In this document: positions 1 through 64,000 of the stretch, one piece after another | Layout: each line of letters starts with the position of its first letter | Numbering within the stretch: the first letter of the stretch is position 1 | Virus record (IMG/VR): IMGVR_UViG_3300042566_001780 | Span: 1 to 64,000 of that record | DNA from: a virus | Length of the DNA stretch: 64,000 bases | Direction: 5' to 3' (one strand) | Notes under the pieces: generated by a model | Database searches by the model: none | What the model saw: the letters and a program-made list of their open reading frames with translations, nothing else | Told to the model about the DNA's origin: nothing | Translations under genes and position numbers: made by a program

Positions 1-1
1 T

Positions 2-9
2 GATATAAT
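2..9 (+). promoter_or_regulatory. Extended -10 promoter of the tRNA cluster
   Basis: TGATATAAT contains a perfect TATAAT preceded by TG. The same word, TGATATAATTCA, recurs at 3268-3279 ahead of another RNA region, and TGTGATACAAT at 947-957 is a close relative. The -35 region would lie outside the window. It sits 20 bp before tRNA-Asn, so it probably drives the tRNA cluster. Confidence 0.5.
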
Positions 10-28
10 TCATCATACGATAATTAAT

Positions 29-105
29 TGGCATATAGCTCAGTTGGTAGTAGCAAGTGACTGTTAATCACTAGGTCCCTGGTTCGAGCCCAGGTATGCC
101 AGCCA
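29..105 (+). tRNA. tRNA-Asn (anticodon GTT)
   Basis: Seven-base acceptor stem TGGCATA/TATGCCA (29-35 with 95-101), T8 and A9 at 36-37, anticodon stem AGTGA/TCACT with loop CTGTTAA giving GTT, T-arm CCTGG/CCAGG with loop TTCGAGC, discriminator G at 102 and an encoded CCA at 103-105. All expected cloverleaf parts are present. It is the first RNA of the cluster. Confidence 0.93.
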
Positions 106-133
106 GTTTTAAACTTTTTGAAGAACTTCAAAA

Positions 134-337
134 ATGCTCAAAGATCGAAAAGCCCTTCTTGAAGATGAAATCAGGAAGAATCACAAGAAAGCCGCAGACC
201 TCTATCTCATGATGGTCTCTGGTACAAAGAAAACTGTTGAAGATCACTCAGAAGAGTATGAACTTTTGAAAGCTAAACTGACTGATCTTCGATTTGAATT
301 GAATTTAGTTGATTCCCTGATTTCTCAAGGCAATTAA
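134..337 (+). CDS. Small charged alpha-helical protein, unknown function
   Basis: A 67-residue protein lying between tRNA-Asn and the interrupted tRNA-like RNA. It is rich in Lys, Glu and Leu with heptad-like spacing (for example EYELLKAKLTDLRFELNLVD), which suggests a short coiled coil, and it has no signal peptide or membrane segment. The ribosome-binding site is weak (GAAG about 15 nt upstream). I do not recognise a family. Small proteins among phage tRNA genes are often accessory host-takeover factors, but that is inference only. Confidence 0.6.
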   Translation: MLKDRKALLEDEIRKNHKKAADLYLMMVSGTKKTVEDHSEEYELLKAKLTDLRFELNLVDSLISQGN

Positions 338-346
338 TAATTTTGT

Positions 347-511
347 GCCCGTGTAGTTGAGTGGTAAAAACAGACACTGAGTTGCAGCAATTCTAGACAT
401 GATGCAACAATGCTTTCATAACACGAAGGTAGTAGATCGGCCGGTTTGCTATCTGATTATGAGAGTGTAAAGGTGGAAGGTCGTGGGTTCGAGTCCCTCC
501 ATGGGTAGCCA
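347..511 (+). ncRNA. Interrupted tRNA-like (or tmRNA-like) RNA
   Basis: The ends form a tRNA body: acceptor GCCCGTG/CATGGGT (347-353 with 500-506), TA at positions 8-9, D-arm GTT/AAC (356-358 with 369-371) with a GTGGTAAA-type loop, and T-arm GTGGG/CCCTC with loop TTCGAGT (488-494). The interval ends in GCCA. Instead of a 17-nt anticodon arm there are about 95 nt. ACACT (374-378) pairs with AGTGT (464-468), and inside lie helices GTTGCA/TGCAAC (381-386 with 403-408) and CTTTCATAA/TTATGAGAG (413-421 with 457-465). The insert is too short for a standard group I intron. It could be an intron-containing tRNA or a tRNA-like domain closing another RNA, as in tmRNA. If 379-456 were removed, the loop TTATGAG would give anticodon ATG (His). 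Confidence 0.55.
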
Positions 512-651
512 TATCAAAGTGTTCATTGTTAGGTTCCTCTGATTATCCTAAGGTGTCATCAGAGCAGGGTCCTTGGAATTACAAGGAAGAAGAATGAGGA
601 AACTCATTTGGAAGGCAAGTGCAAATCCCCCTGGTGAATTCTTTGATATGG
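509..651 (+). ncRNA. Structured RNA with pseudoknot and GAAA tetraloop
   Basis: A gene-free interval closed by a perfect 11-bp stem, CCATATCAAAG (509-519) with CTTTGATATGG (641-651). Inside are a 7-bp hairpin CTCTGAT/ATCAGAG (537-543 with 558-564), an adjacent helix CAGGG/CCCTG (565-569 with 629-633) that encloses TCCTTG/CAAGGA (570-575 with 582-587), and AATGAG-GAAA-CTCATT (593-608), a six-pair hairpin with a GNRA tetraloop. TTAGG (529-533) can pair with CCTAA (547-551) in the first hairpin loop, forming a pseudoknot. No open frame explains this. I recognise no known RNA family; it is far shorter than the ROOL and GOLLD RNAs found near phage tRNAs. Confidence 0.6.
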
Positions 652-660
652 TTTAAAGAT

Positions 661-737
661 GCCGTTGTGATGGAATTGGTATACGTGTCTGATTCAAAAT
701 CAGAATTCTGTGGGTTCGAGTCCCACCAGCGGCACCA
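661..737 (+). tRNA. tRNA-Leu (anticodon CAA) without a long variable arm
   Basis: Acceptor GCCGTTG/CAGCGGC (661-667 with 727-733), Leu-type D-arm, anticodon stem TCTGA/TCAGA with loop TTCAAAA giving CAA, T-arm GTGGG/CCCAC with loop TTCGAGT, discriminator A and encoded CCA. The variable region is only ATTCT (705-709). Bacterial leucine tRNAs are normally class II with a long variable arm, so this one has lost it. The CAA anticodon, A73 and the Leu-like D-arm still favour leucine. Confidence 0.9.
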
Positions 738-742
738 TCAGT

Positions 743-836
743 TTTCCAAAACACATAGTCTCGCCGTTAGGCTAGCATGACGGATTATTGTTAGAGACCT
801 TGCATGATTAGACTTGAGTGCAATGTGTTTTGGGAA
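743..836 (+). ncRNA. Structured RNA closed by a 14-bp stem
   Basis: TTTCCAAAACACAT (743-756) pairs with ATGTGTTTTGGGAA (823-836) over 14 pairs including one G-U. Inside are GTCTC/GAGAC (758-762 with 794-798), within it CCGT/ACGG (764-767 with 780-783), and a second hairpin TTGCA/TGCAA near 800-823, giving a three-way junction. It lies between tRNA-Leu and tRNA-Arg with no open frame. Length and layout resemble the preceding element, with no sequence similarity that I can see. It may be a processing guide or an independent small RNA. Confidence 0.5.
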
Positions 837-847
837 TTATAGTTTTT

Positions 848-924
848 CTGCCCTTGGCGCAACTGAATAGCGCAACTGCCTTCTAAGCAGTAGGTTGTGG
901 GTTTGACTCCCGCAGGGCAGGCCA
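848..924 (+). tRNA. tRNA-Arg (anticodon TCT)
   Basis: Acceptor CTGCCCT/AGGGCAG (848-854 with 914-920), D-stem GCGC/GCGC, anticodon stem ACTGC/GCAGT with loop CTTCTAA giving TCT, T-arm GTGGG/CCCGC with loop TTTGACT, discriminator G at 921 and encoded CCA at 922-924. It reads AGA, which is used heavily in this AT-rich genome. Confidence 0.93.
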
Positions 925-946
925 TTCATTTTTAATCAACCAAAAA

Positions 947-957
947 TGTGATACAAT
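947..957 (+). promoter_or_regulatory. Extended -10 element (TGTGATACAAT)
   Basis: TGTGATACAAT resembles the TGTGATATAAT box near 3266-3276 and the TGTGATAGAAT box on the minus strand at 61715-61725. No good -35 lies at the expected distance, so it would have to work as an extended -10 promoter. It stands just upstream of the late box at 970-977 and the toxin-antitoxin-like pair. Confidence 0.35.
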
Positions 958-969
958 CAATCTATGGAA

Positions 970-977
970 CTAAATAG
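970..977 (+). promoter_or_regulatory. Late promoter box CTAAATAG
   Basis: CTAAATAG ends 36 bp before the ATG at 1014. It is one of eleven copies that stand 23-40 bp upstream of start codons in this window. It resembles the T4 late promoter box TATAAATA. Confidence 0.55.
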
Positions 978-1013
978 CTTATTGTTATACCACTAACTTT
1001 TTGAAGGTTGAAT

Positions 1014-1217
1014 ATGAATTTGATGAATGAAGTTCTTCAAGTCTCTTTGATTGAAGAAGACATCCAAGAAAACGGCGCTGGCTTCAAAGCTGAGGACCTC
1101 CGCCAAGTTATTCAGTGTGTTACTACACTGAATGAGCAACAGCTCTCTGAGCCTCTTGAAGCTGATGACTTCCTTGCTCAAATGCGCAAAGAAGGTCTTT
1201 TGCCTGGAGGTGAATGA
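1014..1217 (+). CDS. Putative antitoxin-like partner of the RelE/YafQ-type protein
   Basis: A 67-residue acidic protein (for example LIEEDIQENGAGFKAEDL) with no recognisable DNA-binding motif. I chose ATG 1014 because GAAGG lies 6 nt upstream; the in-frame TTG at 1008 has no ribosome-binding site. The stop codon at 1215-1217 falls in the start region of the next gene, the tight overlap typical of antitoxin-toxin operons where the antitoxin comes first. The antitoxin role rests only on this position, size and charge. Confidence 0.5.
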   Translation: MNLMNEVLQVSLIEEDIQENGAGFKAEDLRQVIQCVTTLNEQQLSEPLEADDFLAQMRKEGLLPGGE

Positions 1218-1219
1218 AA

Positions 1220-1630
1220 ATGGCAAAAGCAAGTAACGCCCCAGCAAAGAAGGTCGTTTTTCAAAGAACAGGTTTGTTCAATGACACCTTCGCAAACTAT
1301 GCAAATAATGCTACTGTGACAGCTAAGTTTGAGGATTTCATTGCCTTCAAGCGTCAGAATCCTCTTTTGCCTTATGGTAGCAAAGACGAACATTTCAAGG
1401 GCAATGGTCCCTTAGGTCAATCTAAAGTTATTCACGTTCACTTAACGCATAACGTCAATTTAATCTATAGTCGTGCCGGCAGTAATCCTATGACTATCAC
1501 TTTAATTTGGATTGGCGTTCATGATGAAATGGGCACAGGGCAACCACCAAATGCAAAGTTGCAAAAGAATGCTGCAGCAAAATTCTTAGCTGCTAAACCA
1601 GAAGGAAAAGTTTTTGAAAATGGAAAATGA
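1220..1630 (+). CDS. RelE/YafQ-fold toxin-like protein
   Basis: A 136-residue basic protein. Residues of about 35-115 follow the order of RelE/YafQ-type toxins: a DFIAFKRQNPLLPYG helix, a KDEHFKGNGPL loop, the strand KVIHVHLTHNVNLIYSRAG, and GVHDEMGTGQPPNAKLQK near the end. YafQ enzymes cut mRNA in the ribosomal A site; activity here is inferred. The start at 1220 suits GGAGG 9 nt upstream better than ATG 1214, only 3 nt from it. The gene runs into tRNA-Ser: its last nine bases, including TGA at 1628-1630, lie in the tRNA acceptor region. A late box precedes the pair. Confidence 0.55.
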   Translation: MAKASNAPAKKVVFQRTGLFNDTFANYANNATVTAKFEDFIAFKRQNPLLPYGSKDEHFKGNGPLGQSKVIHVHLTHNVNLIYSRAGSNPMTITLIWIGVHDEMGTGQPPNAKLQKNAAAKFLAAKPEGKVFENGK

Positions 1631-1711
1631 TGTAAGATGGTCTCTTACGACTGCCTGCTAAGCAGTTCGTCCAGTCAAATGGATTCGGTTCGATCCCGAC
1701 GTTTTCCGCCA
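1622..1711 (+). tRNA. tRNA-Ser (anticodon GCT), 8/4 architecture
   Basis: Anticodon stem ACTGC/GCAGT with loop CTGCTAA gives GCT. A long variable arm, discriminator G and encoded CCA (1709-1711) fit serine. The acceptor stem can extend to eight pairs, GGAAAATG/CGTTTTCC (1622-1629 with 1700-1707), leaving a four-pair T-stem TCGG/CCGA with loop TTCGATC; a 7/5 fold would put a T-C mismatch at the T-stem base. The D-stem is five pairs, GTAAG/CTTAC. Serine tRNAs of 8/4 form have been described in certain bacteria and their phages. The toxin-like gene ends inside its first nine bases. Confidence 0.9.
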
Positions 1712-1728
1712 TAATAAGGAACTAGAAA

Positions 1729-2403
1729 ATGAAAAAAGTTATTGAGATTAGGCCTGCTGAAGGCGGTGAAGATTCTAAGTTGTTTGTCAGTGATCTGGCA
1801 AACGCATATGTGAAGTTGTCCATGAAAAAGGGCTGAAAGCACCAGCTGTCAGATTGTGATTCTTACACAACAATCACAATTACTGGTCACGATTTGACAG
1901 CTCTATCTCAAGAAGCCGGTGGTCACAGAATTCAGCGAGTACCGCCAACTGAAAGAAAATGTCGGGTACACACATCAACTGTTACTGTAGCAGTTCTAGA
2001 TGGTGATTCTTTAGTTGGCACAATTGCACTAGATCAAAAAGATCTCAAGCTTGAATGGTATTCTGGTACTGGATGTGGTGGCCAAAATCGTAATAAGGTG
2101 ATGGCTTCTTGTAGATTGACGCACGTTCCAACAGGAATTGTGAAAACGTCCCAAACAAGAAGCCGCGAAACTTCTTATGCTCAAGCATTGACTGCATTAA
2201 CTCAAGCAGTCAATGAAGGTTTGACAAAATCAAAGTTGAGCCAATTCAATCAAATTCGTAAGAATCAGGTTGGAAGTGGCGAACGCGGTGATAAAATAAG
2301 AACTTATCGATTTCAAGATGATTCAGTAAAAGATCATCGCACAAACAAAAGTGCTTCTGTTGCAAAAGTAATGAATGGTCATTTTGACCTTCTTTGGAAA
2401 TAA
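1729..2403 (+). CDS. RF1-type peptide chain release factor, with in-frame TGA at codon 36
   Basis: The translation aligns with RF1 domains 2-4 and lacks the N-terminal domain of about 100 residues. Landmarks: IEIRPAEGGED at the start, GGHRIQRVPPTE with a PxT-type RF1 specificity tripeptide, GCGGQNRNK carrying the GGQ peptidyl-hydrolysis motif, and GSGERGDKIRTYRF...VKDHRTN near the end. One frame is open from ATG 1729 to TAA 2401-2403 except for TGA at 1834-1836. In E. coli RF1 that position is the Trp of ARRWRVE, so the TGA sits where Trp is expected. RF1 reads UAA and UAG, not UGA. The gene could be controlled by UGA readthrough, could restart downstream, or could be a point-mutated pseudogene. 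Confidence 0.75.
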
Positions 2404-2405
2404 TA

Positions 2406-2678
2406 ATGGCTAAGTTGAATGCACGACAAATTGGTGAATTGGAAGCTCGGCAATTCTTGGGTGATGATGTTTGGAAGGCTTACAAAACTGATTATGATCA
2501 GTTGATGGCTTTTCGCAAAACACTTAAGGGAAAACCGACTGAAGAACAGAAAATCATTTTGGCTGCTAATAATGCGTTCATTGATTTTTATGGGAGCATT
2601 TTGTTCCATTCTGCAAGGTTGGCTTCTAGTGGAAAATGTGACTGCACGCGTTGCGGAAAGATTCGCAACGCTAAATAA
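2406..2678 (+). CDS. Small protein with C-terminal CxCxxC, unknown function
   Basis: A 90-residue protein starting at ATG 2406, with GGAAA 7-11 nt upstream, directly after the release-factor stop. It is mostly helical with a charged middle and ends in CDCTRCGKIRNAK, a Cys cluster that could bind a metal if paired with another protein or a dimer mate. I recognise no family. The end of its reading frame overlaps the late box CTAAATAA (2671-2678) used by the next gene. Confidence 0.65.
   Translation: MAKLNARQIGELEARQFLGDDVWKAYKTDYDQLMAFRKTLKGKPTEEQKIILAANNAFIDFYGSILFHSARLASSGKCDCTRCGKIRNAK
2671..2678 (+). promoter_or_regulatory. Late promoter box CTAAATAA
   Basis: The box overlaps the last codons of the preceding gene and ends 36 bp before the ClpS-like start at 2715, the same spacing seen at 970-977 and for the minus-strand gene starting at 47939. 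Confidence 0.45.
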
Positions 2679-2714
2679 TCTTAGTGCTATCACTATTCTC
2701 AAAGAAAGATTCTT

Positions 2715-3089
2715 ATGAAACTCGAAAACCTCGTTATTGACAAAAAGCCTGATACAAAAGCAGCTACTACTTCTGCTCCAGAGGAAACTCCGGGTGGTGC
2801 CACTGTGATGATCTTGAATGATCCTATCACTCCAGCAGAAGTTGTAGTTGAAGCTATCATGCATGGTACTGGATTGTCGAAACAGGCTGCTATGAAGCGC
2901 ATGATGCGTGCTCATCGTAATGGTTGGGTGCCTATTGCTTCTTATGCTACTAAAGACATTGCTGAAACGATTGCAAACAAAATCGAGCAACACGCTCGAA
3001 ACAATCCGAACTATGACCACTATCGTCCATTTGTTCGTCATAACGGACCTTGGCCGCTAGCTGTTGAAGTAATGGATGCTGAACAATGA
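2715..3089 (+). CDS. clpS: ClpS-like adaptor of the ClpAP protease
   Basis: A 124-residue protein whose residues of about 28-105 match the ClpS fold: VMILNDPITPAEVVVEAI corresponds to the VILVNDDYTPMEFVIDVL segment, then a ...AAMKRMMRAHRNGWVPI helix-turn with the His found in the ClpS N-degron pocket, then ATKDIAETIANKI. ClpS delivers N-end-rule substrates to ClpAP and can block other substrates. The ND pair is kept but the second Asp of NDD is Pro, so binding preference may differ. A 27-residue flexible Ala/Pro/Thr-rich N-terminus precedes the fold. ClpS N-termini matter for ClpA engagement. The phage may use it to redirect host proteolysis; that is inference. Confidence 0.75.
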   Translation: MKLENLVIDKKPDTKAATTSAPEETPGGATVMILNDPITPAEVVVEAIMHGTGLSKQAAMKRMMRAHRNGWVPIASYATKDIAETIANKIEQHARNNPNYDHYRPFVRHNGPWPLAVEVMDAEQ

Positions 3090-3095
3090 AATGAT

Positions 3096-3172
3096 GCACC
3101 GATGACGGAGCGGTCTAACGTCTACGCCTGCAAAGCGTGTGTTCCCAGGTTCAAATCCTGGTCGGTGCTCCA
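3096..3172 (+). tRNA. tRNA-Cys (anticodon GCA)
   Basis: Acceptor GCACCGA/TCGGTGC (3096-3102 with 3162-3168), T8 and G9, a D-arm with a long AGCGGTCTAA loop, anticodon loop CTGCAAA giving GCA, T-arm CCAGG/CCTGG with loop TTCAAAT, discriminator T (expected for Cys) and encoded CCA at 3170-3172. Confidence 0.92.
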
Positions 3173-3180
3173 AAGTTTTT

Positions 3181-3243
3181 GCTACTCAAGTGATGAGGAA
3201 GACATCTCGGTGATTGTGACAAATCATCAACAAAATGAGTAGC
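3181..3243 (+). ncRNA. Small structured RNA after tRNA-Cys
   Basis: GCTACTCA (3181-3188) pairs with TGAGTAGC (3236-3243). Inside, GATG/CATC near 3192-3216 and TGATT/AATCA near 3221-3237 form two short hairpins, giving a small three-way junction directly after the tRNA 3' end. It matches the layout of the elements at 509-651 and 743-836. Confidence 0.4.
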
Positions 3244-3245
3244 TA

Positions 3246-3276
3246 TTGAACAAATGATGAGTTTTTGTGATATAAT
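3246..3276 (+). promoter_or_regulatory. Sigma-70-like promoter upstream of the structured leader
   Basis: TTGAAC (3246-3251), a 19-bp spacer and TATAAT (3271-3276) with an upstream TGTGA extension. The long spacer suggests that the extended -10 does most of the work. A transcript would start near 3283, just before the 15-bp hairpin at 3292-3360, and cover the tRNA-like element and the TerD-domain gene. Confidence 0.55.
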
Positions 3277-3291
3277 TCACCTACAAACTCT

Positions 3292-3360
3292 TCATAAACT
3301 GAATCTTGCTTCTATTACCAACGTTTTTGCCGAAACACCAGGGTGAGATTCAGTTTATGA
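3292..3360 (+). promoter_or_regulatory. Long 5' hairpin (15-bp perfect stem)
   Basis: TCATAAACTGAATCT (3292-3306) and AGATTCAGTTTATGA (3346-3360) are perfectly complementary and enclose a 39-nt loop. The hairpin begins within 10 nt of the predicted transcription start. Such 5' stems often protect RNA from decay. It precedes the tRNA-Val-like cloverleaf by 11 nt. Confidence 0.55.
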
Positions 3361-3371
3361 GTAGTTTTATT

Positions 3372-3445
3372 GGGACCTTAATTTAAAAGCAAAATGTCTC
3401 CCTTACATGGAGAATTCGGCGGGGCAGTACCGTCAGGTCCTACCA
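3372..3445 (+). tRNA. Non-canonical tRNA-Val-like RNA (anticodon TAC)
   Basis: An exact cloverleaf of 74 nt: acceptor GGGACCT/AGGTCCT (3372-3378 with 3435-3441), T8 A9, D-stem ATTT/AAAT, anticodon stem TCTCC/GGAGA with loop CTTACAT giving TAC, variable ATTC, T-stem GGCGG/CCGTC, discriminator A (as in Val) and encoded CCA at 3443-3445. However, the T-loop is GGCAGTA instead of a TTCRANN loop and the D-loop AAAAGCA lacks the GG pair, so the usual D-loop/T-loop contact is missing. Standard tRNA finders may score it low. It could be a divergent working tRNA, a decoy, or a tRNA mimic in the leader of the next gene. Confidence 0.6.
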
Positions 3446-3454
3446 CATTTTTCA

Positions 3455-3625
3455 AAATCTAGAATAGATTTACTTTTTCAGACGGCTATTTGATCAGCTA
3501 CTTCTACATCTTAATTACTGTTTTGCTGATCACGCTTTCCGTCTACACTTTTCAAGTTGGCTACTAATTCAGTTACTTCATAATCGCATCAGCGGTTGCA
3601 AAAACCGCTACCATTCCACTGAATT
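3455..3625 (+). ncRNA. Series of nested hairpins in the leader of the TerD-domain gene
   Basis: Three hairpin units follow the tRNA-like element: AAATCT/AGATTT (3455-3460 with 3466-3471); AGACGG/CCGTCT (3480-3485 with 3539-3544) enclosing TGATCAGC/GCTGATCA (3491-3498 with 3525-3532); and AATTCAGT/ACTGAATT (3566-3573 with 3618-3625) enclosing AGCGGTT/AACCGCT (3591-3597 with 3603-3609). No open frame is present. The last unit ends 33 nt before the start codon at 3659, which has no strong Shine-Dalgarno, so the leader may control translation. Confidence 0.5.
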
Positions 3626-3658
3626 TCCTTTCCAATTTCATTTTTTGAAAGTTTCATC

Positions 3659-5788
3659 ATGAACAAGCTCTCCATTGCATTTGCAAACAATCTCGCCATC
3701 ATTCCGACCCATGATAATGGCGATACCAAAAATACCGCTCTTGCAATGAGTGTTCAAGCTGAACTAATGAATGTCGGCTTCATGTTGAGCAAAGAAGCTT
3801 TCTCTTATCTTGAGACACGCACTGAGTCTTTCATTGCATCCTTCCATAACGGTATCATTCCTCTTGCAAAATCCGCAAAGGGCGTCACTAGCAAGAAGTA
3901 TTCTCCACTTTGGAAGAACTTCCCAATTGATGTTATGGCTGCATCTGATGCAGAGCTCTACATCACTGCGCTTATCCATTACTGGACTAATGGTACTTGG
4001 TCACCAGACGCGGAGCTGAAGGCTCGCGGTTTTGCTTTTGAAAAGAAAAACTTTATTGAGCTAAAGCTTGCTCCTGAAAATTGGGAGCAAAGTCTTGTCA
4101 ATGATTTGGCGGCTTTCACCAAACCGCTTGATCCCACCAATCTAAATAACCTGGTGTGGCTTGCGCAGAACTGTCAAGTCACCATTCCGGAAGTTTCTGT
4201 CAAAGAAACTATGGCAGCTTTGGCTGTAGCTGGAATTCCAGTGAAGGTGAAATCTCCTGTTGATGTGCTGCGGATTGCAGTCGGCATGTCTGGTGGCGAT
4301 ATGGCTCTCCCTTCTATGCCAAAAATCCCGCAAATGAAGGATAAGAGCTTGATGCGTGGCAGCTACGCATTTAATGCAAAAGTACAAGAAGCTAATGCGT
4401 TGCGTGAAACTTTCAAATTCAAGAAGTTCACTCGAAGCGAACGCCGGTACATCCTTGGATTGCTTGAGTCGCTGAAATTTGTTGATGAAGCAGAAATGCA
4501 GCGTCATCTTGGCCGTTGGGTTCGTCTTGGCGAAGTTCTCCATCCAGGCGAAATGAAGAGCAAGTTTCCAAAAGCAGCAGCTGCATTCTCCAAGATTCGC
4601 AATCAAGAAGAAGTGAAGGTTCGTACCTTTGCTGGTCGTGTTGATCTGGCGTTCAAGCAATCTCCTGATGTTGGTATGCAAGTTCTTCAAGAACGTCCTG
4701 GTGAATTTGCACGTCGTCTTGATGCACTGGTTCGTAATGAAAAGCATGATGCACAGCAGGTGATTGATCGATTTGCAGAAGTTGCAGGCAAAGTGTCGAC
4801 TAAAGTGCTGTTCGAGATGTTTGATCATTTTGAAGGTCGCTTGAAGGACAAGCCGCGTATGGTCATGATCAAGGGTAAAGGTTCCAAGGTTAAGAATCTG
4901 GAAACTCTCCCGAAACTGCCAGATCATATTGTGGAAAATATCCAGAAGATGATCAAGCAACAATTGGCTAATCGCGCTGCAAAGTTGCCAGCAATGGGTA
5001 ATGTGTTTGTTGATGATCAACTGCTGAATATGCCGGTGCCATATTCTATGCAATCCTCTGCAGAGGGTACTTCTACTTTGGTTCGCGGTACTCGCATGCC
5101 AATTGTTGAAGGTGCCAATACACTGCGTGGGTTTGTTCACTGGTATGATGAGAATGGCGATGACGACATTGATTTGTCGGCTACGTTCCTGGGCGCAAAG
5201 TTTGAAATTCTTGGTGAATGTGCATTCTATGATCTGCGGTCCACGAATTTGAAGGCGTATCACTCTGGTGATGTTCGCCATCGTATTGGGCATAATGCAG
5301 AGTACATTGACTTTGATTTGAATTCTGCTAAGGAACATGGTGTCAAGTATGTGGTGTTCTCTGCATACAATTTCAATGGTAATGCCATTAAGTCTGTACC
5401 TGAATGCACCTTTGGCGTGATGGAGCGTTCTAAGCCAAAAAGCAATGAGATCTTTGACCCAGCTACTGCCCCACAAGCTATCAAAGTTCAGGCAAATAGC
5501 AATTCGGTGTTTCCTGTCATGATTGATGTGGAAGCACATGAATGGATTTGGTTGGATCTTGAATCTGAAGGTCGAGGCTTTGCTTCTTTCCATAGTAATT
5601 CTTCTACTCTTGACAAAATCAAGGCATTCACACAACAAGCAAAGTTCAGTGTCTATGATCTGATTTCTCTGCATGTTGGCAGTCGCTCTGGTACCATTGT
5701 GAACAAGATGGAAGATGCTGATCTCATCTATTCGTATGACGACATTGTTCGAAACTATTCGAAACTGACTGAGTTCTTGAACATCTAA
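3659..5788 (+). CDS. TerD-domain stress-response protein
   Basis: A 709-residue protein. The region of about residues 490-600 fits a TerD-like calcium-binding domain: DDDIDLSATFLG (compare FDLDASAFLV), then AYHSGDVRHRIGHNAEYIDFDL (compare VEHTGD...IKIDL), then a VVFSAYNF strand. The long N-terminal part, with phrases such as RRYILGLLESLK, RWVRLGEVLHPG and RPGEFARRLDALVR, is helical and looks like the large partner region found in bacterial TerD-family proteins, but I cannot name it. Ter systems are linked to tellurite resistance, phage inhibition and membrane-associated stress responses. The protein is cytosolic by sequence. It has its own promoter, a structured leader and a terminator, so it is an independent unit. 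Its function in the phage is unknown. Confidence 0.65.
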   Translation: MNKLSIAFANNLAIIPTHDNGDTKNTALAMSVQAELMNVGFMLSKEAFSYLETRTESFIASFHNGIIPLAKSAKGVTSKKYSPLWKNFPIDVMAASDAELYITALIHYWTNGTWSPDAELKARGFAFEKKNFIELKLAPENWEQSLVNDLAAFTKPLDPTNLNNLVWLAQNCQVTIPEVSVKETMAALAVAGIPVKVKSPVDVLRIAVGMSGGDMALPSMPKIPQMKDKSLMRGSYAFNAKVQEANALRETFKFKKFTRSERRYILGLLESLKFVDEAEMQRHLGRWVRLGEVLHPGEMKSKFPKAAAAFSKIRNQEEVKVRTFAGRVDLAFKQSPDVGMQVLQERPGEFARRLDALVRNEKHDAQQVIDRFAEVAGKVSTKVLFEMFDHFEGRLKDKPRMVMIKGKGSKVKNLETLPKLPDHIVENIQKMIKQQLANRAAKLPAMGNVFVDDQLLNMPVPYSMQSSAEGTSTLVRGTRMPIVEGANTLRGFVHWYDENGDDDIDLSATFLGAKFEILGECAFYDLRSTNLKAYHSGDVRHRIGHNAEYIDFDLNSAKEHGVKYVVFSAYNFNGNAIKSVPECTFGVMERSKPKSNEIFDPATAPQAIKVQANSNSVFPVMIDVEAHEWIWLDLESEGRGFASFHSNSSTLDKIKAFTQQAKFSVYDLISLHVGSRSGTIVNKMEDADLIYSYDDIVRNYSKLTEFLNI

Positions 5789-5808
5789 AGAAGTTCAAGT
5801 CAAAAAGA

Positions 5809-5835
5809 AAAGGGAAGCATTTGCTTCCCTTTGTT
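5809..5835 (+). terminator. Rho-independent terminator after the TerD-domain gene
   Basis: AAAGGGAAGC (5809-5818), loop ATTT, GCTTCCCTTT (5823-5832), followed by a T-rich run. It ends the 3659-5788 transcript just before the late box at 5840. Confidence 0.85.
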
Positions 5836-5839
5836 GTTT

Positions 5840-5847
5840 CTAAATAG
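5840..5847 (+). promoter_or_regulatory. Late promoter box CTAAATAG
   Basis: The box lies between the terminator above and the gene starting at 5872, with 24 bp between box and ATG. It is the only promoter-like signal for that single-gene unit, which also ends in its own terminator. Confidence 0.65.
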
Positions 5848-5871
5848 GTCTTAAGACAGTAAGGATTTCAT

Positions 5872-6402
5872 ATGAAGCTAACAGACCTATTTGAAACACA
5901 TTTTTCAGATGATAATTTTGATGATTTAGATTTTGGATCGGAAGATCTCATTAGATTGACACCGCGCATTTCTGATAAGACACTTAGAAAAACAATTTCT
6001 GAAAATGTTGAAATCCATTTTGTCAATTTCCTCAGCAAGTACTGGGTACTTACCGTAGATAGGGAACCCGTCGCTTTCTTGCAGTTGGGCTATCTATTTG
6101 AAGTAGCCGATTCCTATTACATGACAGTGGAACTTATCTACGCGGCTCCTAAAATTAGGAAATCAATTTTGTTAGGAAAGTTCTTTTTAGAGCTCAAGCC
6201 ACTGTTGAGTCACCCACTTATTATTGGGGCTGGTGATTGGGGTGGAGTAACCTACAAACATGGTACGATCCTAATCAGGAAGTTAGCAAAATCCCATCGA
6301 TTCAAACTCCAATCCTTAGACCTAAGGACTGGTGAACTATCAGACTTTGATCCCGAGACTGACATGGTATCAACCAAAGGAAAGACTATAGTCTTCAAAT
6401 AA
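5872..6402 (+). CDS. Late protein with a faint acetyltransferase-like pattern, unknown function
   Basis: A 176-residue protein expressed as a single-gene late unit. The N-terminus MKLTDLFETHF resembles other N-termini in this window (MKLIKEL, MKLINEL, MINEIL, MKIREL), perhaps a capsid-targeting peptide. The middle, VAFLQLGYLFEVADSYYMTVELIYAAPKIRKSILLGKFF, has the strand-strand-helix order seen in GNAT acetyltransferases, but there is no clear acetyl-CoA loop, so that is a weak suggestion. It could be an internal head protein. There are no membrane segments. Confidence 0.7.
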   Translation: MKLTDLFETHFSDDNFDDLDFGSEDLIRLTPRISDKTLRKTISENVEIHFVNFLSKYWVLTVDREPVAFLQLGYLFEVADSYYMTVELIYAAPKIRKSILLGKFFLELKPLLSHPLIIGAGDWGGVTYKHGTILIRKLAKSHRFKLQSLDLRTGELSDFDPETDMVSTKGKTIVFK

Positions 6403-6420
6403 CTCTCGGGTCACCCAGAT

Positions 6421-6475
6421 GAAGCCCGGGAGTGAAGAGCTTTTCGTAATGATTGGCTCTTCACTCCCGGGCTTC
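6421..6475. terminator. Bidirectional terminator with a 20-bp perfect stem
   Basis: Bases 6421-6440 and 6456-6475 are perfect inverted repeats around a 15-nt loop with a GC-rich CCCGGG core. They lie between convergent genes ending at 6402 (+) and 6489 (-). The length suits a bidirectional transcription barrier. The U-tracts are poor. Confidence 0.75.
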
Positions 6476-6488
6476 AATGTCTCTAAAG

Positions 6489-8459
6489 TCACTCTGCTAT
6501 AGTTGAGAACCCATGTTCTTTCTGCACTATGAGTTTCTTATCAAGTCTACCATCAATTAGTGGATGATGCGAAATAACATAGATTGATAGGGCTTCATCA
6601 CGACTCTTATTCTTCAAAATGCCAGTGATTGCATCAATACCACCAGGATCTAATTGACCATCAAGCTCATCAATCAACAAAATGTTGAATTGATTGTGCA
6701 ATCGGTGCAACACATCCCTAAAAGCTAAAGATAGAGCAGTATTTACCCGGCGTTTTTCGCCAGCAGACAAATTACCAAAGTCAAGTTCTCTACCATATTC
6801 AGAAACGGTGCAACTCATGTCGGCATCAAACTTGACGATATGGGGAAGACCAAGAGATGATGTGTAAAAGTTGATTCGGTCATTCAAAAATGGAACAGAG
6901 CGGTTAATAATTCTTTTTCGAATAAAAGAATCTTTACCAGTCAGTAACTTTAGCAAAAATTGTTGGTGATCAAGGCGCTTTTTGAGAGCATCAACCTTAG
7001 CTGTATCAATCACAACCTCATCTTCTAGCATAAGTTGCTCAAGAGTCGAGACATACGGATTTTCAGTTGATGCAAGATCCTCAATCCGCTGTTTGGAGAT
7101 GGCAGCATTCTGCCGTGCTTTCAACAAAATCTCAAGATTAGGCTTAGTGATTTTTGCCTTGACATCTTTCAACTTTTCTTGAAGAACAGCAAGATCAGAA
7201 TTAGATGCAGCTAATTCTGTATTCTTTAAATCAAGAGCAGTATTGTTCTCGATTAAAGATGTCTTAAGTGCTTCAAGTTTGTCTTTTGCTTCTGCATAAT
7301 CTTGCAAACAATAAGGACATTTGGCATCTTCCAAATGAGCAATATCATCCTGCTGCTTTTTGATTGTTTTCTGTAGATTGCTAATTGCTAACTTGATAGG
7401 TGTCAGTTTTGCATTTTGATTAGAAATTTGCAAAGTCAGTTGATCGCGTTCAGCATGCAGTAATTGTTCAGCTTCAAGATCATCAGATGATACTAAATCA
7501 AGTTCAGCTTGAAGCTTCTTGATTTCTGTATCTCGATTAGTTTCCCAGTTCAAAGCACGTTTTTCTGCATCATTGATGTGCTTTTTCTGTGTATCACGAG
7601 CTTGTTGTTGTTGAACAATAATTGCTTCTTGAACTTTAATATCACCTTCAGTTTGCTTTATAAGCTCTTTTAGCTTTACTGCTTTTTCTGAAAGAAGGGT
7701 GATGTTAAGCAGCTCTTCAATATGAAGTCGTTGCTGAGCAATAGGCAGTGCTAAGAATGCCTGAGAATTACCAGAGAAGATGACCGTTTTGGTAAACAGT
7801 TCAAAAGAAATTCCAATGATGTCTTGGATAAAATTGTCGCACTCAGTAACACCTTTGCCTGGTGTAATATCATCACCATTCTTTGTGATTGAGATTGAAT
7901 ATGATTCTCCACGAGAGCGAATGATTTCATATTCATCCAATCCTTTAGTGAAAGAAATACCAACCTGCATCAACGTGTTTTTTGTAGCATTTGTGCTATT
8001 GATAAGTCGTTGAAGACTAATGTTATCGAATGGCTTGTTGAATAGGACATAGCAGAGTGCATTAATGATAGTAGTGTTGTGAGATACTATATCGTTAGTA
8101 TAGTATCGATGATCATCAGAATCTACCTGAACATCGTACATATTTTCAAATCGATCAGTTTGAATAATCGACTTGATTTCACTATCACCAGCCCGTGTTT
8201 TTATTTTGTTGCCAACTTTAAGGTTCTTGACAAAAATTTCGTTGAAACTTTCATCAAACACAATGTGATCATCAGCACACTCAAGAGTAAATCCATCCCC
8301 AGTTTCAAGAATGAAAACTTGATACTGGATAGTCTTAACTACTTTTGAAATAGGTTGAAAACCACTATCAGTCTCAATCTCAAAATTTGAAACATCAAAG
8401 CTTTCAAGAATTTTTCGACTGACTATTTCTGAAGGTTTAAACAATTGGTTATGATTCAT
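6489..8459 (-). CDS. 46: C-intein fused to the main part of recombination nuclease gp46 (SbcC/Rad50-like)
   Basis: A 656-residue product. Residues 1-128 are the C-terminal piece of a split intein: block-B-like FTLECADDHIVF, then a C-terminal block ending HRYYTNDIVSHN. The host protein resumes at TTIINALCYVLF, the second half of the Walker A P-loop. Further on come coiled coils with a zinc hook CPYC (near residue 390), an ABC signature LSAGEKRRVNTAL, and Walker B LLIDELDGQLDPGG. gp46 with gp47 resects DNA ends for T4-type recombination. The start overlaps the stop of the upstream gene (ATGA), giving translational coupling; there is no Shine-Dalgarno. Protein trans-splicing with the 84-residue partner is needed to rebuild the P-loop. 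Confidence 0.92.
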   Translation of the reverse strand: MNHNQLFKPSEIVSRKILESFDVSNFEIETDSGFQPISKVVKTIQYQVFILETGDGFTLECADDHIVFDESFNEIFVKNLKVGNKIKTRAGDSEIKSIIQTDRFENMYDVQVDSDDHRYYTNDIVSHNTTIINALCYVLFNKPFDNISLQRLINSTNATKNTLMQVGISFTKGLDEYEIIRSRGESYSISITKNGDDITPGKGVTECDNFIQDIIGISFELFTKTVIFSGNSQAFLALPIAQQRLHIEELLNITLLSEKAVKLKELIKQTEGDIKVQEAIIVQQQQARDTQKKHINDAEKRALNWETNRDTEIKKLQAELDLVSSDDLEAEQLLHAERDQLTLQISNQNAKLTPIKLAISNLQKTIKKQQDDIAHLEDAKCPYCLQDYAEAKDKLEALKTSLIENNTALDLKNTELAASNSDLAVLQEKLKDVKAKITKPNLEILLKARQNAAISKQRIEDLASTENPYVSTLEQLMLEDEVVIDTAKVDALKKRLDHQQFLLKLLTGKDSFIRKRIINRSVPFLNDRINFYTSSLGLPHIVKFDADMSCTVSEYGRELDFGNLSAGEKRRVNTALSLAFRDVLHRLHNQFNILLIDELDGQLDPGGIDAITGILKNKSRDEALSIYVISHHPLIDGRLDKKLIVQKEHGFSTIAE

Positions 8460-8560
8460 TTTTGCTTTGCAATCATTTCATGAAATTCACCAATTTTCAT
8501 AGTGAATAATTCTTTAGTAGTTTTATCTCTGATAGTGATCATTACGTCATGTGTGACACA
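8076..8560 (-). other. Atypically split intein in the gp46 P-loop
   Basis: The N-intein (34 residues, CVTHDVMITIRD...) follows GSNGSGK at 8560-8459. The C-intein (128 residues, ending SHN) spans 8459-8076 and is followed by TT. The insertion is therefore GSNGSGK|intein|TT. The break lies between block A and block B, giving a very short N-piece as in the AceL-TerL type of atypically split inteins, not the usual break near residue 100. Cys1, the penultimate His, terminal Asn and +1 Thr are all present. No homing endonuclease domain is visible. Confidence 0.9.
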
Positions 8561-8710
8561 TTTGCCGGATCCATTAGAGCCTCCAGTATCGAGGTTTTTA
8601 CCCTCAACCAATATAGTGCTTGGTTGAGATAAATCAATTTCATTTACATTTTGACCAAAGCTTAAAAAGTTACTAAACCAAAGTTTGTTGAATGTAATAT
8701 CATTACTCAT
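8456..8710 (-). CDS. 46: N-terminal fragment of gp46 fused to a short N-intein
   Basis: An 84-residue product. Residues 1-50 match the N-terminus of SbcC/Rad50-type gp46: the start FNKLWFSNFLSFG, then ILVEGKN and the first half of Walker A, GGSNGSGK. Residues 51-84 are the N-intein beginning with the catalytic Cys (CVTHDVMITIRD). I chose ATG 8710, which overlaps the stop of the upstream gene (ATGAGTAA); the longer frame from 8761 would lie inside that gene. By itself this protein has no function; trans-splicing joins it to the 6489-8459 product. Confidence 0.9.
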   Translation of the reverse strand: MSNDITFNKLWFSNFLSFGQNVNEIDLSQPSTILVEGKNLDTGGSNGSGKCVTHDVMITIRDKTTKELFTMKIGEFHEMIAKQK

Positions 8711-9077
8711 CTTTGGAAACATCCTTAGAAAAAGCAAATTGGACATCACTAGTGACATCAACCTCGCTAACTACTTTGTTGATGTATTTCCAGGTGCCCC
8801 AAACATATAATGCATCTGAGTTATTTCCAGGTTCTCCAGCAAATTCGTAGCATCGTCCAGAAGAAGTAAAAATCTTCTGTGAGGTTAGATCAATAGATTT
8901 GATAGCAGAAGAAACTCGCCCCTGATAAAACCGCGGTTCATAGCCAATTACGTGTCGAGTTTTTGTCCCATCAGCATAAGAAGCTTCCATAATTTTCCAT
9001 TGGGTCAATACTACTTCAGGCTGGTCTTCAATAGATTCAACATTCCATACTGATGAAGCTAAAATTTCGTTAATCAT
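8703..9077 (-). CDS. Conserved-looking protein between gp47 and gp46, unknown function
   Basis: A 124-residue protein, mostly beta by composition, with repeated aromatic residues (EPRFYQGRVSSAIKSIDL, ALYVWGTWKYINKV). The N-terminus is MINEILASSVWNVE. I prefer ATG 9077 to ATG 9083 because AGGA lies 7 nt before the first and is only one or two nt from the second. It overlaps both neighbours and is part of the gp47-gp46 operon, so it is translated with the recombination nuclease. No family recognised. Confidence 0.75.
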   Translation of the reverse strand: MINEILASSVWNVESIEDQPEVVLTQWKIMEASYADGTKTRHVIGYEPRFYQGRVSSAIKSIDLTSQKIFTSSGRCYEFAGEPGNNSDALYVWGTWKYINKVVSEVDVTSDVQFAFSKDVSKDE

Positions 9078-9079
9078 TT

Positions 9080-10120
9080 TCATTTCCTTTCATCAAACAA
9101 TTCGTCAAAAATAGTAACTAAAGTATTTGGGTCAATTGTGGCCGTAGGAGTAACGCCGTCCTTGATTAATTGACGAACAGTATTATCAAGTTGATCAAGA
9201 GCATCATCCTCAACTTCAAGTCCTTCAGATATTGCTTGCTTTTGATTAACTGCATCCTGTTCAATAACAAACTCTCTCAATTGATACGCTTCAATCATTT
9301 CTGCTTTAAGAGCCTGAACATCAGTATAACCAATATCAATATCAAGTAGACATTTGACGCGAGAACCAGGTTTAAAGTCTGCATTTTCTGCAGCTAATAC
9401 ATGTGATAACCGAGTCTTGTAGAATAATGGGCACTTAGGATAATCATAGAAAATGATGTCTTCAGATTCAGTGTCTAACATAGCAGCACCGCGCTCTGAA
9501 TCACCAGCATCCCCATAGTTTGTTGGGAATGCATTTCCAATGTAAACTACATTACCAGAAAACTGGCGCTTATGAAAATGCCCAGATAAAATGTATCGAG
9601 GACCCGTAAATTGCTTAGCATCTGGACCATGATCAAGAACTTTATCCTGACCAGTCACAACAAAGTTTCTAAATTCAAAATGGCCTAGCACATATTTGTA
9701 AGAGTTAATTTTGGCTGCAAGCTCTGGATACTCTGGATGAAACAAATAAGGAGCAGCATACATCTCTTTATTAATTTCTTGTGGTTCTGATATGATCCTG
9801 AAATTTTTGAAATCAGAAAATGGATCGGTTGAAAAAATATTTCGATTAGATCTGTAAAAAAGATCATGGTTACCAACTATAAAGAAAACTGGCAACCCAA
9901 GATTATCAAGTTTTCTTGCAGCAGCATGGGAAGAATTTAGAGTTCTAACACTGATTTGGTTTCGATTCTCATACCAATCACCCAAAAAAGCAATGTGAGT
10001 AGCTTTTTCGCGAATAGCTAGATCGCAGAACCAATCAATGAACTCATGACAGTCATTCAGATGTTGTTCTGAGTTGAGTCTTGCACCAAAATGAATGTCA
10101 GTAAAGCAAAGTAATTTCAT
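9080..10120 (-). CDS. 47: Recombination endonuclease subunit gp47 (SbcD/Mre11-like)
   Basis: A 346-residue calcineurin-like phosphoesterase. Visible metal-site motifs in order: LCFTDIHFGARL, FLGDWYENRN, FIVGNHDLFYR, VLGHFEFRN and LSGHFHKR. gp47 is the nuclease half of the T4 gp46/gp47 complex that resects double-strand ends. The C-terminus after about residue 250 is acidic and probably contacts gp46. ATG 10120 is used because the upstream TTG 10132 has no support; no clear Shine-Dalgarno is visible. A terminator hairpin of the sigma-factor gene lies immediately upstream, so expression may depend on readthrough or a promoter I could not locate. Confidence 0.93.
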   Translation of the reverse strand: MKLLCFTDIHFGARLNSEQHLNDCHEFIDWFCDLAIREKATHIAFLGDWYENRNQISVRTLNSSHAAARKLDNLGLPVFFIVGNHDLFYRSNRNIFSTDPFSDFKNFRIISEPQEINKEMYAAPYLFHPEYPELAAKINSYKYVLGHFEFRNFVVTGQDKVLDHGPDAKQFTGPRYILSGHFHKRQFSGNVVYIGNAFPTNYGDAGDSERGAAMLDTESEDIIFYDYPKCPLFYKTRLSHVLAAENADFKPGSRVKCLLDIDIGYTDVQALKAEMIEAYQLREFVIEQDAVNQKQAISEGLEVEDDALDQLDNTVRQLIKDGVTPTATIDPNTLVTIFDELFDERK

Positions 10121-10133
10121 TGTCTGAAGCAAA

Positions 10134-10169
10134 AACAGGCAGAAGTTTCAATTGTAACTTCTGCCTGTT
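10134..10169 (-). terminator. Rho-independent terminator after the gp55 gene
   Basis: A 14-bp perfect stem (10134-10147 with 10156-10169) and an 8-nt loop. On the minus strand it is followed by TTTTT. It lies between the stop of the sigma-factor gene (10193) and the gp47 start. Confidence 0.85.
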
Positions 10170-10192
10170 ACACATGTAACGCGGTTTTTGGA

Positions 10193-10654
10193 TTAGTCTT
10201 CTTTGAAGGACATGAATGAATGGTCGTCTGAAGACTTAGATTGATAGTTAAAGGATGGATTTGCTCCGGCATCCATCAGTAACTCATCACGAATGTCTCG
10301 TTCCTTGCGTTCTGCATTGATATAACCTAAGAATGAACGATAAACTGAGGTTGTATAATATGAAAATGGATTAGGAGATTCGGATTTGGTATGATCAAAT
10401 TTATGCCAATTATTGACCAAATTAACTACGGCAGTTGCTACCATGTCTTCGCGAAATGAATAACCTGCAAACCATGGATGGTAGGAATATCGTTCTGCAA
10501 TCAGAACCAAATATTGGCCTAAACGATCTGTAAGAACGCCTTTTTCTTTTGCCTCTAAAAATGCTTCTAAAATTTGAGCATTAGATACGTAATGCTTTTT
10601 ACTATCTGTTGATTTTTCTTTTTTGTATTTTTTCTTTGGTTCTGTTGCTGCCAT
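10193..10654 (-). CDS. 55: Late-transcription sigma factor gp55-like
   Basis: A 153-residue protein. The order ...LGQYLVLIAERY..., FREDMVATAVVNLVNNWHKFD, NPFSYYTTSVYRSFLGYINAERK follows the region-2-like part of phage T4 gp55, the sigma factor that directs host RNA polymerase to late promoters. In T4 this works with the gp45 clamp, which is encoded at 53745-54467. A Lys-rich N-terminus precedes it. AGAGGA lies 5 nt before the ATG. Recognition of the CTAAATAG boxes in this window is the natural inference. It is transcribed divergently from 10810-11430 and followed by its own terminator. Confidence 0.88.
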   Translation of the reverse strand: MAATEPKKKYKKEKSTDSKKHYVSNAQILEAFLEAKEKGVLTDRLGQYLVLIAERYSYHPWFAGYSFREDMVATAVVNLVNNWHKFDHTKSESPNPFSYYTTSVYRSFLGYINAERKERDIRDELLMDAGANPSFNYQSKSSDDHSFMSFKED

Positions 10655-10767
10655 AGAATCCTCTATTAGGTTGTTGGACAGCAGTGTATATTTTAACCTA
10701 ATAACCTCAAATTATTTAATTGGTTTTAGGATGAAATGCTGCTGTTTTGTGCAATAGTCATTTGTAG

Positions 10768-10775
10768 CTAAATAG
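10768..10775 (+). promoter_or_regulatory. Late promoter box CTAAATAG
   Basis: It ends 34 bp before the ATG at 10810 and probably drives the start of the baseplate operon (10810 onward). Confidence 0.6.
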
Positions 10776-10809
10776 TTAAGTCACATTCTTATTGATAGAA
10801 TTCCTAATC

Positions 10810-11430
10810 ATGTTACAACCAGCAGCTATTATTATTGGCCGATATCAGCCTCCGCACTTGGGGCATTATGCTATTATTGACATGGTCAAAGAGCACATTA
10901 AGAATCATGCTGATATTTATCCTAACCCGATCGTAATTGTAATAGATGGCGAAAAAAGTAGCAAGGATAAAAAGCGCAATCCATTGACACCCGACGATCG
11001 TATTTCAGCTATGCGTGCTTCTGGCAGAGCATCCGGTGTCAAATATCTTATTGCAAAAGATGTTATTAGTGCTATGGAGAAGCTAAAGGCTGCTGGGTTT
11101 GAAGCTGCTGTAACAGCTACAGGTTCAGATAGAAATGATAGTTACATTAAAATCCTAGACAAATACTATGAGTCTGGCGTAAAGAGAAAAAACCTTAGTT
11201 TGAAGAGAAGTGAGCTTGATGTAAAGCCTGAAACCATTGATGACATTTTGAACAATTTTGATTATGATACACCTGTTGAATTCATATCAGGCACCCTAAT
11301 TAGAGCAACTGTGGAAAAGGGTGATTTTGACAAATTTGCTATTATGACAGGTTTGACAGAGAATACAGATCTTGCAAAATCGATATTCAATAAAATTAAA
11401 AAATCAATGAAGGCAGATAGCGATGTTTGA
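10810..11430 (+). CDS. Nucleotidyltransferase (NMN/cytidylyltransferase-like)
   Basis: A 206-residue HxGH-superfamily enzyme: GRYQPPHLGHYAI at the N-terminus is the nucleotide-binding GRxxPxHxGH motif, and FISGTLIRATVEKGDFD near residue 160 is the ISGTxIR motif. Such enzymes transfer an adenylyl or cytidylyl group; NadM/NMN adenylyltransferase-like is the best guess, which would make NAD. A TTG at 10792 is in frame, but ATG 10810 is preferred. It heads the baseplate operon and overlaps the next gene by 8 bp, so a structural or assembly-linked role is possible. Confidence 0.75.
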   Translation: MLQPAAIIIGRYQPPHLGHYAIIDMVKEHIKNHADIYPNPIVIVIDGEKSSKDKKRNPLTPDDRISAMRASGRASGVKYLIAKDVISAMEKLKAAGFEAAVTATGSDRNDSYIKILDKYYESGVKRKNLSLKRSELDVKPETIDDILNNFDYDTPVEFISGTLIRATVEKGDFDKFAIMTGLTENTDLAKSIFNKIKKSMKADSDV

Positions 11431-12904
11431 TAAATTATTCGATTTACCAAAAATTGCTTCCTCTGTAAGTCAGGAAGTCACAAGCAAAATAGGAGAAGCT
11501 GCATCAAAAGTTAGTTCTTCTTTAGCTACTTCTGCATTAAACAAAATTGCTAGCGGGGTGCCATCATTTACTGAGCTTGCATCAAGCAATATTCTCGGAA
11601 AAGCTGTATCACCAGTTTTGAGCGAATTATCTGCTAATCTTGGATCTGCAGCATCAGCTTTAGGTGGTCTGGGAACAGGACTTGGTAATTTAGCAAATAA
11701 TCCGTTTGGATTAGATGCAGCATTTGGAGATGCTACAACATCCTTATCTGCGTCTGCATTGCGAGAAACTGTAGGTGAGCCGGCAGATTCTGCAGTAGAT
11801 GAAACTCATAAGGTCAAGCTAATATCTATAGTTGATAATAACTCGGTATATTTTGAAAATATGCCACAAATTCAAGAAACTAGAAGAGCTGAATATGAAG
11901 CTCTTCAACCGCCTCAAATGCCTGGTGAATTCCAAAAATACAAAGGCACAAAGAGCGTTCAATGGACTATTACTGCAACACTAACAGCAGCAACTGTATT
12001 TGAAGCATCTGTCAATCGAGATTATGTGAATTTGCTCAGAACGTGGACATATCCGTATTTCGGTGATGCTCAGCAAGGAACTGGCCGGCTTGGAGCACCA
12101 CCACCAGTAATCTTATTTTCTGGCTGGAGAAACTTAGTTGGAGAAGTGCCAACAGTCATAACAGATTTGAACTGGACTTGGCCAAAAGATGTTGATTGGA
12201 TACCTACTGACTACATAGATCAGTATAGCGGAATGCCGGTACCATTTCCAGCTGTTATTGAAGTGACTATAACTTTAGTTGAATCATTTAGTGCAAATCA
12301 ATTGAATAGTATCAACTTAATAGATTATAGAGATGGAAATATGGTTGGGGCATTTGCGATTCCGGCAAATCAACCAGAAAATTCAGGTGAGCTTTCTAGC
12401 AGCATTGAACCTGATGTTGAAAGTATGATGGCAGAAAGTGAAGCGATGATTGCTGAAATGAGCGCTGTTCCAGAAATTGATATTCCAAATATTGAAGCCT
12501 TGAATCCATTGCCTAATCTTTCTGCAGATGAAATAACAGCTACTATCCCTGAATTAGATGGCGCAGATAGTATGCCAACTTTAAGTGATTTAGGTGACTC
12601 TGATTTTATTGCTCCTTCAGAATTTAACGATCCACCAATTAGTAACTTAGCTGCTGATACAGATGACGTTAATGTAGATGAAGTATTAACAGAAGCATCA
12701 TCCGGGACAATTGAAGAAACTGCAGAAGATATGTCAGTTTTTGCTGCAGCTAGTGCATCATTTAATTTGAATCAATCGACATATTTTGGCGTAGCCTCAA
12801 ACCAATTGACATACACTGGCGATGATCCAATAGTATGGGACAATGTTAATACTGAAAGACTTCGTCGTGGTCTATCAGGATTGCCTAATACTAGACCCGT
12901 ATGA
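11423..12904 (+). CDS. Baseplate tail-tube cap protein, gp48/gp54-like
   Basis: A 493-residue protein. The core at about residues 145-295 (SVQWTITATLTAATVFEAS, YFGDAQQGTGRLGAPPPVILFSGW, DLNWTWPKDVDWIPT, FPAVIEVTITLVESFS) resembles T4 gp48, which caps the baseplate hub and begins the tail tube. The first 110 residues are low-complexity Ala/Ser/Leu helices. The tail after residue 330 is acidic and Glu/Asp/Ser-rich. Its position before gp53 and the spike genes supports a central baseplate role. Whether it is gp48 or gp54 cannot be decided here. Confidence 0.7.
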   Translation: MFDKLFDLPKIASSVSQEVTSKIGEAASKVSSSLATSALNKIASGVPSFTELASSNILGKAVSPVLSELSANLGSAASALGGLGTGLGNLANNPFGLDAAFGDATTSLSASALRETVGEPADSAVDETHKVKLISIVDNNSVYFENMPQIQETRRAEYEALQPPQMPGEFQKYKGTKSVQWTITATLTAATVFEASVNRDYVNLLRTWTYPYFGDAQQGTGRLGAPPPVILFSGWRNLVGEVPTVITDLNWTWPKDVDWIPTDYIDQYSGMPVPFPAVIEVTITLVESFSANQLNSINLIDYRDGNMVGAFAIPANQPENSGELSSSIEPDVESMMAESEAMIAEMSAVPEIDIPNIEALNPLPNLSADEITATIPELDGADSMPTLSDLGDSDFIAPSEFNDPPISNLAADTDDVNVDEVLTEASSGTIEETAEDMSVFAAASASFNLNQSTYFGVASNQLTYTGDDPIVWDNVNTERLRRGLSGLPNTRPV

Positions 12905-12916
12905 TAGGAATCTCAA

Positions 12917-13291
12917 ATGATTAAAAATTCTGTATTATCACAAAATTCCAGATATGTTGCCGGCGGCGCCACTGAAGTTAATGTCAATGCATTAGAGTGG
13001 TGGGAACGAACAAAGTTTTCTTTTGATCAGACTGATATTATCTATTCTGTAGAAAAACACCGAGAAGGAAGATTAGATTTGATTGCGCATGATCATCTTG
13101 GGGATTCAAAACTGTGGTGGTTGATAGCTCAATACAACTCCATCTTAGATGTTTTTACTGAAATTTCTGAAGGAAGAATAATAAGAATTCCCGCTCCAGC
13201 TAGAGCAAAAAGTATGGTAACCGGGCAATTAGGAGGGATTGAATCCCAAAGAATAGTGCCAGTTAATAAATTTGGGCCAGTTATCCTATGA
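12917..13291 (+). CDS. 53: Baseplate wedge protein gp53-like
   Basis: A 124-residue protein. LIAHDHLGDSKLWWLIAQYNSILDVFTEISEGRIIRIPAP matches the LysM-like fold of gp53, the wedge protein that stabilises T4 wedge contacts around the hub. Its 3' end overlaps the next start by 4 bp. AGGAA lies 7 nt before the ATG. Confidence 0.82.
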   Translation: MIKNSVLSQNSRYVAGGATEVNVNALEWWERTKFSFDQTDIIYSVEKHREGRLDLIAHDHLGDSKLWWLIAQYNSILDVFTEISEGRIIRIPAPARAKSMVTGQLGGIESQRIVPVNKFGPVIL

Positions 13292-15411
13292 AATTGATTA
13301 ATGAATTAGATGATTTCCAATCACATTCAATACACTATGTGATGGTTGGATCAAATAACACTGAAGATATTAGATTGTTGTTTGATCCGCAATATCAATC
13401 GTCTACAATACAAGCTATTGATGCATGCAGATCATTAGGTGATAGGGTATTTTTAAAAGATGTAGCTACAAATAGCTCATGCTTTTTGGTATTAGACACC
13501 CGCAGATTTAGTCAATTTTCCATTGACAATTTCGAAATTACAATGTACCCCCAGTCATTGTCTAATCCAAAATCGCTGTCATCATACGTTCATTACACTG
13601 AGGGCAAATTAAGAATTATTGATTCAGTTGGCATATCTTTTGCTAACTTTATGCAATATATGACTGAAAAGTTGTTACAGGTAAATTTCACGGGTGCTGT
13701 TTTTGCACTTCGAATTTTATTTGTGGGCCATTTGTCTGATGGCAGCAGCAAAATGGTTCAGTCAATCACTATTCCCGTTACATTCCAAGACATTAAACTG
13801 GACTTGAATGACGTAAGAGGCATTTATGATTGCACATTTATGCCGGTAGTATCTCTAAAGGACTATGGCAATGGCGCGGATTGGACAAATATAGGCAATG
13901 CTACGTCTTATTTTTCTGGTACAAGTGTCAATAATCTTGGGGATTTAGTTCAGTCATTTGAAGATAACTTGAATAAAGAATCATTAAAGCTTTATCAAGC
14001 AATGACCGCGCGGGTTGTCAATCGCGGGCAATCCTTTAAAAATGTTGACAGTATTGGAAGACCGGTTCAATACATGATAACTATACCCGAGTCATGGGCA
14101 AAGTATCAGTTTAGTGGGCCATCTCAGGGTGCAGCAACAGAAACAAATTTTGTTGATGTTCTTAAGCAAGAAGACTTAAGAAGAGCCCAAACCTCAGAAA
14201 ATCAAGAAAAGAAAACACAAAATACAGGAACTCCTGTTACTAAAGATTCTTATTTGACGGTACCTGCAGGTTGGACAATTATGCAGGTGCTAGATAAGAT
14301 GTTTGCGCAATGCATTGAAATATCAAAACTTGCAAATTTTGCATCTACTGAATCTACGCCAAAATCAGTCAAATTCTATAAGCAGCTAGTTATGTTAACT
14401 AGCGATGCCGAAACTTTTACCGTGCATGTTGATGTTATTGAATTTGAAGTTCCTAATGTTTATTTGGCAGAAAGCGGCCAAGCTTCCCAGATTACTGAAA
14501 AAGATGATGCCATATTTGAAAAAAGAATGGTAAATGGTAAAGAAGTAAAGGTACCAAGAAACTTCATTGAGTTTGATTACATTTTTAGTGGTAGAAACAT
14601 TGATGTGCTACAACTTGATTTGAATATTCAAAATCTGGCATTTATGCTGTCAAATAAAATTGCTGTCGGCAGTGCTAACTTAGTTAGCAACGTTAGCGCT
14701 GAAACACCAGAAAATGGAAAAGGTGTTACGAATGACCAGCATGTCGTGCAATCGTTTAGACAAAAAGACCCAGTTCTTATTCCGCGTTTAACTCAGAGCC
14801 AAAAGAACAATTTCTCTGATTTTTCTGCCAATGCAACTACATCTGATAATTCAAGCCCGCAGGAAATAAATCAACAATTTACTCAAAATTTGTCAAATTG
14901 GTATTTTCAAAGCCCGGTCCAAGCTAAGATGATAATGCGAGGCAATCCTCACTTTTTAAGTAAAGCTACATTTCAGTTTTTGCCAGAGCATATTAGACCG
15001 CGCACCTTAGTTGACGACTCAGGCACTGTAAGTACTGCAAACAGTTCAGTAAAGCAGACTTATAGAAAAAAGCTTGAAGAACATTTAGCAGGTCCAAATA
15101 TGGCTCGACAATCCGATGGTTCATTTAGAGTGACTGGGCAATTGTCTGGTCCAAATATAGCATCGTCGCCGCTGTTTGCAAAGATAAATATTTTTGGCCC
15201 AAATGTCAATTTTATTAATGCAGAACCTATCGCTGGTCAAGACTTTGCTCAAAAGCTTTTTGATACCGGATACTTCAACGTAATGGAAGTAGTATCAAAA
15301 ATAGAAAATTCCAAATTTACGCAAGAATTGAAATTGTATTCTAATGGCTTATATGGAGCGCCTAGCATTACTGCACAAGGTGCCCAAGCTAAACCTAATC
15401 CTCAGGAGTAA
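13288..15411 (+). CDS. Probable baseplate hub-associated structural protein
   Basis: A 707-residue, beta-rich protein between gp53 and the gp5-like spike, which in T4-type genomes is where hub components are placed. Segments such as FIEFDYIFSGRNIDVLQLDLNIQNLAFML (near 425) and WYFQSPVQAKMIMRGNPHFL (near 540) suggest a gp27-like or hub-adaptor role, but I cannot match it firmly. The N-terminus MKLINELDDF belongs to the MKL-type N-termini shared by several late proteins here. No catalytic motif is visible. Translational coupling (ATGA overlap) ties it to gp53. Confidence 0.6.
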   Translation: MKLINELDDFQSHSIHYVMVGSNNTEDIRLLFDPQYQSSTIQAIDACRSLGDRVFLKDVATNSSCFLVLDTRRFSQFSIDNFEITMYPQSLSNPKSLSSYVHYTEGKLRIIDSVGISFANFMQYMTEKLLQVNFTGAVFALRILFVGHLSDGSSKMVQSITIPVTFQDIKLDLNDVRGIYDCTFMPVVSLKDYGNGADWTNIGNATSYFSGTSVNNLGDLVQSFEDNLNKESLKLYQAMTARVVNRGQSFKNVDSIGRPVQYMITIPESWAKYQFSGPSQGAATETNFVDVLKQEDLRRAQTSENQEKKTQNTGTPVTKDSYLTVPAGWTIMQVLDKMFAQCIEISKLANFASTESTPKSVKFYKQLVMLTSDAETFTVHVDVIEFEVPNVYLAESGQASQITEKDDAIFEKRMVNGKEVKVPRNFIEFDYIFSGRNIDVLQLDLNIQNLAFMLSNKIAVGSANLVSNVSAETPENGKGVTNDQHVVQSFRQKDPVLIPRLTQSQKNNFSDFSANATTSDNSSPQEINQQFTQNLSNWYFQSPVQAKMIMRGNPHFLSKATFQFLPEHIRPRTLVDDSGTVSTANSSVKQTYRKKLEEHLAGPNMARQSDGSFRVTGQLSGPNIASSPLFAKINIFGPNVNFINAEPIAGQDFAQKLFDTGYFNVMEVVSKIENSKFTQELKLYSNGLYGAPSITAQGAQAKPNPQE

Positions 15412-15414
15412 TGA

Positions 15415-16521
15415 ATGTTAATGGAAGGCTTTGTGGTAGATACCAATGATCCACAACAAATGGGTCGCGTTAAGGTATGGGTGCCATCAATCGATGGAGA
15501 CAAATACCAAATTAAAAATCTGCCATGGGCTACGTTTGTATCTCCCTTAGCAGGTCAATTAAGAAATTATCCTTCTGGCCCAAATGCATCAGTATCAAAG
15601 GGGCTAGCATCTTATGGATGGTGGGCAATACCAAAAGAAGGATCTCTTGTCATTGTTGGATTACTCTACAATGACCAAAATAGACGCGTTTATATGGGAT
15701 CTTTTTTCCGTGATCATGGAAATAGATCTTTGCCTGCAGGTAGAATGCGGCCAGATATTGGCGATGTGCCATTAACTGATACATTTGATCCTTTAGAACC
15801 CGCAAGTACTAACCTTAAAGATCAATTTAACGGTAAGTTGTCTGCAAGTGAAGCCAAGACCCGCGGAGCAGTTGAGCGTCCAGTAGCGCAAGACAAAACT
15901 GAAAAAGACGGTACTAATGGATACCATGGAGATTTATTAAACCCAAAGGATTATGATAGCAAACCAGCATTTGACCCGCAAACTGTATCATTAACCACTC
16001 CGGGACATCACACTATTGTTTTCCAAGATAACCCTGAAAATGGTCGTGTCCGAATTAAAACAGCTGCCGGACATCAAATTATTTTAGATGATGCCAATGA
16101 GCGAATTTATGTCTCAACTGCAAAGGGCAAAAACTGGATTGAATTTGATCAGGATGGCCGTGTCCATTTATATGCCGAGCAGGATATAAGCATTGCTACA
16201 GCTGCATCAATGAACATCACTGTTGGAAAAGATTTTAAGCTTAATGCTGGTGGATCGGTCAATATCCAAGCAGGATCATCAATGAACTTGGCTTCTTGTA
16301 AAGATATGAATGTTGCTGGCACTGGTGTAAATCTTCAGTCGACAGCAGATTTCAATATCTTAGCTTCATCAAATTTACTGCAAACTGCTAGCAACATTCA
16401 TTTGAATGGTCCATCTGCAAAAAGTGCAGTATGTCCAGTTGTACCATCCGTGGTACCGCAACATGAGCCATGGGTTAGGGAGGCATCAAAGTCAGCCCGT
16501 AATAAGAATTGGAAAGCATGA
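15415..16521 (+). CDS. 5: Baseplate spike protein, gp5/VgrG-like without lysozyme domain
   Basis: A 368-residue protein. The N-terminal OB-fold is clear (VVDTNDPQQMGRVKVWVPS...WWAIPKEGSLVIVGLLYND). About residues 195-330 carry the needle-like beta-prism repeats typical of gp5-C/VgrG: GHQIILDDANERIYV, NWIEFDQDGRVHLYAEQDISIAT, MNITVGKDFKLNAGGSVNIQAGSS. Between them is only a Pro/Asp-rich linker; the lysozyme domain found in T4 gp5 is absent. The murein-degrading function probably lies in the separate lysin at 37945-39555, and the PAAR tip is at 39565-39861. AGGAG sits 6 nt before ATG 15415. Confidence 0.87.
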   Translation: MLMEGFVVDTNDPQQMGRVKVWVPSIDGDKYQIKNLPWATFVSPLAGQLRNYPSGPNASVSKGLASYGWWAIPKEGSLVIVGLLYNDQNRRVYMGSFFRDHGNRSLPAGRMRPDIGDVPLTDTFDPLEPASTNLKDQFNGKLSASEAKTRGAVERPVAQDKTEKDGTNGYHGDLLNPKDYDSKPAFDPQTVSLTTPGHHTIVFQDNPENGRVRIKTAAGHQIILDDANERIYVSTAKGKNWIEFDQDGRVHLYAEQDISIATAASMNITVGKDFKLNAGGSVNIQAGSSMNLASCKDMNVAGTGVNLQSTADFNILASSNLLQTASNIHLNGPSAKSAVCPVVPSVVPQHEPWVREASKSARNKNWKA

Positions 16522-16523
16522 TT

Positions 16524-16898
16524 ATGAGACAAAGTTTATATCGAGGTTTTTCAACTGCAGATTTTCAAAAAACAAAAACATTTTCTGTTGTTAATCAGGA
16601 ATTAGTAAAACGAGATTTGCTCAATTACATCTACACAATTCCCGGTGAACGACCGCATATGCCAGATTTTGGTACCCGGATTCCTTTACTGACTTTTGAG
16701 TTGCTTGATGATATTACGCTAAACATTATTCGTGAAGATCTAAGAAAAGCAGTCAACTATGATCCACGACTTCAACTGCTGGATATGGTGGTATTAGCTG
16801 CACCAGATGCAAACTCGGTTATTGCGGCTCTTGACGTCAGATATGTTGAGTTAAATGTTGTCGACACCATTAGATTAGACTTTGCGAGATCACTATGA
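16524..16898 (+). CDS. 25: Baseplate wedge protein gp25
   Basis: A 124-residue gp25-family protein (T4: 132). SLYRGFSTADF, RDLLNYIYTIPGERPHMPDFGTRIPLLTFEL and a DPRL segment are the family hallmarks; it is also homologous to TssE and GpW. gp25 is part of the wedge core that nucleates sheath assembly. ATG 16524 is preferred to ATG 16518 because GGAAA lies 8 nt before the former. It overlaps the spike stop region and the next gene by 4 bp. Confidence 0.9.
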   Translation: MRQSLYRGFSTADFQKTKTFSVVNQELVKRDLLNYIYTIPGERPHMPDFGTRIPLLTFELLDDITLNIIREDLRKAVNYDPRLQLLDMVVLAAPDANSVIAALDVRYVELNVVDTIRLDFARSL

Positions 16899-17170
16899 AA
16901 ATAAGAGAACTTATTGAGGGTAAAATTAAGCAGTTTGTGATAGACAACCCTACTGCCAAAGAGTTGCCCAGAGTCACCCAGAAGGCCCCAGAGACCCCAA
17001 ATCACTCCTCTATAGATACCACTATAACCAAATTGGCTATGAAGTCTAGGAGGCCCGTAGAAGACGTGAGGGCCATATATGATCAGCTAAAAGCCGCGCA
17101 TCACCCAAACAGTCATCAAGACTATGCCATTCTCATTAGCACTTTGAAGCGCCAATTACGGATTGACTAA
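16895..17170 (+). CDS. Small basic helical protein, unknown function
   Basis: A 91-residue protein between gp25 and gp6, starting MKIRELIEGKIKQFV and so sharing the MK-hydrophobic-x-EL start of other late proteins here. It has a Pro/Thr linker and a charged helical half, including SIDTTITKLAMKSRRPVEDVRAIYDQLKAAHH. Codon use is richer in C and G (for example AGG, GCC, CCC) than its neighbours, hinting at different ancestry. The four-base overlap with gp25 shows co-translation. It might be a baseplate cofactor or an internal protein; neither is proven. Confidence 0.65.
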   Translation: MKIRELIEGKIKQFVIDNPTAKELPRVTQKAPETPNHSSIDTTITKLAMKSRRPVEDVRAIYDQLKAAHHPNSHQDYAILISTLKRQLRID

Positions 17171-17175
17171 TTTTT

Positions 17176-17183
17176 CTAAATAG
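17176..17183 (+). promoter_or_regulatory. Late promoter box CTAAATAG
   Basis: It ends 30 bp before the gp6 start at 17214, in the short gap after the 91-residue gene. Confidence 0.65.
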
Positions 17184-17213
17184 ACTACTGCAACTCTAAA
17201 TTACCAAAAGATT

Positions 17214-20200
17214 ATGGCATTCAGAAATACTCCCGACGCAGAAAGCTGGTCAAAAATATATGAAGCTTTTTCGCAAATAAATTTCACTTCATATGACTAT
17301 GATACTATCAAAGCCTCATTGATAGATTATCTCAGGATCTATTGGCCAGAATCTTTCAATGATTTAATTGAGTCATCGGAGCTCATTGCATTATTAGAAA
17401 TGTTTGCGTATGTAGCAGAGCAATTGGCTTATAGGGTTGACATGGTATCCCATGAAAACTTTATTTCTACTGCTCAGCGAAAACAATCCATTTTGAGACT
17501 GGCCAAGTTGATTTCATACAAGTCAACTCGTAATGTACCAGTTCGTGGATTAGTGAAATTCACTAGCATTACCACTACAGAAAGAATTATTGACAGTCGC
17601 GGCGTTGATTTATCTGGATTAACTGTTAATTGGAATGACCCAAATAATAGCAATTGGAAAGAACAATTTACTACGATCATTAACCGTGTGATGACGAGTC
17701 GACTCGGGCTACCACAAAAGAGCTTTCAAGTCGGTGATGTAGTAATGGATCTATACTCGTTGAATGCTACACCGGCTTCAACAAAAAATGGAGTTCATGC
17801 TTTTTCTGTGCAGACTGGTTTAGATCGCTATTCAATGGAGTTAGTACCAGTTGATTTAGATGTCAATGGACCATATGAACGAGAGCCGGATGTCAATGGA
17901 AATATGTCCATTATTTTTGCAAATGATGGTATTGGTGATAGTTCAGAATACACTGGATTTCTAGGATACGTTAAGCAAGGTACATTAATTCGTATTGATT
18001 ACGCAATTAATGATCAATTACCTAATCGTAAAATCGATTTCTTGCCAGACAACATCAACCATACCGACGTTTGGGTGCAAAAGCTTGATACTAATGGAGT
18101 TGTTGCTGAAAGATGGAAACAAGTTGATACGATATCTGAGCAAAATATCATTTTTAACGGTGACAAGTCAACTCGATTAAAATACGAAGTTGATTCACTC
18201 GAAAATGATCAAATATCAATTGTGTTTGGCGACGGTGATTTTGCTGAAAGCCCAGTTGGCCAATTTAGATTCTGGATGCGCCAATCAGCAAACAGAAACG
18301 TAGTAATTCCAAAAAGCAAACTGGTCAATGAAACATTTAGTTTTACTTATGTTTCTGCTAATGGCACCACTGAGACATGCACGCTTACATTTAGCTTGAC
18401 ATCAACAATGCAGAATGGTTCTGCATCTGAGACAATAGAACACATTCGCCAATCTGCTCCATCCACTTACTATTCCCAAAACCGAATGGTTAATGGTCAG
18501 GACTATAACACATACATGTTGAAGGATCCTTCAATCCTTAGATTGAAGACTATCAATAGAACGTTTGCGGGACAACCAAAATACATTGATTGGAATGATG
18601 CATCTGGAAGCTACGAAAACGTAAAATTGTTTGGCGATGATTTATCAATGCGATATGATTTGAGTCTAAATTCTTTGACTACCACAGTTAGTGGTCAGGC
18701 TTTGATTGATAATGTCATAGAGCCGTTATTGAATGATTCTGGTATTATTACGGCATTAACATATTTGTCAGCTACACATCCTGCTACAACCGGCGTCATA
18801 TCTTCCCCTCGCCGTACTTTCATAGAAGATAATCGTGCGGGCTTACACTATTCAACAGCCAATTCGTTGATTTCATTAATTGCTGGTTCTACTGGCGATG
18901 GATCATTGAAAGAGAAAACTGCTATTCAGGGTCTAATTGATAGACATTGGTATGGAGAGCCCCTCGAGTACATTAAAGGCGATGGTTTACAAGTATGGGC
19001 CAAGATACCAGATCCTGCTCTTAATCCAAAAGATGATTCAAAAATCTATGCAGCTACCGTTCCAAGAACAATTGATGGCATCAATAAGTATCCTCCAGGT
19101 GATGTTGGTTCTGGATTTCAGCCAATTGCCGAGCAGGATTATTTTGCATTAAAATATCATCGCACATCTTTAGGAATTGGTACTGGATCTATTGTTGTCC
19201 ACAATAGGCCAACTGCTGGAAGTGACTTCGACGGAGAAGTTTGGACTATTGAAATAGGTGCAGATTCAAAGACAATTTATGTTCGCTCTTCATTGCGCGG
19301 AACATTCCCGACAGGTGTTGTTGGTGAGGTTTATGAAATAACTCCTGCAGGTCAAATAGCCCCAATAGACTTTTTTACAATATCGCAATTACCAACGGAT
19401 ATCGTATTTGAGCCAGGCGATGCATTTATTTTAGATACCCCAACTAATGCAGCTCCGACTGTTAGAAATATTGCCCCGTATTTTAATACTAGCTCGGTGA
19501 TTAACTTAAATGGTTGGTGGGAATTACTTACTACCGGTGCTAATGACTTGGGTGCAGAATTTGCAAACGGTCCAACCAGTGCAGCTCCTTATTTCCATGA
19601 TCAAGTATATGATCCATTTGGCGATAGGAAGAATAGTTGGTTGATTTTTGTCAAGAAAATCAAGCAACAACCAACTAACGTTGTGATTGGTTATGAAGTA
19701 TTCTATAGAAGTTTGAAATTGCTCGTTGAATCCCCAACAACCAAATTTTGGTTCAATGAAGTAGATCAGATTCTTGACAGCGATACTAAGAAGAGAGTAT
19801 TTGATAACATTAAAGTTTTGCGGTCTAATAAAGACTGGGCAGGGAATGTTATTAAGAGCACTCAGCTTTATGACGTCATTGGAGCGGTGAAAAAATCCAC
19901 TGGCGAAAATGACATCAATAAATTGCACATAGTACCATCTGATTTATTACAAGAAGATACTAGTGGAAATCTTGAGCCAGATCGTTTATTGCAATTTATC
20001 AATTTTGCTGGATTAAATGCCGCTGAAAGCTTTGAGTATTTTGATTTAGAGAATCAGGCCGTTATCCTTGCTGGCACTAGCAAATCGGCAGCTGTTAATG
20101 CTTTCAGCAGTAAAAGTATTTCCGCATTTGGTGTAGTTGCTTCATCTAATCCAGTTCAAGCTTATGGTCGCAGATTGTCTGCTGCAAATAGAACAGATGC

Positions 20201-20825
20201 TGCTGCAAAAGGTTTGGACTTTATGTGGCAACATTTTGCTCCTAATACTAACATAATTGATCCATCAGTAACAAATATCCATGATTGTTATATTTTGACT
20301 GAGGGATATTATTCTTCTGTGATTAATTTCGTTCGCGGAATAAGTTCAATTACGCCAATAGAACCAACATCACTTGACCTAAGAAATTCATATAGCTATT
20401 TGTTGAAAAACAAAATGTTAAGTGATACTTTGGTATTACATTCTGGTAAAATAAAGCTTTTATTTGGTGCTTTAGCTGAACCACAGCTAAGAGCAAAATT
20501 CAGAATAGTTAGATCACCAGGTTCAAGACTGACAAATGAAAAGATAAAAGAAGAATTGCTAAACGTAATTAATTCTTATTTTGAAATATCAAATTGGGAT
20601 TTTGGTGAAAGCTTCTATGCAACAGAATTGATTGCATTAATGCATCAAAAATTACCTACTGAAATTTCATCTGCTGTATTAGTGCCGTTGTACTCAACCA
20701 ATTCATTTGGAGATATGTTTACAGTTGATTGCGGTGAAAATGAGTTATTGCAATCGGCCGCAATGATATCTGATATTGAAATTGTTGATGCGCTAACTCC
20801 CACCACATTGAGACAAATCAAGTAG
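17214..20825 (+). CDS. 6: Baseplate wedge protein gp6-like
   Basis: A 1203-residue protein (T4 gp6: 660). The first 120 residues match gp6/baseplate J-type proteins: SLIDYLRIYWPESFNDLIESSELIALLEMFAYVAEQLAYRVDMVSHENFISTAQRKQSILRLAKLISY. The C-terminus (TPIEPTSLDLRNSYSYLL...FEISNWDFGESFYATELIALMHQKLP) also fits the gp6 end domain. The extra length lies in the middle as inserted beta domains. gp6 forms the dimeric wedge ring that changes shape on contraction. It has its own late box. Confidence 0.88.
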   Translation: MAFRNTPDAESWSKIYEAFSQINFTSYDYDTIKASLIDYLRIYWPESFNDLIESSELIALLEMFAYVAEQLAYRVDMVSHENFISTAQRKQSILRLAKLISYKSTRNVPVRGLVKFTSITTTERIIDSRGVDLSGLTVNWNDPNNSNWKEQFTTIINRVMTSRLGLPQKSFQVGDVVMDLYSLNATPASTKNGVHAFSVQTGLDRYSMELVPVDLDVNGPYEREPDVNGNMSIIFANDGIGDSSEYTGFLGYVKQGTLIRIDYAINDQLPNRKIDFLPDNINHTDVWVQKLDTNGVVAERWKQVDTISEQNIIFNGDKSTRLKYEVDSLENDQISIVFGDGDFAESPVGQFRFWMRQSANRNVVIPKSKLVNETFSFTYVSANGTTETCTLTFSLTSTMQNGSASETIEHIRQSAPSTYYSQNRMVNGQDYNTYMLKDPSILRLKTINRTFAGQPKYIDWNDASGSYENVKLFGDDLSMRYDLSLNSLTTTVSGQALIDNVIEPLLNDSGIITALTYLSATHPATTGVISSPRRTFIEDNRAGLHYSTANSLISLIAGSTGDGSLKEKTAIQGLIDRHWYGEPLEYIKGDGLQVWAKIPDPALNPKDDSKIYAATVPRTIDGINKYPPGDVGSGFQPIAEQDYFALKYHRTSLGIGTGSIVVHNRPTAGSDFDGEVWTIEIGADSKTIYVRSSLRGTFPTGVVGEVYEITPAGQIAPIDFFTISQLPTDIVFEPGDAFILDTPTNAAPTVRNIAPYFNTSSVINLNGWWELLTTGANDLGAEFANGPTSAAPYFHDQVYDPFGDRKNSWLIFVKKIKQQPTNVVIGYEVFYRSLKLLVESPTTKFWFNEVDQILDSDTKKRVFDNIKVLRSNKDWAGNVIKSTQLYDVIGAVKKSTGENDINKLHIVPSDLLQEDTSGNLEPDRLLQFINFAGLNAAESFEYFDLENQAVILAGTSKSAAVNAFSSKSISAFGVVASSNPVQAYGRRLSAANRTDAAAKGLDFMWQHFAPNTNIIDPSVTNIHDCYILTEGYYSSVINFVRGISSITPIEPTSLDLRNSYSYLLKNKMLSDTLVLHSGKIKLLFGALAEPQLRAKFRIVRSPGSRLTNEKIKEELLNVINSYFEISNWDFGESFYATELIALMHQKLPTEISSAVLVPLYSTNSFGDMFTVDCGENELLQSAAMISDIEIVDALTPTTLRQIK

Positions 20826-20832
20826 TTTTGAA

Positions 20833-20846
20833 CCGGGGCGTCCCGG
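20833..20846 (+). terminator. GC-rich hairpin after gp6
   Basis: CCGGG, loop GCGT, CCCGG. The stem is strong in this AT-rich sequence and starts 8 nt after the gp6 stop, but no T-run follows. It may pause or weakly terminate transcription, or protect the 3' end, before the next late box at 20866. Confidence 0.45.
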
Positions 20847-20865
20847 GACAGTTTGCGAAAATTCT

Positions 20866-20873
20866 CTAAATAG
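20866..20873 (+). promoter_or_regulatory. Late promoter box CTAAATAG
   Basis: It ends 40 bp before the start codon at 20914, the longest spacing of the set. Confidence 0.6.
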
Positions 20874-20913
20874 GCTTAATTGATCGTTATGTCCAATTTA
20901 GAGAATTTAAAAC

Positions 20914-23900
20914 ATGTCCAATGACTTCTCAATAAAATATCAAAACATGATAAATTTGATTCCTAGCCAGCTTAGGAATCCAACGGTTGTCACAATTGTT
21001 GATAATTTATTCAATCGCTTTTTAACAGCAGAAGAAGCCATTCCGCTTTATGGATATGTTGGTACTCCCTCAATCTCAACAGTTAATCTACCTCAAATTC
21101 GCCAACTGACGGTTGAGCGTTCTGTTAATACTCTGCTTCCAGTTTATTCATTTAAACTCGGCACAAAAAATCATTCATTTACTCCGCAAGACATCATCAA
21201 CAAGATGTTAGTGCTTGGGGCATCTGACAACCAAGCAACTTGGCTGTATTCACAAGGCAATAACTTCGCTCCGCCGATTGATTTTGACAAATTTGCCAAT
21301 TTCTACAATTACTATTGGATAGCTGCTAATGTTACTGATTCAATTTCGTGGAATCCTGATTTAGTACCAGAATATTACTGCATTGAAAAACCTAAAGAAG
21401 CTGATTTAGACAAACTTAATGTGGTCACTGCATCTTCCGGAAGTACGGCATTGACTGGAAGTGGATTCTTTAACCAAATCTGGAATCTTACGTTTACTTC
21501 TAGCACAACTGTTACCGTTACCGCCACCGGACCGTTGGTTGGTTTTTTACCAAACCAGCAAATTCAATTTTTCACCTTAAAACCAATCCCCGCAGTTCCG
21601 GATGGTGGATCTTGGCCTGTTATTGAAGACACTATTGAGTTTAAGGCTGGTCGTCTTAATCAAACTTTGATAGCATTAAAGATTCGTAGAGAACCTATAT
21701 TTGACATTAATGGTGATCTGGTACAATACGAAACATTTGCGGTCAATGATCAATTCATTATTGATGCGCCGTTTATTTCAAATATTCACAATTTAACTTT
21801 TACTGGATCAACAGGCCCTAAGGGATCTATTGTGTCAGTAAACACATTATCAGAGTATCAGATCATCAGTGGCGTCACTTTGAAAAAGAATGATCGTGTT
21901 CTTATCAAAGACAATCCGGCATTTGATAATGGAATTTATGTGGTGTCTGAAGGCACATGGTCAAAGGCTGCCGATTTTAATTCCACTACTGCTGCAGCTG
22001 GAGCTCGAGTTTGGGTCCAAGGCGGCTCAAATGCAAGAAATCTTTATACGGCAGTTCAGGCATCTAATGGATGGAACTGGACATTGACCTCATCCAATGT
22101 TGAGAGTAATGTTAATGACTGGCAGCAATATAACTTCTGGGTATCTAGAGATGATTTAGCTAGCTTAGGATTAACAGTGTCCGATGCGCAGCAAGCAGTG
22201 CGCCCCATCATTGAATTTAAGAATGGCATCAAATTAAATTCGTATGTTAATAACGGATTACCAGCAGATTCTGGAATTGCATATACTCAATTAAAGTCGC
22301 AAATTAATCAAATCCCGTTATTTGATGTCTATCATTATGATGGCACGCACGCAAATGTAGCATCTGGAATATTTTTCTATGTTGAAGATCATACTTCAGA
22401 TATTGATCCAGCATTGCAAAAACGCGTTAAGTTTTCTACTGGACTATCAAAGGATTTTATATTTGATCATGGCCTTTATAATCCAAGCGGATCAACTTTT
22501 TTCTACAAAATCAATAACCAATTGAAGTCTATATGGCACCCAGGTTACACTGAGAAAACTGTGGTAGATACCGTTTTTGCTGGTGAAGGAAATGGTACGT
22601 TAAGTGTTAGCTTAAGCAATGCAAGCCCATTCATAACACAGCAAATTTGGACACTTACTGCTATTTCTGCAACACAATTCTCAGTGTCTGGCTCAAAAAA
22701 TAAGATAGTAAATCCCCCATATAATGTGTTAACTGTCGGGCAGCCGTACAACTATGCATTGTTTAGCGCCACTATCACTAATGGATCTATTCCATTTTCT
22801 ATAGGTGATACATTCACGTTTAGAGTAGGAAACCTTGAAACTGCACGTTATTCTAGATTGCTGGATACCGGTGAAATTTGTGATGTGTGCGGTGGATTTG
22901 AGTATGATGCTCTCCAGATCGGTGCATGGAAAATTCCTAAGATGTTTTATACAAATATTCGTGGATCTTCTGGCAGTGAGGTATCAGAGGGAATTGTAAA
23001 TTCTCATTTAAAGAGCATACTAGCTAATCAACCAAGTGGCGCTTTAGAGAACCGTGCATTTGGTGGGTCCATTAAACTATGGTCAGAACCGGTCAATTTG
23101 TTTGCATCACTCATGATGCAGAGAGATGTGACTCCAATTACATTAGTTGATTTAGCTGAAAGACAATACCAAAATACATATTTGGCAATCATCTCGTTAT
23201 TCCAAAAGAATGTTCTACCATTTATTTCTGCAAATGGTGCGATTAACACAATTGAAAAACTAGACATTTTCATTGATCATTTACTAAACTTACGTGCATT
23301 AGATGAAGATGTCAAAACTGTATTGTTTGATAGCACATCACCAGTGAAAGGCTTTCCTCCTACACTTCCACAAATGGGTGCTATTCCATTAGTGTCACCT
23401 GGTTTAGTGTTAGATGAGGAACTTGGAGTAGTAGCGCTACGCCGCCACGATGGAAGTTTGTTCCCGCTTTTCAACAATACCCAAGACTTTTTAGACCAAT
23501 TTGTTCCTCCTGGTACTTCGCTTCCGCAAGATTTGGCCCAATTGTTGAATGATGTCATTGCACAATTGGAGGTCCGGCTATTCAGGGGAATTTCATCTCA
23601 GCAAAAGACATATTTTTCATTAGACGATGTCAAAAACGCGTTGTCTGGTCCATTAGCTTCATACATGCATAAAGAACTTGCAAGTTGGGCTGCATCTAAT
23701 AACTACGATATGTATGGAACTGATTATGAAGCCGGAAATGCGTTTACTTGGAATTATTCTTTTGCTAATACTAACGATTGTGCGTCAATTTCCCAATCAG
23801 CAGTCCCAGCGCGGTGGTTTAATTTCCTTCAGTCTCACCAATCATCTGTAACTGGTGTAATACCGACTTCACGCCCAGATTTGAATCCTTGGAAGCTAGT

Positions 23901-26900
23901 TGGATTAGCCAATGATCCTGGAAGTTCATGGGACATCTATAGATCGCAAGTTACTCCATCAATGCTGAATTCTGGATTTATTGATGGTGGATCAGTTTCT
24001 GTTGTTCTTTACAATTCTTCTACATTACAGTCAACGTCATTATTTGGATTGCCTATTATTGATGGATATCAGTGTGTTGAAGGTGAAAAGATTCTGTTAG
24101 CATCAGAACAAATGGCACGAAACAATGGTATTTGGGTCGTGTCTTCAGGATCATGGACTCGTGATTCAATTGCACTAGTAGAAGGCACAGTAGTATTTGT
24201 TGTCAATGGTCAATACAGAAATAATACTCGTTGGTATTTGCTTAATGATGTAGATTCTATTAACGTAGATGACGTTAATTTCTGTCAGGTAAGACAATGG
24301 TCTGATGCAATGTGGCAATTTATTCAGACTAGCAAGCCGAATCTAAAAATCTCGGTCAATCCATTTACTGATGAGCTATTACCACCATACGTTAATAATG
24401 GTTTGATTATTGCTCCATATGCATTGACTAATGTGATGCCTTCAAAGGCATCGTCAACATACGAATTTGGTGAATCATCTCCAGTTGAAACTGCATGGCA
24501 GCGAACTGCCGAATTTAGATACGGTTTGGTTAGAGCACTCTTTAGAAAAGATCCACTGGGATGGTTGAGTCACCTTTGGGGAATGGAATGGGTGACTGTC
24601 GACAATATTGCCTATTGCATGTCATTGGTCACAATGCCGACTACTGAAAATCTGCCATTACATGGCGATGTTACTTCTGCTGTTGAAAGACAGAATCCAT
24701 TCATATTTGCTAGCATAACTGGGCCCGCAAATTCAAGCTTGACTGTTGTTCGTGACAGCTTCACTGCAGATAATAAACAGGGATGGACCGTCTTCTACCA
24801 AAATTTACCAATTGGGCATTTGAAAGAGGGTGTCCTTTACTCAAATATTACGTCATCTGGATTTACATTTATTGGGTTACAAATTGAAGATGAAGGAAAA
24901 CCATTCTCATTAGGCGACAAGTTTGAAATTCAAATCAATAGTTTGGGCTATTCAGACAATGTGCTGTTTATTCCGATTAATCGACGCGTCATGAATGGTT
25001 TCTGTCAAATATTTGCATTTGCGCTAAGACAAGCTGCACTTAGCAGTGAAAATGCATATGCAATGAAAGCATATAGATCTTGGACGCCCAACCTTGGTTA
25101 TAGAGCTGGTGGATTAGTTTCATTGGATGATTTGAAAATTGATGCTAGCAATGGCGATGTATCAAGTGCAGCTTTTGAATTACGTCTAAAGAAATCACGA
25201 TTTGCTAAAGACTCATGGCTACACGCGTTACGAATTAAAGTAGCTGCTATCGGTTCTTCATATGCAAGCACCAATAAAACTTTTGTACCTGCGTCAAATG
25301 CAGATGATTGGGTGTTCCGTATTGAGGGATACAACGATCGCTATACCGAGCTGTCTTTCTATGAATTAGCACAAGATTCTAATTACATAACATTTAATGC
25401 TCTTGATAAAACTGCTACGAAATTAGAGTGGAAAAAATATGCTACAAAAGTAGAACTAAAAACTACTCAGCTTCCAGTCACTATTACCGGTTTGCAGAAT
25501 GTCATCAATTTCTTATTTGGATATGAATATAAGCTAATTGAAGATGGTTGGAGATTTGATGATCCGACTTCTAGTTCTATTGACGCTGAAACTGGAAGAG
25601 CAAGATCTTGGCAGCTTGAAGTTGAAAAATTAGTTGATCGTGTATTCCGTGGTATCAATGAAAGCCAAGGAACCGTTATTAATCCATTCCTTGATAAGGT
25701 TTGGGTTGATCACCCAACTGGTTTATTGGGAGACTTCAGCGTTACTGGAATGTTTGACATCAACGCTGATGCTGCAATATTCGACATATTTGGTACCAAA
25801 ATTGCGCCAAATGAAATGAGCGTATTACGCCAACGCGAAAGATCGGAAATATCTTCAAACATTCCTATTTTCTCAGCGCACATTCAAATAGATGAAATTG
25901 AGCACTTATTCGTGTTCAATAATTTTGCACAGCCTTCTTTAAATGATCAATTGCTATATGATCCTTACAGTGGAGCCCAAATAGCAAATATCACGTTGAA
26001 TGGCAGATTCCAAGGAAATGGTACGCTACGTCCAGAAATTGGTGGATACTTCCTATCTGATGGCCAATTAAAGAGAAATATTAGAGCATCGGTTGATGGC
26101 GTAGCAACCATGTATGACGCCAATAAGGCATTTGAGAATAGCACTATATCTAATCACGCTTTTGCATTATTAGGCTTCAATCTAAAAGACTATCTTTCTG
26201 ATCTAGATTTAACTGATAAAAGCCAATTTAATTTCTGGCGTGGTCTAGTTCATATGAAGGGCACTAATGAATCAATAGATGCATTTTTGAATAATGGAAA
26301 ATTTGCTGATACTATATTGGATGAGTTTTGGGCTTATAAAGTAGCAGAGTATGGTGATAGCAGATCTAAAGTATTCCCAGAGTTAAAAATACAATCAGCA
26401 GATGCAATTCAGCAGTTCACTAAGTTGCAGTTTGATGGTACTACGCCGCTCTTAGACTTTACTCAAATTTCATCATTAGATGAAGATAGATGGTTTTCAA
26501 TTGACGATATTTCAGAGAAAACCAAGTTTGAAACAAAGTTGGTTGGAAATTATGACCTATCTAATGGAGTCAATTTAATTGATACTAGCTGGTGGGCGCA
26601 AAATGCTGCAGTGCCAATTGGCTGGGCAATTTATGGATCAGCTCCAGAAAATAGTTTCATATTAGCAGAAACATATTACGGCGTCAATGAAGATCTTTGG
26701 TTAGCAAATGCTGGCGCTGCAGGATCATCCTTCTTTGGTCCTGACGGCGGATGGTCAATTGGTGGTTTTAATGCTGATATCGATCGCACAAAAACCTATC
26801 GATTTATCCTTCCGGTCAAGCGCTTAACAGAAGAAAACGGTACAGTTCAGTTCGGATTAACTGGTGTAGCTAATTTGAATACGCCCGTTGAAGCCAGTAA

Positions 26901-29900
26901 CGGTTTCTTTATATCGATTGCATTACCTGAAGTTGATGTTTGGTATTACATTGTTGGATATGTTTACCCGGTAGACTCGATTGGTAATACTAACGATGGA
27001 TCTGGACTTTACAAAATCGAAAATAATCAGTTGATTAGCACCGGGATTAGCTTTAATTGGCATGATTTGTTGCCAATTAGACATCGTGCGCAATTATCCA
27101 ATGCTGATGAGGGTGCCCAAATAATCTTCGGAAAACCTGCCGCACATGCAATAGATGGTTTTGAACCAACTTTATCAGATATTATTTCTGGACAACGCCC
27201 AATCATAAAGCTCCCATTTATTGCTGATGAATTGGTTATTTCTGGTGCTGCTGCAAAAATAAATGACACAACTATTCAGTCAATTACACCATATCCTTCT
27301 AAACTAAATGTAGTTGGTTATGGTCCAGACGCCAATAGTTTTACTCCAATAAAGCTGATCAACTACGCAGATAATGAGCTTGTTGAAGAAATATCATTGT
27401 GGCACCCAGCTGCTGGTTATCATAATGTGACAGCTATTGAGTCGATCAACATTATTTCTAATAAGGATCCTGCTCGTTATAACTCTTCTACACAAGTAGT
27501 CGGAAATGACAACTATGATCCATTAAGAAGTTGGGGATCGAAAGAAGTTGGCAGAGTTTGGTTAGATACAACCAAACTGAAATATGTTCCTTACTACGAT
27601 TCAACTATTTTTGACAATATAGAGCAACGTCTAAATCGTTGGGGTACATTAGCTGATTATGGATCAGTTGATGTTGTTGAGTGGGTTGAATCAACCGTTC
27701 CACCTGCAGAATATGCAGCTCAAGCCGTTTTAGATTTGGCAAATCCCGATATACCTAATAATCTAAAAGCAGATGGTACTGTATACGGCGCAACTACATA
27801 TTCTAGAAATAGACAATGGCAAATGCGCCCTATAGCATGGAGCTACTCAGAGCGCCCTGAAGCTGCTGCACATACTGGTGGTATGATTGGTTCGCGTGGT
27901 TCGTTTAATGCGGACTACGATGCCGGGTTGTTCTTCGTTGAAGATGAATTTGGTAATGGAGAAGTTATTCTCGGAGAAGGTAATTTTGCAGATGCTGGAA
28001 TAACAATAGGCATGCATTTTGGTGAGTTTGAAGACACCCCGGCGAACTTGCGTGCACGGTCTGAGAATGTTATTACTGCTTTCACAAAATCTGTGTATTT
28101 TGGTGAAGGTGATAACTACACCGTCATTACATCTGGAAATAGATTTATTGATGCTTCTGGTAGCCTAAATGGACTTTCTGCAAAGGTTAACATAGAGCTT
28201 CTTCCAGATACTACTTTGACTGGTGAATTAGTTCTGTCTAATCGCGTTGAAGTCATACCAATTTATGACACCGATGGAATAACATCCGGAAAGCAGATCG
28301 TCAAATCATATCTGCGTGCAAGAATTCCCGGTACTGATCAAGATGAAGAAGTTTTAGTTCGTGAAGATCAAGGCTCTGTAGGTATTCAACTTTATGCTAT
28401 CGACACTGCAGCAGTAATTGCTGGTTTGTATGAGGCAGTAAACAACGTTGAACCAGGCAAGGCATTATTCAAAGACACATTGATTGGAACTCGCCCATTA
28501 GCTGACATTTCTAATGAAGGTGACGTATCATTCTATGATCTAGCAGTGTATCAATCCTGGGTTGATGGATCTATCTCTAATCAAACTATGATTGATTACA
28601 TTGAAAATGTTTTTAATCCATACATCCTGTCTAATCCAACCATCTATGAAAACTATATCAACAATGTAGAGATTGTTGCTACGGAAGCTACCACCATTGA
28701 CATAGAACCCAATCAGCTGTTTACCACAAAGTTCCTAAGTTTAGGTCTCACTGTTAAACTTGAATCTTTGAGCACGACAACTGTTAGTGTGCCAAGTACC
28801 ACGATTTCTCAAATTATGGTAAATGAGCTTAGTACCAATAGACAACTTCGTGTATTAGATGCTGCAAAGTATGATGTGCTAGTTGCAGGTTTAGGATTAA
28901 CATATCTCACCAATGATTTCACTGATCCGGCAAGCTTTGCTGATGATAATGGTACTGGTGGCATTGGGTGGAGAGCTTGGAATGTACCAACCCAAGAAAC
29001 TCTTGACGCGGATAGCAAATATCCAAATTCATCATGGTATCCGATGGCTGGTCCTTTAAGCAATATCTCTACGCCGAGTATTACCGTCATACAGCAAATT
29101 GCAGAGACTAATGGCAAGATCACTTTAAGCAATTCAAGTGTAATTGATAGATACAAGTCAGTTTGGACTGATTGGCAATCTATGCTAGATGTCATGATTG
29201 AAAGAACATCACTGGCAACAGGTCAAATGGTAATCACCCTACCAGAAGCAATAGATCCATCTAGACTGTCGGTGTACATCAATGGCATTGCTCAATTAGC
29301 TGGTACATATGATTTGCAAGGTACCTCATTGACAATCAATAATGTCATTTACGGGCATGAGGTAACTGTAATACTTCGTGCATATTCACCATCAAATGAA
29401 GAACTGGAATTTAACCCCGATGTTGAAGATGATTTGCTAAGAGCTTCTCAATACAAGGTAGACTACCAATGTGTAGAAATGCCTATTCGCGATACAAGTG
29501 GTTCTATTTTGACTACTAAGTATTTCTTCTGGGTCAAAAATAGATCATTTACCGCTAGCAAAAAGAAATTATCTGTAAAAACAATTTCTGAAAAACTTCG
29601 TGTGGGTCCTGAGCAATATTTGATCTTCCAAAATATAGTTGACAAGTCATATTACGATTCAGTCAGCATTTTTGGATTATCGCAAATTGTGTCTAAGGAC
29701 AATACCTTTAAATTGCGATTTGTCAGAGATTTGACCTTGCGCGATGATCCAAATGGTTTAGATTTGAAGGATACTCATACAGAGTGGGCATTAATACGCC
29801 CGCGGCAGAGAAATAAGATTCCAGAAGCTTTATGGAGTAAAATGGTTGATTCTGCATGTGGTATGGATTTAGCTGGAAATGCTATTCCATCAGCCAGAAG

Positions 29901-30300
29901 AGCTTCTTATGATTTACGTAACGGCACTTCTATTAGATATGGTTTTGCAGCAGACCAAATTTTGGCTGATCCTAATTTGATCAAATCAACACTTTTGAAC
30001 ACTATTCTAAATACAAAGTTAACCGAAAAATCTGGTGATCTGGTTTTTGCAGACTATATAACATTCTTAGATTATTCTAATTATGAAGCTTGGTTTGCTA
30101 CTCCTGAATCTACTAGAGCAATATTAACTGATATTTGGAATAAAGCAAAGTCTAGTCAAATCAATGAATTGTTTTTTGCAGTCCTTGAGGACGTAGTTGC
30201 AGCGAATTATGAATTGACAGATATTTTCAAAACGTCTAGATTGAGTGTTCAATCTGTTCGTACAGTGGATACTTTAGCTTACATCCCAACTTATGAATAA
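20914..30300 (+). CDS. Giant baseplate wedge protein, probably gp7-like (3128 residues)
   Basis: Position directly after gp6 is that of gp7 in T4-type genomes (T4 gp7: 1032 residues). The N-terminal region (IPSQLRNPTVVTIVDNLFNRFLTAEEAIPLYGYVG, FANFYNYYWIAANVTDS) looks like a helical docking region. The rest is a string of beta domains. Two copies of a fibre-type motif occur: DRVLIKDNPAFDNGIYVVSEGTW (near 330) and GEKILLASEQMARNNGIWVVSSGSW (near 1060). Other regions are GWAIYGSAPENSF-type jelly-roll domains. It is probably the peripheral wedge protein carrying host-contact domains. Assignment as gp7 rests on synteny, not on a firm match. Confidence 0.7.
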   Translation: MSNDFSIKYQNMINLIPSQLRNPTVVTIVDNLFNRFLTAEEAIPLYGYVGTPSISTVNLPQIRQLTVERSVNTLLPVYSFKLGTKNHSFTPQDIINKMLVLGASDNQATWLYSQGNNFAPPIDFDKFANFYNYYWIAANVTDSISWNPDLVPEYYCIEKPKEADLDKLNVVTASSGSTALTGSGFFNQIWNLTFTSSTTVTVTATGPLVGFLPNQQIQFFTLKPIPAVPDGGSWPVIEDTIEFKAGRLNQTLIALKIRREPIFDINGDLVQYETFAVNDQFIIDAPFISNIHNLTFTGSTGPKGSIVSVNTLSEYQIISGVTLKKNDRVLIKDNPAFDNGIYVVSEGTWSKAADFNSTTAAAGARVWVQGGSNARNLYTAVQASNGWNWTLTSSNVESNVNDWQQYNFWVSRDDLASLGLTVSDAQQAVRPIIEFKNGIKLNSYVNNGLPADSGIAYTQLKSQINQIPLFDVYHYDGTHANVASGIFFYVEDHTSDIDPALQKRVKFSTGLSKDFIFDHGLYNPSGSTFFYKINNQLKSIWHPGYTEKTVVDTVFAGEGNGTLSVSLSNASPFITQQIWTLTAISATQFSVSGSKNKIVNPPYNVLTVGQPYNYALFSATITNGSIPFSIGDTFTFRVGNLETARYSRLLDTGEICDVCGGFEYDALQIGAWKIPKMFYTNIRGSSGSEVSEGIVNSHLKSILANQPSGALENRAFGGSIKLWSEPVNLFASLMMQRDVTPITLVDLAERQYQNTYLAIISLFQKNVLPFISANGAINTIEKLDIFIDHLLNLRALDEDVKTVLFDSTSPVKGFPPTLPQMGAIPLVSPGLVLDEELGVVALRRHDGSLFPLFNNTQDFLDQFVPPGTSLPQDLAQLLNDVIAQLEVRLFRGISSQQKTYFSLDDVKNALSGPLASYMHKELASWAASNNYDMYGTDYEAGNAFTWNYSFANTNDCASISQSAVPARWFNFLQSHQSSVTGVIPTSRPDLNPWKLVGLANDPGSSWDIYRSQVTPSMLNSGFIDGGSVSVVLYNSSTLQSTSLFGLPIIDGYQCVEGEKILLASEQMARNNGIWVVSSGSWTRDSIALVEGTVVFVVNGQYRNNTRWYLLNDVDSINVDDVNFCQVRQWSDAMWQFIQTSKPNLKISVNPFTDELLPPYVNNGLIIAPYALTNVMPSKASSTYEFGESSPVETAWQRTAEFRYGLVRALFRKDPLGWLSHLWGMEWVTVDNIAYCMSLVTMPTTENLPLHGDVTSAVERQNPFIFASITGPANSSLTVVRDSFTADNKQGWTVFYQNLPIGHLKEGVLYSNITSSGFTFIGLQIEDEGKPFSLGDKFEIQINSLGYSDNVLFIPINRRVMNGFCQIFAFALRQAALSSENAYAMKAYRSWTPNLGYRAGGLVSLDDLKIDASNGDVSSAAFELRLKKSRFAKDSWLHALRIKVAAIGSSYASTNKTFVPASNADDWVFRIEGYNDRYTELSFYELAQDSNYITFNALDKTATKLEWKKYATKVELKTTQLPVTITGLQNVINFLFGYEYKLIEDGWRFDDPTSSSIDAETGRARSWQLEVEKLVDRVFRGINESQGTVINPFLDKVWVDHPTGLLGDFSVTGMFDINADAAIFDIFGTKIAPNEMSVLRQRERSEISSNIPIFSAHIQIDEIEHLFVFNNFAQPSLNDQLLYDPYSGAQIANITLNGRFQGNGTLRPEIGGYFLSDGQLKRNIRASVDGVATMYDANKAFENSTISNHAFALLGFNLKDYLSDLDLTDKSQFNFWRGLVHMKGTNESIDAFLNNGKFADTILDEFWAYKVAEYGDSRSKVFPELKIQSADAIQQFTKLQFDGTTPLLDFTQISSLDEDRWFSIDDISEKTKFETKLVGNYDLSNGVNLIDTSWWAQNAAVPIGWAIYGSAPENSFILAETYYGVNEDLWLANAGAAGSSFFGPDGGWSIGGFNADIDRTKTYRFILPVKRLTEENGTVQFGLTGVANLNTPVEASNGFFISIALPEVDVWYYIVGYVYPVDSIGNTNDGSGLYKIENNQLISTGISFNWHDLLPIRHRAQLSNADEGAQIIFGKPAAHAIDGFEPTLSDIISGQRPIIKLPFIADELVISGAAAKINDTTIQSITPYPSKLNVVGYGPDANSFTPIKLINYADNELVEEISLWHPAAGYHNVTAIESINIISNKDPARYNSSTQVVGNDNYDPLRSWGSKEVGRVWLDTTKLKYVPYYDSTIFDNIEQRLNRWGTLADYGSVDVVEWVESTVPPAEYAAQAVLDLANPDIPNNLKADGTVYGATTYSRNRQWQMRPIAWSYSERPEAAAHTGGMIGSRGSFNADYDAGLFFVEDEFGNGEVILGEGNFADAGITIGMHFGEFEDTPANLRARSENVITAFTKSVYFGEGDNYTVITSGNRFIDASGSLNGLSAKVNIELLPDTTLTGELVLSNRVEVIPIYDTDGITSGKQIVKSYLRARIPGTDQDEEVLVREDQGSVGIQLYAIDTAAVIAGLYEAVNNVEPGKALFKDTLIGTRPLADISNEGDVSFYDLAVYQSWVDGSISNQTMIDYIENVFNPYILSNPTIYENYINNVEIVATEATTIDIEPNQLFTTKFLSLGLTVKLESLSTTTVSVPSTTISQIMVNELSTNRQLRVLDAAKYDVLVAGLGLTYLTNDFTDPASFADDNGTGGIGWRAWNVPTQETLDADSKYPNSSWYPMAGPLSNISTPSITVIQQIAETNGKITLSNSSVIDRYKSVWTDWQSMLDVMIERTSLATGQMVITLPEAIDPSRLSVYINGIAQLAGTYDLQGTSLTINNVIYGHEVTVILRAYSPSNEELEFNPDVEDDLLRASQYKVDYQCVEMPIRDTSGSILTTKYFFWVKNRSFTASKKKLSVKTISEKLRVGPEQYLIFQNIVDKSYYDSVSIFGLSQIVSKDNTFKLRFVRDLTLRDDPNGLDLKDTHTEWALIRPRQRNKIPEALWSKMVDSACGMDLAGNAIPSARRASYDLRNGTSIRYGFAADQILADPNLIKSTLLNTILNTKLTEKSGDLVFADYITFLDYSNYEAWFATPESTRAILTDIWNKAKSSQINELFFAVLEDVVAANYELTDIFKTSRLSVQSVRTVDTLAYIPTYE

Positions 30301-30311
30301 CGAAATGAATT

Positions 30312-33300
30312 ATGGCATCAAATAAAAACACCGTTTATACGAAGGCATTAGTTAGTTTTCTGCTTGATACAAAGCCGTATAGTAGAAAACTAACTGAAAT
30401 CAATGAAATCTATAAACTGGATGAATCCATAAGTGTTTCATTTAGTGATGAATTATTCACGGGTGCTACGCTAAAGTCTGCTTGGCCATATTCATTTTTT
30501 TCAAGTGGTTCTTCATCGCTGCAACCATTAAAGTTCCAGCGTATTAGCAATTACCAAGATTACGGCAAATATGTCAATAATCAACAATTACTAAGTCGTG
30601 GGGCTTTTAAAATTGGCCGAGATGAGAGCGTCAGCCTTAGCATGATTCCTAATACCTATGATCCAAAATCATTATCTGGTATTGGGCTTAAGGATTGCTA
30701 TGTCCAAAAAGAGGGCAATCCTGTTGATGTCCAATACTTAATTGAAGGTATTGATCATTTCTTAAGTAAAGGTAGTTATTCATTTCAAGTAAAACAGATT
30801 ACTGGATCAAATGTATCCGGGACCATTATCAAAACTTATGATGATTTAGATGGTCCATTTCCGACAGATGTTGAGATTACTTTTGAATATGATGAGTTAA
30901 TTTTACTTGGGCCAGTGATTCAAGTTGATAGTAATACTATTCGTGTAACAAACCCAGGTGAAATAAAGGTTTACGGTACGATTAATGGTGGTGCATATAG
31001 CCCGCAATTCACTGAACTGCGCAATGAAGCTATTATTTCTGCAGCGCAACAAGCGGCAGCAAATGCTGCATATGATTTGGATAATCCAAATAGCGCTATT
31101 AATCAAATTTCTAGCATCATGGATGCAATTGATGCTCAGTTGACAATCACGCCAAATACTGAAGCACAAAGGGAAGTTGACTCCATCTTTTCTATTTTAG
31201 AAACACCGAAATTACCTTATTCTTATGCAGATCTAATTGGTGCATTAATTAATGCAAGCACACCAGTAATATCTGGATATGCTTCATGGAATAATGTATC
31301 TCTTAAACTTGAATCTCTTAGCCCAAGAATCTTGTTTAATGATTTCACTGATATGAGCTTGAGAGAATCTGGCAAGCTTAATTATGTCGATATTGTTGAT
31401 GACACTATCCAAATAACTAATATTGATCCAAATATTGATCGTGAAAATTACGAAGAGTTTACAGTAACGGCTATCAGCGACACTCAATTATTAGTGTCGG
31501 GTAGTTTATCAGGTAATATTGGACTTGCAGAATTAGGTTCACGTTTTGAGAGTGATTATCTAAACTTCGACGTGTCTGCAGGAACTAACTTACTTGTGGT
31601 TGGTTCAAAATTTGTACTAACGCCAAGCGCGAAAATTACAGTTTCTAAAAATACTACTGCACAATCATGGTCAGTAATAAAAACTAATCCAATTGCTTAT
31701 TCGCGCCCGGTATATGCATCACCAACTAATGCATATGCAAAAATAATATCGTTAGATGCAAAAGAAGGTCAAATAACATTTTTAGATCAAGATTTTCCAT
31801 CTGGCAAATTAGAACTAGAAGTCATTTCTGCTACCCAAGCCCGGATGTATTGTGAAAATGAGCCTACTTATTCTCCATTAATTACATTCAACACTGTATT
31901 CAATGACGGTCGTCTTGGATTCACTGTTGTAAATGGCACTTTTGCGCCATTGCAAATAGGTGATCGCATCTTAATGCGAGTATTAAATCTTCCTCCAAAT
32001 GTTGAAGGTTTAGATTTGTACTTTGGTTATGATGTTGATGCATATGATGCAAACAATTTAGTTTACAACAATGTGTCATCAGCTATTGAAAACTACCTAA
32101 CAACAATCGACTTTGGTTTTGACAGCAGGTTTATCGGATACGATCTTGCAACATTTAATTTAGTCATTGATGATAATGCAGTTAGCAATAGAGCATGGAG
32201 ATTAAGGGCTCTTGCTGATTTATCAAAACCGCTGTTAATGCCATCTGGGATTGTTAATTTGCTTGGTACAGATGATCCAACAAATCCTACAGCATTTGCA
32301 AAATATGATAGTGATAATGATGCTACATCAGAAGGAATTCAGAGCTCCACTGATTTTGATGATTTAGATGATTTGCAATTGTGGTATGCAAATAGATTTG
32401 CATTAGAATATCAGGATGGGGAAGCCGGCATATGGCAAACAGTGAATGCGAACATTCAAGTAAATCAGCGTTACACTTTTTCTGAATATGGAATAGCTTT
32501 TACTGTCGTTCCAGCAGCAAAACCATTTATTGCATCTAGATCCACATCCACTCAATATGTAAACACCTCTGGCGGATTAGTTACATCAGTGGTTGATGGT
32601 GGCGATATTATCTATTTCAAGATCGTTAATCCAGAACCGAAATTAGAAAATCCAGCATCTATTCTATCCAACACTCCTAGAATGATAATGTATGGAGAGC
32701 ATTTTCATAAATGTCCTTCAGCAAATTGGGTAGTTACGAAAGTCGCAGGAGGCTTCACTCTTCAAGGTAAGTACTCTTCTAATAACATAAATGTCTATTC
32801 AACACCTCTATTTTTATCTTCTGAAGATGGTTTAAGCTATCACATAAAAGAAAACAGTCTGCATTTCACCATAGTTGAAGGTAGAGGAATGGCAGTTGGT
32901 GATACTTTCACCTTCACAACTTTTGAAAATCATGCATCGTTCTTAGTGTATGGATCTGTGACTGGATGGACTGCTCCGGCCAGATTGAATACATGGTATT
33001 GGAATGGACACATCGGCTTCAAGATACGTGCTGCCCAATGCGAATTGTTTGTTGATGGCGAATTACAGTCGACAAATGCTACAAGTTGGGTTACTTCTTA
33101 TGGAAATATTGAGCTTGATTATCTAAAGGAAGATCTATCTGATTCAATTATCAATTTCCAATCATTAGGAAATGGTACTTGGTTAGCATATCGCAATGGT
33201 AATTTACTTGGATCTGGAGTAAATGAAATTGTCATTGATGAATTTGGTATTACTCTGCCAAATGCTCCTGAATCTACAAACATTTCAATGAAGATTCTAG

Positions 33301-36300
33301 GAGCTACTCAAGATTTTGCATTGGGCCAAGACCTTGTTATTCTCAATAGATCAAGTGAAAGATTCCCAGATAACGGAGACTTTCTGGTTATAGAGAGAAT
33401 CGATACCGATGATATGCAATTAGCAATTAAATCATTGGATGTATCGCACTTCAATGATTTACGTAACCTAGGTGCTCAGACAATAGATATCCGCTTCACT
33501 GGTAGCACTAATTCGACTACATCACCAGAGCTGAATACATTGTCCAATTGGATACCTTTAACTAAAAAGTTCATTGGACCTTCTGGAAATGAAGTGCCAT
33601 TTGGGGCAGTATCAACTTCAGTAGAAATATCATCGCCTTTTACATTAGAGAAAATTGCAGAAATAAAGAGCATTGGCAATAATCTAAATGAAGATGTGTA
33701 TGTATTCTGGGATGCAGACTTCTATGAATCTTATTTGCCTCTTAATGCTGAAAGCATCGTATTAGCTAGATCTGCGGGAATGAATGAAAAAGTTAATGTT
33801 AGCTTGACAGAAACTATCAACTTCTTGACATCTGCACCAGGATTGAATGAAAGTTCATTATTTGCAGATACTGTATTTGTGAATATTCAGGAACTTGCAC
33901 AATGGTTTGTTGGCATGAACTATTCAGATGCCATCAATATTGCTGCAGTGGATGGACCATTTGACGGATTCTTACCGGGTTTTGATAATCTTCCGTATGA
34001 CTATGAAACCCTAATAGGTGATTTGAACGGTGAGGGCGGCGGTTATTATGATGCTGGACAACCGTTATTAGCTGCGTTTGATAGAGCTAAAGAGTTAAGC
34101 AATCTTTCAACAATTAGTCCTCAAGAACAACTTGAATTGAATACTTTAATTGGGGTAGTGAATCCTTACTTGGTAGATGGTAGTCTTGCAAACACGTCTA
34201 TTGGAGAATTTATAACTGCAATTGATAGTGATGATGCAATTAACTTTAATTTGACCAATCAGGGATTCGGTTTCCCGAATGTTGGTTTAGCTACTCATAT
34301 AAAGGAAAATTCTACATCTAGTGCATCAAGCAGCATTTTTGATGTGATGACGTTAATCTCTAGGAATCCTGGTACTGCATATGATGCGCGGGGCTATGAT
34401 ATCGGGATGTACGACGAGCCAGCAAGTTCTACTACAATTATTTCTTCGTCAAAAGACGATTTGTATAAGTCATTGCCTGTAGGAATATCATTTAACGAGT
34501 TTGAAACTGATTTGTATGCTATTGCAGATACTGAATCCATTGAATTAAATTTCAATTCTGATGTTAATGGATACCCAGATATTTTCATTTGGGAAAATAG
34601 TTGGAGTAAGCCGGTAAAAGCCTATTATCAAAAGCTGTCTAATAGACAAATTACTATGTCGGTGCCAAGTGCAGGCGAAGTAAAGATAGCAACTTTGGCT
34701 TCTCCAGCAGAGTTATTTGCTAATAATAATGAGATTGGCGCATGGTATGATCCTAGTGACGTGAGCACGTTATTTCAAGACAGCGCAGGAACAATTCCAG
34801 TTACAGCAATTGAGCAGCCGGTGGGGCTTATGCTGGATAAGAGTCGTGGCGGAATAACTAATCAAGGATCCCAGAAGTATAACCTATTATCATTTACAGA
34901 TAATCCTACTGCCATCGGCTGGACTCGTGATAGCGTTACAGCACAAATAAGTCAAATAGAATCTCCATTTTCAACTGGAGCTATCTACAAAGTTAATGAA
35001 AATATAGGTACTGCCCTTCATAGATTCTATAGATCAGTATCAGTATCAACTGCAACAACATATACTTCTACGTCTATTGTTAAAGCTGGAGAAAAAACTA
35101 GGGTAATGCAAACTATGGCACATAGTAGTAGTACCCGTGCGTTCTTAGGTACATTCGATTTATCTACAGGTACAGTGGTATCTTTAACATATGAAGGAAC
35201 TGGTAGTGGTGGGAGCGCAAATATTAAAGATCTAGGTGATGGATGGTATCAAATATCAGTAACTGGTTCTATGAATGCAGCAACTATTTTTGCTGGAATA
35301 CGGTTAGTTGGCCCAGATGGAACATCTACTACTTATGCCGGTGATGGTGTCTCTGGCATATTTTTTGCTGGTATTGATTTACGAATTACAGAATATGTTA
35401 ATAATTTACCTCAATACCAGGTTATTGGTGCGAATTGGACTGATACTATACCAGGAAACCACGCCACTCAATCGACCTCGGCATCTCGGCCTGTGCTGAG
35501 TGCGCGGGTGAACTTGCTGACGAAGACTGAGCAGTTCAATGATGCTGCTTGGGTGAAATCTGCTGTTTCCGTGGTTGGTAATGCCGCGCTTGCTCCAGAC
35601 GGAACATCGACCGCCGATTTGGTTTACCCGTCTTCAAGCGGTACAGGAAGAGTTATTTACCAAACATTTGCACTTACTGCCGGCTCCTACAAGACCTCGT
35701 TTGCATTAAAAGCCGCAGGGAAACAGTGGGCGGCTATTGACGGTACAAATACAACAGCAGCCGCATACTTTGATCTTCAGAATGGTTTAGTCGGCACTGT
35801 TGCTGCTGGGCATACAGCTTCAATACTTCCTCTTGGGGGTGGCTGGTATCGTTGCACAGTAGAAAATACAGCCGCAGGAGGAGCTGCATTTTTCGCAGTA
35901 AGGACAGTTGATGCTAATGGATCAGCAAGCGTCACAACCAACGGAACAGATGGCATCTACATCTGGGGCGCAGACCTGCGAGTAGCCAACGACGGCGTAG
36001 GCTTGCCAGCGTATCAGCGCGTCAACACCAGCACGGATTACGACACGACCGGATTCCCGATGTATCTGCGCTTCGACGGTGTGGATGACGGCATGGTCAC
36101 GAACAGCATCAACTTCACGTCAACTGACAAGATGACGGTATGGGCTGGGGTACGGAAGTTAAGTGATGCTGCGACTAGTATTATTTACGAATTAAGTGCA
36201 GAAGAGACTGTTAATAATGGATCAATGGTTGCATATGCACCAATTACAACATCAGAGTATTCTATACGCAGTCGAGGCACGGCAGCTGCAGTGTCACAGA

Positions 36301-36611
36301 ACCGTGCAATTGTTGATTCGGCACAATATGCAGCGCCCATAACAAACGTGTTTTCAGCAATTCATTCAATTGCTTTAGACAACACAGTGCTTAGACTCAA
36401 TGGTGCCCAGGCAGCGCAATCGAACGGCGATCAAGGAGCAGGAAACTTCGGCAACTACCCACTTTATATTGGGCGGCGTGGCGGCACTACTCTGTCATTC
36501 AACGGCCGTATCTACAGTCTAGTCATCCGTGGAGCTCAATCTTCAGAAGAAGAAATCACTACAATTGAATCATGGGTAAACCAAAGAACTAAAGCGCTCC
36601 CGTCTCTATGA
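30312..36611 (+). CDS. Large baseplate/tail-fibre protein with C-terminal lectin-like domains (2099 residues)
   Basis: It follows the giant wedge gene after 11 bp and lies where gp8 or fibre proteins are found. The first 1450 residues are phage-specific beta-rich sequence. From about residue 1475, GAWYDPSDVSTLFQDSAGTIPV begins an adhesin-like module. Two related carbohydrate-binding-like domains follow (LLSFTDNPTAIGWTRDSVTA near 1518 and LLTKTEQFNDAAWVKSAVSV near 1733), then a concanavalin/LamG-type domain (MYLRFDGVDDGMVT, PLYIGRRGGTTLSFNGRIYSL) at the C-terminus. Base composition changes at about 35460: the last two domains are markedly GC-richer, a sign of recent domain acquisition. Likely role: receptor binding. 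Confidence 0.7.
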   Translation: MASNKNTVYTKALVSFLLDTKPYSRKLTEINEIYKLDESISVSFSDELFTGATLKSAWPYSFFSSGSSSLQPLKFQRISNYQDYGKYVNNQQLLSRGAFKIGRDESVSLSMIPNTYDPKSLSGIGLKDCYVQKEGNPVDVQYLIEGIDHFLSKGSYSFQVKQITGSNVSGTIIKTYDDLDGPFPTDVEITFEYDELILLGPVIQVDSNTIRVTNPGEIKVYGTINGGAYSPQFTELRNEAIISAAQQAAANAAYDLDNPNSAINQISSIMDAIDAQLTITPNTEAQREVDSIFSILETPKLPYSYADLIGALINASTPVISGYASWNNVSLKLESLSPRILFNDFTDMSLRESGKLNYVDIVDDTIQITNIDPNIDRENYEEFTVTAISDTQLLVSGSLSGNIGLAELGSRFESDYLNFDVSAGTNLLVVGSKFVLTPSAKITVSKNTTAQSWSVIKTNPIAYSRPVYASPTNAYAKIISLDAKEGQITFLDQDFPSGKLELEVISATQARMYCENEPTYSPLITFNTVFNDGRLGFTVVNGTFAPLQIGDRILMRVLNLPPNVEGLDLYFGYDVDAYDANNLVYNNVSSAIENYLTTIDFGFDSRFIGYDLATFNLVIDDNAVSNRAWRLRALADLSKPLLMPSGIVNLLGTDDPTNPTAFAKYDSDNDATSEGIQSSTDFDDLDDLQLWYANRFALEYQDGEAGIWQTVNANIQVNQRYTFSEYGIAFTVVPAAKPFIASRSTSTQYVNTSGGLVTSVVDGGDIIYFKIVNPEPKLENPASILSNTPRMIMYGEHFHKCPSANWVVTKVAGGFTLQGKYSSNNINVYSTPLFLSSEDGLSYHIKENSLHFTIVEGRGMAVGDTFTFTTFENHASFLVYGSVTGWTAPARLNTWYWNGHIGFKIRAAQCELFVDGELQSTNATSWVTSYGNIELDYLKEDLSDSIINFQSLGNGTWLAYRNGNLLGSGVNEIVIDEFGITLPNAPESTNISMKILGATQDFALGQDLVILNRSSERFPDNGDFLVIERIDTDDMQLAIKSLDVSHFNDLRNLGAQTIDIRFTGSTNSTTSPELNTLSNWIPLTKKFIGPSGNEVPFGAVSTSVEISSPFTLEKIAEIKSIGNNLNEDVYVFWDADFYESYLPLNAESIVLARSAGMNEKVNVSLTETINFLTSAPGLNESSLFADTVFVNIQELAQWFVGMNYSDAINIAAVDGPFDGFLPGFDNLPYDYETLIGDLNGEGGGYYDAGQPLLAAFDRAKELSNLSTISPQEQLELNTLIGVVNPYLVDGSLANTSIGEFITAIDSDDAINFNLTNQGFGFPNVGLATHIKENSTSSASSSIFDVMTLISRNPGTAYDARGYDIGMYDEPASSTTIISSSKDDLYKSLPVGISFNEFETDLYAIADTESIELNFNSDVNGYPDIFIWENSWSKPVKAYYQKLSNRQITMSVPSAGEVKIATLASPAELFANNNEIGAWYDPSDVSTLFQDSAGTIPVTAIEQPVGLMLDKSRGGITNQGSQKYNLLSFTDNPTAIGWTRDSVTAQISQIESPFSTGAIYKVNENIGTALHRFYRSVSVSTATTYTSTSIVKAGEKTRVMQTMAHSSSTRAFLGTFDLSTGTVVSLTYEGTGSGGSANIKDLGDGWYQISVTGSMNAATIFAGIRLVGPDGTSTTYAGDGVSGIFFAGIDLRITEYVNNLPQYQVIGANWTDTIPGNHATQSTSASRPVLSARVNLLTKTEQFNDAAWVKSAVSVVGNAALAPDGTSTADLVYPSSSGTGRVIYQTFALTAGSYKTSFALKAAGKQWAAIDGTNTTAAAYFDLQNGLVGTVAAGHTASILPLGGGWYRCTVENTAAGGAAFFAVRTVDANGSASVTTNGTDGIYIWGADLRVANDGVGLPAYQRVNTSTDYDTTGFPMYLRFDGVDDGMVTNSINFTSTDKMTVWAGVRKLSDAATSIIYELSAEETVNNGSMVAYAPITTSEYSIRSRGTAAAVSQNRAIVDSAQYAAPITNVFSAIHSIALDNTVLRLNGAQAAQSNGDQGAGNFGNYPLYIGRRGGTTLSFNGRIYSLVIRGAQSSEEEITTIESWVNQRTKALPSL

Positions 36612-36617
36612 TTTTCA

Positions 36618-36625
36618 CTAAATAG
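36618..36625 (+). promoter_or_regulatory. Late promoter box CTAAATAG
   Basis: It ends 23 bp before ATG 36649, the shortest spacing of the set. AAGAGG stands 5 nt before the ATG. Confidence 0.65.
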
Positions 36626-36648
36626 ATCAAATTACTTAAGAGGAATTT

Positions 36649-37281
36649 ATGAAAGAAGTCTTAAAAACAATCGTATCTGGCGATGTTCAAATTTACGAAG
36701 ATGGTAAATTAATTCGCGAAAAGAAAAATGCAATCCACCCAGCAAATATGGCTATTGCTATTGCGCGGGGTTTATCGAATACAAACAATCATCAAGTATT
36801 CAAAATCAAGTTAGGCAACCAAGGTACGTATGTTGATTCATCTCAACAGATTATCTTCCGCCCAGCAAATACAACTGGAGCCACTGCAGATCTTTATAAC
36901 CCAACTTACGTGGAGGTTGTGGATGATGGTGATTCTGCTGTTGGCGTTGGTAATAGTGTAACTTACACGACTATTCCTGCATCTACATCTACACGTGTTA
37001 TCGTCACTTGTGTTATTTCTTCAAATGAAGCAGTAAATCGTACTACTGATGGTGCAGATTCTTCTACTGGCGATGGTCTTGATGGCGTAGATAATACTCC
37101 TGTTGAAGGTCAATTCTTCTTTGACGAACTTGGCTTATTCACAAGTGGCGGCACGGGAACCCCATCGTTATTAAATGAAGATGAAGAATTAATGCTGTCG
37201 CATCTAATCTTCTCCCCAATTGAGCATACAGGTAATCGCGAAATCACTATTATCTATTCGTTAACTATCACAGTAACGTAA
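36649..37281 (+). CDS. Virion structural protein near tail fibres, unknown function
   Basis: A 210-residue, beta-rich, acidic protein with Thr/Ser/Asp-rich loops (TTDGADSSTGDGLDGVD) and a C-terminus rich in strands (REITIIYSLTITVT). It has its own late box and leads directly into the spanin genes with a 1-bp overlap of stop and start. It could be a tail or neck component. No motif identifies it. Confidence 0.65.
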   Translation: MKEVLKTIVSGDVQIYEDGKLIREKKNAIHPANMAIAIARGLSNTNNHQVFKIKLGNQGTYVDSSQQIIFRPANTTGATADLYNPTYVEVVDDGDSAVGVGNSVTYTTIPASTSTRVIVTCVISSNEAVNRTTDGADSSTGDGLDGVDNTPVEGQFFFDELGLFTSGGTGTPSLLNEDEELMLSHLIFSPIEHTGNREITIIYSLTITVT

Positions 37282-37682
37282 TGTTTTCATTCTTAGCATC
37301 TAAACTAAAGCTCACATTAGTGGTTGCTGCAATAGCTTTTGCTATTGCAGCATTTCTGTATGTGCAAAGTTTAATTGGCAAAAATGAAGATGCATTAACA
37401 ACCATCCAAAATTTGCAAGCTGAGTTAGTTCTTCTGCAGGAAGCTAATGTAAAAAATCTAACAACTATTAATAACTTACAAGAAGAAAAACGCCTGATTG
37501 AACAGGCTAATTTAAATTTGCAAAATTTGAATAAGCTTGATAGAAAAACAATATCGTCTCTTCAAAAGAAGTTAAAAAGCTTTGAAAAAGATCCTGCGAA
37601 TACGGTGCCATTAAGCCCAGTGTTAAAGGACACGGTGGATACCATACAGAATGAGCGATTAAAGCGGAGCAAAACAAAATGA
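37281..37682 (+). CDS. Rz: Inner-membrane spanin (Rz-like)
   Basis: A 133-residue protein with one N-terminal membrane helix (LTLVVAAIAFAIAAFLYV, about residues 12-29), followed by a long periplasmic coiled coil rich in Gln, Leu, Asn and Glu (IQNLQAELVLLQEANVKNL...). This is i-spanin architecture. With the lipoprotein encoded next, it would bridge the periplasm and disrupt the outer membrane at lysis. Its end overlaps the o-spanin start (ATGA). The pair shows that the host is Gram-negative. Confidence 0.85.
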   Translation: MFSFLASKLKLTLVVAAIAFAIAAFLYVQSLIGKNEDALTTIQNLQAELVLLQEANVKNLTTINNLQEEKRLIEQANLNLQNLNKLDRKTISSLQKKLKSFEKDPANTVPLSPVLKDTVDTIQNERLKRSKTK

Positions 37683-37945
37683 AATTGATAAGCATTTTAT
37701 TTGCAACAATTTTTTTATCTGGCTGTTGGTCTACTTCACCAAAGATCATAGTTGAAAAAGAATACATCGTCAGAATAGCACCACAGAATTTAAAGACTCT
37801 TCCAGAATATCCAGCAAAATTGGATACTAATGCAAATCAAATTGATTTGGCAAACTGGATTTTATTGTCTGAAGAGCGACAGTGGCAGTTGGAAAATATG
37901 ATTTCTGAGCTTATTAAGTTTTACGAAGCTCCAGTTAAGAAATAA
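37679..37945 (+). CDS. Rz1: Outer-membrane spanin lipoprotein (Rz1-like)
   Basis: An 88-residue protein with a lipoprotein signal: MKLISILFATIFLSGCWS, lipobox LSGC with the modified Cys at residue 16. The mature part has a short Pro-containing segment and a helical end (QWQLENMISELIKFYEAP). It overlaps the i-spanin stop by 4 bp, as in many separated Rz/Rz1 pairs. Confidence 0.87.
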   Translation: MKLISILFATIFLSGCWSTSPKIIVEKEYIVRIAPQNLKTLPEYPAKLDTNANQIDLANWILLSEERQWQLENMISELIKFYEAPVKK

Positions 37946-39555
37946 TGGCTTGCTGTAAAGATACACCCTTTCCCAAAATAAGTTCTTCTTCTGGTGATGC
38001 GAATGGGCCAGAGAGTGACATACGGCCTGGAGAATCAGCTGAATGCTATATGAATCGCGCTGGGAATACCACCGGGTTGCAGGATGATGCTACTGAAGAT
38101 GTTGAGAACAAAATAGCAAATACAGCTATTCCAATTTCTCAAAATCCAGTGAGATTTGAAAATATTCAATTCAAGTTAACTCCAAATAGCACTAGAAAAG
38201 CACTTGAGTGGAGATGGTCGAATAATGGTGGGGAAATACTCTCGTCGTTGGGAGTTACATTAAGTCCATCTGGTGTGCTGAATGGAAACATATCACCATC
38301 TGCATTAGGTAAAAAATTCAACGTTATAGTAACTGTTCTGGATGGTTCTGGTGTAGTTGACAGCCGAGGATTTGCATTTTCGCCAGCAGTGGCAAAAGAA
38401 GGTGAAATACGGTTAATAAGCCCATTACCGGGTGCAATTGTCAATTCAAAATATGGTCCTCGGTTGCACCCTATTAAAAAGGTGATGAAGCCTCATACCG
38501 GGATCGATATGAAGTACGCTGATCGCTCGGTCAAAAATGTAGTTGCTGCAGCTGATGGGGAAGTTATTCAGGCTGGTGGGGATGCAGCTCGGGGTTATGG
38601 TCTTAAGGTATGGGTAAAGCATTCTGCAAATGGTAAACATCTCTGTACCACCACATATAACCACTTAGCAAAAATCTATGTATCTGTCGGTCAAAAGGTT
38701 ATGGCAGGTCAAGCCATAGGGCTAGAAGGAACTACAGGTTCCTCAACTGGTAATCATTTACATTTTGAAGTGCGTTTGCCAAATGGTACTTTCACCGATC
38801 CAGAGCCGCTTATAAATGGTAAGTTGTCAGTAGCAACATCTACTGATACTTCCGGAAATGCAGTAAATCCAACTGAAAGAACAAGCTCTGCATCATTAAC
38901 ACCTGAAGATGCAGAAGCAAAACAGTCTTCATGCGCTGCATATGGACCAACTTATCCAGCAGATCCAAATACTACAGATGATGAAATACCGCCAAATTTA
39001 AACCCTTTTGAGCTAGCATGGTATTTCACTATGACCCATGAGGTAGGACCATTTTGGACAACCAGTCTAGAAAATGATCCAGACGTAATAGCGGGAAACA
39101 TAGCTACACCAGAGCAACGTAAAAAATGTGGATACGTAAACACACCTAATTTTCCAGGTGGCGAAACGAAATTTGGTATTGCTCAAAAACCAAATCCGCA
39201 ACTAGTCGTTAAAACCATCACCTATGCAGCAGCAAAAAAGACTGGCTACAATAATTATTGGGCTGGCGGAATAATAAAAAGCACACAGCACCCGCCATAC
39301 GTGGGCATAATGTTATTTGACTTGAATTATTTGCATGGTATGGGTAACGCAAGAAAAATATGGAATGATGCCTTAGCTAAAGGTATGAGCCCAACAGGTG
39401 ATAAAGCAGCGCAGATAAAAGCATGTGAAATTTTAACAGCTGCAAGAATAGCATTCATCAATAATATCGGGAATCCAGCCTATACTAGAGGCTGGTTAAA
39501 ACGCGCTAATGATTGCTTAGGTTATGTTAAGAACCTTCCCAATAATCTTATTTGA
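37945..39555 (+). CDS. Two-domain peptidoglycan hydrolase (M23 peptidase plus GH108-like lysozyme)
   Basis: A 536-residue protein. Residues of about 60-145 look like an Ig-type strand domain. Residues of about 155-290 are an M23/LytM endopeptidase: YGPRLHPIKKVMKPHTGIDM contains the HxxxD zinc half-site and GNHLHFEVRLPNG the HxH half-site. Residues of about 350-535 resemble GH108/EGGY-type lysozymes, with THEVGPFWT and GGETKFGIAQKPNP. It has no signal peptide. It lies between spanin genes and the PAAR tip. A virion-borne tail lysin replacing the lysozyme domain missing from the gp5-like spike is the leading idea; an endolysin is the alternative. Confidence 0.85.
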   Translation: MACCKDTPFPKISSSSGDANGPESDIRPGESAECYMNRAGNTTGLQDDATEDVENKIANTAIPISQNPVRFENIQFKLTPNSTRKALEWRWSNNGGEILSSLGVTLSPSGVLNGNISPSALGKKFNVIVTVLDGSGVVDSRGFAFSPAVAKEGEIRLISPLPGAIVNSKYGPRLHPIKKVMKPHTGIDMKYADRSVKNVVAAADGEVIQAGGDAARGYGLKVWVKHSANGKHLCTTTYNHLAKIYVSVGQKVMAGQAIGLEGTTGSSTGNHLHFEVRLPNGTFTDPEPLINGKLSVATSTDTSGNAVNPTERTSSASLTPEDAEAKQSSCAAYGPTYPADPNTTDDEIPPNLNPFELAWYFTMTHEVGPFWTTSLENDPDVIAGNIATPEQRKKCGYVNTPNFPGGETKFGIAQKPNPQLVVKTITYAAAKKTGYNNYWAGGIIKSTQHPPYVGIMLFDLNYLHGMGNARKIWNDALAKGMSPTGDKAAQIKACEILTAARIAFINNIGNPAYTRGWLKRANDCLGYVKNLPNNLI

Positions 39556-39564
39556 GAATTTTGA

Positions 39565-39861
39565 ATGTCAAACACGGTTCGAATAGGTGATAGCGTATCT
39601 TGCGGAGACCATGCAGCAGAGGGATCTTCAAATGTTTTTGCAAATGGTCTTCCGATAACACATGCCGGTAAGAAGAAGACTACCGGTCATGGCTGTTTTC
39701 CGCCCACAGTTTTTTCTGGCGGGTGGTCTAGTACAGTTTTTGTGAATAATCAGGTCGTGGCTTTAAAGGGAAAAACTGCTATTACTCCGCATCGTTGTGG
39801 ATCTAAAGCTCATAGCGGGGTTGCAAGTAGTGCATCTCCAGATGTTCATATTGAGGTCTAA
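39565..39861 (+). CDS. 5.4: PAAR-repeat spike tip protein (gp5.4-like)
   Basis: A 98-residue PAAR protein: VRIGDSVSCGDHAAEGSSNVFANGLPITHAG, TTGHGCFPP, TAITPHRCGSKAH supply the Cys and His residues that bind a metal at the tip, and the chain has the PAAR repeat length. It sharpens the gp5-like spike for membrane puncture. It starts 9 bp after the lysin gene. Confidence 0.9.
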   Translation: MSNTVRIGDSVSCGDHAAEGSSNVFANGLPITHAGKKKTTGHGCFPPTVFSGGWSSTVFVNNQVVALKGKTAITPHRCGSKAHSGVASSASPDVHIEV

Positions 39862-39866
39862 GCACT

Positions 39867-40757
39867 ATGCCGCTGAATGTGCCAAAGTCATATGAGTATA
39901 CACCGGTTTCATCTGGTGAAACAATAATTAATACTAAAGTTTCAAAGAGAGCTAGAGCCTATGCAGGTGGAACTTTCTTTAGGTCCAGAGAACGAGGTCA
40001 ACAAACTAACTCTATTAAGGTTGATCTTGATGAAAATAGAACTCAACATGTTGGTGACTTGATTGTTCATTTTGATGCAATAAGATCGAGTGAGATGTTA
40101 ATTTCATCAGATGAAATTCAATTGGAGATCTTCAGTATAAACCTCAATTGGAATCAAGAGATAGAGATTATTGGAGAAGGCTCAGCCATCAGCCGCGTGC
40201 GATTTATAGGCATTATGGGGCAAATAAGCGTTGGCGGGCTAATATCAGAACATGGCCCATTTACGATGGGATCAATAATACGATTGCCTAACATAACCTT
40301 CAAGCTAACTGGATCTTTGACTGCTGGAACAGTGACTAAGATAGTGCCTAGGGTCAAACGATACCCATTAACATGGACACCTAAGACCATTGATGTTGGT
40401 GGATTCCCAGTTACGATCTATGGATGGTCAATTGACCGCCTCAGACAAGCAGTAAATGCTGATCTAACTGGATGGATCTATATGCCCCGCAGACCTTCTG
40501 GACCTGGATTAACGGATGGGGAAGATGTGACCGACAATAAAGTAGATGCTGATCTACTTCAGACTTTTTCAACCATTGTATTGACCGGTGGTGATGGTCT
40601 TCCACTCTACCCAAGTGGATTAAGTACTGGTCCTGATAGGACCTTAATTCATCTTAACTACTCAGAAGAGGATGATGGTTCACTTGGAGTGGTGAACCAA
40701 ATATTTGAATGGAATGGAAAATCGAGTACTGATGGTTTCTGGGATGTTTACGCCTAG
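39867..40757 (+). CDS. Baseplate/tail-associated beta-rich protein, unknown function
   Basis: A 296-residue protein, last of the rightward structural operon. Strand-rich repeats with Ile-Glu alternation (EIQLEIFSINLNWNQEIEIIGEG, FIGIMGQISVGGLI) and an aromatic, Gly-rich C-terminus. There are no membrane segments or catalytic motifs. Position after the PAAR gene suggests a virion part. Confidence 0.65.
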   Translation: MPLNVPKSYEYTPVSSGETIINTKVSKRARAYAGGTFFRSRERGQQTNSIKVDLDENRTQHVGDLIVHFDAIRSSEMLISSDEIQLEIFSINLNWNQEIEIIGEGSAISRVRFIGIMGQISVGGLISEHGPFTMGSIIRLPNITFKLTGSLTAGTVTKIVPRVKRYPLTWTPKTIDVGGFPVTIYGWSIDRLRQAVNADLTGWIYMPRRPSGPGLTDGEDVTDNKVDADLLQTFSTIVLTGGDGLPLYPSGLSTGPDRTLIHLNYSEEDDGSLGVVNQIFEWNGKSSTDGFWDVYA

Positions 40758-40839
40758 GTGACATCAGGGGTGTTTTCTTAGAAAGCTATAATGTACTATA
40801 TCTTTCAGAACAGGGTGTCCCTGAGTGTCCCTGGTGACT
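40758..40839. other. Gap between convergent operons
   Basis: There is no gene in these 82 bp. GTGTCCCTG occurs twice in tandem (near 40817 and 40826), and CAGGG/CCCTG can form a short hairpin near 40813-40825, which may help end transcription from both sides. No strong terminator with a T-run is visible. Confidence 0.35.
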
Positions 40840-41457
40840 TCAGAACCATTCTCTAAATGTACCACCAAACTGCTCAGACTTATATTCCAGCGGACTGTTG
40901 AGGGTAATACCAAAAACCAACTGCTCTAGCGAACCATACAGTACATGGCTCAATGCATATGCAAAGTTTGGCGTTGCTGGGAAAATAACCAAGGTGCCAC
41001 GAACAGGTACAAAGCTGAAATCAAAAGATGGAAATTCTAATTTTCCACCATATGTCTCAAATCTTGGATCTAATGGAACTGAGTCGTTATAGTCTTTGAG
41101 CCAAACTATTCCAACTAAATCTACACCAGATAATTTTGTCCACTTTTTTCTGCTATATTTCCAACCTGGCAAAGAAATTTGCTGTGCAGGCGATTTAGCA
41201 TTTTCCCAAAACTGCTGAAATTTTACTGATTGGGAATTAATTGACACGTTGTAATATGAATTTATTACACTCGACATGTCATCCAGCTTTCCCACTAGGT
41301 TAGCTTCAACATCCTTTGGCAGGTATCTTTCATATGCAAATGGCTCACCATTCTCCATCTTTGAAGGAGTGACCAAGGAAAAATCCTTGGTCAACTTCTC
41401 ACATTGACTTGGAGATAAAAATTCTTCAAATACGAAAAATGGGCTTTTGATTTGCAT
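40840..41457 (-). CDS. 2-oxoglutarate/Fe(II) oxygenase-fold protein, possibly degenerate
   Basis: A 205-residue protein. FFVFEEFLSPSQCEKLTKDF at the start and YGGKLEFPSFDF...PVRGTLVIFPATPNFAYALSHVLYGSLEQLVFGITLN at the end resemble phage prolyl-4-hydroxylase-like 2OG oxygenases. The distal His (SHVL) is present, but where HxD is expected I see SGVDLVG, with Gly in place of His. Iron binding may therefore be lost. It overlaps no neighbour and follows the next gene after 1 bp. Confidence 0.55.
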   Translation of the reverse strand: MQIKSPFFVFEEFLSPSQCEKLTKDFSLVTPSKMENGEPFAYERYLPKDVEANLVGKLDDMSSVINSYYNVSINSQSVKFQQFWENAKSPAQQISLPGWKYSRKKWTKLSGVDLVGIVWLKDYNDSVPLDPRFETYGGKLEFPSFDFSFVPVRGTLVIFPATPNFAYALSHVLYGSLEQLVFGITLNSPLEYKSEQFGGTFREWF

Positions 41458-41458
41458 T

Positions 41459-42100
41459 TTAGCCTAGCATCGAGGCAATGATAGTCGGATCAATCACCAA
41501 TTTAGCAGTAGCTGCAGATTCACCGAGGACTGCGCTGATCGTCATAGTCGAATCATCACGAGCCAAAGCAACAACATTTGTCACCGTGAAATCAGATGAC
41601 GGAACCCATTGCTTAAAAGTAGCTTCGTTGATCTGATAAGACACTTTGCAAGCATGTTCAGATTCAACTGTAATAGAACGCATTTGGGGATGAATAACTG
41701 CTTTGCTACCTTTGGCACCAGCATAAACATCAATCTTGACACCATTAACGAAAGCTTCAACACCTTCCATTTTAGGTTCAATCATGTCACTTTCACCAGT
41801 TTTTTCTGGAGCGGAATTATCTGGCACAGTTTTTTCTACTGCAGAATTATTGTCGCCAGTTTTTTCTGGCGCAGTTTTTTCTGGTGCTGAATTTTCTACA
41901 TCAGTTTTTTCTGGTGCTGAATTTTCTTGCTCATCAGCCTCCTCAGATTCAACATCTGCCAGTGCGCCAAGAAAGTCAACCAACATTGACTTTGGCGTTT
42001 CAAGCACTTTAACGGTGTGACCTGCATCTTTTAGAACCTGCATTGCGTTTTTGACTGAATCGTCAGTTTCGTGCGTAATGATGAGAATAGGATGTAACAT
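41459..42100 (-). CDS. Repeat-containing acidic protein, unknown function
   Basis: A 213-residue protein in three parts: an N-terminal alpha/beta stretch (LHPILIITHETDDSVKNAMQVLKDAGHTVKVLE) like a small Rossmann-type or receiver-like fold; a low-complexity middle with several copies of the heptapeptide NSAPEKT and variants; and a C-terminal beta domain with a Ser/Thr/Ala-rich end (VTNVVALARDDSTMTISAVL). The last looks like an Ig-like or head-decoration domain. The repeats suggest a flexible linker that can change length by slippage. The late operon context suggests a virion protein. Confidence 0.65.
   Translation of the reverse strand: MLHPILIITHETDDSVKNAMQVLKDAGHTVKVLETPKSMLVDFLGALADVESEEADEQENSAPEKTDVENSAPEKTAPEKTGDNNSAVEKTVPDNSAPEKTGESDMIEPKMEGVEAFVNGVKIDVYAGAKGSKAVIHPQMRSITVESEHACKVSYQINEATFKQWVPSSDFTVTNVVALARDDSTMTISAVLGESAATAKLVIDPTIIASMLG
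41797..41927. repeat. Short direct repeats encoding NSAPEKT units
   Basis: The word CAGTTTTTTCTGG and variants recur at roughly 20-30 bp intervals, interleaved with TGCTGAATTTTCT. On the minus strand they encode ENSAPEKT, APEKT and NSAVEKT. Phase is kept in multiples of three, so the array can grow or shrink without a frameshift. Confidence 0.7.
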
Positions 42101-42119
42101 TTTAACTCGCCTTCAACTA

Positions 42120-42668
42120 TTAGAATTTTGAAATTTTAAGGATCAATGATCCAGGATATTGATTAGGGATGACATCATCAGCCATCTTAATGAGAGCATG
42201 ACCTTCATTACGAGCTGAAATCATGAATGAATTTTTAGCACCAGTTGATTCAATGAATGACACTTCAAAAATTTGTTTGCCGGCATCAATAGGCATTTTT
42301 GCTAATCTCTTTGCTTCAACAATAGATTTCTCAGCATCATATTGCTTCTTCAATTCTTTACTAGAAAACACTGAATCAAAATGCTCAACTACACAAACTG
42401 GATTCTGCTTTGCTTCATGTGCAATCTTGAACTTATCAAAGCCTAATCTTTTTACAAGCTTATAGGATTTTTGATGACCTGTTTCGTTGTGCGTACAGAT
42501 AATGCTGAGCACGACATCCACAAATACTTGACTACCTTCTGGTGAGAACTCTACCATGGTGAAAGAGTCTGGAGTAATGGTGATAGTTTCATTATCTTCA
42601 TAAGATGCATCTTCTAAATCTGTTGGATTCAAATCATAGAAGTCAAATTCTGGCATTTCATCATTCAT
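42120..42668 (-). CDS. Hypothetical protein next to a PD-(D/E)XK nuclease
   Basis: A 182-residue protein with an acidic N-terminal 35 residues (MNDEMPEFDFYDLNPTDLEDASYEDNE is mostly Asp/Glu) and a mixed alpha/beta remainder. ATG 42668 is taken as the start because the upstream in-frame TTG 42674 has no support. No motif is recognised. It follows the nuclease gene after 12 bp and is probably in the same transcript. Confidence 0.65.
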   Translation of the reverse strand: MNDEMPEFDFYDLNPTDLEDASYEDNETITITPDSFTMVEFSPEGSQVFVDVVLSIICTHNETGHQKSYKLVKRLGFDKFKIAHEAKQNPVCVVEHFDSVFSSKELKKQYDAEKSIVEAKRLAKMPIDAGKQIFEVSFIESTGAKNSFMISARNEGHALIKMADDVIPNQYPGSLILKISKF

Positions 42669-42680
42669 TTTCAATCTCTT

Positions 42681-43367
42681 TCATAATTTGCTAGCATTAG
42701 ATTCCATGAATGAATCTACTCGAATAACTAAATCATAAAGTTCATCCTCAATGTCGAAGATGAATTCTTGCGGCATTCCACCAGCTCCAGCCAATAGCAC
42801 CACGCCCTGTTTGATGTCAGTATCAAACATTTCATTATGGGCAATTGCATAAAAAGCTAGTTGCAATGCATAACTTTTTATCTCTTCACGATTCTTTAGT
42901 CTATTTAGACTAGTTTTGAAATCGATTATAGAAGGAATTCCCTTGTATAATCCAGCACAATCAAATCGACCCGCTACCAGTAAGGAGTATGAATAGATTG
43001 ATTTTTCCTGACCCCAAATTGGGCTAATCAACTTTAGCTTTAATTTGAGCGAATTAAAAGCTGCCATGTCTGGCCAAGGTATAGGTTTTCCATTTACTGG
43101 AGCATCTATTTGCTCGCCTTTTAGAAATCGTTCAGCCAGCAAATGAACCATAGTCCCATGGTCTGTAGCTTTCTTGCTTACTTCAGCAGACTTTACTGGG
43201 CCTAAAGCATTTCTCCAAGACTCTAAAGAAGCCTTCTTTTCAGCTGGTTCAGTATGACCGAGCACTGTCGTAATAGATGGGAGATAACCTATAGGCGTGT
43301 TATAGAGTCGCATTCCATTTTTAGAAATGGTCTCATAATCTCCATAGTCAAAAAAGTCACAGCTCAT
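42681..43367 (-). CDS. PD-(D/E)XK exonuclease (RecB/Cas4-like)
   Basis: A 228-residue nuclease. The order GTMVHLLAERFL (His and Glu of motif I), AGRFDCAGLYKGIPSIIDFKTS (Asp...DxK core), and YALQLAFYAIAH (QxxxY motif) is that of RecB-family nucleases such as Cas4, AddB and phage exonucleases. It would cut single-stranded or double-stranded DNA from ends; the metal is held by the Asp and Asp-x-Lys residues. No Fe-S cysteines are visible. It overlaps the upstream gene by 4 bp. Confidence 0.82.
   Translation of the reverse strand: MSCDFFDYGDYETISKNGMRLYNTPIGYLPSITTVLGHTEPAEKKASLESWRNALGPVKSAEVSKKATDHGTMVHLLAERFLKGEQIDAPVNGKPIPWPDMAAFNSLKLKLKLISPIWGQEKSIYSYSLLVAGRFDCAGLYKGIPSIIDFKTSLNRLKNREEIKSYALQLAFYAIAHNEMFDTDIKQGVVLLAGAGGMPQEFIFDIEDELYDLVIRVDSFMESNASKL
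42901..42908 (-). promoter_or_regulatory. Possible internal late promoter box
   Basis: CTATTTAG on the plus strand (CTAAATAG on the minus) lies inside the nuclease gene, 230 bp upstream of the next start. That distance is unlike the 23-40 bp seen elsewhere, so it may be a chance match. Confidence 0.2.
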
Positions 43368-43900
43368 AAATTTTGGTTTAACCTTTTCAACTTTAAAGAA
43401 ACTGTCTTCTTTTTGGTGATCTTGGATTTAAGTGCTCTAACAAATTTATTCTTTGCTGCAGCCCGGCTTAACTTCAACCGAGTTTTTGCTGGCTTCATCG
43501 GTTTAAAGGCAGTAGAAATATTCATCACCACTTCACCTTTTCTAGGTCCTGAAGTAACACGGAACCCCCGTTTTATTTTAGATCCAACTCGCTTATATGC
43601 TCTCGTAACACCTTCATGCAATGAATCAATTTCTTCAGTAAAATCTGACAATGGTAGTTCAATTATCTTAGTTGAACCATCTGGCTTGCTGATATTGAAA
43701 ATAACAGAATCTTCAGTAGGTTCAACTAAAACGGGATTACCATCTTGATCATATAAAGATCCAATTTCACCTGATGACAAAATTGCAACTAAGTTATCCA
43801 TTTTATCATGACTTAATTGAAGATAGAAATCCCCAGAACTTAAAAGCAGTCCAGCTGGACTGTGTCCTACATTCCAATTAGACTGCTTATGTTCCATCAT
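43364..43900 (-). CDS. Hypothetical protein with a strongly basic C-terminus
   Basis: A 178-residue protein. The N-terminal two thirds are acidic and beta-rich (VAILSSGEIGSLYDQDGNPVLVEP); the last 45 residues are very rich in Lys and Arg (KTRLKLSRAAAKNKFVRALKSKITKKKTV), suggesting DNA or RNA contact. Overlaps of four bases with both neighbours show translational coupling. No family recognised. Confidence 0.65.
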   Translation of the reverse strand: MMEHKQSNWNVGHSPAGLLLSSGDFYLQLSHDKMDNLVAILSSGEIGSLYDQDGNPVLVEPTEDSVIFNISKPDGSTKIIELPLSDFTEEIDSLHEGVTRAYKRVGSKIKRGFRVTSGPRKGEVVMNISTAFKPMKPAKTRLKLSRAAAKNKFVRALKSKITKKKTVSLKLKRLNQNL

Positions 43901-45384
43901 TGTTCTCTTTTCTGGGTATTGGCGTTGATCATGCTTAGCAGAATATCCATACGCTGCTCAATCATTCCGCGTGAACGCAGCGAAAGTTTCTTTTCTCTCA
44001 TTGCACGGATAAGAACAGATTTGCGGTAGTTCAGATTGTCTTCAGGAACTCCAAGAGCCATGACTAATTGAATAACCTTTTGCAAGAATTCATCATTACC
44101 CACATCAACTTCTTCATTAAGTTTAGATTCACCAACTTGCATATCAATATCTGCAGAGTGAAGGCCTAAGCGAAGCGCCAAATTATTCAATGCTGATTCA
44201 AGACCTTGGTTGGAATCAATCAATTTAGCAACACGGAACAACATTGGACTGGTAACAGATGGACCTGAGGAACTAACTAATTGCTCCGGCATACCTAAAG
44301 CAATCAGAATGGTTTCAAATTTCTTTTGCAGATAAGTACCGCGCTTTGCAGAAGTACCATCAGATTCACTGACCTTTTCAATTGCAGAAAAGCCTTTAGC
44401 TTGTGCAAGCAGCATGTAAAATTCGTCAAATGCACGACGCACTGACATGTTTTTACGAAGCATATCAGCAGAAGAACGAATAGCATCATCAACACCATCA
44501 ACATTGATGACATAACGACCAGGAATTCCAGTCATAGAGAAGAATGCAACAATCTTCTTCTCAACTGGGCGCTTCAATCTCATAGCTAACAGTGAATACT
44601 GAGAATCCATGGGAATGTTCATTCCATCACGAACGCCATCCACATCATCTTCTTCATTCAATTTTGCTTTACGCTTGCGAGAATCAAAATCAGAGGTATA
44701 TCCAACAGTAAAACCGAGCTTGTCACCACCAAGGTCTTCAGCTTTCTTTTTAGCCTTATTCTCATCTTTCATTGGACCTGCAATAGGCACATCCTTTTGG
44801 TTGTATACGTACCAACCTTCTTCAATATCCAAGTTCATCTTTTTTGACTCCTTAACGGGTGGGGGATTATCTTCAGAATCCGAAATTTCGGATTCTGTAT
44901 CATTCAATTCATCTTCATCATCTTCAATACTGTCAATATCAAAATCATCTTCAGCAGGTACATCATTATCAGATTCTGTTGATTCCGGATCTGCAGGCCA
45001 AACCACATCGACAATATCAAACGTTTCTGCAGCTTTGTTAATTGCCGATTCTAGATCATCTTCAAGACCAAGCAATTCGCTCATTTTTGCTTCAAAATCA
45101 TCTGCTTGATCTGCAGCAACATAAATTTTTACGATATCACCATTTTCGTCTTCAAGACCAAAAACAATGGTATCAACTTCGTCATTGATTTCAGCAGCTT
45201 TTTCAAGATAATCCTTGACAGCGGCACCAGTAATTTCATCTGGTTTGCTAATACCATTTCTTAAAGTTTTAAATTCTAAGTCGGTAACATCTGATGAATC
45301 TCCATTACCCGCATCTGTGGCATCAGACTTCTTTAAATCTGCTTGGATATTTGCAGTATTTTCTAATTCTTTAATTAGTTTCAT
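43897..45384 (-). CDS. Acidic late protein, possible head or internal protein
   Basis: A 495-residue protein beginning MKLIKELENTANIQ, the MKLxxEL-type start shared with other late products here; it also contains an (I/L)xE site (IKE) of the kind cut by T4-type prohead proteases. Residues of about 130-175 are a run of Asp, Glu and Ser. The C-terminal half is helical (DEFLQKVIQLVMALGVPEDNLNYRKSV...). Together with its late operon this suggests a packaged internal protein, but function is unknown. It overlaps both neighbours by 4 bp. Confidence 0.65.
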   Translation of the reverse strand: MKLIKELENTANIQADLKKSDATDAGNGDSSDVTDLEFKTLRNGISKPDEITGAAVKDYLEKAAEINDEVDTIVFGLEDENGDIVKIYVAADQADDFEAKMSELLGLEDDLESAINKAAETFDIVDVVWPADPESTESDNDVPAEDDFDIDSIEDDEDELNDTESEISDSEDNPPPVKESKKMNLDIEEGWYVYNQKDVPIAGPMKDENKAKKKAEDLGGDKLGFTVGYTSDFDSRKRKAKLNEEDDVDGVRDGMNIPMDSQYSLLAMRLKRPVEKKIVAFFSMTGIPGRYVINVDGVDDAIRSSADMLRKNMSVRRAFDEFYMLLAQAKGFSAIEKVSESDGTSAKRGTYLQKKFETILIALGMPEQLVSSSGPSVTSPMLFRVAKLIDSNQGLESALNNLALRLGLHSADIDMQVGESKLNEEVDVGNDEFLQKVIQLVMALGVPEDNLNYRKSVLIRAMREKKLSLRSRGMIEQRMDILLSMINANTQKREQ

Positions 45385-47603
45385 TTCGCTATTCCTTTTT
45401 TGAATTTCATAAACATTTTGAATAATTCAGGATTTCTGACTCGCTTAATGATCTTTTTGTCATTATTTGCAAATAGCTTAGTTGGCACAGAAGCAATATC
45501 TCCGGCGCTAGTAGATGCGGCATCACCATCTTCCTTAATCTTACTGACTTCAGCAAGCAGATTTAGATTTGAATTTCCCATAATGATATTAGTTTGAATG
45601 TGTTTGAATCTATTTAAGAGTAATGACCGCGGAGTGAATCTTAAAGCATGCATGTATAACTCGCCAAGATATTTGACTTTTTCATCAAATGTCATTTGGT
45701 CCCACCCAAACGCATTTCTAATCAAATAATTCAGCTTTTTAGATCTGAAACCGCTAAAGTCTATTAATTGCTTTATCGTGAAATGATGAGATTTCCAATC
45801 AATCTTACGATTTAAGTCAGTTGACAAATCCATATGCAACATATTCCACCAGAGCTTTGGAATAGGCTGTGTCATTCTTGCTATTACTTTTTCAGCATCA
45901 GAATTTAGAACGCTTTTCACATCTTTTCTATTTGCCGACCATATGATATATCCCCAGTGATTTAAGGGACTCATATCGTAATTCCACTTTTTCAAGTGCA
46001 TGTTCTTTTGATCACGCAACAATCGTCGAGCTTTTGTATCATTCTCTTTAAGAAGAATAATAGACATCATCAAAATGGATAGGTATGAATTTAGAATGTG
46101 AAACCCATCCAAATTCTTTGCATTTTGAAGATCAACTTCGCCATATGAAGAAGCTTTATGCTTTTTAGCTTCCTGAATTGGTGAGTTATCACCAATCAAG
46201 TGACCATACAAAATATCTAATAGTTCTAGCGAATTATTAGTACCTTTGATTTTGTTAAATTGAGATATAAAGCTTTTCCGGGTTTCAGCAAAAATTGTCA
46301 GTGTTTTCTTAAAAACTTCATCAGATAACTTAACTACCTTACCGCTCTTCAACTTTAATTCATATTTGTCTTTGTTTTTCTTAAAGTCATCCAATTTGGA
46401 ATCTAGCTCTTTCTTAGTAGCCGATATCATCAACAAAATTTTTCTTTTTGTTTGCTGAAAGTCTTTAATCTCAAAATAGTTTTCAAGATTGCTTAAGACT
46501 TCTTCCTTAGAGTCTCCGCCAAGCTCTGCTAATTTCTTCTTCATAGTAGCTGCCTTGGCTAGACTTGCTTCACCCAAAAACTTTGCAATTCGAATTCTCA
46601 AATGACCTGTAAGACCACCTTGAGCTTCTAGCGAGGCGTTTTCATCAGTTGTCATAAGTGGACCACGAATAATATCACGCATCGACTGGTTGAATCTATT
46701 GGTAATTAGAAATTCATCCTTATTGACCAACTTAACTTGTTCATTTGTATTTGGATCCCGAAAAACAATACCTTCTAGATTAGCATCACCTAGACTGGAT
46801 TTTAAAGATGCCGATCTGTCAAGCAGCGCGCGTTTAATATCGGCTTTGTATTCAGAATCAATCTTAGCCAAAACTGCAGACCTGGCAGCTTTTACTAACT
46901 CACGTGAGTCAGTTTTTACTGATGAAAGATTAACCGAAGCCAATTCTTTATTTGTGTATTGCTTGATTTCAGACTTTTGATTTAGAAAGTCTTCAAGATC
47001 TTTAAGAGACTTTAAAAGTTGTTCACTCTTAAGTTTTTCCAAATCAATTTTTTGCGGAGATACTATTTGGAATGTAGTGCGGATTTTTTCATCAATCAGT
47101 TCAATACCATCATTAGATGAAACTACTTCAACCTCAGTATCTATCTTTTGGTTAGCTAGAGATGCAGCCAACTCATCTGCCACATTATCTGGAGTACCAG
47201 CAGCACCGCGTAATATGACCAAATAAGAATTGCCAGATCCACCATAGTTGACGGTGTTCGGTTGTGCGCCGAACAAAACTTCTATTTCAACAGTAGCACC
47301 AGGAAATAATACTTTTTTAATATCAGTTTCTATATTTGAAAGGGCTATATGTGCTGCTCTGAATTGATTGAAATCTGCGATTTTGGGCCATTCGTCTGGT
47401 GAATAGTACCTAATTGCTGCCGATCGTTTCCCCTCACGGGAAGTATAAAACTGGCCGTCATCATCTACGCCTATCCAAAGCTGAGCACCATCAACCTTTT
47501 CTAGACCCTTTAAATCTGATAATCGGTTTAGCACAGAAATAAAATCTTCCAATGGAAGATCTTCAATATGGCTAATACCTTCTGACAAAAAAGTTGATGA
47601 CAT
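45381..47603 (-). CDS. Nucleotidyltransferase (DNA/RNA ligase-like) late protein
   Basis: A 740-residue protein. The N-terminal half shows the ligase/nucleotidyltransferase order: LEKVDGAQLWIGVD (motif I KxDG), FYTSREGKR, VEIEVLFG (motif III), LEGIVFRD (motif IV EGxV), and VKLVNKDEFLI (motif V KxV). The C-terminal 350 residues are helical and unknown. The start is ATG 47603, because a terminator (47660-47688) and a late box (47632-47639) lie directly upstream and AAGG precedes this ATG; the longer frame to 47681 would run through both. Ligation could be of DNA or RNA, and late timing suggests packaging into virions or repair of ends. Motif spacing is unusual, so activity is uncertain. Confidence 0.7.
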   Translation of the reverse strand: MSSTFLSEGISHIEDLPLEDFISVLNRLSDLKGLEKVDGAQLWIGVDDDGQFYTSREGKRSAAIRYYSPDEWPKIADFNQFRAAHIALSNIETDIKKVLFPGATVEIEVLFGAQPNTVNYGGSGNSYLVILRGAAGTPDNVADELAASLANQKIDTEVEVVSSNDGIELIDEKIRTTFQIVSPQKIDLEKLKSEQLLKSLKDLEDFLNQKSEIKQYTNKELASVNLSSVKTDSRELVKAARSAVLAKIDSEYKADIKRALLDRSASLKSSLGDANLEGIVFRDPNTNEQVKLVNKDEFLITNRFNQSMRDIIRGPLMTTDENASLEAQGGLTGHLRIRIAKFLGEASLAKAATMKKKLAELGGDSKEEVLSNLENYFEIKDFQQTKRKILLMISATKKELDSKLDDFKKNKDKYELKLKSGKVVKLSDEVFKKTLTIFAETRKSFISQFNKIKGTNNSLELLDILYGHLIGDNSPIQEAKKHKASSYGEVDLQNAKNLDGFHILNSYLSILMMSIILLKENDTKARRLLRDQKNMHLKKWNYDMSPLNHWGYIIWSANRKDVKSVLNSDAEKVIARMTQPIPKLWWNMLHMDLSTDLNRKIDWKSHHFTIKQLIDFSGFRSKKLNYLIRNAFGWDQMTFDEKVKYLGELYMHALRFTPRSLLLNRFKHIQTNIIMGNSNLNLLAEVSKIKEDGDAASTSAGDIASVPTKLFANNDKKIIKRVRNPELFKMFMKFKKGIAK

Positions 47604-47631
47604 GGACTGACCTTGAATTTGTTTCAATTGT

Positions 47632-47639
47632 CTATTTAG
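47632..47639 (-). promoter_or_regulatory. Late promoter box CTAAATAG
   Basis: It ends 28 bp before the ATG at 47603 and follows a terminator, which fixes the start of the ligase-like late operon. Confidence 0.65.
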
Positions 47640-47659
47640 ACGTTTTTGGCTCAAATGAC

Positions 47660-47688
47660 AAAAAGGGTGTTCAATGAACACCCTTTTT
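47660..47688. terminator. Bidirectional Rho-independent terminator
   Basis: A 13-bp stem with loop AAT, flanked by A5 and T5. On the minus strand it ends the small gene 47706-47939. Confidence 0.88.
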
Positions 47689-47705
47689 AATCAACTACAC
47701 AGAAA

Positions 47706-47939
47706 TTACTCAGCCGTAGCTGGCTCATCCTTAGCAGCAAGCTCTTTCTTTACGGCATCACCAATTTGGGAGCCGATAGTTTGCATAGCTGCCTGAAGCT
47801 TAAGCACTTCAAGTTGTGCTTGCTGGAGATCAGCAGCAAATTTATGATACACCGTTACTGCTTGTTGCACTGTATCAGAAAATTGTGCAACATCGTAGTT
47901 GACGCCATCAATAGTAAGATGATTTTTAGCTTGATCCAT
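47706..47939 (-). CDS. Small helical late protein (DUF6447-like)
   Basis: A 77-residue protein: LTIDGVNYDVAQFSDTVQQAVTVYHKFAADLQQAQLEVLKLQAAMQTI. The ITIDGxxYD start followed by a Gln/Leu-rich coiled coil is the pattern of small proteins found in many T4-like cyanophages (DUF6447-like), whose role is unknown. It has its own late box and terminator, so it is a single-gene late unit. GGAG lies 10 nt before the ATG. Confidence 0.75.
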   Translation of the reverse strand: MDQAKNHLTIDGVNYDVAQFSDTVQQAVTVYHKFAADLQQAQLEVLKLQAAMQTIGSQIGDAVKKELAAKDEPATAE

Positions 47940-47975
47940 AGTTGTTAAACTCCAAATGTTATGTTAATGGTCTGT

Positions 47976-47983
47976 CTATTTAG
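47976..47983 (-). promoter_or_regulatory. Late promoter box CTAAATAG
   Basis: It ends 36 bp before the ATG at 47939. Confidence 0.65.
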
Positions 47984-48001
47984 CGCTCAAAAACGCCTTT
48001 T

Positions 48002-49348
48002 TCAACCTTGATTCAGCAGTGATTCAAGTGAATCAGAACGATCGCCTGGAGTCACAGTTGTCATCATTGGTTTTTTACCAGTTGGACGTTCAAGCTTAAG
48101 ATTAGATTTCATATCAGAGATTCTCAAGCTTTCGGCATTCCAATCCATCTCTAGCTTTTTGTTGACGGCACTAGAGTTACGGGACTTGAGGAATTCAAAA
48201 CGATACAAACCTGCAGCATCCATAGCCTCATCTTTAACAAGAGCAATTGCCAGATCAGCAGTGTTGATTTTCGAGATGCCGCCCTGAATCATATCTTGCC
48301 CGAGACTCTTTTGTTCACGAGTAGCGGTAATTGCGGAGCGTCCTAGTTGACTCGAACTAATAACTACTGCATCAAAGTCAAATCCAATTGCGCGCACTTC
48401 TTCAGCAACAAATTTGTCTTTGACAAACAGAGAATCTCCTGCGTGCTTTTGAACTGAAGCCATCAGATCCAAGTAATCAACAATAATGAAGTCTGGTCTA
48501 AATGCGCACTCAACTTCCAACTCGCGCAGATATGAAGTAATATGATCTGCAGTCGTAGTAGTCTCTCTCATTCGCTTGATGAAGAATCTACCAAAACCAG
48601 AATCACGAGCAATTTCAATATCTTGCCCGACTTTAAGCTTGTTGGCAAAAATGTTCTTACCACTGATACGGCTGATGATGGAGTCAAGACGTTTTGCAAC
48701 TACTCGATCACGCATTTCGAGCGTAATATAAACACCATTCAACCCGGCTTTCAACAAATTGTAACCGAGATTCAACTTTGCTACAGATTTACCACCGCCG
48801 CTATTAGCCAAAAATAGAATCAATTCTTGTCGACCAATACCACCGCCAATCAAATCATCAACAGAATTCCAGCCAGTTGGAATCAAAATTTCTGCAGATT
48901 CGGAAGCAGTTAACCGAGAAATAGGATCGCTGAAGTAGTCAATACCTAAATCACTGTGCAGTGCAATCTGAGATGCTAGCTTGATCTCATTGACCATTTG
49001 GCCAAAAGAACCCTTCTCAATATGAGATGGAGCTCTCAAAACAGCTTCAGTGACTGCGCGAATTTGACAAAATGACGCAATTTGTTCTGCAATGTATTGA
49101 GCATCTGCTTTATTCAAAGCAGGAATCGCATCGATTTTAGCCTTAGTGGCTACCTCAACGATATGAGAAGGCGGCACACTTCTCTGCTCTTGAAAATACT
49201 CTTTCATGAAAGAGATTGTCTTTTGCAACGATGGGTCAAAGTAGCTTGGTTTAATCAAATGATGCACCCGTGCAAATAATCCCGGATTGCTAATCATACT
49301 TGCAATATATAACCGCTGCGCGGTATCATCAATCAATGCTTCACTCAT
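48002..49348 (-). CDS. 41: Replicative DNA helicase gp41 (DnaB-like)
   Basis: A 448-residue DnaB-family helicase. The C-terminal RecA core shows Walker A LFLANSGGGKSVAKLNLGY (near 190), VYITLEM, FIIVDYLDLM (Walker B) and the SSQLGRSA switch loop. The N-terminal 150 residues form the helical primase-binding half. gp41 unwinds DNA 5' to 3' and works with the gp61 primase encoded immediately upstream (4-bp overlap). No intein is present at its P-loop. The late-phase Ser/Thr-rich C-terminus is a probable contact tail. Confidence 0.93.
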   Translation of the reverse strand: MSEALIDDTAQRLYIASMISNPGLFARVHHLIKPSYFDPSLQKTISFMKEYFQEQRSVPPSHIVEVATKAKIDAIPALNKADAQYIAEQIASFCQIRAVTEAVLRAPSHIEKGSFGQMVNEIKLASQIALHSDLGIDYFSDPISRLTASESAEILIPTGWNSVDDLIGGGIGRQELILFLANSGGGKSVAKLNLGYNLLKAGLNGVYITLEMRDRVVAKRLDSIISRISGKNIFANKLKVGQDIEIARDSGFGRFFIKRMRETTTTADHITSYLRELEVECAFRPDFIIVDYLDLMASVQKHAGDSLFVKDKFVAEEVRAIGFDFDAVVISSSQLGRSAITATREQKSLGQDMIQGGISKINTADLAIALVKDEAMDAAGLYRFEFLKSRNSSAVNKKLEMDWNAESLRISDMKSNLKLERPTGKKPMMTTVTPGDRSDSLESLLNQG

Positions 49349-50382
49349 TTCGTACCTTTAAGTTTTGACAATGCAACTGCCATATTCAATGCCAACATTG
49401 TAGTTAGAGATTTGTTTTCAGAAGTTGTAATAGTATCCGGTTTACTCATATTCTTCATAAGAGACCATGCAGTAAAACTTCTACCAAACTTTTTGACACT
49501 ATCATTTACGTCCGTTGCTCTATCATCCACGAATGTAATGTCCCATCCCAGATCAAGAGCATCATTAGCAACTCTGGCTCCGTTCTTGTTCTTGTCAATG
49601 ACAAATACTTTTTTGCGTGGGCTTTTCTTCAAGATTTCAATCTTGGCTTCATTCAATGAAGAGCCTAGCAATGCTACTCCATCAAATTCATAAGCATCAA
49701 AAATGCCTTCAGCAATGAATAGCGGATAGTCAAAGTTCTTAAACAGATTATCATATCCCCACATCACCGCTTCTTTATTTGTGCTCGGGGATTTATACCT
49801 CATTTTGTCATTTGGCAATATACTACGTGCTTGCCAATAAATGAGCTTGCCATTTCGATAAACTGGAATGATGATTCGATTCAACCACTTCTCATTTAAG
49901 CTGAAGCCGCACTTCAACCTAGTGTAATCAATTGATCTTGAATTCAAATAATCAATTAGCGGTTGCTGAATAGTTTTAGCTCGATCATCACCAAGAAAAA
50001 ATGTAGATGGGGGAAAGTCAATCTCTGGGGTACTTAGATTGACTTTCTTTTTGAGAGTGTCTAAAGTAATGTCTTTAGATTCTTCAGGTTTAACGAAGAA
50101 CTTATGCGCAGTTATCTGAGCTAGTTGATCATCATTTAGACCATATGCTTTTAGAACTCGAGATGCGCTTTTTGATAAATGACCGGTACTGTGATCATAG
50201 TTGAATGCAGCGCCACAGTTGAAATCATGCCAAACTACGTTATCGCCTTCAAACAAAAAGCCTGCACGTTCTTTATAGTCATTGCAAACCGGGCATTTGC
50301 TAATAAACCAGCCAGATGGCAGTTGCCTTCCCAGAGGAATATTATTTTGAATAAGCTCACGAAGAGATACTATTTTCTGCAT
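49345..50382 (-). CDS. 61: DNA primase gp61-like
   Basis: A 345-residue primase. The N-terminal zinc finger is CPVCNDYKERAGFLFEGDNVVWHDFNCG (Cys, Cys, His, Cys). Later the Toprim core is visible: LFIAEGIFDAYEF (Glu motif) and FVIDKNKNGARVA (DxN type replacing DxD). It makes RNA primers with the gp41 helicase. The start codon lies 6 nt after a TAGAAT -10 box and lacks a Shine-Dalgarno sequence, so the mRNA may be leaderless. Confidence 0.9.
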   Translation of the reverse strand: MQKIVSLRELIQNNIPLGRQLPSGWFISKCPVCNDYKERAGFLFEGDNVVWHDFNCGAAFNYDHSTGHLSKSASRVLKAYGLNDDQLAQITAHKFFVKPEESKDITLDTLKKKVNLSTPEIDFPPSTFFLGDDRAKTIQQPLIDYLNSRSIDYTRLKCGFSLNEKWLNRIIIPVYRNGKLIYWQARSILPNDKMRYKSPSTNKEAVMWGYDNLFKNFDYPLFIAEGIFDAYEFDGVALLGSSLNEAKIEILKKSPRKKVFVIDKNKNGARVANDALDLGWDITFVDDRATDVNDSVKKFGRSFTAWSLMKNMSKPDTITTSENKSLTTMLALNMAVALSKLKGTK

Positions 50383-50388
50383 TAGCTA

Positions 50389-50417
50389 ATTCTAACATTT
50401 TCAGCTAATGAATGTAA
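50389..50417 (-). promoter_or_regulatory. Primase promoter giving a possibly leaderless mRNA
   Basis: On the minus strand: TTACAT (50417-50412), a 17-bp spacer ending in TGT, TAGAAT (50394-50389), then six bases and ATG. The same geometry occurs before the clamp gene. Confidence 0.6.
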
Positions 50418-50422
50418 CCTCA

Positions 50423-50941
50423 TTAGAGGATTCCCATGTAGTGCCGAACCTTCTTAGCATAATAGAAGTTTGAATTAGAAATTGATTTAGATCCAGGTCC
50501 TTGATTATAGGAATTAATCAGCGTGCTACCAGTAAATCCAAACCGATTTCTAATCATTAGCAAGTACTTTGATGCTACTTCAATATTGAATTTGAAATCA
50601 TATGCAAGTGCATGCTTGATAGCTTTGTCAGATTTTTGCACATCATATTTTTCAAGCAAATATGGCCATTGCTTGAGGACATCTTTAGCAGCACCAATGG
50701 TCAATTGTGCCATACCGTAATAGGTGCTTTTTCCATTACGAACAATTTCATACTTAGGATGTTTACCAGCCTTTGATTCAACCATAATGATGGCTGCTAT
50801 CAAATTCTCAGGATGATCATGCTCAATTGCGATTTCTTTTGCAAATTCAATAGCTTCATGATCAATTGAATTTGCAATTGATAGGTTATTTGAAAGTGTA
50901 AAGAGCGCCAGACCTAGTAAAAGGTGTTTCAATTTTGTCAT
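50423..50941 (-). CDS. Secreted lytic transglycosylase-like protein
   Basis: A 172-residue protein with a cleavable signal (KLKHLLLGLALFTLSNNLSIANS) and an SLT-type lysozyme domain: AAIIMVESKAGKHP (catalytic Glu in MVES), YGMAQLTIGAAKDVL and NSYNQGPGS. It would act on periplasmic murein after Sec export. Among replication genes this is out of place; a role in superinfection, cell-wall remodelling or lysis is possible. GGAG is 9 nt before ATG. Confidence 0.8.
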   Translation of the reverse strand: MTKLKHLLLGLALFTLSNNLSIANSIDHEAIEFAKEIAIEHDHPENLIAAIIMVESKAGKHPKYEIVRNGKSTYYGMAQLTIGAAKDVLKQWPYLLEKYDVQKSDKAIKHALAYDFKFNIEVASKYLLMIRNRFGFTGSTLINSYNQGPGSKSISNSNFYYAKKVRHYMGIL

Positions 50942-51022
50942 AAGATTTTCTCCAATAATGACTTTTTGCGAGATCTTAACCCAAAGCAGAAACTTTAGGA
51001 CCTAAGAAAGTCATTTTGATTT

Positions 51023-51076
51023 TAGGCTTGTTCCAAGCCTATTCTAAACTACAAAGGAGCCCGAAAGCTCCTTTGT
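51023..51076. terminator. Tandem hairpins between minus-strand genes
   Basis: TAGGCTTG/CAAGCCTA (51023-51030 with 51034-51041) and ACAAAGGAGC/GCTCCTTTGT (51051-51060 with 51067-51076, loop CCGAAA). The second has T5 on the plus side. They follow the minus-strand gene ending at 51095. Confidence 0.7.
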
Positions 51077-51094
51077 TTTTGGTTTGCCCAAAAA

Positions 51095-51520
51095 TTATCG
51101 CAACACAGAAGGTTGCTCGGAAGCAACACCTGCACCACGTGGATCAGAGAACTGAGATCCAATCATCGTACCATCATCGGCATCAATAGCCACAGTAGCT
51201 AAACCGCCACCAAGTACAGAACCCTTCGGTCGCTTAACCTTAACATAGTTTGCGTGGAAGAAATCCAGTGCATTCATGCCATTGTTGAGCTTTGCTTGAG
51301 ACAAGAGTTCCCAAAGGGGATATTTGTCTGCGTGTACTGAAGTCACAATCTTTTTCAGACGACCTTTATCAATGGGATGAAGCTTTTCAACATCAACACC
51401 GAAAATAGTGCCATCTTCAGTTTCCATAACGACAGCAATTTCTTTCAAAATACCATCATCATTCCATTCGATCAAATATACGTGACGCATATTTGTTTCG
51501 CGCTTTTCAATTTTTGCCAT
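51095..51520 (-). CDS. Late protein, unknown function
   Basis: A 141-residue protein. I start it at ATG 51520 because GGAG lies 8 nt upstream; the frame to 51580 has no signal. An alpha/beta N-terminal half (HVYLIEWNDDGILKEIAVVMETEDGTIFGVDVEKLHPI) precedes a Gly-rich end (LGGGLATVAIDADDGTMIGSQFSDPRGAGVAS). A late box lies 94 bp upstream at 51615-51622. It might be a virion protein; no family is recognised. Confidence 0.65.
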   Translation of the reverse strand: MAKIEKRETNMRHVYLIEWNDDGILKEIAVVMETEDGTIFGVDVEKLHPIDKGRLKKIVTSVHADKYPLWELLSQAKLNNGMNALDFFHANYVKVKRPKGSVLGGGLATVAIDADDGTMIGSQFSDPRGAGVASEQPSVLR

Positions 51521-51614
51521 AGTTTTTCTCCAATTCGGGATATCGTCAAACGATTTACTTGCTAAGAACCTTCTTAGCAAAACCCATTAAGCCACTATTT
51601 TTCAAGTGGTAAAA

Positions 51615-51622
51615 CTATTTAG
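51615..51622 (-). promoter_or_regulatory. Late promoter box CTAAATAG
   Basis: It lies 94 bp before ATG 51520, further than the other boxes, in the gap between genes. It would also separate this gene from the RNase H operon. Confidence 0.5.
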
Positions 51623-51648
51623 CAGAATTGAAAAGCCTTCTCCGGAGG

Positions 51649-52008
51649 TTAACTGACCTTTTTCAGGATGCTGATTTCATCTTGCTGCCATCCATTCTTG
51701 AGATGTATATTGAATGCCCTATTGACTTCATTGAACGTCATGGGAATAGAAAGATTTAATTGATGCTGCACCAAAAAATAGTCTCTTGGTTCTTTAACCT
51801 TGATGAAAAACCAGCTTTCACCACTAACTATTTCACGCGTAACTAGATCAGGTTTTTCTTTTTGAATCTGCTTAGCTTCTTCAAGAGTGAGCTCATCTGC
51901 TTCAATGTAGAAGTCAAATGGTTTCAACAACTTAGAGCGAAGCTTTGTGGAAATAGCTTTGATTGTAGTTGATGTCCCAACAACAGTGAGAATAGTGCGA
52001 TCAGTCAT
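51649..52008 (-). CDS. Small protein co-translated with RNase H, unknown function
   Basis: A 119-residue alpha/beta protein (TILTVVGTSTTIKAISTKLRSKLLKPFDFYIEADELTLEEAKQIQKEKP). ATG 52008 directly follows the stop of the RNase H gene. It may be an accessory protein of lagging-strand processing, by position only. Confidence 0.65.
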   Translation of the reverse strand: MTDRTILTVVGTSTTIKAISTKLRSKLLKPFDFYIEADELTLEEAKQIQKEKPDLVTREIVSGESWFFIKVKEPRDYFLVQHQLNLSIPMTFNEVNRAFNIHLKNGWQQDEISILKKVS

Positions 52009-52009
52009 T

Positions 52010-53053
52010 TCAAAAAACAAAGCCTTTGATAACTGGTTTGCTGACAATCTTCTTCACAGGTTCTTCACCATTAATTTGCTCAGGATAACCTGTTCCAGAC
52101 AGCATTGGGACAAAATCAGTAGATTTCTCCGAGATTTGTTGAAGCTCATACTTGCCAAGGAACTTTTGGAATTGAAAGAAGTTAAATTGACCGTGATTTT
52201 CACTTTCAAACTTAATGACTTCTTCAATCCTCTCACGAATAGGAGCAGGTTGCATCTTAAGATTCATGAGAAGATTATTTTCCTCATACATCTTATCGAC
52301 TGACATCATTCGCTTATCGCCCGTTTCTGGATCCATGAATTCCCAAGTTGAATTCAATAAGTTAGACATTTCAAAAGCATCTGCTTGCTGCAAATCAACT
52401 TTATCACCAACTACACCAAAAGCCTTATGTAAACGAGTCTTTCTCACTCGAGGAAATGCAGGGAGCACATTATCGCCAGAATCTCCACGCATACATTTCT
52501 CAAACATGAAATAGTCTGCGTCATCTACACCACACACACCCAGCAAAGAGCGCGGCTTTCCGTCATCTGGATTAATAACTCGAATCTTTGGGTTGCCAAG
52601 AAGCTGAACGAAGTCTTTATCTCCAGAGAGAATATCTACTTCATCGCCCTGAGCTGCGAAATAATCAGCATACCCTCCAATCAAATCATCACCCTCAAGA
52701 ATGGGATTTGTAAGGGTGACAATGTTAGTATGCGATCTGGCAAGTTCTTCAAATGATCGAAGCACATCAAAAAGAACCGCCATTGATGGATCTGCTACTC
52801 GATTAGCTTTGTATACACGTTTTGAATAGCAGTCTTCTGACCTAGTGTATGCTTTGCGCCAGTTCTGGGAACCCTCAAAAACTACAGCCAGCTTTTGGGG
52901 TTTAATTGCCATGTAATGTTTACGAAGTGACATTAAAGCACTGTGCAAACCTAGACCCGCAGTTTCTCTCGCATCTGCTGGACCATAGCGATTTACTGCT
53001 GCAACAGAACGCCAAAACAAATTGCTCAAATCTACAACAAGTCTCTTAGTCAT
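52010..53053 (-). CDS. rnh: RNase H / 5'-3' flap exonuclease (FEN family)
   Basis: A 347-residue protein with the FEN acidic motifs in order: LVVDLSNLFWRS, LEGDDLIGGYADYF, DILSGDKDFVQLL, and FEKCMRGDSGDNVLPAFP (GDxxDN). T4 RNase H (305 residues) removes RNA primers. The C-terminus ends IKGFVF, a short aromatic tail similar to the gp43B end (SVFKF) and possibly a clamp-binding peptide. It overlaps the upstream gene by 4 bp. Confidence 0.9.
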   Translation of the reverse strand: MTKRLVVDLSNLFWRSVAAVNRYGPADARETAGLGLHSALMSLRKHYMAIKPQKLAVVFEGSQNWRKAYTRSEDCYSKRVYKANRVADPSMAVLFDVLRSFEELARSHTNIVTLTNPILEGDDLIGGYADYFAAQGDEVDILSGDKDFVQLLGNPKIRVINPDDGKPRSLLGVCGVDDADYFMFEKCMRGDSGDNVLPAFPRVRKTRLHKAFGVVGDKVDLQQADAFEMSNLLNSTWEFMDPETGDKRMMSVDKMYEENNLLMNLKMQPAPIRERIEEVIKFESENHGQFNFFQFQKFLGKYELQQISEKSTDFVPMLSGTGYPEQINGEEPVKKIVSKPVIKGFVF

Positions 53054-53376
53054 TTGACCATCCGATTAATGTCATTCATCAAATTTGGGTGCGCTGCAGA
53101 TTTTGCTTGCTCATCTTCTTCAGCAAAAGACACATCCGTTGGTTTCATTTGGCTAGCATAAAAGAAGAGCTGAACTGTATCTTCTTCAGTCTCAGCTTGA
53201 AACCCCATTTTATTGATTGCCTCAATAAAAGGCTTATTCCAGTTGAACTCAACCTTAATACGCCCATCATTTTCAAATCCAACAACCTCGAAACAAGACC
53301 AGGGTTCTTTAGACTTTTCCTGTGACTTCAGATAAAGCTGACGTGAATTGACAAATTTGCTAATGAATTTGAACAT
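53050..53376 (-). CDS. Hypothetical protein in the replication operon
   Basis: A 108-residue protein, MFKFISKFVNSRQLYLKSQEKSKEPWSCFEVVGFE at the start, alpha/beta by pattern and acidic near the end. I chose ATG 53376 because it starts one base after the upstream stop (TAAGATG). Function is unknown; translational coupling with clamp and RNase H genes suggests a replication accessory. Confidence 0.65.
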   Translation of the reverse strand: MFKFISKFVNSRQLYLKSQEKSKEPWSCFEVVGFENDGRIKVEFNWNKPFIEAINKMGFQAETEEDTVQLFFYASQMKPTDVSFAEEDEQAKSAAHPNLMNDINRMVK

Positions 53377-53377
53377 C

Positions 53378-53734
53378 TTACCAATTTCCTGCTGATTGAA
53401 TTTTATTTGCAGAAGCAAGAACGCGTTCTACTTCTGGTTTGATGACTTCTTTGAATCGATCAGCAATGCTAGACTTCACAAAAGCATCAACAATTTCAGT
53501 TACCAAAGTAGTCGTATCTTCGATATTGATCTTGGTGTAATCAATATTGACTTGTGATTTCTTACCAGCAAAAGAAACTGCTACACTCAACATGTTATTG
53601 GTGATTTCGGCTTTAGCCACTGGCGTCCACTTAACTGCATCTGCTTTATAAGCATTGAGCTGCTGTGTAGCATGCTTCAACTGGGCCTCAAGCTTTGCCA
53701 CATATTCAGCACGGCTTTTTTCAATATCGTCCAT
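53378..53734 (-). CDS. Coiled-coil protein next to the clamp gene, unknown function
   Basis: A 118-residue protein: N-terminal coiled coil (EYVAKLEAQLKHATQQLNAYKADAVKW), a middle strand pair, and a C-terminal helix. It starts 10 bp after the clamp stop. In T4, gp45 neighbours are clamp loader and late-transcription factors; nothing in the sequence identifies this as either. Confidence 0.65.
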   Translation of the reverse strand: MDDIEKSRAEYVAKLEAQLKHATQQLNAYKADAVKWTPVAKAEITNNMLSVAVSFAGKKSQVNIDYTKINIEDTTTLVTEIVDAFVKSSIADRFKEVIKPEVERVLASANKIQSAGNW

Positions 53735-53744
53735 AGTTCATCTT

Positions 53745-54467
53745 TCAGTAAGTGTCAATTTTAGGAATGGCAATCAACTCATACGAGTTATACGTAACTC
53801 GAAGTTGCCCAGTTTGAGAAATAGAGAATGTGACTGGATCGCATTCTTTACTTGAAGCATCAAGAAGTTTTGCAATAACCCCGCCTGCTCCGTCGAAGCT
53901 TGTCAACATTGGAGTTGCTTCATCAATAAACTCGGCAGGATTTTCAAGTTTGAATTCAAACGTATCGTTGGTACTGTCTTTGGCTTCAAACCGGATAATT
54001 TGGTTGCGGTCAATGTGCATCATGATTTTTTCAGACGACAGCACGTTGACGCCACGAACAATCTGCGATACTTCTGCTTTAGACATTACACCCACTGCAA
54101 CTACAGGATCTGTAATTTCTGTAGGCGCTTTGATCATCTTTGGATCTGTACATCTAAACTCAACTCGACCAGATGCCGTCTTGATGTGCATAATTTTAGC
54201 TTTACCTTCAGATGTTACATCTAAAGTCACGTCAATGCTATCACCAAAAAGAGACAAACGTTTGTCAAGTTCGCTAAGACGATTTAAGCCAATCTTGATA
54301 TCGTGATTGTCGGTAAATGAAAAATCTGAGAAGATGCAGCCATTCATCTTCTCAGACACACCACTTACTTTTCCATCTCGAATAACAAATGCATCAACAC
54401 CAACTAAGCGAGCTGCAGAAATAGCATTTTTCAATGCCGTGATATCTTGAGGAGTAAATTTGATCAT
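53745..54467 (-). CDS. 45: Sliding clamp gp45
   Basis: A 240-residue clamp subunit (T4: 228). Both halves have the beta-clamp strand pattern: FTPQDITALKNAISAARLVGVDAFVIRDGKVSGVS, GLNRLSELDKRLSLFG, then MSKAEVSQIVRGVNVLSSEKIMMHIDRN. A trimeric ring tethers gp43 and, with gp55, activates late promoters in T4. There is no Shine-Dalgarno; a promoter with TACAAT ends 6 nt before ATG. Confidence 0.88.
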   Translation of the reverse strand: MIKFTPQDITALKNAISAARLVGVDAFVIRDGKVSGVSEKMNGCIFSDFSFTDNHDIKIGLNRLSELDKRLSLFGDSIDVTLDVTSEGKAKIMHIKTASGRVEFRCTDPKMIKAPTEITDPVVAVGVMSKAEVSQIVRGVNVLSSEKIMMHIDRNQIIRFEAKDSTNDTFEFKLENPAEFIDEATPMLTSFDGAGGVIAKLLDASSKECDPVTFSISQTGQLRVTYNSYELIAIPKIDTY

Positions 54468-54473
54468 AGTCTA

Positions 54474-54501
54474 ATTGTAACAAAGTGTAAGCGGTTTTCA
54501 A
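54474..54501 (-). promoter_or_regulatory. Clamp-gene promoter, possibly leaderless
   Basis: On the minus strand: TTGAAA (54501-54496), a 16-bp spacer, TACAAT (54479-54474), then TAGACT and ATG. TTTGT precedes the -10 box. Confidence 0.55.
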
Positions 54502-54503
54502 CA

Positions 54504-56113
54504 TCAAAATTTGAACACGGAATTGATATAGCTTCCTTGCAGCGTTGGCTTTTCAATTCCCATTGCATCAAAGATACCTTCAATTTTTGAGTCAATCAAT
54601 TTTTCTTCTGTTAGCGCCATATCAATCCTGAAGTTTTCGTTGAACCATTGAGGAATATGCATTAAGTCAGAAGGGAATGCGATTGATTTAAGACCGAACT
54701 CATTGGGCATTAAGTAAAAAACGACACCTTTATCACCTGATTTGATCATAGGTGCATCAGGTTGGAATTGAGTAATTAGTTCATTGTAGTTGATTGCTGC
54801 TCTTACATGTCCTGGGAGATTAATCTTCTTATTGTTCTTTTTCTCATTCAACGTCCAATCAGCATACAACTTGTCGAGGTTATTAATCTGCTTAGCGCCG
54901 CCAAGAGCAAGAACATCTTCCGACTTATGAATCAATTTACCACGAGATTCATTGACTAGTTTTTCAATATCTGAATACGGCTTTTTATCAAGAATCAAAT
55001 CCATCAGTTTCTTCAAGAAATCTTGAATGACTTTAGGAGTGTCGGCTTTCTTGATTTCTGAACCCATCGATTTCAGTTTAGGTTTTTCACGAAGATCAAG
55101 ACCTTCTAAGTTGACTACTTTAAGCGTGTACTTTTTCTTTGCAGTCAAGAATAAACCAGTTTCTGCAACTACTTCACGTGCTACCTTAATAAGATCTTCA
55201 CGACCTTCAGTACAGTTGAAACTCTTTTTCATGAATGCTGAGAACATGTCATTCACTGTAGAAGCAACATCATCAGCAATAGTTACAGCATCTTCATAGT
55301 TGTCGACAGGAATGCTGAAATACGCAGAGTCGGTATCAGAATAGATGCACTGAGTGTTTTTCGAATAGTAGAATGCGCCATAGCATGGATGCGCAGTTCC
55401 CTTGTACATTAGCAGTTCGCCAGCCCGCGTTGGGAATTTTTCCAACTCGTTCCATTTGCAATGCTTACGGTATAAAGCTAGATCATCACTTGAAATGACT
55501 GTTTTATATGAAGATCGAGTTTCACCTTCATCAGTAACTGTAGTTACCAAACGAGATGGTGCATAGCGTTTTTCAATAACACACTCTTGACCAGACACTA
55601 ATTCGCCAATAGTCTCATTCATGAAATGCGTAATTTGACGCCCACACCCGGTTACTGATGCGCCAACCTCTCGCCGCCCAAATCTGAAGGCCACGTTAAG
55701 AAGAGAACCGTACGTGCTGTTCCTTAGTGTTACGGTGATATCGTTTCCATATCACCTCTCATTGTTGCCAATGAGAGCAGACTATATCATCATCCACATG
55801 GGATGCCGGGCGCTTCGAGATCACTTGACCCCTACGAGCATATGCTCTAGTCGTTGCACCTTCCGTGTTAGCGGCTTGGCTCAGGATTGTCCACTTGGGA
55901 GTTTCCCTGAATTCACCCGGTTTTCGACAACCATTGCTGATTGAAGGCTCTAAATCAAAGCTGAATTTTTTTCGTAAGCTGTAAAAGATCGTAGTGTTCT
56001 GCTTGTTGAGCAGCATATTGGATCTTTTCATATTCTTCTCGTGTATACAGTTTGCTTCCATCAAGAATCAAACTGCCATTTTTTATTCCTGTTCTAATTT
56101 CATCAATGTTCAT
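54504..56113 (-). CDS. 43B: DNA polymerase gp43B (C-terminal half), interrupted by a group I intron
   Basis: Exon 1 (56113-55958, 52 codons) is MNIDEIRTGIKNG...LTKKIQL. Exon 2 (55721-54504, 405 codons) starts NSTYGSLLNVAFRFGRR. Joined, KKIQL-NSTYG restores family B motif B (KxxxNSxYG), and IYSDTDSAYF in exon 2 is motif C. The rest is thumb and palm sequence, ending SVFKF, likely a clamp-binding tail. Exon boundaries are uncertain by one base. Together with gp43A it makes a family B replicative polymerase. Exon 1 starts inside the gp43A end (11-bp overlap, different frame). Split gp43A/gp43B genes are known in some Aeromonas T4-like phages. Confidence 0.88.
55722..55957 (-). ncRNA. Group I intron in the polymerase gene (about 236 nt, no ORF)
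   Basis: On the minus strand the 5' exon ends in U (CAGCTT) and the intron ends in G before AACAGC, as group I introns require. GAGC in the intron (starting about 7 nt in) can pair with exon GCTT to form P1 with a U-G pair at the splice site. Core motifs match cyanobacterial tRNA-Leu introns in order: TTCAGGGAAA, CAATCCTGAGCCAAGCC, CGGAAGGTGCA and ACGACTAGAGC, then GATGATATAGTC toward the 3' side. A terminal hairpin CTCTCATTG/CAATGAGAG follows. No homing endonuclease gene fits inside. Confidence 0.93.
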
Positions 56114-57896
56114 TTTTCAGTTGTTCCAAAATGTCCTCAGTCAATTTTATGCCAGTTACTTCTTTCAATGAAATCATTTCCTTGGTCCATTTCTTCTTTT
56201 CTGCTTGCAATCGTTTACGCTCAGAAAACCAGAATGTCAAAGTGTCTGCTACCATCCCAATCTTATTTTGATCAAACACTGTTCCATAAGCAGAGATTGC
56301 CCAGTTCATATCCTTCATAATCTGTTTCCACTCTTTGCCGGTCTTCTGCTCTGGAGCAAATTCATCAAACTCGAGTGTCCATTGATTTGCATCTTCAGCT
56401 ACAATTCCCAACCAAGCATATTCGCCTTCTGCAAACTGTCCGATAACAGTTTCACGCGACATGTTCAAGGCGCGAATCACTGATGGATACAGCGAGTTAA
56501 TGTCAACAGATGCCACCCAATCATGCAAACCTGCAAGCGGTGTAAGAACCAGGGCACCCTCAACCTTTTCGTTTGCATGCTCAATAATTTCTTTGTTGAA
56601 ACAAACTAGATTATGAACATGATGGGCACGATTCATAATACCAGTTTCAACATATCGAACAGTACCCATGATAGCTACAAATGGCACTGTATTTTCGTGA
56701 GCCATTTGATTGACAAGTTGAATGAATTTGTACTTATCATCAAGCATAACTAGAAGCTGAACGTCATGCAAGTTATAAGCAACAAATTTTAAGAATGAAG
56801 CATCTTTGAATTCTCTATCAATCTCTTCATATTCCTTTTTCAAAGACACATCATTTACAGATTCACGTTTTAACCATGCTCGAATATTAGCTAGGCGAAG
56901 AACTTCATCTTCAATTTCTAGAATTTGCTCAAAGGTTGTACGAGAAATATCTGGCTCAAATGTACCTTTGTAAAGCTGCTCAAGCGTGCCTTCATAATCA
57001 AGCTTTGGAATTCCTAGTTCTTCAAGACCAATGTTTCCAAGAGAGTATGAAGTGCGACCTTCGAAGGTGAACTTCTTGAAGGCATCCAGGTAATCCAGGT
57101 GTGTTCTACCATAAAGCTGATAGACTATAGCAGGCGAGCCAAACCGCATCACTGTGGACTCACGTGGTGCTTGCGCGCCTTTAAAGGACATCCTTGCTAC
57201 AATCTTATCGCCATAAACTCGCTGAATTCGCTTGACAATATATGGAATATCGAAGAACTCAGAGTTCCAACCGCTGATAATGTCAAGATCCTCAATCTCT
57301 TCCAGAAAACCTGCTAGCAACTCTTTTTCATTGGCGCATAGATAGATTTCTGGAAAAATCTTGACATCATGTGCAAGTAGAACCTTCTTTAATCGATCTT
57401 CAAATCCGACTTTACCATTCCAACCAGGAGGAGGAACTGCAAAAGTCACATACTTCTTTGAATTTGAGTGGTAGATAGTGACTGCGTTGATGGGAGCATA
57501 TGGATTCTCTGGAGATGAGAAACCCAAACCTGCTGCCGAAGAATAGTCTGTTTCAATATCGATAAAGCCATAATTGATGATAGGCGTAGGACGATCGTAA
57601 TATTCATCCATCAGCACTCGAGCTGCAGGCTGAACATCAGATTCAAACTTTACTCTGTATGACCTACACAAGTTGTTGAATTCTTCTTCATCGTAACAAT
57701 CAACGCGCTTTACAGTTTCTCCAGTGATTGTTTTTCTATCACCATTTTCATCAGGGACGTAAAAATATCTAGGGGCATCATACTCAACCAGAGTACGAGG
57801 CCCACCTTCAATTGGTCGTTCCCAAACTAACACTTTATCTGACTTACGGTCATGATAAGCAGAGATGAAATTTGTTAGTTTCTTAGGTTGTGTCAT
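56103..57896 (-). CDS. 43A: DNA polymerase gp43A (exonuclease and motif A half)
   Basis: A 597-residue N-terminal half of a family B DNA polymerase. Exonuclease motifs: GFIDIETDYSS (near 113), IISGWNSEFFDIPYI (near 209) and YNLHDVQLL (Exo III, near 375). Polymerase motif A is WVASVDINSLYPSVI (near 465). The reading frame ends at TGA 56103-56105, before motif B. Motifs B and C are in gp43B, which begins in another frame within the last 11 bp. The two proteins must associate, as in known split gp43 systems. It follows the 107-residue gene after 2 bp. Confidence 0.93.
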   Translation of the reverse strand: MTQPKKLTNFISAYHDRKSDKVLVWERPIEGGPRTLVEYDAPRYFYVPDENGDRKTITGETVKRVDCYDEEEFNNLCRSYRVKFESDVQPAARVLMDEYYDRPTPIINYGFIDIETDYSSAAGLGFSSPENPYAPINAVTIYHSNSKKYVTFAVPPPGWNGKVGFEDRLKKVLLAHDVKIFPEIYLCANEKELLAGFLEEIEDLDIISGWNSEFFDIPYIVKRIQRVYGDKIVARMSFKGAQAPRESTVMRFGSPAIVYQLYGRTHLDYLDAFKKFTFEGRTSYSLGNIGLEELGIPKLDYEGTLEQLYKGTFEPDISRTTFEQILEIEDEVLRLANIRAWLKRESVNDVSLKKEYEEIDREFKDASFLKFVAYNLHDVQLLVMLDDKYKFIQLVNQMAHENTVPFVAIMGTVRYVETGIMNRAHHVHNLVCFNKEIIEHANEKVEGALVLTPLAGLHDWVASVDINSLYPSVIRALNMSRETVIGQFAEGEYAWLGIVAEDANQWTLEFDEFAPEQKTGKEWKQIMKDMNWAISAYGTVFDQNKIGMVADTLTFWFSERKRLQAEKKKWTKEMISLKEVTGIKLTEDILEQLKNEH

Positions 57897-57898
57897 GC

Positions 57899-58222
57899 TC
57901 AGTTGTCAGAATCGTCTTCAATACCAGTCACACTATTGATTAGCGCAAGCATTTCTTCAAGAGATTGTTTCTTAGAAGAATAGTCATTATCATACGCAGC
58001 TTTGACATAGAAGCTGAAGATTTTAGGATTCAGGTCAAGCTCCTTCTTTGCAACTTCACGAAGTTGTTTGATGTGTTCTTGCTCGAGTTGGATCTTCGTC
58101 TTGCATGTAACAGCTTGATCAACGAGCTGGGTCAATTTAGCTTTGAGCCGATCATCACGCAGGATGTCTTGAATACTACGAAAACGAGGAGCTTCATCTT
58201 TAATAATAAGCGGATTATTCAT
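57899..58222 (-). CDS. DsbA-like double-stranded DNA-binding protein (tentative)
   Basis: A 107-residue helical protein: AKLTQLVDQAVTCKTKIQLEQEHIKQLREVAKKELDLNPKIFSFYVKAAYDND. The pattern of a lysine-rich helix, then a KELDLNPKIFSFYVKAAY segment, resembles T4 DsbA (KDELGVDGKMFNRLLALYHKD), a small dsDNA-binding modulator of late transcription. The match is short, so the name is tentative. It stands directly upstream of gp43A. Confidence 0.55.
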   Translation of the reverse strand: MNNPLIIKDEAPRFRSIQDILRDDRLKAKLTQLVDQAVTCKTKIQLEQEHIKQLREVAKKELDLNPKIFSFYVKAAYDNDYSSKKQSLEEMLALINSVTGIEDDSDN

Positions 58223-58238
58223 AATTTCTTTCTTTAGT

Positions 58239-58622
58239 TTACAGAGGGATTTCTACAATGTTTGCAAATGCAACTGCCTCTACAGCTTCTTGATTTGCAA
58301 AATCTGTTGACTCAGGAATAATCCAAAGTTTTGATAATTGGTTTTCTTGCCAATCTGGGGAATAAGATTCAATTCCACTTAATTCAGGATTAATTTCGGC
58401 AATCAATTTGTACACATTTGCTGATTGTTGATTGATGTCCTTAAGACATTCATTCATTACTGAATCACATGATACTACAGCAGACTGCAGATGTTCAAAT
58501 CTTTTTGAAGACAAAATAACAGAATTTGCAAATGGGGCAGCTTTTAGAAAACCAGGTATGTTAAGCAGCGAAAAATTAATACTAATCGCATACTGGTAAA
58601 AACTAGTTGATTTTTTTGACAT
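58239..58622 (-). CDS. Hypothetical protein, unknown function
   Basis: A 127-residue protein with a mixed alpha/beta pattern and no motif that I recognise (SINFSLLNIPGFLKAAPFANSVIL near the start). Its start overlaps the end of the upstream gene by 20 bp, so the two are co-translated. The last residues (VEAVAFANIVEIPL) form a hydrophobic strand. Confidence 0.6.
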   Translation of the reverse strand: MSKKSTSFYQYAISINFSLLNIPGFLKAAPFANSVILSSKRFEHLQSAVVSCDSVMNECLKDINQQSANVYKLIAEINPELSGIESYSPDWQENQLSKLWIIPESTDFANQEAVEAVAFANIVEIPL

Positions 58623-59070
58623 GGTCTTGGCTATCTACCAGCATTGCTACTGAAACGTCAGGCAAATCAAAGTCTTCATAGATAACTTTGCCTTTTGCCA
58701 AAACATCTTCAGCTAATGCCAATATAATTTCTGAGATTGCGTATGGATTACTGAAGCCTGCTACACCGACAATTTCACCATCAACATCAAAATCAATATC
58801 ATCTTCTTTGATTGATTGTGGAAGGTAGATTGGATTGAATTTTTCAGAATAGTCAGCTTCAATCGGGAGATTTAGCTTAATGCTCTTTATGAAGTTTGAA
58901 GCAATGCTAAATCCCTCAATATCGCTGTCATATTCTTTGGAAATAATCCAACTCGAATCAATATCACCAGAATGAGCCCCAACAAAGTAGTTAGCAAAAA
59001 CTACTTGTGAAGCATCCTTCTTGAGGGAAATTGAAATTACACATGGAGTACCTTGAGGTGCTTCTATCAT
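58603..59070 (-). CDS. Hypothetical protein, unknown function
   Basis: A 155-residue acidic, beta-rich protein (CVISISLKKDASQVVFANYFVGAHSGDIDSSWII), which could pack as a small virion or accessory protein. It overlaps the upstream virion-like gene by 4 bp and the downstream one by 20 bp, so it belongs to the same late-boxed transcript starting at 60279. Confidence 0.6.
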   Translation of the reverse strand: MIEAPQGTPCVISISLKKDASQVVFANYFVGAHSGDIDSSWIISKEYDSDIEGFSIASNFIKSIKLNLPIEADYSEKFNPIYLPQSIKEDDIDFDVDGEIVGVAGFSNPYAISEIILALAEDVLAKGKVIYEDFDLPDVSVAMLVDSQDHVKKIN

Positions 59071-60242
59071 GAATCTGGCCCGAGGATTATTTGATTATCA
59101 AGTTTGACTGCTTCGCTATTGCCAGTTAAATTACTCATTAACGCCGTTCTAGCATAGTAGTTGGTCGTAACCATAACTGGGAAAATATCTTTGACAGAAA
59201 TTTCCGTAGCATACAAATGCTTAACACCATCTACAAGTTTAATTGTAAGATATTTTGTATCAGAGTTTAATCCGGAAAGTGGGATGTACTTAGATTTTAT
59301 TTGGTCCAGATAGGTGAATACCCCATCTACACTTAGTAGAAAAGCGCATTCTTCAAGATTGAGATCTTTTGAGGATCCATCTGAAAGCATTGGCGGAAAA
59401 TCAGTAGAAATTCGTAATTTGCTATTCAGTGGGAGCAAAGCTTGCTCTGATAGATCACAATAGAACAAGTACCATTTTTGGGCAGAACTATCAATTATTG
59501 TGACATAGTTGACACCCTCCCATGAACCAGTACCAACTCTAGAATTATCGGATATCATTCTTGAGAATGGTAATTGCAGGGTTGAAGTTGGTCGTGATTT
59601 AGAAATAACAACATCAACCTGAATACTGGTGCCTGCAATGGGGTTATTGAACAGAATTGCATTTGGCGGTACTTGAGATGAAGAATCACCAGAATATAGC
59701 TGATATTGGCCAGCACCGGTACCTTCATCAACCTGAATTCCATTGACAAACACGCTAATAACATCAGGATCAGAACCAACAAGTGAGTATCGTAATGTCT
59801 TCTTTTCAACACCGTCTTCAACACCATTTATGATTTTTGTAGGTACAGATTTTCTAAAAGTGTACTTTCGATAATCTTTTGGAGTATCATCCTCAACTAC
59901 AAAAGTAAGATTGACTGATGATATGTCATCAATAATGGTGTCTTGATTCTTGACCGCCAAAATGATCTGTTGAAGTGTACCAGTACTTAAATTAATCAGT
60001 GGTGATTCAGTTGATTCAATAGCGCTAATAATGCGGGATCCTCTAGGCGCCCAATTACTAACATCATTGTCCGATGGAGTACCACGAATAGTATTTCCAT
60101 TATTCGTGTATCCCTCAATTGACAGCAAACCCTCGCACCCTAAAGTGATGTTACACCGATTTGGCACAAAATGAGATATGTTGACTAGTTGGTCAATAGT
60201 ACGAGCACATTCTGAACATTTTAATTTTGCATACTTTTTCAT
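59067..60242 (-). CDS. Probable virion protein with an N-terminal zinc-ribbon-like motif
   Basis: A 391-residue beta-rich protein. The first 40 residues carry four cysteines (KCSEC...RCNITLGC), likely a metal site. The rest resembles baseplate/fibre domains (for example DVISVFVNGIQVDEGTGAGQYQLYSG and KLVDGVKHLYATEIS). It is transcribed from its own late box 29 bp upstream. Virion status is inferred from these features. Confidence 0.65.
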   Translation of the reverse strand: MKKYAKLKCSECARTIDQLVNISHFVPNRCNITLGCEGLLSIEGYTNNGNTIRGTPSDNDVSNWAPRGSRIISAIESTESPLINLSTGTLQQIILAVKNQDTIIDDISSVNLTFVVEDDTPKDYRKYTFRKSVPTKIINGVEDGVEKKTLRYSLVGSDPDVISVFVNGIQVDEGTGAGQYQLYSGDSSSQVPPNAILFNNPIAGTSIQVDVVISKSRPTSTLQLPFSRMISDNSRVGTGSWEGVNYVTIIDSSAQKWYLFYCDLSEQALLPLNSKLRISTDFPPMLSDGSSKDLNLEECAFLLSVDGVFTYLDQIKSKYIPLSGLNSDTKYLTIKLVDGVKHLYATEISVKDIFPVMVTTNYYARTALMSNLTGNSEAVKLDNQIILGPDS

Positions 60243-60271
60243 AGCAAAGCACTTTCTAAACAGATTATGGA

Positions 60272-60279
60272 CTATTTAG
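60272..60279 (-). promoter_or_regulatory. Late promoter box CTAAATAG
   Basis: It ends 29 bp before ATG 60242 and contains the TAG stop of the upstream gene (60274-60272). Confidence 0.65.
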
Positions 60280-60478
60280 ATTTGCCATCTACTATAAGAA
60301 AGAGCGATGATTCAGAAACCCATTTGGTCCATGATCCATCATTCTCATGAGCTGGTGTCACTTCCACTAACTCAATAGTTCGTTTGCTGATAGACGCCAA
60401 TTGTCTAACAGCTACTCTTCCGGTCTTCTTGACTTCTATGTTTTCTAGGACATAGAAGTCTTCTTTTTGGCTACTCAT
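60272..60478 (-). CDS. Small basic beta-rich protein, unknown function
   Basis: A 68-residue protein, EDFYVLENIEVKKTGRVAVRQLASISKRTIELVEVTP, ending VDGKSK. It overlaps the exonuclease gene by 4 bp and ends inside a late box. It is too short and featureless to assign. Confidence 0.6.
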   Translation of the reverse strand: MSSQKEDFYVLENIEVKKTGRVAVRQLASISKRTIELVEVTPAHENDGSWTKWVSESSLFLIVDGKSK

Positions 60479-61065
60479 TGCGATAATCCAATGTTAACAA
60501 GTTGTCGACACATCTGAAGCGCCTTGAGAGATGCCATAGCATCTTCAAGAGCATTATGGGAACCGCGCGTAACGCCAGCAAGAAGTTCAAAAACTACATC
60601 AGATTTGTATTCACCAATACATGCAAATGCCACCACTGAACTGTCAAGGACCACATGGTGTATTTGCGGCATTACTCCATTTGGCTCAAGCAGTTGCTTA
60701 GTTGCATGAATATCAAACCAAGTGTTATGTCCAGCAAACATAACTTTACCATCAATCCCAAAATACTTGACGATAAGAGTAGCAAGATCTAAAGCTGCCT
60801 CTTCAGACGTTACTCCATGTTCCCCAAGATATTCTCGAGATTTTCCATGAATAGCTTCTGCCTCTGCAGACCACGTATATTTTGGATCAAATTTGATCTC
60901 GCGATATAGCGTTTCAATTGGCTCAAGAGTTTCGGCATCTACAATAATAGCACCAAAAGTAATACCTTGAAACTGCTTGAATGTTTCTTCAAACGATGCA
61001 AAAGTGGTACCTGAAGTTTCCCAGTCAATTGCTAGGATGAATTTGGGTTTAGCGCTTCGACTCAT
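60475..61065 (-). CDS. dexA: DEDD-family 3'-5' exonuclease (DexA-like)
   Basis: A 196-residue exonuclease: ILAIDWETSGT (Exo I, Asp and Glu), MFAGHNTWFDIHA (Exo II Asp) and GSHNALEDAMASLKAL (Exo III with His-x-x-x-x-Asp, DEDDh type). T4 DexA (227 residues) degrades single-stranded DNA; an RNA-degrading relative (oligoribonuclease) is the alternative. It overlaps both neighbours by 4 bp. Confidence 0.83.
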   Translation of the reverse strand: MSRSAKPKFILAIDWETSGTTFASFEETFKQFQGITFGAIIVDAETLEPIETLYREIKFDPKYTWSAEAEAIHGKSREYLGEHGVTSEEAALDLATLIVKYFGIDGKVMFAGHNTWFDIHATKQLLEPNGVMPQIHHVVLDSSVVAFACIGEYKSDVVFELLAGVTRGSHNALEDAMASLKALQMCRQLVNIGLSQ

Positions 61066-61685
61066 TGTAAGATTTCCTTTGTAGAAAAAGTTTTCAAAAA
61101 TTTAAGTGTTTCATTTACACGTTTGGTGAGAGATTCATTCTCAATAGTGTGTACCGGAACAGAAGGATCTGCCAAATTGAAATCTGTAATGAATGACGCC
61201 ATTTTGCCATAACAAATTTCAGCATCTTGTTTTGATGCACGTTTTGGGTCATCTTCCCATTGAATGTTTTTCATTAATGGTACCATGATAACCCCGGAAT
61301 ACAGCGTTTGACAGAGTAAGCATGTCATCTTGTACGACGACATCCACTGGTTATAGGATGGATTTAATCGCATGCCCATACGATCAAACCATAATTCTGC
61401 ATATGCGTGAATGTCGGTAAATGAGCGCTCTACTAGAATGACATTATCCCCATCTCGAGCAGCCAGTTGTTTATCATGAGCAAACTTGGCATGTAGGATT
61501 TGCTCCTGGAATTGCATCATTTTAGTTGGGTTGTTATACACTTCATCTAGTGAAGCCCATCCCATTTTCTTTTGCACGGTTCTCGAAACCTTGAAGTCGT
61601 CAACCAGTATATCTTTAGTTTTAAGTTTTTCTAACAGAGTAGTTTTTCCTGAACCTTGCGCACCACTTACCGCAATAATCTTCAT
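61062..61685 (-). CDS. P-loop nucleoside/nucleotide kinase-like protein
   Basis: A 207-residue protein. MKIIAVSGAQGSGKTTLLEKL is a Walker A P-loop; VILVERSFTDIHAYAELW is a DRS-like substrate loop as in thymidylate or deoxynucleoside kinases. I start it at ATG 61685, where AGGAG lies 8 nt upstream; the frame to 61724 has no such signal. It probably phosphorylates a nucleotide or nucleoside, or acts as an AAA_28-type ATPase. A TTACAG-N17-TAGAAT promoter lies 29 bp before the start. Confidence 0.72.
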   Translation of the reverse strand: MKIIAVSGAQGSGKTTLLEKLKTKDILVDDFKVSRTVQKKMGWASLDEVYNNPTKMMQFQEQILHAKFAHDKQLAARDGDNVILVERSFTDIHAYAELWFDRMGMRLNPSYNQWMSSYKMTCLLCQTLYSGVIMVPLMKNIQWEDDPKRASKQDAEICYGKMASFITDFNLADPSVPVHTIENESLTKRVNETLKFLKTFSTKEILQ

Positions 61686-61714
61686 TGTTCTTCTCCTACA
61701 TGAATGATTTGAAC

Positions 61715-61743
61715 ATTCTATCACAATGTGGAAATTCCTGTAA
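61715..61743 (-). promoter_or_regulatory. Promoter of the kinase-like gene
   Basis: On the minus strand: TTACAG (61743-61738), a 17-bp spacer, TAGAAT (61720-61715), with TGTGA directly before the -10 box. Confidence 0.65.
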
Positions 61744-61778
61744 CCGAGTTTCTAGGTTGTCATTTGTATGAGTGAACG

Positions 61779-61786
61779 CTAAATAG
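61779..61786 (+). promoter_or_regulatory. Late promoter box CTAAATAG
   Basis: It ends 30 bp before ATG 61817. Confidence 0.65.
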
Positions 61787-61816
61787 TTCATTAGCATGTC
61801 ACACTGGAAAGTAACT

Positions 61817-62290
61817 ATGGCAAAAGTAACATTAAAACAATTTTTGGAACTGCAAGAAAGTCAATTAGAACAAAAAGAGGCTTCAACAGTTTGGGATGAA
61901 AATAAGGATTCTGCGTCTACTTATGAAATCACTACTAAATTTCTTATCAAGCCATCTGAAGAGAAAAAGGGTTTCTACGATGTATTTGAGCTAACAGAGA
62001 ATGGAAAACGTAAATTCCAAGATTCTTACAAAGAAGTGCAAATTGATCAATTATTTCGTTTAGCATCCCAAACATCAAAAGCTGATATTGAGGGATTTAA
62101 AGAATACCTTTTACAAGGTACAATTGAAGCAATTAAATGGAATCAAGATCCGGTTGAAATTATGACAGACGGTACTTCATTCACGCTCAAAAAGGGTGAT
62201 TACCTTTTGAGAGAATTAGATGGAAAAGAATTTGTGTTCACTGTAGAAAATCGTGGTACTTTTGAATCATCACCAAGAAAGAAAGTTTAA
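61817..62290 (+). CDS. Hypothetical late protein
   Basis: A 157-residue alpha/beta protein starting MAKVTLKQFLELQESQLEQKEAS. ATG 61817 is preferred to ATG 61796 because GGAAAG lies 5 nt upstream and the late box is 30 bp away, which fits the other boxes. A C-terminal strand region (DGTSFTLKKGDYLLRELDGKEFVFTVENRGTF) looks like a small beta barrel. It leads the operon that also encodes the nuclease. No family recognised. Confidence 0.65.
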   Translation: MAKVTLKQFLELQESQLEQKEASTVWDENKDSASTYEITTKFLIKPSEEKKGFYDVFELTENGKRKFQDSYKEVQIDQLFRLASQTSKADIEGFKEYLLQGTIEAIKWNQDPVEIMTDGTSFTLKKGDYLLRELDGKEFVFTVENRGTFESSPRKKV

Positions 62291-62292
62291 TA

Positions 62293-62841
62293 ATGACTGC
62301 TGAAAAAACCGAGAAGCCTAAGAGAAAAAATACTTCTAAGAAAAAAGGAAATGGCTTTGAATTGACAGTAGCAAAACTGTTGTCAAAAGAATTAGCACCA
62401 ATGAACTTTATTCGAACCCCTGGATCTGGGGCACGAGTTGGCGGAAAGAACTTTGCTACCATTGGCCAAATGTTCGGTGAAGAGGCATTAAAGATTTTTG
62501 TTGGCGATGTTGTCCCAGTTAATGAAAAACAAATAGGCAAGAAGTTTAAAGTATCATGTGAATGTAAGTTCTATGCAACGCAGGATCACTTTACATCAGT
62601 TATGATGGGATCGGGCTTAATCTTCAAATGGATGAAAGAATCAGAGGATGACGCTCAAAAGATCGATAAACTTCCAGTCCTAATCTTTAAGTGGAATCAT
62701 ACACCTATTTTCATTGCATGTACCGACGACAATATGCCAGTTGACTGCATTAAGATGATTCTACCGAGAGAAAATCTGTCTAGCATCAAAGTTGGTATCC
62801 TTGAAGAAGTTCTCAAACATAAAGATTTTTGGATAGAATGA
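62293..62841 (+). CDS. PD-(D/E)XK nuclease, possibly a Holliday-junction or repair endonuclease
   Basis: A 182-residue protein with a basic start (RKNTSKKKGNG). NGFELTVAKLLSKEL gives the motif Glu, RTPGSGARVGG a Gly-Ser loop, VGDVVPV the Asp, and VSCECKFY the ExK pair. This is the PD-(D/E)XK order found in Holliday-junction resolvases and restriction-type nucleases. It starts 2 bp after the upstream stop. It is different from the RecB-like enzyme at 42681-43367. Confidence 0.7.
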   Translation: MTAEKTEKPKRKNTSKKKGNGFELTVAKLLSKELAPMNFIRTPGSGARVGGKNFATIGQMFGEEALKIFVGDVVPVNEKQIGKKFKVSCECKFYATQDHFTSVMMGSGLIFKWMKESEDDAQKIDKLPVLIFKWNHTPIFIACTDDNMPVDCIKMILPRENLSSIKVGILEEVLKHKDFWIE

Positions 62842-62867
62842 AAGCAACGGCGTGTTAGAATAACAGC

Positions 62868-64000
62868 ATGACACGCCCGTTTGACTTATCTCTTAATCGA
62901 GAAATTGAGGAATCTAGTCCTCTACATTGGAGAAAATTTTGGCCAAATCTCCAACGTATACATCCTACTAAAGTAGCATTACGCCAATCTATTATTTTGT
63001 GGGTAGCAAACCTGCATTATTCATGTCAAATGAATCCCCGCGGGTTCAACTATACTGAAATCCGTCTTACTGATTTGCGTCAGCAAGTCCGCGATTATCG
63101 AGTCATTATTGATTATTTCTTTGAAGTTGATCAACGCGGTTTTTGCATAGATGCTGATCATTATGAGGTGTCTCGCTTAATCCCTAAAGAAATTGGGTTT
63201 GAATTATCCCAAGAGATCAAGTTGGAAATCCCAAAGGCAGCATATATACCTCCTTCAAAACCAAAAGATGGTACTGTGTCAACAGTAAACATCTTCAATC
63301 GGGATAGTATAGAACAGCTTTTACTAGAAAATAAGCGCTATGATCTTTGGCCCCAAGTTAAGTGGCTGATAAATCAAGGCGATGCGGTAGAGTTTATTTT
63401 TCAGAAAAGTGGAAAACTTCAACAACGCGATACTAGCATTTGGCCTATTCAAGCAATTGAGACTTGGCCCTCTTGGCTGAGAGAAAAGTTATTTGGACCT
63501 GGGATTGACCTTGATTCTGCATATGTTCAGTTTATGATCAAGTCAGTGCAACCGTGCTATGATTCATTTCATAGTATGAAAACCGCTATACCAGATTTAG
63601 TTGATTTGATTTATGACAAAGAGCAATTTAGAAAATATCTGTGTCAAGATGTAATGAATTTGCCATACACAGAGAATAATATCAAGAGCATAAAACAGAT
63701 CATCATGGCTATTGCCAATGGATCTCGAATATCTGCAGATCTGACAAAATGCAGCAATTATTCTGAATCAGCAAAATTGCTTGTTGAATGTATGCGTGAT
63801 TCAAATGAAGAATATTTGGTCAAAGCTGCTAATAGGTTTCAACAAATTTCCCATCAATTTAGTACAGCTAAAAAGATGGCGTGTTTATATCTTACTAAAA
63901 GACATCCATCACGACTAAATCAAAAAGTAATTTTCAGAAACTATTTTGAGTGGGAAAGAACTGCGCGATATGCTATTTGGGAAGAATGTGGCCGACACGG
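62868..64000 (+). CDS. Large protein running off the window, polymerase-like motifs (tentative)
   Basis: The frame is open from ATG 62868 through the last base (377 codons, no stop), so it is cut by the window edge. The region of about residues 220-320 has GPGIDLDSAYVQFMIKSVQ, reminiscent of the DxxSxY motif A of family B polymerases, and IKSIKQIIMAIANGSRIS, reminiscent of a motif B helix. Motif C would lie outside. These are weak likenesses. A TAGAAT box ends 6 nt before ATG with no Shine-Dalgarno, the same spacing as for clamp and primase. Confidence 0.5.
   Translation, partial: MTRPFDLSLNREIEESSPLHWRKFWPNLQRIHPTKVALRQSIILWVANLHYSCQMNPRGFNYTEIRLTDLRQQVRDYRVIIDYFFEVDQRGFCIDADHYEVSRLIPKEIGFELSQEIKLEIPKAAYIPPSKPKDGTVSTVNIFNRDSIEQLLLENKRYDLWPQVKWLINQGDAVEFIFQKSGKLQQRDTSIWPIQAIETWPSWLREKLFGPGIDLDSAYVQFMIKSVQPCYDSFHSMKTAIPDLVDLIYDKEQFRKYLCQDVMNLPYTENNIKSIKQIIMAIANGSRISADLTKCSNYSESAKLLVECMRDSNEEYLVKAANRFQQISHQFSTAKKMACLYLTKRHPSRLNQKVIFRNYFEWERTARYAIWEECGRH

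What the first reader, a model, noticed from the sequence alone, without database searches (positions are those of the whole stretch)
8076..8710. Atypically split intein interrupts the gp46 P-loop and is shared by two overlapping genes
The 84-residue upstream gene ends with GSNGSGK followed by a 34-residue N-intein. The next gene starts with a 128-residue C-intein ending SHN, then continues TTIINAL. Trans-splicing would regenerate GSNGSGKTT, the Walker A motif. The break lies between blocks A and B, giving an unusually short N-piece like AceL-TerL-type inteins. The genes overlap as ATGA, which would keep the two products equimolar. gp46 would be inactive until splicing, so the phage could gate recombination nuclease activity.
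Basis: partly seen in the sequence, partly recalled or inferred. Interest (0 to 1): 0.85.

Follow-up and report, generated by a model that had tools for sequence, protein, structure and literature searches.

The report
Split intein interrupting phage gp46 P-loop
A large bacterial virus makes its DNA-repair ATPase gp46 as two separate proteins that a self-removing "split intein" most likely stitches together across the ATP-binding loop; it is a real, well-conserved member of a known kind of mobile element, seen here after losing its homing nuclease, with no evidence that it acts as a regulatory switch.

Summary
Confirmed: window 8710-8456(-) encodes 50 residues of gp46 ending GSNGSGK plus a 34-aa N-intein. 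8459-6489(-) encodes a 128-aa C-intein ending SHN, then gp46 resuming at TTIINAL. The halves match adjacent positions of the phage SbcC/gp46 profile (…333 | 334…). The C-piece folds as a HINT domain closest to VidaL, and no other gp46 was found in the 291,687-bp record. It is not an isolated oddity or a likely frameshift error. About 22 distinct environmental phage loci carry gp46 broken at the same residue (GK^T), with 31-39-aa N-pieces and 122-128-aa C-pieces. Seventeen have a homing-endonuclease-like ORF between the halves. Five, including the window, lack it, and three of those keep remnants of its C-terminus. Related inteins and endonucleases occupy Walker A motifs of TerL, and related inteins those of gp41-type helicases. 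So this is a HEN-less 'fractured gene' with an atypically split class 1 intein, maintained as a mobile element whose splicing is essential for gp46. Splicing in trans is inferred. The 'gate' and 'equimolar' ideas have no support. By-catch outside the window: the same phage has at least five further inteins and a striking T4 gene-60-like translational bypass cassette in its topoisomerase gene.

The parts
8561..8710 (-). gp46 N-extein, 50 aa, MSNDIT...GSNGSGK (first part of Walker A)
   Evidence: phrog_77 positions 293-333, E 3.4e-6
8459..8560 (-). N-intein, 34 aa, CVTHDVMITIRDKTTKELFTMKIGEFHEMIAKQK; Cys1 = block A
   Evidence: Cys1 and Gly24 invariant among 13 relatives, 45-47% identical to the N-parts of Vibrio-phage TerL inteins
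8456..8459 (-). ATGA overlap of the stop of the N-gene and the start of the C-gene, in CAAAAATGA; no Shine-Dalgarno-like motif before the C-gene ATG
8076..8459 (-). C-intein, 128 aa: block B ADDHIV, block F MYDVQVDSDDHRYYTN, block G DIVSHN; +1 residue Thr
6489..8075 (-). gp46 C-extein, 528 aa, TTIINAL... (rest of Walker A through Walker B), then stop
   Evidence: phrog_77 positions 334-954, E 5.9e-72
9080..10120 (-). gp47 (SbcD/Mre11-like) partner gene upstream in the same direction; context
   Evidence: phrog_100 E 6e-57, PF00149
8703..9083 (-). small ORF of unknown function between gp47 and the gp46 N-gene; context
   Evidence: no family hit

Best explanation
The two overlapping genes encode the halves of a phage gp46 (Rad50/SbcC-like ATPase) separated by an atypically split class 1 intein inserted between Lys and Thr of the Walker A motif. 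The 34-aa N-intein and 128-aa C-intein associate after translation. Cys1 attacks, Thr+1 takes over the acyl group, Asn128 cyclises, and the exteins are joined as GSNGSGK-TTIINAL to give a 578-aa gp46. The arrangement is a HEN-less stage of a mobile 'fractured gene'. In most relatives a free-standing Vsr-like homing endonuclease lies between the halves; here it was lost and the halves closed up to an ATGA overlap, the downstream half probably being translated by coupling. It persists because it sits in an essential motif where only exact removal or splicing keeps gp46 alive, not because it regulates recombination. Shown here: anatomy, homology, conserved catalytic residues, HINT fold, purifying selection in relatives, HEN presence and fossils in relatives. 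Inferred: trans-splicing itself, HEN activity, HEN loss in this lineage, translational coupling.
For: Exact reconstitution of the gp46 profile across the break; no other gp46 found. Intein domain and fold. Catalytic residues (block B His65, Asp109, His117, His127, Asn128) invariant in 18 C-inteins. Same split point in about 22 distinct loci, 17 with a 365-388-aa ORF between the halves. HEN C-terminal fossils in the HEN-free relatives L044 (34 aa, 76%, 1e-19), L224 (20 aa, 85%, 4e-11) and L214 (9 aa). Pairwise dN/dS about 0.06-0.13 in three usable pairs of relatives. The two closest gp46 relatives are also split: L029, no HEN, 30-nt gap; L031, with HEN. The HENs resemble those between TerL halves and those in this phage's TerL, UvsX and topoisomerase genes.
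Against: No splicing experiment exists. The window has no detectable HEN fossil, so HEN loss here is by analogy. One extra A in the A5 run would fuse the halves into a single 162-aa intein, so a single-base assembly error cannot be strictly excluded; the exact junction was not found in any other contig, though near-identical records may be left out of that search. The HEN assignment is weak by Pfam (PF18741, below cut-off).
Confidence: 0.86

Rival explanations
1. The split acts as a control point: gp46/gp47 nuclease activity is withheld until trans-splicing, with timing or conditions set by intein association or redox at Cys1.
For: The break is in Walker A, so neither half can bind ATP alone; conditional splicing is described for other P-loop inteins in the literature (papers listed, e.g. 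DnaB inteins).
Against: No regulatory signal or conserved junction; gene spacing varies from -17 to +1065 nt. The same family sits in TerL and gp41-type helicases, and this phage has several other inteins. The HEN association and fossils fit a mobile element.
Confidence: 0.06
2. Assembly or sequencing error: the real gene has one more A in the A5 run and encodes a contiguous cis-splicing intein of about 162 aa.
For: The frames differ by exactly one base at CAAAAATGA; contiguous TerL inteins without a HEN have similar lengths, 159-179 aa.
Against: Every gp46 relative of this family with both halves is split at the homologous place, including HEN-free ones with real spacers and stops (L029 +30, L224 +54, L044 +128) and L214 with a 17-nt overlap. 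A5 is a short run.
Confidence: 0.06
3. Both routes operate: most ribosomes end at TGA and restart at ATG, while some slip -1 (AAA to AAA at the stop codon) and make a contiguous, cis-splicing precursor.
For: CAA-AAA-TGA allows perfect -1 re-pairing of tRNA-Lys just before the stop (sequence); no Shine-Dalgarno before the C-gene.
Against: No classic X-XXY-YYZ heptamer; the RNA around the junction is no more structured than shuffles (z 0.75; downstream -1.5); relatives with long spacers cannot do it.
Confidence: 0.08
4. Dead element: the pieces no longer splice and gp46 is inactive in this phage.
For: No direct test of activity.
Against: All splicing residues are intact; both exteins have full-length open frames; C-inteins of relatives are under purifying selection; no replacement gp46 was found.
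Confidence: 0.04

Closest known systems
P-loop (GK^TT) inteins of TerL in Ackermannviridae and related phages (Kuja, VPALA, VP-1, CBA120)
   Same: Same intein family (C-part 41-47% identical by blastp), same position between Lys and Thr of the P-loop, Cys1/Thr+1
   Different: Contiguous, 159-179 aa, in terminase; here split into 34+128 aa in gp46
AceL-TerL / GOS-TerL / Cat-TerL atypically split inteins
   Same: Short N-piece (25-37 aa) and long C-piece (104-115 aa), split between blocks A and B (PMC11766414)
   Different: TerL with Cys+1; Ser1 in GOS-TerL. This phage has a separate split TerL intein with Cys+1 at G000:86.6 kb
Fractured genes (Dassa et al. 2009: split inteins with a free-standing, often Vsr-like HEN between the halves)
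   Same: Relatives of the window locus show exactly this organisation
   Different: The window has lost the HEN and the genes overlap by 4 nt. Whether gp46 was among the enzyme types in that paper could not be checked: it is not held; the description of it is from memory
VidaL intein (PDB 6vgv)
   Same: Best sequence-profile and fold match to a solved structure
   Different: Only about 30% identity in the fold alignment
Contiguous gp46 inteins of Salicola phage SCTP-2 and contigs L060-L062
   Same: Same gp46 GK^TT insertion point
   Different: Single-gene inteins with a long, homing-endonuclease-like internal region, starting with Ala (SCTP-2) or Ser; a separate colonisation of the same site

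Membership tests
Class 1 intein (HINT splicing domain) | Cys/Ser1, block B His, block F Asp/His, block G His-Asn, nucleophile at +1 | tested here: met
   C1; ADDH (H65); D109, H117; S126-H127-N128; T+1; conserved in 18 relatives
Class 1 intein (HINT splicing domain) | HINT fold | tested here: met
   AlphaFold model of the C-piece pLDDT 82.5; Foldseek best hits all inteins, VidaL E 2.6e-7
Class 1 intein (HINT splicing domain) | Protein splicing activity | not testable with these tools
   needs expression
Naturally split intein | Two separately translated genes, each extein plus intein piece | tested here: met
   Two frames overlapping by ATGA; same break in about 21 other distinct loci, some with intervening stops and a HEN ORF; separate translation itself is inferred
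Atypically split (AceL-TerL-like) intein | Break between blocks A and B with a short N-piece | tested here: met
   34 aa N, 128 aa C; family range 31-39 / 122-128
AceL-TerL orthologue | TerL extein with Cys at +1 | tested here: not met
   Extein is gp46 with Thr+1; AceL-TerL data from PMC11766414
Fractured gene (split intein with HEN between the halves) | Free-standing homing endonuclease gene between the halves | tested here: not met
   Absent in the window; present in 17 relatives; fossils in L044, L224, L214, none detectable in the window. The window is a probable HEN-less derivative
Phage gp46 / SbcC-like subunit | Walker A, central coiled coil, Walker B; gp47 partner gene nearby | tested here: met
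   phrog_77 E 5.9e-72; gp47 (phrog_100, 6e-57) upstream

The most novel reading that the evidence does not exclude
One lineage of HEN-coupled, atypically split inteins specialises in Walker A codons and has moved as a cassette between non-homologous phage ATPases (TerL, gp46, gp41-type helicase). HENs of the same kind also break UvsX and topoisomerase genes, so a conserved ATP-binding motif serves as a cross-gene homing target. The window is a late stage where the HEN is gone, the halves have closed to a 4-nt overlap, and one base separates a split from a contiguous intein.
Probability: 0.45. Interest if true: 0.6.

Novelty: new member of a known kind. Interest (0 to 1): 0.45.

Why it matters
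It adds gp46 (Rad50-like) to the phage genes broken by atypically split inteins; no paper on an intein in gp46 was found in the held library. It supplies about 22 new N/C pairs with Thr+1 and 31-39-aa N-pieces, useful for semi-synthesis and orthogonal splicing. It also gives a HEN-bearing, HEN-fossil and HEN-free series for how split inteins arise and persist.

Tried and rejected
P0002 alone in viral contigs found nothing; an alignment over the splice junction did. XacN1 and RAS14 matches that seemed to extend into the intein are gp47-gp46 fusions without inteins. The discordance between extein and intein similarity (window vs L031: extein 57%, intein 38.5%; vs L185: 36% and 59.5%) looked like horizontal intein replacement, but a window+L031+L032 intein clade is not rejected (AU p 0.60), so no claim is made. 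Monophyly of gp46 inteins versus TerL inteins is unresolved (p 0.50), so direction and number of jumps are not claimed. RNA structure for a programmed frameshift was not significant. A profile of the N-pieces is too short to hit solved inteins. An exact junction scan gave 0 hits.

Full report
OBSERVATION. On the minus strand, 8710-8456 encodes 84 aa ending GSNGSGK + CVTHDVMITIRDKTTKELFTMKIGEFHEMIAKQK, and 8459-6489 encodes 656 aa beginning with a 128-aa piece ending ...YYTNDIVSHN, followed by TTIINALCYVLF.... Stop and start overlap as ATGA.

WHAT IT IS. The two exteins hit the phage SbcC/gp46 profile phrog_77 at 293-333 and 334-954, so the break removes nothing from gp46. gp47 lies upstream (phrog_100). 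A genome-wide search found no other gp46 in the 291,687-base virus record (a third weak phrog_77 match at 129 kb, E 0.003, covers only a middle part of the profile). The C-piece reaches the TIGR01443 cut-off and hits solved split inteins. As a family profile it hits VidaL at 1.3e-11 and gp41-1 at 1e-7. Its AlphaFold model (pLDDT 82.5; only residues 1-14 poorly predicted) has inteins as its best PDB matches, VidaL first with TM 0.72. All class 1 catalytic positions are intact and invariant in 18 relatives.

RELATIVES. A scan of viral contigs with an alignment across the splice junction gave 43 loci, and a scan with C-inteins gave 80 more. After removing duplicates, about 22 distinct gp46 loci have both halves: N-intein 31-39 aa beginning with Cys, C-intein 122-128 aa, same insertion point, same break. 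Seventeen have a 365-388-aa ORF between the halves. These ORFs carry repeated YW..RG[WY]..EEA motifs and an ..IEYxGDFWH.. nuclease-like core, with weak PF18741 (MTES_1575 REase) hits. This resembles the Vsr-like HEN of the published 'fractured genes' arrangement, a resemblance recalled and not directly tested because that paper is not held. Five loci lack the ORF: the window (gap -4), L029/L030/L032 (+30), L224 (+54), L044 (+128) and L214 (-17). Translated gap sequence in L044 (34 aa, 76%, 1e-19), L224 (20 aa, 85%, 4e-11) and L214 (9 aa) is the C-terminal tail of that ORF, so HEN-free forms arise by HEN loss. In HEN-bearing relatives the C-gene ATG lies inside the last HEN codons in another frame. 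The window has no detectable remnant.

NOT A SEQUENCING SLIP, PROBABLY. One extra A in CAAAAATGA would fuse the halves, so this was considered seriously. The homologous split in all relatives with both halves found, including HEN-free ones with real stops and spacers, makes a true split much more likely. Pairwise dN/dS of about 0.056 (L045/L039), 0.07 (L046/L039) and 0.13 (L186/L189) in C-inteins of relatives indicates that the pieces are functional.

FAMILY. The same intein family sits in the P-loop (GK^T/S) of TerL, both contiguous (Ackermannviridae phages) and split (many contigs), and of gp41-type helicases (L221, L240). HEN ORFs between TerL halves, and those in this phage's own TerL, UvsX and topoisomerase genes, are homologous to the gp46 HENs, up to 49% identity. 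A tree of 80 C-inteins clusters by gene but with poor resolution; one origin of gp46 inteins is not rejected (AU p 0.50). So relatedness across genes is shown; direction and number of jumps are not. The same gp46 site has also been entered by separate contiguous inteins with long endonuclease-like internal regions (SCTP-2; L060-L062).

MECHANISM. Most likely: the N-gene is translated from its own start, the C-gene by termination-reinitiation at ATGA (no Shine-Dalgarno before it); the pieces assemble, splice, and give 578-aa gp46. Coupling normally lowers, not equalises, the downstream product (PMC2988022). Without splicing neither half has a full Walker A. That makes splicing essential but is not evidence that it is used as a switch.

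VERDICT. Observation right; interpretation right on structure, unsupported on regulation. A new gene context within a known kind (atypically split, fractured-gene inteins), valuable mainly as a family with a visible HEN-loss series. Membership in 'fractured genes' in the strict sense fails for the window itself because the HEN is absent.

BY-CATCH. The same phage has at least five further inteins. At G000 about 275.2 kb it has a topoisomerase gene whose TOPRIM coding is broken by a 47-nt gap resembling the T4 gene 60 bypass: GGA take-off, UAG, UUCG hairpin, AAAGAGTTATTT-GGA landing, same protein position, endonuclease-like insert upstream. A 2010 review called this bypass apparently unique to T4 (PMC3014915). 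This deserves its own study.

Noticed in passing
Outside the window, same virus record: G000:C1 about 275,244-275,293 (locus L028 6245-6294): Candidate T4 gene-60-like translational bypass in a type II topoisomerase. Frame ...GKLIVLSDQDLDG ends at GGA-TAG, then the UUCG hairpin TAGCTTCGGCTATCC, a 47-nt gap ending AAAGAGTTATTT-GGA, resuming FHVSSLLLSFWAKYWPELF. T4 (L289): 50-nt gap TAGCCTTCGGGCTATC...AAGAGATTATTGGA at DADHDG^LGSIY...NWPELF. GAG lies 6 nt before the landing GGA here, as described for T4 (PMC3014915), and both have an endonuclease-type insert upstream.
   Followed up: partly
G000:C1 84,148-87,752 (locus L026): TerL broken twice by split inteins: one in the P-loop (LGK^C... / HN^TT) with a HEN ORF between the halves, one further on (Cys1, ICHN^C, overlapping ORFs) resembling the AceL-TerL type.
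   Followed up: partly
G000:C1 101,318-104,312 (locus L027): RecA/UvsX-like gene split at its P-loop region (GPSG^SGKS) with a 413-aa HEN-like ORF between the halves.
   Followed up: partly
G000:C1 106,920-109,634 (locus L027): Contiguous intein in NrdA (CLAGN...NILVHN^C).
   Followed up: no
G000:C1 270,629-275,677 (locus L028): Topoisomerase large subunit fragmented by a split intein (FTEGD^CLFED... / LISHN^SARSS) and two endonuclease-like ORFs.
   Followed up: partly
L002 (XacN1) and L003 (RAS14): gp47 and gp46 are fused into one protein: about 1100 aa in XacN1; in RAS14 the annotated ORF (897 aa) starts within the gp47 part.
   Followed up: no
L004 (Salicola phage SCTP-2) and L010: SCTP-2 gp46 has a contiguous intein starting with Ala at the same GK^TT site, and its TerL gene starts with a separate C-intein and ends with what looks like another N-intein.
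   Followed up: no
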